This document shows, piece after piece, positions 1 to 12,137 of a DNA stretch of 12,137 bases (its first letter is position 1; each line of letters begins with the position of its first letter). Origin of the DNA: Candidatus Latescibacterota bacterium (GTDB taxonomy: Bacteria > JAAXHH01 > JACQVL01); assembly GCA_016209865.1 (NCBI GenBank), contig JACQVL010000314.1, positions 1 to 12,137 of the forward strand. Reading direction: 5' to 3'. A model generated the notes under the pieces. The model ran no database searches and was not told the DNA's origin. It saw only the letters and a list, made by a program, of their open reading frames with translations. A program made the translations under genes and the position numbers.

Positions 1-377
1 CCCTGGAGCGCGCCTACCGCCCCGCTGCGGTGGGTCCGGCCATCCATGATGGAGGCATCCAACTCCGCCTCACCACGGGCGTTGAGGACGGCGCTCAGAC
101 CCACGTTGTAGCCTTGGGGCGGGAGCACATTCTCGACCGCCCGCATCCCCTGCTCAGCCGCATCCAGAGCCGAGCCTCCCTTCATCAGCGTCTCTCCGGC
201 GGTTTGAGCCCCTTCAGGCGAATAGATACAGAACGCAGCCGGGAGCGCGGCCCGTGCGAGTGCGGGGCTGGATGAGCGCGGCGTTTGCGCGTGCGACAAG
301 GCTGAAGAGACGGAAAGACCGAGCACAGCCGCTCCGCCTTGCGTCAGAAATCGTCTGCGGGAAAGATGTCCAGACAT
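1..377 (-). CDS. Tat-exported asparaginase / isoaspartyl peptidase-like Ntn-hydrolase, N-terminal part
   Basis: The first 125 residues are present; the gene runs off the left edge. The ATG at 377 has a GGAGG Shine-Dalgarno seven bases upstream. Residues 6-30 form a twin-arginine signal (SRRRFL, a short hydrophobic stretch, then SHAQ as a likely cleavage site), so export of a folded protein is expected. After it come GGSALDAAEQGMRAVE and LDASIMDG...SGAVGAL, the conserved N-terminal motifs of the glycosylasparaginase/plant-type asparaginase family, whose members hydrolyse asparagine, isoaspartyl or GlcNAc-Asn bonds. The catalytic threonine that self-processing would expose lies beyond the window, so activity cannot be judged. 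The gene follows the dehydrogenase ending at 431 after 53 bp and may be co-transcribed. The family call is confident; the exact substrate is unknown. Confidence 0.85.
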   Translation of the reverse strand, partial: MSGHLSRRRFLTQGGAAVLGLSVSSALSHAQTPRSSSPALARAALPAAFCIYSPEGAQTAGETLMKGGSALDAAEQGMRAVENVLPPQGYNVGLSAVLNARGEAELDASIMDGRTHRSGAVGALQ

Positions 378-402
378 CAACAGGCCTCCATCAGTAGGTG
401 TT

Positions 403-430
403 GTCATCCCCGCGTACGCCGGAATCCAGC
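403..430. repeat. Intergenic palindromic repeat, copy 1
   Basis: This copy begins GTCATCCCCGCG and ends GGAATCCAGC. It matches the other copies at 1578-1603, 3566-3596, 5155-5185 and 5589-5614 in the GTCATnCCCGCG...GGAATCCA frame. Its right end abuts the stop codon of the dehydrogenase gene at 431-433. In general shape it resembles the widespread ATTCCC-N8-GGGAAT type repeats (dRS3-like in Neisseria). No coding role is visible. Confidence 0.75.
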
Positions 431-1531
431 TTAGCGACGCGTGGGCCGCATCGCTTCCCCGGTGAGCAGGAAGCTGCGGACGTCGTACCGTCCGGGCCGT
501 TCGACGGGAAGCGCGCCCGATTCGACCATCAGGTCGAGGGGGTTGGCCCGCGTCTTGAGGGGGAGGCGGACGACCTCATGGCAGCGGGCCGACTCGTACA
601 CTCCCATCATGACGTGCATCGTCCACAGGCCGTTCTCGGCCTGGCCGCGATGGACGCAGCGGTCCTCGATCCAGTCGACCAACTCCTCCGCCTGACTCGC
701 CATCGGGTCGGCCTTCTCCACCGGCACGTCCTTCCATCCACGGGTCCTGGCGTTGAAGTACCGCACCCACCCGTCATCGAAATCGAGCATCCCATCGATC
801 CCCTGCACGAACGCCCAGGCCGCGTCCCCTGGAATCAGGTCCGTCTGAAAATTTCCCTGAATCCCCCCCTCGAACATCAGGAAGCCCGCCACGCAGTCCT
901 CGCACCGCACATCCCGCTCGTACCGGTCGGTCTTGCGCTCGACCTGCCCGAACACCCACTCCACCTTCGGGTCGCCCAGGACATACCGCATGCAGTCGAG
1001 GCCGTGACTGGTGGCGTTGAGCAGGCCGGTCTCACGGGTGTGCGACACCCGCTTCGGGACGCCGACCGCCCCGTCCGCGACCAACTCCTTCGCCTTGCAC
1101 CAGGCGGGAAGGAACCGTCGCTGGAAGCCGATGGCCAGCTTGACCCGGTTGCGCTGGCAGGCGATCATCATCTCTTCCGCCTCGCCTAAGGAAGTCGCCA
1201 TCGGCTTTTCACACAGGATGGCCTTCGGCTGGCGGGCGGCGGCGGCGATCGTCATCTCCGCGTGGAACGGATGCCAGGTGCAGACGCTGACGATGTCCGG
1301 CCGCTCGGTGTCGAGCATCGCGCGGAGATCCGTGTAGGCCGTCCGGATGCCGTATTGTTCCGCGAACTGCCGCGCCCGCGGCTCGTCCACGTCCGCGCAC
1401 GCGACCAGGTCGATGCGCCCGGCCTGGACGTACCCGGATGCGTGCGCCCGGCCGATCGACCCGGTTCCGATGATGGCCGCACGGTAGCAAGCGCCGCGTT
1501 TCTTAGGAGACGATGTCTTCTGACGTGGCAT
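431..1531 (-). CDS. Gfo/Idh/MocA family NAD(P)-dependent oxidoreductase
   Basis: This 366-residue protein is the usual length for the family. An N-terminal Rossmann fold carries the GTGSIG dinucleotide loop at residues 22-27, with acidic residues at the end of the second strand (ACADVD, about 45-49). The family signature EKP is at 108-110; its lysine normally takes part in catalysis. SHGLD at 175-179 corresponds to the G-x-x-x-D-x-x-H-type motif that supplies the catalytic acid/base residues. The family oxidises or reduces sugars, inositols and related polyols, and is cytoplasmic. The ATG at 1531 follows AGGAG by five bases. The gene lies 148 bp downstream of a second, clearly different Gfo/Idh/MocA gene; that gap is filled with repeats. 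The substrate cannot be read from sequence; paired paralogues next to an amidohydrolase suggest carbohydrate or N-compound catabolism (inference). Confidence 0.9.
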   Translation of the reverse strand: MPRQKTSSPKKRGACYRAAIIGTGSIGRAHASGYVQAGRIDLVACADVDEPRARQFAEQYGIRTAYTDLRAMLDTERPDIVSVCTWHPFHAEMTIAAAARQPKAILCEKPMATSLGEAEEMMIACQRNRVKLAIGFQRRFLPAWCKAKELVADGAVGVPKRVSHTRETGLLNATSHGLDCMRYVLGDPKVEWVFGQVERKTDRYERDVRCEDCVAGFLMFEGGIQGNFQTDLIPGDAAWAFVQGIDGMLDFDDGWVRYFNARTRGWKDVPVEKADPMASQAEELVDWIEDRCVHRGQAENGLWTMHVMMGVYESARCHEVVRLPLKTRANPLDLMVESGALPVERPGRYDVRSFLLTGEAMRPTRR

Positions 1532-1548
1532 AAGGACTCCTCATGAAG

Positions 1549-1562
1549 ATCGGGGTACGGGA
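1549..1562. repeat. Heptamer pair, left arm of composite element
   Basis: Read on the minus strand these bases are TCCCGTA followed by CCCCGAT, two units of a YCCCGNA heptamer. They lie inverted relative to the longer heptamer array at 1647-1680, with palindrome copy 2 between the two arms. Confidence 0.6.
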
Positions 1563-1577
1563 AAAGCAACAGATGAA

Positions 1578-1603
1578 TGGATTCCCGCTTTCGCGGGCAT
1601 GAC
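1578..1603. repeat. Intergenic palindromic repeat, copy 2
   Basis: TGGATTCCCGC, then TTTC, then GCGGGCATGAC. Read on the minus strand it forms CCCGC-GAAA-GCGGG, a perfect five-pair stem closed by a GNRA-type tetraloop. It is inverted relative to copy 1. It sits in the middle of the 148-bp gap between the two dehydrogenase genes. There is no T-tract, so it is not an obvious intrinsic terminator. Confidence 0.8.
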
Positions 1604-1646
1604 AGTCGAGCATTCACACGTTGTTTCACGCTGTTCGCTTTGCCTT

Positions 1647-1680
1647 TCCCGTATCCCGCACCCCGTACCCCGAATCCCGT
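1647..1680. repeat. Tandem heptamer array YCCCGNA, nearly five units
   Basis: Consecutive units are TCCCGTA, TCCCGCA, CCCCGTA, CCCCGAA and TCCCGT. The array ends on the first base of the stop codon of the dehydrogenase gene at 1680-1682. Together with 1549-1562 and palindrome copy 2 it forms one inverted composite element. Two more units of the same heptamer occur at 8941-8954. Confidence 0.75.
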
Positions 1681-2777
1681 CAGTATTCTACTGGCGGGGG
1701 CGGGTCGAACCGCGACGCCACGTCCACCGGCCGGCCTTCGTCGGCCGACTGGAGGATGCTCAGACAGATGTCCAGGATGTGGTACGCCTGCGTCCCGGTG
1801 ACCCGCTGGACCGACCCGGTGCGGATGGATTCCGCCAGCTCGAAGACCGCCCGGCCCCATTCCACCCCACGATACGGCTCTTTGAGGTAGGAAACCCGCT
1901 TCCATTCACCCCCGCGCAGACCGGCGCGTGCCTCGACGGTCGCGTTGAAATCGTGGGGAGTGCTCAGGTACAGCGCCCCGCCGTCCCCATGGAACTCCAC
2001 CCCCGCCTGGCGGCTGGACGCGTAGAAACTCGCCGTCACCCGCCCCCGTGCGCCCGACTCGAACTCCAGGACGCCGGTGACCTGATCCGGGGTGGTCACC
2101 CGGAACGTCTGGCCGGCACGCGGTCCCTGAGTGACCGTCCGGTCGGGGTTCAGGATGGACGCGCCGCCGACCACGCGCGCGACCGGGCCGAGGATGGTCG
2201 TCAGCACCGTCAGGGCGTACACCCCGACGTCGAGCATCGGACCGGCGCCCGGCTCGTAGAACCCTTCCGGGCTGGGGTGCCAGGACTCGATCCATCCCCA
2301 GTTCATCTCCGCGTAGGCCAGACGGACCCGGCCGATCATGCCGTCTCGGATCGCCTTCCAGGCGGTCTGCTGGGCCTCGCCTAAGAACGTGAACGGACTG
2401 CAACTCAGCCGCAGACCGCGCGCCCCGGCCAGGGCGACGAGGCGGCGGCCGTCCTCGCGCGTGCCCGCTAACGGCTTCTCGCTGTGGACGTGCTTCCCGG
2501 CTTCGAGCGCCTGCGACGTGACCGGCGCGTGCGCCCGGTGGGCGGTCAGGTTGATGACCGCCTCGACCTCCGGGTCGGCCAGCAACGCCTCTAAGGTGGG
2601 GTAGTGCCGGCCGCCGTGTTCCTTCACGAACGCGGCCGCTTTCTCCTGATCGACGTCGAACGCGCCCATCAATCGCGCGCAATCCGGCCTGGTCTTGAGA
2701 CTCTTCCCGTACGCGCCCGAAATGTTCCCACAACCGACGATGGCGACGCGCAGGGGATCGAACGAACGTGTGCTCAT
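1680..2777 (-). CDS. Gfo/Idh/MocA family oxidoreductase, second paralogue
   Basis: This 365-residue protein has the Rossmann glycine loop GCGNIS at 15-20, AFDVD at about 39-43 at the end of the second strand, and the EKP signature at 100-102. GAGPMLDVGVYAL at 177-189 is the motif around the catalytic aspartate in the C-terminal alpha/beta domain; the usual histidine four residues later is replaced by tyrosine here, as in some family members. A long C-terminal domain (from about 125) would bind substrate. The ATG at 2777 follows AGGAG by eight bases. The gene is 18 bp after the creatininase-family gene, so the two are probably one transcript. It differs clearly from the neighbouring paralogue at 431-1531 and is not a recent duplicate. 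Substrate unknown; a sugar, inositol or related polyol is likely from the family. Confidence 0.9.
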   Translation of the reverse strand: MSTRSFDPLRVAIVGCGNISGAYGKSLKTRPDCARLMGAFDVDQEKAAAFVKEHGGRHYPTLEALLADPEVEAVINLTAHRAHAPVTSQALEAGKHVHSEKPLAGTREDGRRLVALAGARGLRLSCSPFTFLGEAQQTAWKAIRDGMIGRVRLAYAEMNWGWIESWHPSPEGFYEPGAGPMLDVGVYALTVLTTILGPVARVVGGASILNPDRTVTQGPRAGQTFRVTTPDQVTGVLEFESGARGRVTASFYASSRQAGVEFHGDGGALYLSTPHDFNATVEARAGLRGGEWKRVSYLKEPYRGVEWGRAVFELAESIRTGSVQRVTGTQAYHILDICLSILQSADEGRPVDVASRFDPPPPVEY

Positions 2778-2795
2778 GTCAAGGGCTCCTCAATT

Positions 2796-3542
2796 TTATC
2801 GACTCATCATCTCCGCCATCTTCGCCGTCACCCAATCGACCGCGACCTCACTCATCGCCCGGCCTTTCTCGGCGGTGGCGAGTTTGGCTTCCTCGTGGTA
2901 CAGCCGGTCTTGTCGGGCGCGGTCCGGGTCCCGAATCGTCAACTTCGCCGTCGCATAATCCACCCCTTCCCAGTGGACGTTCTGCGGGAAGGCGGCCAGG
3001 GCGAACGACGTCTCGAACTCGCTCGCGTGGGCGGGACAGTTCCCCGACTCCATCCATTGCTTGACGATGTCCGGAGTGTAAGCCTCCCAGTACGAGCAGA
3101 ATTCGAAGTCGATGCCCAACCGGGCGCGCATGTCGTCGAGCCGTTGCCGGACCGGCCCGGCGTTGCCCGCATGACCGTTGACGGCCAGGACGTGCCGGAC
3201 GCCCGCGCGGCGCATGCTGTCGCACACGTCGTAGAGGAGTTCCGCGAAGATGTCCGGACGGGTGGTGAGCGTCCCCTTGTGGTTCATCCAGTGCTCGGAG
3301 ACTCCGATCGCCAGCGGGGTGGTGACGATCACCTTCGGGTAGAGCTTCTGGGCGGCCCGCTCTGCGACATGGACGGCGCTCTCGGTGTCATGGACCATCG
3401 CCAGATGCTCGTTGTGCTGCTCCGTGCTGCCGGTCGGGACGATCACCCCCTGGATGTGCCCGTCGTCGATGCCTTCCCGGAACTGCCGCCGGGTCATCTC
3501 CCAGAGTTTGACCGGGTAGGATGGCTGTGTCGTGCTGGACAT
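2796..3542 (-). CDS. Creatininase-family metal-dependent amidohydrolase
   Basis: 248 residues, normal for the family. PTGSTEQHNEH at 36-46 followed by HDT gives metal ligands E41, H43 and D52 with the same spacing as in Pseudomonas creatininase (E34, H36, D45). NGHAGN at 122-127 supplies H124, and HASEFETS at 172-179 matches the family HAGExETS motif. True creatininase has a glutamate two residues after the NGH histidine; here that position is glycine (G126), as in the broader NGHxGN branch that includes amidohydrolases acting on other cyclic or formyl amides. Creatinine is therefore unlikely to be the substrate. The ATG at 3542 has AGGAG eight bases upstream. It is followed after 18 bp by a Gfo/Idh/MocA gene, which points to a shared degradation route. 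Confidence 0.88.
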   Translation of the reverse strand: MSSTTQPSYPVKLWEMTRRQFREGIDDGHIQGVIVPTGSTEQHNEHLAMVHDTESAVHVAERAAQKLYPKVIVTTPLAIGVSEHWMNHKGTLTTRPDIFAELLYDVCDSMRRAGVRHVLAVNGHAGNAGPVRQRLDDMRARLGIDFEFCSYWEAYTPDIVKQWMESGNCPAHASEFETSFALAAFPQNVHWEGVDYATAKLTIRDPDRARQDRLYHEEAKLATAEKGRAMSEVAVDWVTAKMAEMMSR

Positions 3543-3565
3543 GGTAAGGCTCCTTGTTCAATGTG

Positions 3566-3596
3566 GATGATAGAGTCTCGCTTGCGCGGGAATGAC
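3566..3596. repeat. Intergenic palindromic repeat, copy 3
   Basis: GATGATAGAGTCTCGC, then TTGC, then GCGGGAATGAC. It has the same orientation as copy 2 but a degenerate left arm (GAGTCTCGC instead of GATTCCCGC). It lies in the 90-bp gap between lgt and the creatininase-family gene. Unlike most copies it does not touch a stop codon. Confidence 0.65.
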
Positions 3597-3632
3597 CGCC
3601 CCGATGCGGTCGATCACAAGGATCGCCCCTCC

Positions 3633-4400
3633 TCATTCTGTCTTGGTGGGTGAAGTTCCCGAACCCCGATGCATTGCCACCACCCACACGCTCCCGCCCA
3701 CGACCATCAGGAGGCTGATGACCTGGGCGTCCGACAGACCGAATAGCATCGGCGGGTTGAGCCGGATGAACTCCACGGCAAACCGGGCGATGCCGGTGAG
3801 GATCAGGTAGACCCCGAATAACTGGCCCGGCTGTTTCAACCGGACTCTGAGCGACCAGAGCACCCAGAAGATGAGGAGGGATTGGAGGATCTCATAGACC
3901 GGGGCGGGATGGACGCGCTCGATCGTCGGGACGGTGCCGTTCGGGTAGGCCATCCCCCACGGTAGGTCGGTGGGCATCCCGTAATCCCCATCCCCCGCTA
4001 ACTGGCAGCCCATCCGCCCGAACGCATACCCGATCGCCAGCTCCGGCGCGACCGCATCGATCGCCGGCAGAAGCGGCTGCCCGCTTCGCCGGATGGCGGT
4101 GATGACCGCGACCGCGCCCACGATCAGTCCCCCGTACCAGGTGAACCCGCTGCCCGAGATGATCATCCCGGCCGGGTCTTGCGTGACCGCCGGGTACGTC
4201 TCGATCAGGTAGTAGAGTTTCGCGCCGGCCAGCCCACCCGCCATGGCCGCGATGATGACCCACTCCGCTAAGGCGACGTCGAGGCCTTTACGCGCCAGCT
4301 CGCGTCGGAGCAGGACCAGGCCGGTGAAGAAGCCGAGGGTCATCATCACCCCGTAACCGGCGATCTGGATCGGACCGAGCTTGAACAGAATGGGGTACAT
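3633..4400 (-). CDS. lgt: Prolipoprotein diacylglyceryl transferase
   Basis: Lgt transfers diacylglycerol from phosphatidylglycerol to the lipobox cysteine of prolipoproteins in the inner membrane. The protein is 255 residues with about seven hydrophobic segments. The family signature GRMGCQLAGDGDYG is at 128-141, with the arginine (R129) of the first part intact. FTWYGGLIVG at 86-95 corresponds to the E. coli FHGGLIG region; the position of E. coli H103 is tyrosine (Y89), as in many non-proteobacterial Lgt proteins. The ATG at 4400 lies 10 bp after the CPBP gene. It has no good Shine-Dalgarno and sits inside a tandem AACGATG repeat, so translation may rely on coupling to the upstream gene. 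A lipoprotein substrate is encoded in this window (SPOR protein at 10985-11530). Confidence 0.95.
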   Translation of the reverse strand: MYPILFKLGPIQIAGYGVMMTLGFFTGLVLLRRELARKGLDVALAEWVIIAAMAGGLAGAKLYYLIETYPAVTQDPAGMIISGSGFTWYGGLIVGAVAVITAIRRSGQPLLPAIDAVAPELAIGYAFGRMGCQLAGDGDYGMPTDLPWGMAYPNGTVPTIERVHPAPVYEILQSLLIFWVLWSLRVRLKQPGQLFGVYLILTGIARFAVEFIRLNPPMLFGLSDAQVISLLMVVGGSVWVVAMHRGSGTSPTKTE

Positions 4401-4411
4401 CGTTCATCGTT
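4398..4411. repeat. Heptamer pair AACGATG x2 spanning a stop/start junction
   Basis: On the minus strand two AACGATG units run from the last base of the CPBP stop codon to the lgt start codon. The unit is close to the AATGATG/AACGATG heptamers at 11559-11656. Confidence 0.5.
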
Positions 4412-5151
4412 CAGAGTTTGAAGGTGATGAACAGGTCGTACATCGTGTGCGTATACGCGGTGATGCCGTATCCACGGGTGATGTACAGCGCCGACAGCAC
4501 CAGCCCGGCGAAGAAGCGGAACACAAAGGAGTGGATGGTGAAACGATCCCCCAGCGGGCCGACGTAGTGAAACCCAGAGAAGATCAGGGAGGCCATGACC
4601 GCAGCCATCAGGTACGCGGAGACGAGGCGGAGGCCGAACAGCCGGTGCAAGACGATGTACAACGCGGTGATCAGGAACACCCGGAACAGAAGCTCTTCGT
4701 AGATGCCCGCTCCAAGAGAGGCGATCACCTGCGCCTTAAAGCTGAGGGTGACCGGCCCGATCATCACCGCCTGCACCATCCGGGAGACGACGCGGCCGAG
4801 GCCAAGGGCGTACACCACGCTCTCGCCCGCCATCAGAAGAAAATACCCGCCACGGATCGGCCCGGATGTCCGCCGGCGTTCCTTCCAGATCAGGTACAGC
4901 AACGCCCCCAACAGGATGACGCTGACGCCCATGAACCCACCAACGCCGAGGAAGACCAGGACCTGCTTCAGGAGCACATCCGCCCCGTTCCGGATGTCGT
5001 CGATGTCCTGGCGGTAGAGGATGGCGGCGCATTCGTATGCGAGGAAGAGGGGCAGCGCGAAGAACGCGCTGTAGACGGTCGACCGGGAGGCGAGCAGATA
5101 CCGGACGACGGGTGAATGCTGGCCCAGCCGCAAACGGCGTTCGATGTTCAC
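4411..5151 (-). CDS. CPBP-family intramembrane metalloprotease (Abi/Rce1 type)
   Basis: This 246-residue, strongly hydrophobic protein carries the family's three motifs: EELLFR at 152-157 (EExxxR), FSGFH at 191-195 (FxxxH) and HTMYD at 235-239 (Hxxx[N/D]). These glutamates and histidines form the membrane-embedded active site in Rce1-like proteases. Bacterial members are linked to bacteriocin self-immunity or peptide and membrane-protein processing; the role here is unknown. Translation most likely begins at GTG 5151. No Shine-Dalgarno is visible, and palindrome copy 4 sits directly upstream, between this start and the cupin stop. No in-frame ATG exists between that stop and the GTG. It is followed by lgt after 10 bp, so both are likely membrane proteins of one transcript. 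Confidence 0.88.
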   Translation of the reverse strand: MNIERRLRLGQHSPVVRYLLASRSTVYSAFFALPLFLAYECAAILYRQDIDDIRNGADVLLKQVLVFLGVGGFMGVSVILLGALLYLIWKERRRTSGPIRGGYFLLMAGESVVYALGLGRVVSRMVQAVMIGPVTLSFKAQVIASLGAGIYEELLFRVFLITALYIVLHRLFGLRLVSAYLMAAVMASLIFSGFHYVGPLGDRFTIHSFVFRFFAGLVLSALYITRGYGITAYTHTMYDLFITFKL

Positions 5152-5154
5152 GGG

Positions 5155-5185
5155 TGATGATGGAGTCCCGCGTCTGCGGGAACGG
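5155..5185. repeat. Intergenic palindromic repeat, copy 4
   Basis: GATGATGGAGTCCCGC, then GTCT, then GCGGGAACGG, close to copy 3 in its left arm. It occupies almost the whole 34-bp gap between the cupin stop (5186-5188) and the CPBP GTG start (5151). It therefore lies where the CPBP ribosome binding site would be expected. Confidence 0.65.
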
Positions 5186-5509
5186 TTATCGGTATTCCTG
5201 GCGAGGCGGGCTGAACACGTCCAGCGCCTTCGACAGGACGGGGACCTCTGGCACCCCGTGGAGGACGTTGGAGGGGATGACGTACGTATCCCCCTGCTTC
5301 ACCACCCGCCGCTCGTCTCCGATGACGAACACGAACTCCCCGTCTAAGACGAGGCCGAGTTGCTCGTGCGGATGGCTGTGAATCGGCACGCTCGACCCCG
5401 GCGTCAACGTCACGAACGACAGCATCGCGTTGTCGCCGGACACCACCTTGATGTCAACCCCCGGCGCGATGCTCCGGCCCTTCATGTCGGCCTCGGCGAA
5501 GAAAAACAT
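5186..5509 (-). CDS. Small single-domain cupin protein
   Basis: 107 residues, one cupin domain. Motif 1 is PIHSHPHEQLGLVLDGEF (42-59), giving possible metal ligands H44, H46, H48 and E49/Q50. Motif 2 is GDTYVIPSNVLHGV (73-86), with H84 as the last ligand. Such proteins bind a metal and may be small dioxygenases, isomerases or sensors. The sequence predicts no signal peptide, so it is cytoplasmic. The reading frame is open further upstream to 5575, but the ATG at 5509 has AGGAGG just before it and the extra stretch runs through heptamer repeats, so the shorter form is chosen. It lies between the aminotransferase and the CPBP gene. Function not assigned. Confidence 0.85.
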   Translation of the reverse strand: MFFFAEADMKGRSIAPGVDIKVVSGDNAMLSFVTLTPGSSVPIHSHPHEQLGLVLDGEFVFVIGDERRVVKQGDTYVIPSNVLHGVPEVPVLSKALDVFSPPRQEYR

Positions 5510-5513
5510 GACT

Positions 5514-5519
5514 CCTCCT
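5514..5519 (-). promoter_or_regulatory. Shine-Dalgarno AGGAGG of the cupin gene
   Basis: AGGAGG followed by AGTC and the ATG at 5509. It decides the start against the longer frame reaching 5575, which has no comparable site. Confidence 0.75.
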
Positions 5520-5525
5520 GAGAAG

Positions 5526-5637
5526 CAGTGACGAGTGACGAGTAAGACCGATGTGCTGTAATAATGGCGCATCATGGTAGCTCAGGTTGTCATTCCCGCG
5601 CAAGCAGGAATCCATTTTTTCACTCGCCACTCGTCAC
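5526..5637. repeat. Composite repeat: inverted GTGACGA heptamer arms around palindrome copy 5
   Basis: The left arm has GTGACGA at 5528-5534 and 5535-5541. The right arm (5620-5637), read on the minus strand, is GTGACGA, GTGGCGA, GTGA. Between them lies palindrome copy 5 (5589-5614, GTCATTCCCGCG...GGAATCCA). The right arm contains the stop codon of the aminotransferase gene (5634-5636). The left arm is repeated almost identically at 6863-6882. Confidence 0.75.
5589..5614. repeat. Intergenic palindromic repeat, copy 5
   Basis: GTCATTCCCGCG, then CAAG, then CAGGAATCCA. This is the copy closest to the ATTCCC-N8-GGGAAT form. Its plus-strand translation gives the VIPAQAGIH-type string typical of spurious proteins called from such repeats. 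Confidence 0.8.
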
Positions 5638-6809
5638 ACACTGTATACCCCGCTCGCCGCCGTCACCCCGCTGTCCTTCACTCGATGGCCTTCCGCCCGC
5701 AACACCTGCTCCAGCGCGCTCAGGAAAAGGAGAACGTGGTCTTTCGACGACGACTGGCCCATCAGACCGACGCGCCAGGCTTTCCCCTTCAGCGCGCCGA
5801 GTCCTCCGCCGATCTCGATGCCGTACTCCGTGAGGAGCCGTCTTCGGACTTTCAGCTCATCGATGCCGTCTGGCGCCAGGATGGGGTTGATCATCGGCGC
5901 GCGGTACGGCTCGTCGACGAAGAACTTCAGCCCCATCGCCTCGATCCCGGCTTTGAACGCCCGGTAGTTGAGCGCATGGCGGGCGATGCCGTGCTCCAGT
6001 CCCTCCTCGTAGACGATGAGCAGCGCCTCGCGGAGGGCGTAGTTCATGTTGACGGGCGCGGTATGATGGTAGACGCGGTCCCCGCCCCAGTAGTTCTTGA
6101 CGAGAGACATGTCGAAGTACCAGCTCTGGACTTTGGTCTTCCGGTTCTGGATGGCCGACATCGCCCGGTCGTTCAGAGTCAACGGAGCAAGACCGGGCGG
6201 ACAGCTCAGGCACTTCTGGCTCCCGGAGTAGCAGGCGTCGATCCCCCACGCATCGACCTTCACGTGCGCGCCCCCTAAGGAGGCGACGGTATCGACGAGG
6301 AACAGCGCCCCGTGCTCGTGGACGACGTGAGCGATCTCGTCGAGCGGCTGCAACACCCCGGTCGACGTCTCGGCGTGGACGATGGCGACGAGTTTGGGAT
6401 GGCACGTCTGCAGCCGCTTCGCGATCTCATCAGGTGCGAAAGGTTTTCCCCATGCGCCAGCCATGCGGATCAGACGGCCGCCGCACCGCTCGACCATCTG
6501 GCACATGCGATCAGCAAAATACCCGCCGACGCAGACGACCACCTCATCGCCCGGCTCGATCAGGTTGCACAGACACGTCTCCATGCCCGCCGACCCGGTC
6601 CCGGACACCGGAATCGCAAACTCGTTCGTCGTCTCGAAAACGTACTGCAACAGCGCTTTCGTCTCATCCATCACCTTGAGAAAGTAGGGATCGAGATGCC
6701 CCACCAGCGGGGCGATCATCGCCTGGAGGACGCGGGGATGGACGTCGCTCGGGCCGGGTCCCATCAGCACCCGCTTCCCGGGGTTGAGCTGGGCATAAAT
6801 GTGAGACAT
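5634..6809 (-). CDS. PLP-dependent aminotransferase, alanine/serine-glyoxylate type
   Basis: 391 residues, the usual length for class V aminotransferases of the AGT/SPT group. LMGPGPSDVHPRVL (15-28) and SGTGSAGMET (69-78) are the N-terminal substrate and phosphate-binding regions. ETSTGVLQPL (147-156) is a family hallmark. D173 in LVDTVAS contacts the pyridine nitrogen. K199 in SGSQKCLSCPPG is the Schiff-base lysine, where AGT enzymes have SGSQKALxxPPG. The family moves amino groups between alanine or serine and glyoxylate or pyruvate; which pair is used here is unknown. The ATG at 6809 is placed by the motif start MSHIYAQ and a weak AAAGG upstream; the frame stays open to 7607 but that extension overlaps the CoA-transferase gene. 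It is separated from that gene by a 98-bp repeat-filled gap. Confidence 0.9.
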   Translation of the reverse strand: MSHIYAQLNPGKRVLMGPGPSDVHPRVLQAMIAPLVGHLDPYFLKVMDETKALLQYVFETTNEFAIPVSGTGSAGMETCLCNLIEPGDEVVVCVGGYFADRMCQMVERCGGRLIRMAGAWGKPFAPDEIAKRLQTCHPKLVAIVHAETSTGVLQPLDEIAHVVHEHGALFLVDTVASLGGAHVKVDAWGIDACYSGSQKCLSCPPGLAPLTLNDRAMSAIQNRKTKVQSWYFDMSLVKNYWGGDRVYHHTAPVNMNYALREALLIVYEEGLEHGIARHALNYRAFKAGIEAMGLKFFVDEPYRAPMINPILAPDGIDELKVRRRLLTEYGIEIGGGLGALKGKAWRVGLMGQSSSKDHVLLFLSALEQVLRAEGHRVKDSGVTAASGVYSV

Positions 6810-6832
6810 GGGGGAGACCTTTCGTGAAAAGC

Positions 6833-6907
6833 GGTGGTCGGTGGTCGGTAGTCGGTAACAATCAGTGACGAGTGACGAGTAAAACATAATCCACCGACCA
6901 CTGATCA
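6833..6907. repeat. Composite repeat: inverted GGTGGTC heptamer arms around GTGACGA units
   Basis: The left arm has GGTGGTC at 6833-6839 and 6840-6846, then GGTAGTC at 6847-6853. The core is GTGACGA at 6865-6871 and 6872-6878, flanked as in the copy at 5526. The right arm (6891-6907), read on the minus strand, is TGATCAGTGGTCGGTGG, inverted to the left arm. The element fills most of the gap between the aminotransferase and CoA-transferase beta genes and abuts the beta stop codon at 6908-6910. Confidence 0.75.
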
Positions 6908-7801
6908 TTAACCCGCCTTCTCCGCCGCCAGTTCGCGTTTGCTTTTTCGGCCGAGATAGATCCGCTCGGGATCGACGATCGTCCGCAGGACCTTCAACTC
7001 CTCGTATGTCGGCGGGGCCATCGTCCGGGCGTGAGAGATGTCCAGGTCCCAGCCGGTGTTCTCCTTGACGAGTTCGGGATCGATGCCCGGGAAGGCGATA
7101 TCGAGCTTGAGGATCCCGTCGTTCGGGTCGCTCCGCAGGACGCACAGGTCGCTGATGACGACCGTCTTCCCCCCTCGGGTCAGCCCGTAGTCGAACCGGG
7201 TCTCCCCCTTCGGGCCGCGGAGGCCGGTGATGCTCGTCAGGTATTCCACCCGTTCCGGGAACCGGCGCTTCTCGTGCACCATCATCACTAACAGCATGTC
7301 GGCCAGGGAGGCGATGTTGTTCGCCCCGCCGCTCCCGGCGAACCGCACCTGCGGGCCGTGTCCGGTGCCCGACACCCGGGCCGGCCAGTAACTCCCGATG
7401 ACCGTCGAGTTCAGGTTGCCGTACTGGTCGCACTCCGCCCCGCCTAAGATGCCGACCGTGCAGAACCCCCGGAGCGCGGTCGTCCCGAACGTATCCGCCA
7501 TGTTCGACACGGTGCTGCCCCGCAGACAGCCGCGCGGGTCGGAGACGGAGATAGGCAGGTGCTCGATCTTCGGCCCGACGATCCCCGCCTCCATGATGAT
7601 CGTGCAATGAGGGGCGGTCGTCTTCTGGGCGAGCATCGTCCCGAGCAACGGCAGGCCGGTCCCGGCGAACGCGAACGAATCATCCGGGACTTCCCGCGCG
7701 GTGGCCACCGCCAGCAACTCCATCGTCGTGTACTCCTCCGGCTTCAGGCCACGATCCGTTAAAAACAGTTCATACTCCGCATCGGTCATCAACTCAGCCA
7801 T
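6908..7801 (-). CDS. Class I CoA-transferase-like protein, beta subunit
   Basis: 297 residues. FAFAGTGLPLLGTMLAQ (43-59), IIMEAGIVGP (68-77), GILGGAECDQYGNLNST (117-133) and GSGGANNIASLAD (157-169) follow the order seen in beta subunits of glutaconate, 3-oxoadipate and IpdB-type enzymes. E71 in MEAG is the candidate for the glutamate that forms the covalent CoA intermediate in true transferases; IpdAB hydrolases lack that glutamate, so this point bears on transferase versus hydrolase activity (inference, needs alignment). The ATG at 7801 has AAGGAG eight bases upstream and lies 15 bp after the alpha subunit, so the two are translated together and should form a heteromer. Next to a CoA ligase, the pair probably acts on an acyl-CoA in a ring or acid breakdown pathway. 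Confidence 0.87.
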   Translation of the reverse strand: MAELMTDAEYELFLTDRGLKPEEYTTMELLAVATAREVPDDSFAFAGTGLPLLGTMLAQKTTAPHCTIIMEAGIVGPKIEHLPISVSDPRGCLRGSTVSNMADTFGTTALRGFCTVGILGGAECDQYGNLNSTVIGSYWPARVSGTGHGPQVRFAGSGGANNIASLADMLLVMMVHEKRRFPERVEYLTSITGLRGPKGETRFDYGLTRGGKTVVISDLCVLRSDPNDGILKLDIAFPGIDPELVKENTGWDLDISHARTMAPPTYEELKVLRTIVDPERIYLGRKSKRELAAEKAG

Positions 7802-7816
7802 GCGTGGGTCTCCTTC

Positions 7817-8920
7817 TTACATCGGCCGTTCCAGGTCCGCCTTATACCCGTACCCGGGCGTCGCCCGCAGATGGAACAGCCGGTTCATCCCGACTTTGTG
7901 CATCAGGTACTCCCAGTCATCCGTCGTGGAGACGACGTGCTCCTGCCACCATGCCTTGACTTCTTCCTTCGACCGCCGGTTGACCCGGCCGTAGTTGACG
8001 AACCAGTCCCAATCGTAATCATAGTAGTTGGGGACGGCGGACGGGTACCCGCCGAACGGTTGTTCGACGATCGCGTCGACGATATGCGCCGGGATATGGT
8101 TGCGTTCGGGCGCCGCCCGCAACTCTTCCTCGGGTACGATCTGCTCGCATTCGACGATCAGGATTCTCGCCGCGATCGCCTGCTCGATGTCCGGCCCGAA
8201 GATACCTTCCAGGCGGACGGTTCCCTCATCCCCCACCTTCTGCGCCCGGAGGAGGGCGACTTCCGGGATGACAGGGGGGACGAGCACCACTTTCACGCCT
8301 GGATTCCCCGTATACTTGGTGGATCGTCGCGCCCCCTCCAGGTTGTTCGTCTGGTTGGCCGTGTTATCCCCGTCCTCGAACGCGTGCGGCCGGAGGCCCC
8401 ACCCGTCGAACGGGTCGTCGATGACGTGGAACTTCTTCGGCGGGATACGGGGATCGATCCAGTTGCCGTTCGCGTCCCGCCCGCGCAGCCCGGCCTTGCT
8501 GAAGACATCGTATTCGAGGATGTCCGACCCTAACTCCGAGACGAGCGGGGCGAACGGCCAGCCGTACTTCCCGGCGACCGTCCGGCTGGCGTACCCGTAG
8601 TTGCTGTAATCCTCGACGATCTCGATCTCCCCGTCCTGAATCCCCCGGCGGAAACTATTCGCCACCGGCTGGATGCCCTCCAGTCCCAGGTAGGTGCTCT
8701 CCACCCACTTGATCAGTCCGGCGGCGGCTAACGCCTCCTCACACGCGGTGCCGCCGTTCATCGTCAGGTACAGATTCCCGATGCCCTGCCGGATGATCTC
8801 CCGGACGAGGGTGAACGGACGACGGGTATAGCTGAACCCGCACGTGCAGACCTGCGTCCCGGGCTTGAGGTACCGGGCGATCGCCTCCTGGGCGGTCGTG
8901 ATTTTATTCGTATTCGCCAT
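7817..8920 (-). CDS. Class I CoA-transferase-like protein, alpha subunit
   Basis: 367 residues, longer than the roughly 290-320 usual for this subunit. The N-terminal part, KPGTQVCTCGFSYTRRPFTLVREI (19-42), matches the start of GctA/IpdA-type subunits (DG.I..GG....P...). LRAQKVGDEGTVRLEG (224-239) corresponds to the HaxxADxeGNV region, with several substitutions. QPFGGYPSAVPNYYDYD (287-303) resembles the PfGAHP...Y.YD motif of the family. The extra length lies mainly between 105 and 200, a stretch rich in Asp, Gly and Asn that may form a lid or substrate-specific insertion. The ATG at 8920 has a strong AGGAGG seven bases upstream. It follows the ligase gene by 38 bp and precedes the beta subunit by 15 bp. 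Substrate unknown. Confidence 0.87.
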   Translation of the reverse strand: MANTNKITTAQEAIARYLKPGTQVCTCGFSYTRRPFTLVREIIRQGIGNLYLTMNGGTACEEALAAAGLIKWVESTYLGLEGIQPVANSFRRGIQDGEIEIVEDYSNYGYASRTVAGKYGWPFAPLVSELGSDILEYDVFSKAGLRGRDANGNWIDPRIPPKKFHVIDDPFDGWGLRPHAFEDGDNTANQTNNLEGARRSTKYTGNPGVKVVLVPPVIPEVALLRAQKVGDEGTVRLEGIFGPDIEQAIAARILIVECEQIVPEEELRAAPERNHIPAHIVDAIVEQPFGGYPSAVPNYYDYDWDWFVNYGRVNRRSKEEVKAWWQEHVVSTTDDWEYLMHKVGMNRLFHLRATPGYGYKADLERPM

Positions 8921-8940
8921 CGATGAGCCTCCTGTTGTTT

Positions 8941-8954
8941 TCCCGAACCCCGAG
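8941..8954. repeat. Heptamer pair YCCCGNA
   Basis: TCCCGAA then CCCCGAG on the plus strand, the same unit as the array at 1647-1680. It lies four bases beyond the stop codon of the ligase gene and just before the Shine-Dalgarno of the CoA-transferase alpha gene. Confidence 0.5.
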
Positions 8955-8958
8955 CCTT

Positions 8959-10293
8959 TTATCGTTTCCTTCGATCCTCCACGCGGGCGCTCGCCGTCTT
9001 CCCCTCCCCGGCCGTCACACGCGGCAGGGAGTCAGGAGCGACGAGTTCGACTTCCTTCGGGTTGATGCCGGTCGTGTTCTGGATCGACTCCCGCATGTCC
9101 TCGACCAGTTCTTTAACGCGACCGGCGTTGTCGAGGAGGGTGCGGTCCTTCACTTCAACTTTCAGGGTGAGCCGGTCGAGACCGCGCGGGTCGGTGTCGA
9201 TGTACATCCGGAAGTTGGCCCCCGTGTCGGGGTATTTGACGAGAGCGGCCTCCACCTGACTGGGGAACACGATCAGCCCGCTGATCGACACCGCATCATC
9301 CGTCCGTCCTTTAATCGCCTTGATCCGCGGATGGGACCGGCCGCAGGGACAGTCGTCCCATGTCAGCGCGGAGATGTCCCGGCTCCGGTAGCGCACCATC
9401 GCCGTGCCTTCTGCGGTGAGCCATGTCCAGACGAGCTCTCCTTCTTCCCCGTCCTTCACCCATTCCCCCGTCTCCGGGTTGATGCACTCACAGAAGAACG
9501 CATCCGCCCAGGCGTGCATCCAGTTCCGTTCCCGGCACTCGCACGTCATGCCCGGCCCGAGGAATTCGGTCATCCCGAACTCATCGTACGCCGTGATCCC
9601 GAACAGTTCCTCGATCCGCTCCCGTGTCGACCACGGCCAGGGTTCGGCGCCGAACAGCCCGACCCGGAGGCTCCGCTTCTTCGAGAACTCGACCCCCAGT
9701 TCTCGTGCGCGTTGTCCGACGTACAGCGCGAACGACGGCGTCATGCAGAAGGCGGTCACGTCCAGGTCGTTCAGGAGCATGATCTGGCGCTCCACCTGGC
9801 CGGAGCCGGTCGGGATGACCAGCACCCCCATCTTGAGCGCCCCGTAATGGAACCCGAACCCGCCCGTCGGCAGGCCGTATCCATAGGCGTTCAGCAGGCT
9901 GTCGCCCGGACGCAGTCCGGTCATCCACAGCTCGCGGGCGTTCAGTTCGGCCCACAGGTCGATGTCCCCTTGCGTGGCGAACACCAGCACCGGCTTCCCG
10001 GTCGTGCCCGACGTGCTGTGCATCTCGAGCAACTGATTCCGGGGCGCGATCACCATCCCGAACGGGTACGCTTCACGGACGGTCCGCTTCTCCAGGAACG
10101 GGAGCTTTTGGATGTCTTCCAGCCTCCGGATATCGTACGGCTTGACCCCGGCCTCGTCGTAGAGGCGACGGTAGAACGGGCTCCGGTTGTAGACCGTCTC
10201 GACCATCTGCTTCAGCCGCTCCAGTTGAAGGGCCTGGAGCTTCTCCTTGGGCATCGTCTCGATGTCTTCGTTAAAGTATTCGTCCTTGGGCAC
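8959..10293 (-). CDS. PaaK-like adenylate-forming acyl/aryl-CoA ligase
   Basis: 444 residues, as in phenylacetate-CoA ligases. It activates a carboxylic acid with ATP and joins it to CoA. Motifs in order: HSTSGTTGKP (92-101, ATP phosphate loop), YDEFGMTE (236-243), RYRSRD (301-306, ribose-binding aspartate D306), CPCGRSHPRI (315-324), GRTDD...FPSQVE (329-348), and GKTASARVEDRRK near the end with K432 as likely catalytic lysine. CECRERNWMHAW (251-262) matches the PaaK region with conserved Cys and His. Two motif positions differ from typical PaaK: R305 replaces Gly in RTGD, and SGLIVFP replaces RGVNVFP. Translation starts at GTG 10293 with AAGGAG six bases before. No other phenylacetate genes are nearby, so the substrate is open. 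It sits between a 90-residue unknown and the CoA-transferase genes. Confidence 0.9.
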   Translation of the reverse strand: MPKDEYFNEDIETMPKEKLQALQLERLKQMVETVYNRSPFYRRLYDEAGVKPYDIRRLEDIQKLPFLEKRTVREAYPFGMVIAPRNQLLEMHSTSGTTGKPVLVFATQGDIDLWAELNARELWMTGLRPGDSLLNAYGYGLPTGGFGFHYGALKMGVLVIPTGSGQVERQIMLLNDLDVTAFCMTPSFALYVGQRARELGVEFSKKRSLRVGLFGAEPWPWSTRERIEELFGITAYDEFGMTEFLGPGMTCECRERNWMHAWADAFFCECINPETGEWVKDGEEGELVWTWLTAEGTAMVRYRSRDISALTWDDCPCGRSHPRIKAIKGRTDDAVSISGLIVFPSQVEAALVKYPDTGANFRMYIDTDPRGLDRLTLKVEVKDRTLLDNAGRVKELVEDMRESIQNTTGINPKEVELVAPDSLPRVTAGEGKTASARVEDRRKR

Positions 10294-10299
10294 CAGCGA

Positions 10300-10305
10300 C
10301 TCCTT
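10300..10305 (-). promoter_or_regulatory. Shine-Dalgarno AAGGAG of the ligase gene
   Basis: AAGGAG begins right after the stop codon of the upstream 90-residue gene (10306-10308) and precedes the GTG at 10293 by six bases. It supports GTG as the start. Confidence 0.75.
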
Positions 10306-10578
10306 TCACGAACAACGTGTCACCGTCACGTTGAGGACCGTACAGAGGGTCTCAAGATACGTCTCGATGTCATCGAGGTACAGGTCTTTGTTCACCAGAT
10401 GGATCGTCCCATCGGGGTTGAAATACGTGACCGGCCATGCCGGGTTCTGGGGGATGAACCGGAGGCCGCGTCGCCCCAGCGAAAGAACCTCACCATAGGG
10501 GGCAAGCCGTGACCGGACTTCCTCGGCGGCGGGCACTCCATTCGCCGTGTATGAAAGCATGACGAAATCGGTCGCCAC
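10306..10578 (-). CDS. Small unknown protein upstream of the CoA ligase
   Basis: 90 residues; I do not recognise the family. Starting at GTG 10578 with AAAGGA seven bases upstream, it has no signal peptide or membrane segment. It looks like a mixed alpha/beta fold: a short strand (DFVMLSY), a helix (PAAEEVRSRLA, 16-26), strands around GRRGLRFIP (35-43) and PVTYFNPDGTIHLV (49-62), and an acidic helix (YLDDIETYLETLCTVL, 67-82). Two cysteines, C79 and C89, are near the end. Its stop codon is 12 bp from the ligase GTG, and the ligase Shine-Dalgarno directly follows its stop, so the two are probably coupled. It could be an accessory or regulatory subunit of the ligase, but that is inferred from position only. 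Confidence 0.72.
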   Translation of the reverse strand: MATDFVMLSYTANGVPAAEEVRSRLAPYGEVLSLGRRGLRFIPQNPAWPVTYFNPDGTIHLVNKDLYLDDIETYLETLCTVLNVTVTRCS

Positions 10579-10591
10579 GTCGATGTCCTTT

Positions 10592-10620
10592 GTAAGGGCG
10601 AAGCAGGGCTTCGCCCCTAC
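10592..10620. repeat. Palindromic repeat overlapping a stop codon
   Basis: The stem GGGCGAAGC (10596-10604) pairs perfectly with GCTTCGCCC (10608-10616) around an AGG loop, and the pairing extends outward as GTA/TAC after one mismatch. Read on the minus strand it begins GTAGGGGCGAAGC, like the intergenic GTAGGGGCGAA repeats seen in many bacteria. It contains the TAG stop of the gene at 10617-10973 and lies between that gene and the 90-residue gene. A T-run follows on the plus strand (10621-10625), but no plus-strand gene needs termination here. Confidence 0.7.
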
Positions 10621-10973
10621 TTTTTCCGCAGGGCCGTGCGACGCTGCCAGAGCGTCCGGAGCGTCTGAGTGACCTCGTCAGTCCCTGACTGAAGCAGCGC
10701 GCGGACGGACTCCAGTTCCGCGAGGGCGGTCTGCAGTTCCGTCTCCAGGATTGAGACGGTGTCCTCATCGAGGGGAGCGGCTGCGACCTGTTCGCGCAAC
10801 CCTTGCAACGCGCTGGACAGGCGGGTGAAGGGGAGCTTCTGCTGGTTCAGCTCCACGATCAGGCTGTTCAACACCCAGGCGCAGGCCACCGCGCGTTCCC
10901 ACAGCACGCGATCCGCGGCTGTCGCGGCCGGTTCAGTCGAGCCAGGGGAAAATGAGGAAAGCGGGTACGTCAT
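10617..10973 (-). CDS. Small helical protein of unknown function
   Basis: 118 residues; family not recognised. From ATG 10973 the protein begins MTYPLSSFSPGS and becomes helical from about residue 20, with heptad-like leucines in LNSLIVELNQQ and in SILETELQTALAELESVRALLQSG, then a basic tail (TLWQRRTALRKK). A coiled coil or helical bundle is likely. No signal peptide or membrane span. The frame is open upstream to 11111, but that part overlaps the lipoprotein gene; AGGAGG at 10978-10983 sets the start at 10973. It lies 11 bp after the SPOR lipoprotein gene, so both share a transcript and may work together at the envelope or division site (inference). Its TAG stop lies inside the palindrome at 10592-10620. 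Confidence 0.72.
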   Translation of the reverse strand: MTYPLSSFSPGSTEPAATAADRVLWERAVACAWVLNSLIVELNQQKLPFTRLSSALQGLREQVAAAPLDEDTVSILETELQTALAELESVRALLQSGTDEVTQTLRTLWQRRTALRKK

Positions 10974-10977
10974 ACAA

Positions 10978-10983
10978 CCTCCT
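10978..10983 (-). promoter_or_regulatory. Shine-Dalgarno AGGAGG of the helical protein gene
   Basis: AGGAGG then TTGT and ATG 10973. It lies just after the SPOR gene stop codon and rules out the longer start at 11111. Confidence 0.75.
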
Positions 10984-10984
10984 A

Positions 10985-11530
10985 TCACTGTTTCGGTAAC
11001 GGATCGGGGGATGGAGGATGGACGAGCGTCTCCACCACCCAGGTATCGGTATACCCTTTCTTGGATCGAAGGAGAGTGGCGAGCTTCTCGGCATCGGATC
11101 GGGTCAGACAATCGCCCACACGAACTCTGTAGTACGGCGGGTCGCCGTCGATGTAGACAGAGACCCCGTTCAGGTCTGCGAGACGCTGTTGGGTCTCCCG
11201 CTTCATCGCCAGCGCCGCGGTCTGATCACGGACGGAGAAGAGTTGAACCCGGTACCCCTGCACAAGCCGGAACGACAGGGCCGGCGGCGGCGCGGCGGGC
11301 GGCAACGGGCGGGACACGGAATCAGCCGCCGCTCGATCGCGGACAAGCCCTTTCAGTTCGCTCACGGCCAGGACCGGGTCCTCGTGTTCAGGTGCGGCTT
11401 CAGTCAACGAGCGGTTCTGCGTCTCGCGGGAAGGCTTCACCGACGGCGCCGGCCCGCAGGCCAGCACAACGCAGAGGAACCAGGCCGCCACAGGAAACGC
11501 GCAAACGCGACCGGAATGTGCCACACCCAT
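10985..11530 (-). CDS. SPOR-domain lipoprotein
   Basis: 181 residues. The N-terminus is a lipoprotein signal: hydrophobic AFPVAAWFLCVVLAC with lipobox LAC and C25 as the acylation site (the substrate of Lgt, encoded at 3633-4400). A flexible Pro/Ala-rich linker (70-88) leads to a SPOR domain at about 93-167, including YRVQLFSVRDQTAALAMK and YYRVRVGDCLTRSDAEKLA, the typical repeat halves with VRVG. SPOR domains bind denuded peptidoglycan at division sites, so the protein probably sits on the outer or inner membrane facing the periplasm. ATG at 11530 has no clear Shine-Dalgarno; a GTG two codons later is an alternative. The gene is preceded by a perfect consensus promoter (11674-11702) and a hairpin-forming leader. 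Confidence 0.88.
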   Translation of the reverse strand: MGVAHSGRVCAFPVAAWFLCVVLACGPAPSVKPSRETQNRSLTEAAPEHEDPVLAVSELKGLVRDRAAADSVSRPLPPAAPPPALSFRLVQGYRVQLFSVRDQTAALAMKRETQQRLADLNGVSVYIDGDPPYYRVRVGDCLTRSDAEKLATLLRSKKGYTDTWVVETLVHPPSPDPLPKQ

Positions 11531-11558
11531 CGTGCTGACCGAGGGGAGAAAGAGTCAC

Positions 11559-11656
11559 AATGATGAATGCAGAATGATGAACGATGAATGAAAAACCAGA
11601 AACGGCAAAGAACGGGCCGGTTTTCATTCATCATTCCGCATTCATCATTCATCGTT
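11559..11656. repeat. Inverted AATGATG heptamer arrays in the SPOR gene leader
   Basis: Left arm units: AATGATG, AATGCAG, AATGATG, AACGATG, AATGAAA (11559-11593). Right arm, read on the minus strand from 11656: AACGATG, AATGATG, AATGCGG, AATGATG, AATGAAA (to 11622). The arms face each other around about 28 bp, with AACC/GGTT at the base of the loop. Transcribed from the promoter at 11674-11702, this would form a long, A/U-rich hairpin in the 5' leader of the lipoprotein gene. No U-tract follows, so it is not a standard terminator. Confidence 0.8.
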
Positions 11657-11673
11657 TAACGAAATGGCACATC

Positions 11674-11702
11674 ATTATAGAAGATTTCTCAGGGGCTGTC
11701 AA
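11674..11702 (-). promoter_or_regulatory. Consensus sigma-70 promoter
   Basis: Read leftward, TTGACA (11702-11697), a 17-bp spacer and TATAAT (11679-11674): both boxes are exact matches to the housekeeping consensus with optimal spacing. Transcription would start near 11667 and give a leader of about 135 bases before the SPOR gene ATG at 11530, including the heptamer inverted repeat. It is the only such exact match I found between genes in the window. Confidence 0.85.
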
Positions 11703-11751
11703 CAGGTTTTTCCCGGCGAGGAGAGGGCAGAAAAGAGGGGAAAAGGAGAGA

Positions 11752-11862
11752 GTGGGCGAGTGGGGGAATGGGCGAAAAGGAGAGAATGGGCGAGTGGGCG
11801 ACGACATAGCCATCAGGCGGTCTCTTTCTCCCTCTCTCCCATTCTCCCATTCCCCCACTCTT
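11752..11862. repeat. Inverted octamer array, G/A-rich
   Basis: Left arm (11752-11801): GTGGGCGA, GTGGGGGA, ATGGGCGA, AAAGGAGA, two extra bases, ATGGGCGA, GTGGGCGA. Right arm, read on the minus strand from 11859: GTGGGGGA, ATGGGAGA, ATGGGAGA, GAGGGAGA. A 15-bp exact inverted match (GAGTGGGGGAATGGG) joins 11758-11772 and 11846-11860. The element fills the space between the TPR gene end and the promoter. Nothing else is seen in 11531-11901 apart from this, the heptamer array and the promoter. Confidence 0.75.
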
Positions 11863-11901
11863 TCCTGTTCGCCCCGGTGGGGAAAGGGGGTGAGGGGGAG
11901 A

Positions 11902-12137
11902 TTATTTCCCTTCCCCGCTCTTGACGAGGTCTTCGGACTTCTTGAGGTGTGCCAGACCTTTGTCCGTATACTCCTTGGCTTTGGCCGCATCAGTCGTTTC
12001 TTTGGCAAGCCCCAGGTACACGCGGCCGAGCGTGTCCCACCCATCGATGCTGTTCGGCTTCAGCTTCAGGTGCATCTCCAGGGGGTCGATCGCGTCCGTG
12101 AACTGTTTTATATTGTAATAGGTCGTGCCCAGGTTCA
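11902..12137 (-). CDS. TPR-repeat protein, C-terminal end
   Basis: Only the last 77 residues are in the window; the gene enters from the right edge and ends at TAA 11904-11902. Residues NLGTTYYNIKQFTDAIDPLEMHLKLKPN and the following WDTLGRVYLGLAKETTDAAKAKEY match the spacing of tetratricopeptide helices (LG..Y...g.y..Ai), followed by a third helix and a Lys-rich end. TPR proteins serve as protein-protein scaffolds. With only this fragment, neither location nor partner can be named. It is separated from the SPOR gene by 371 bp including a promoter, so it is probably a different transcript. Confidence 0.8.
   Translation of the reverse strand, partial: NLGTTYYNIKQFTDAIDPLEMHLKLKPNSIDGWDTLGRVYLGLAKETTDAAKAKEYTDKGLAHLKKSEDLVKSGEGK

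Follow-up and report, generated by a model that had tools for sequence, protein, structure and literature searches.

The closest precedent for the elements described here is provided by the GGGAATC heptamers of Xanthomonas, which occur in convergent pairs (70 in Xcc and 75 in Xac; Rehm et al., 2015; PMC4692102). These repeats have been found between co-directional genes and rarely between divergent ones, and they lie on the sense strand near the stop codon and on the antisense strand near the start codon (PMC4692102). It has been shown that 83% of the Xcc repeats are located in the same context in Xac, and they have been read as G-quadruplex elements (PMC4692102). In Nostoc, the P6b stem of the tRNA-Leu (trnL) intron consists of TDNGATT or NNTGAGT motifs, and independent lineages have repeatedly switched from one class of motif to another (Kaasalainen et al., 2015; PMC4476775). 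The TAACTGA heptamers of the Beggiatoaceae lie immediately before start codons as direct arrays, and only 1 of 170 sets is inverted (PMC4679880).

In this study, inverted heptamer arrays were analysed in a stretch of 12,137 nt (hereafter the window), which is contig C273 of the draft genome G000 of a Candidatus Latescibacterota bacterium (3.75 Mb, 356 contigs, 83% complete). As in Xanthomonas, heptamers converge at junctions of co-directional genes and are G-rich after the stop codon. The Xanthomonas repeats are of one unit type, whereas many of the units found here lack G-tracts, the ends of the arms are conserved and palindromes occur in the loops. The Xanthomonas repeats are also mostly conserved between two species, whereas in the phages that also carry the present elements the units are replaced quickly. 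The Nostoc stem is likewise built of repeats and swaps its units, but it occupies a single intron locus, compared with hundreds of gene junctions here. The sequence-only reading of the window had suggested an element family that may be undescribed; this was too strong, because the same junction geometry has been reported with one unit (Rehm et al., 2015; PMC4692102). The kind of element is known in part; its multi-unit form, the decoupling of arms and core, the enrichment of a palindrome in the loops, and the presence and fast turnover in phages appear to be new with respect to the open-access papers searched.

Inverted arrays in the window

A tandem array followed by its own inverted copy had been claimed for five intergenic places in the window, and this layout was found at all five with small corrections of the coordinates (Table 1). 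A single fixed rule (a period-7 array with a score of at least 10 and its reverse complement with a score of at least 10 within 250 bp) recovered four heptamer elements, elements 1-4; in element 5 the period is 8. No elements were obtained with this rule in first-order Markov shuffles (200 of the whole window and 300 of intergenic DNA only). The arms of element 4 are 83% complementary. The aminotransferase gene (5634-6809) ends, on the mRNA strand, with the first TGA of the right arm of element 2. The inner GTGACGA array of element 3 has no inverted partner of its own and is a nested remnant. Rfam models had no matches in the window.

Table 1. Coordinates of the five inverted-array elements in the window
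Feature	Position	Description
Element 1, whole	1550-1680	heptamer arms around palindrome-bearing core
Element 1, left arm	1550-1561	short, GGGTACG-type, TCGGGGTACGGG; adjoins start of gene 431-1531 (minus strand)
Element 1, palindrome	1579-1603	ATTCCCGC..GCGGG..TGAC, within core
Element 1, right arm	1647-1680	TCCCGTA/CCCCGAA, 4.9 units; stop codon of gene 1680-2777 lies 1 nt from the arm end
Element 2, left arm	5527-5543	AGTGACGAGTGACGAGT, 2.4 units; cupin gene start 17 nt away
Element 2, palindrome	5589-5613	GTCATTCCCGCGCAAGCAGGAATCC, within core
Element 2, right arm	5622-5637	2.4 units
Element 3, outer left arm	6832-6856	CGGTGGT, 3.6 units
Element 3, inner array	6864-6880	GTGACGA, left-type; enclosed by GGTGGTC arms
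Element 3, outer right arm	about 6891-6907	CCACCGACCACTGATCA; ends at stop codon of gene 6908-7801
Element 4, left arm	11559-11594	AATGATG units
Element 4, right arm	11621-11656	TCATTCA units
Element 5, left arm	11750-11800	period 8, TGGGCGAG/A
Element 5, right arm	11827-11861	period 8, TCTCCCAT/C

Abundance, period and unit families

Gene calls were made within this analysis, and 867 kb (23% of the draft genome) were sampled from G000. This sample contained 95 inverted elements with a period of 7 and nine with a period of 8, and each other period in the range 4-13 was represented by three elements or fewer. Elsewhere, inverted period-7 elements numbered three in 519 kb of order-mates, in which the unit of the G000 elements was looked for and found absent, and one in 649 kb of other named genomes; shuffled sequences gave none. 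The nearest relatives compared with G000 are from its order but from different families, and the phylum comprised 16 genomes. The shared architecture with interchangeable units that had been proposed from the window is therefore non-random and genome-wide. In the analyses of placement, arms and cores, 88 elements were used, a number that differs from 95 only by the merging of neighbouring arrays.

A sample of 474 kb contained 129 period-7 arrays, compared with 3 in Markov shuffles, and the only other clear excess was at multiples of 7, plus a little at period 8. Of the 118 arrays detected in the first 474 kb, 64 had an exact inverted partner at a distance of at most 250 bp and 54 had none; a direct partner was found for 5, a partner in the reversed control for none, and the reverse complement of a random other array for 8. 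The mostly solitary and randomly oriented occurrence that the sequence-only reading had named as counting against it is thus not what was found. Among neighbouring arrays at most 200 bp apart, 32 pairs were inverted, 1 was direct and 14 were unrelated. The TAACTGA arrays and the cyanobacterial STRRs are also intergenic tandem heptamers (PMC4679880), mainly in direct arrays, whereas inverted pairs prevail here. Some of the unrelated neighbours are chimeric, with the left arm of one family opposite the right arm of another, and others are nested (chimeric or nested examples are window 6832-6907 and L044:1863-2033).

Several families of units were observed, of which GTGACGA and GATTTTG were the commonest; AAGGACG, GGTGGTC and others were also present. 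Exact searches of the whole genome with two independent patterns gave 229 matches for AGTGACGAGTGACGA and 95 for GGATTTTNGATTTTGGATT, with no matches for the reversed control of the former or the control of the latter.

Polarity and placement at gene junctions

In each family with several pairs, the left arm carries a constant strand of the unit, and the number of exceptions to this polarity was 0. Read on the mRNA strand, a G-rich arm adjoins the upstream stop codon, and its C-rich complement precedes the next Shine-Dalgarno (SD) sequence; G exceeded C in the left arm of 87 of the 88 elements. Each element occupies the space from the stop codon of one gene to the SD of the next gene in the same direction. 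The genes around them were co-directional in 73 cases, convergent in 5 and divergent in 3 (n = 81), compared with 236, 21 and 50, respectively, for background gaps of at least 80 bp (n = 307). The upstream stop codon lay at a median of 4 nt from the element and the following start codon at a median of 22 nt, and the stop codon was located at or inside the edge of the element in 21 of 73 cases. Unpaired arrays followed the same orientation relative to genes (stop-proximal arrays G-rich, 43:8; start-proximal arrays C-rich, 17:2; p = 2e-8), which indicates that orientation belongs to each arm with respect to its gene and not just to the palindrome. In a Rho-independent terminator, a stem is followed by a U-tract at which the transcript ends. 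The edges of the arms here have A-rich or T-rich flanks, but the elements are located inside runs of co-directional genes.

It has been proposed for the GGGAATC repeats of Xanthomonas and Nostoc that function resides in a G-quadruplex formed by the G-rich arm. The excess of G in the left arms agrees with this, and the convergent pairs of Xanthomonas have the same G-rich geometry with respect to stop and start codons (PMC4692102). However, the commonest units (GTGACGA, GATTTTG, AAGGACG and AATGATG) are devoid of three-G tracts and are unable to form the canonical G-quadruplex, yet they have the same layout and position. A function of the elements through quadruplexes is for this reason very improbable. 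Canonical G-quadruplexes as a general explanation are refuted by the units without G-tracts; they could hold for the GGGATT and GGGGTC subsets.

The placement would also be expected of an intercistronic mRNA structure (a stabiliser, processing site or attenuator) of which only the fold matters. Units could then turn over freely, and heptamer arrays would keep long stems paired in many registers. The location exactly in the interval from stop codon to SD within pairs of co-directional genes, the depletion between divergent genes (3/81 vs 50/307 gaps), the strong folding (median z -6.3) and the persistence of the layout after replacement of the unit are all consistent with such a structure. The sense strand folded better than the antisense strand in 47 of 73 elements of G000 (p = 0.016), compared with p = 0.87 for control gaps. 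Yet no difference between sense and antisense was detected for the arms alone (p = 0.25). G-U and A-C oppositions in the pairing of the arms were 29 and 25 (p = 0.68), and in extended arms 95 and 73, with no significant excess. The sense bias was absent in phages (p = 0.44), and a spacer of 8-18 nt without a hairpin suffices at some orthologous junctions. A requirement for the fold would furthermore leave the common arm sequences and the arm ends conserved across loci unexplained. These data argue weakly for selection at the RNA level, and a structure in which the fold alone matters is a rather unlikely explanation of the elements.

Arms, cores and loop palindromes

Arms with AGTGACN units have conserved ends, AAAANC-(AGTGACN)n-GAGTAAAA, and those of the GATTTTG family have GGATT at the inner end. 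A similar arm was found at another locus for 152 of 176 arms, whereas a similar core was found for only 13 of 81 cores, several of them via other repeats or local duplication. Arms and core had been read from the window as one composite element, a view that these counts do not support. An arm and its own partner matched to about the same degree as that arm and the partners found at other loci. Together, the dispersal of the arms and this similar match argue for a spread of arms without cores and against a purely local correction of the palindrome. When compared with the 867-kb sample, 21 of 81 cores matched something, mainly other repeats or pieces of arms; cores are therefore not generally copies of genes.

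Slippage and the correction of quasi-palindromes are general processes, and they might act at each junction independently, with no copying among loci. The variation in unit copy number among relatives would be in line with this. On the other hand, units and conserved arm ends are common to many loci, the same arms of 30-45 nt are repeated, units are alike within a genome, and the match to an arm's own partner is not clearly above that to other loci. Independent local slippage is disfavoured and has, in our judgement, very little probability. Local palindrome correction as the main homogeniser was rejected on the comparison of own and other-locus partners.

The GTCATTCCCGC-type palindrome occurred at 3.35 copies per kb in cores and at 0.28 per kb in other intergenic DNA, a 12-fold enrichment, and its distance to the arms within the cores was variable. 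The palindrome thus appears to land preferentially, or to find refuge, in the loops, which do not look like a constituent of a fixed composite.

Orthologous junctions in phages and relatives

A scan of IMG/VR with two units gave 32 and 56 stretches, in which the arrays formed 77 inverted neighbour pairs with many additional units. The tested proteins of contigs L171, L184, L253, L254, L238, L255 and L182 match terminase, portal, head or tail families of phages. The heptamer-armed architecture is present in contigs of tailed phages as well.

Sister phages were retrieved mostly via the head protein and not via the repeat. At their orthologous junctions, we found three states: an empty spacer of 8-18 nt, an element with the same unit, and an element in which both unit and core differ. 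Junction A-B carries TTAGCCA in L171, AGTTGCC in L184 and L310, and a GCTGTCA-type unit in L319 and L325; in L311 it is only 12 nt long. Junction B-C carries AGTCGTT with an identical core in L171 and L184, AGTTGCC in L310 and AGTCGAT in L318, and it is reduced to 8 nt in L325. Junction J-K carries AGGCAGA in L171 and AGTCGCT in L318, and it measures 18 nt in L184 and 13 nt in L310. At the same junction, L319 and L325 share the right arm and differ in left arm and core. The units proposed to be interchangeable are thus present, absent or replaced among close relatives. Of the 69 elements with an alignable relative, 41 had a different unit in one or more of their counterparts, 22 had an empty or deleted counterpart and 33 had a counterpart with the same unit; some of these loci overlap, so the counts are not independent, and a few of the 'empty' calls are other short repeats. 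The number of unit copies also varies among relatives. Likeness of units was 0.21 within a contig and 0.08 between sister contigs (0 of 500 permutations).

In L319 and L325, core and one arm have been replaced and the other arm has been kept, which again speaks against a composite element. The sequence-only reading had expected the flanking arms to move together with the core between strains; this holds in part only, given the decoupling in this pair and the small number of similar cores.

Junction A-B of the sister phages L317 and L318 contains CCCTCACCCC...GGGGTGAGGG inverted spacers, a type of inverted repeat unrelated to the other occupants of the site. In the phage contig L238 (1209-8261; terminase, portal), the junction arms are AGGAGTT/AGGAGGT, that is, strings of SD-like words opposite CTCCT arms resembling the anti-SD.

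Among bacteria, the aminotransferase-cupin junction, which carries element 2 in G000, has a spacer of 18 nt in G013 and of 24 nt in G001, and the remaining relatives have unrelated sequence of other lengths. At about 70% protein identity, these relatives are too distant to define an exact empty site. The turnover of elements was demonstrated in phages only, and the bacterial comparison reaches no closer than other families. The cupin-creatininase junction of order-mates from genus g3 (L280-L289), which does not exist in G000, has a repeated spacer of its own, GCGAGACCCGCCGCGGCTTTCACA, in tandem in L283.

Possible origin and mode of spread

Inverted ends with conserved edges, dispersed copies, polymorphism of presence and absence with precise junctions, and the insertion of other repeats would be compatible with a non-autonomous element of MITE or foldback type moved by a transposase. 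The arms would then be terminal inverted repeats recognised by a putative transposase that targets gene junctions, and the fixed polarity and conserved arm ends would fit this as well. However, cores within a family are not homologous, the many families of units in one genome would all need to be recognised, and the core has been swapped next to a constant arm in L319 and L325. Y1/RAYT transposases (PF01797) had no matches in the 83%-complete G000, and control matches were obtained in 5 of 14 genomes. Inspection of flanks by eye, unscored, revealed no clear target-site duplications. Movement by a transposase is considered unlikely.

As in MITEs, terminal inverted repeats are common to the copies, but the internal sequence is not common to copies of a family (13/81 cores). 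REPINs and REP sequences are, like the present elements, short, dispersed intergenic inverted pairs with a variable loop that form hairpins (PMC3116915; PMC3733652), and the core palindrome is REP-like. In contrast to REPINs, the arms are tandem heptamers, C-poor on one strand, and not palindromes, a hairpin forms only between arms, the loops are not conserved, and a RAYT-type Y1 transposase was not found in G000. The doublet layout is alike, and the elements depart from REPINs in two defining properties. Foldback transposons of Drosophila (FB/Galileo) have inverted termini of short tandem repeats and variable cores, and they are eukaryotic, kilobase-sized and transposase-linked. The present elements may be likened to them in having tandem-repeat inverted termini round variable cores.

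The explanation that we prefer, to which we give about an even chance, is a gene-junction foldback cassette, the arms of which are spread and homogenised by annealing or template switching and which is tolerated as an intercistronic RNA hairpin. On the mRNA strand, the first part of such a cassette would be a G-rich arm of tandem heptamers that starts at, or supplies, the stop codon; an arbitrary loop, at times with a palindromic repeat, would follow, and the C-rich reverse-complement arm would come last, just before the SD of the next gene. We infer that the arms spread from one junction to another as copies. The copying would proceed via strand annealing or template switching during replication or recombination, with the arrays serving as many-register patches of homology and the hairpin promoting the stalling of forks. 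Slippage could afterwards adjust the number of units, and the loops would arise as by-products in which other repeats accumulate as well. The cassette would be tolerated, and perhaps mildly selected or useful as RNA, because the folded RNA is confined to the interval from stop codon to SD and touches neither gene. Since any 7-nt word would suffice, units could drift and be replaced. Annealing alone leaves the preference for period 7, with a little for period 8, unaccounted for. MacGregor (2015; PMC4679880) cites a proposal in which the length of 7 nt may correspond to the segment of DNA in contact with the polymerase.

The units, which can be swapped or lost, point to a fast-changing and barely described DNA element common to bacteria and phages. 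It is possible, and suggested here with reserve, that this is a class defined by architecture (any 7-nt tandem word, inverted, polar and placed from stop codon to SD), present in bacteria and phages and maintained by dedicated or recombination-based copying with a built-in period of 7 nt. Its members may swap between phage and host and act as interchangeable linkers for gene-by-gene recombination. If the elements are linkers of gene junctions, they would bear on gene exchange among phages. One architecture covers the G-rich heptamers of Xanthomonas, the Nostoc intron stem and possibly other heptamer arrays, and the present findings argue against the G-quadruplex as the general reading. The junctions of sister phages, which are empty or carry the same or another unit between nearly identical genes, make it testable why tandem repeats of bacteria so frequently have a length of 7 nt, an old question, and how they spread.

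Other repeats and loci

The pair of CoA-transferase genes in the window (6908-8920) is 56-67% identical to Bacillota loci (L071-L074), and it was possibly acquired by horizontal transfer. Degenerate or further copies of the GTCATTCCCGC..GCGGGAAT palindrome were found outside heptamer arms in the window (403-427, 3572-3596 and 5162-5186), and the pattern had 130 exact matches in the genome. This palindrome resembles the tagged REP families (PMC3733652), to which it may belong. Two further dispersed repeats of about 50-65 nt were observed inside the heptamer-armed cores L055:2928-3104 and L067:9141-9335, with copies in L309, L293, L045, L038 and L052. The TGGGCAA/CTGCCC family is an exception to the decoupling of arms and core: both are conserved among its copies (L047:16024-16095, L055:5617-5679, L057:9523-9593, L066:12599 and L067:18143), and it therefore behaves as an ordinary whole-element repeat.
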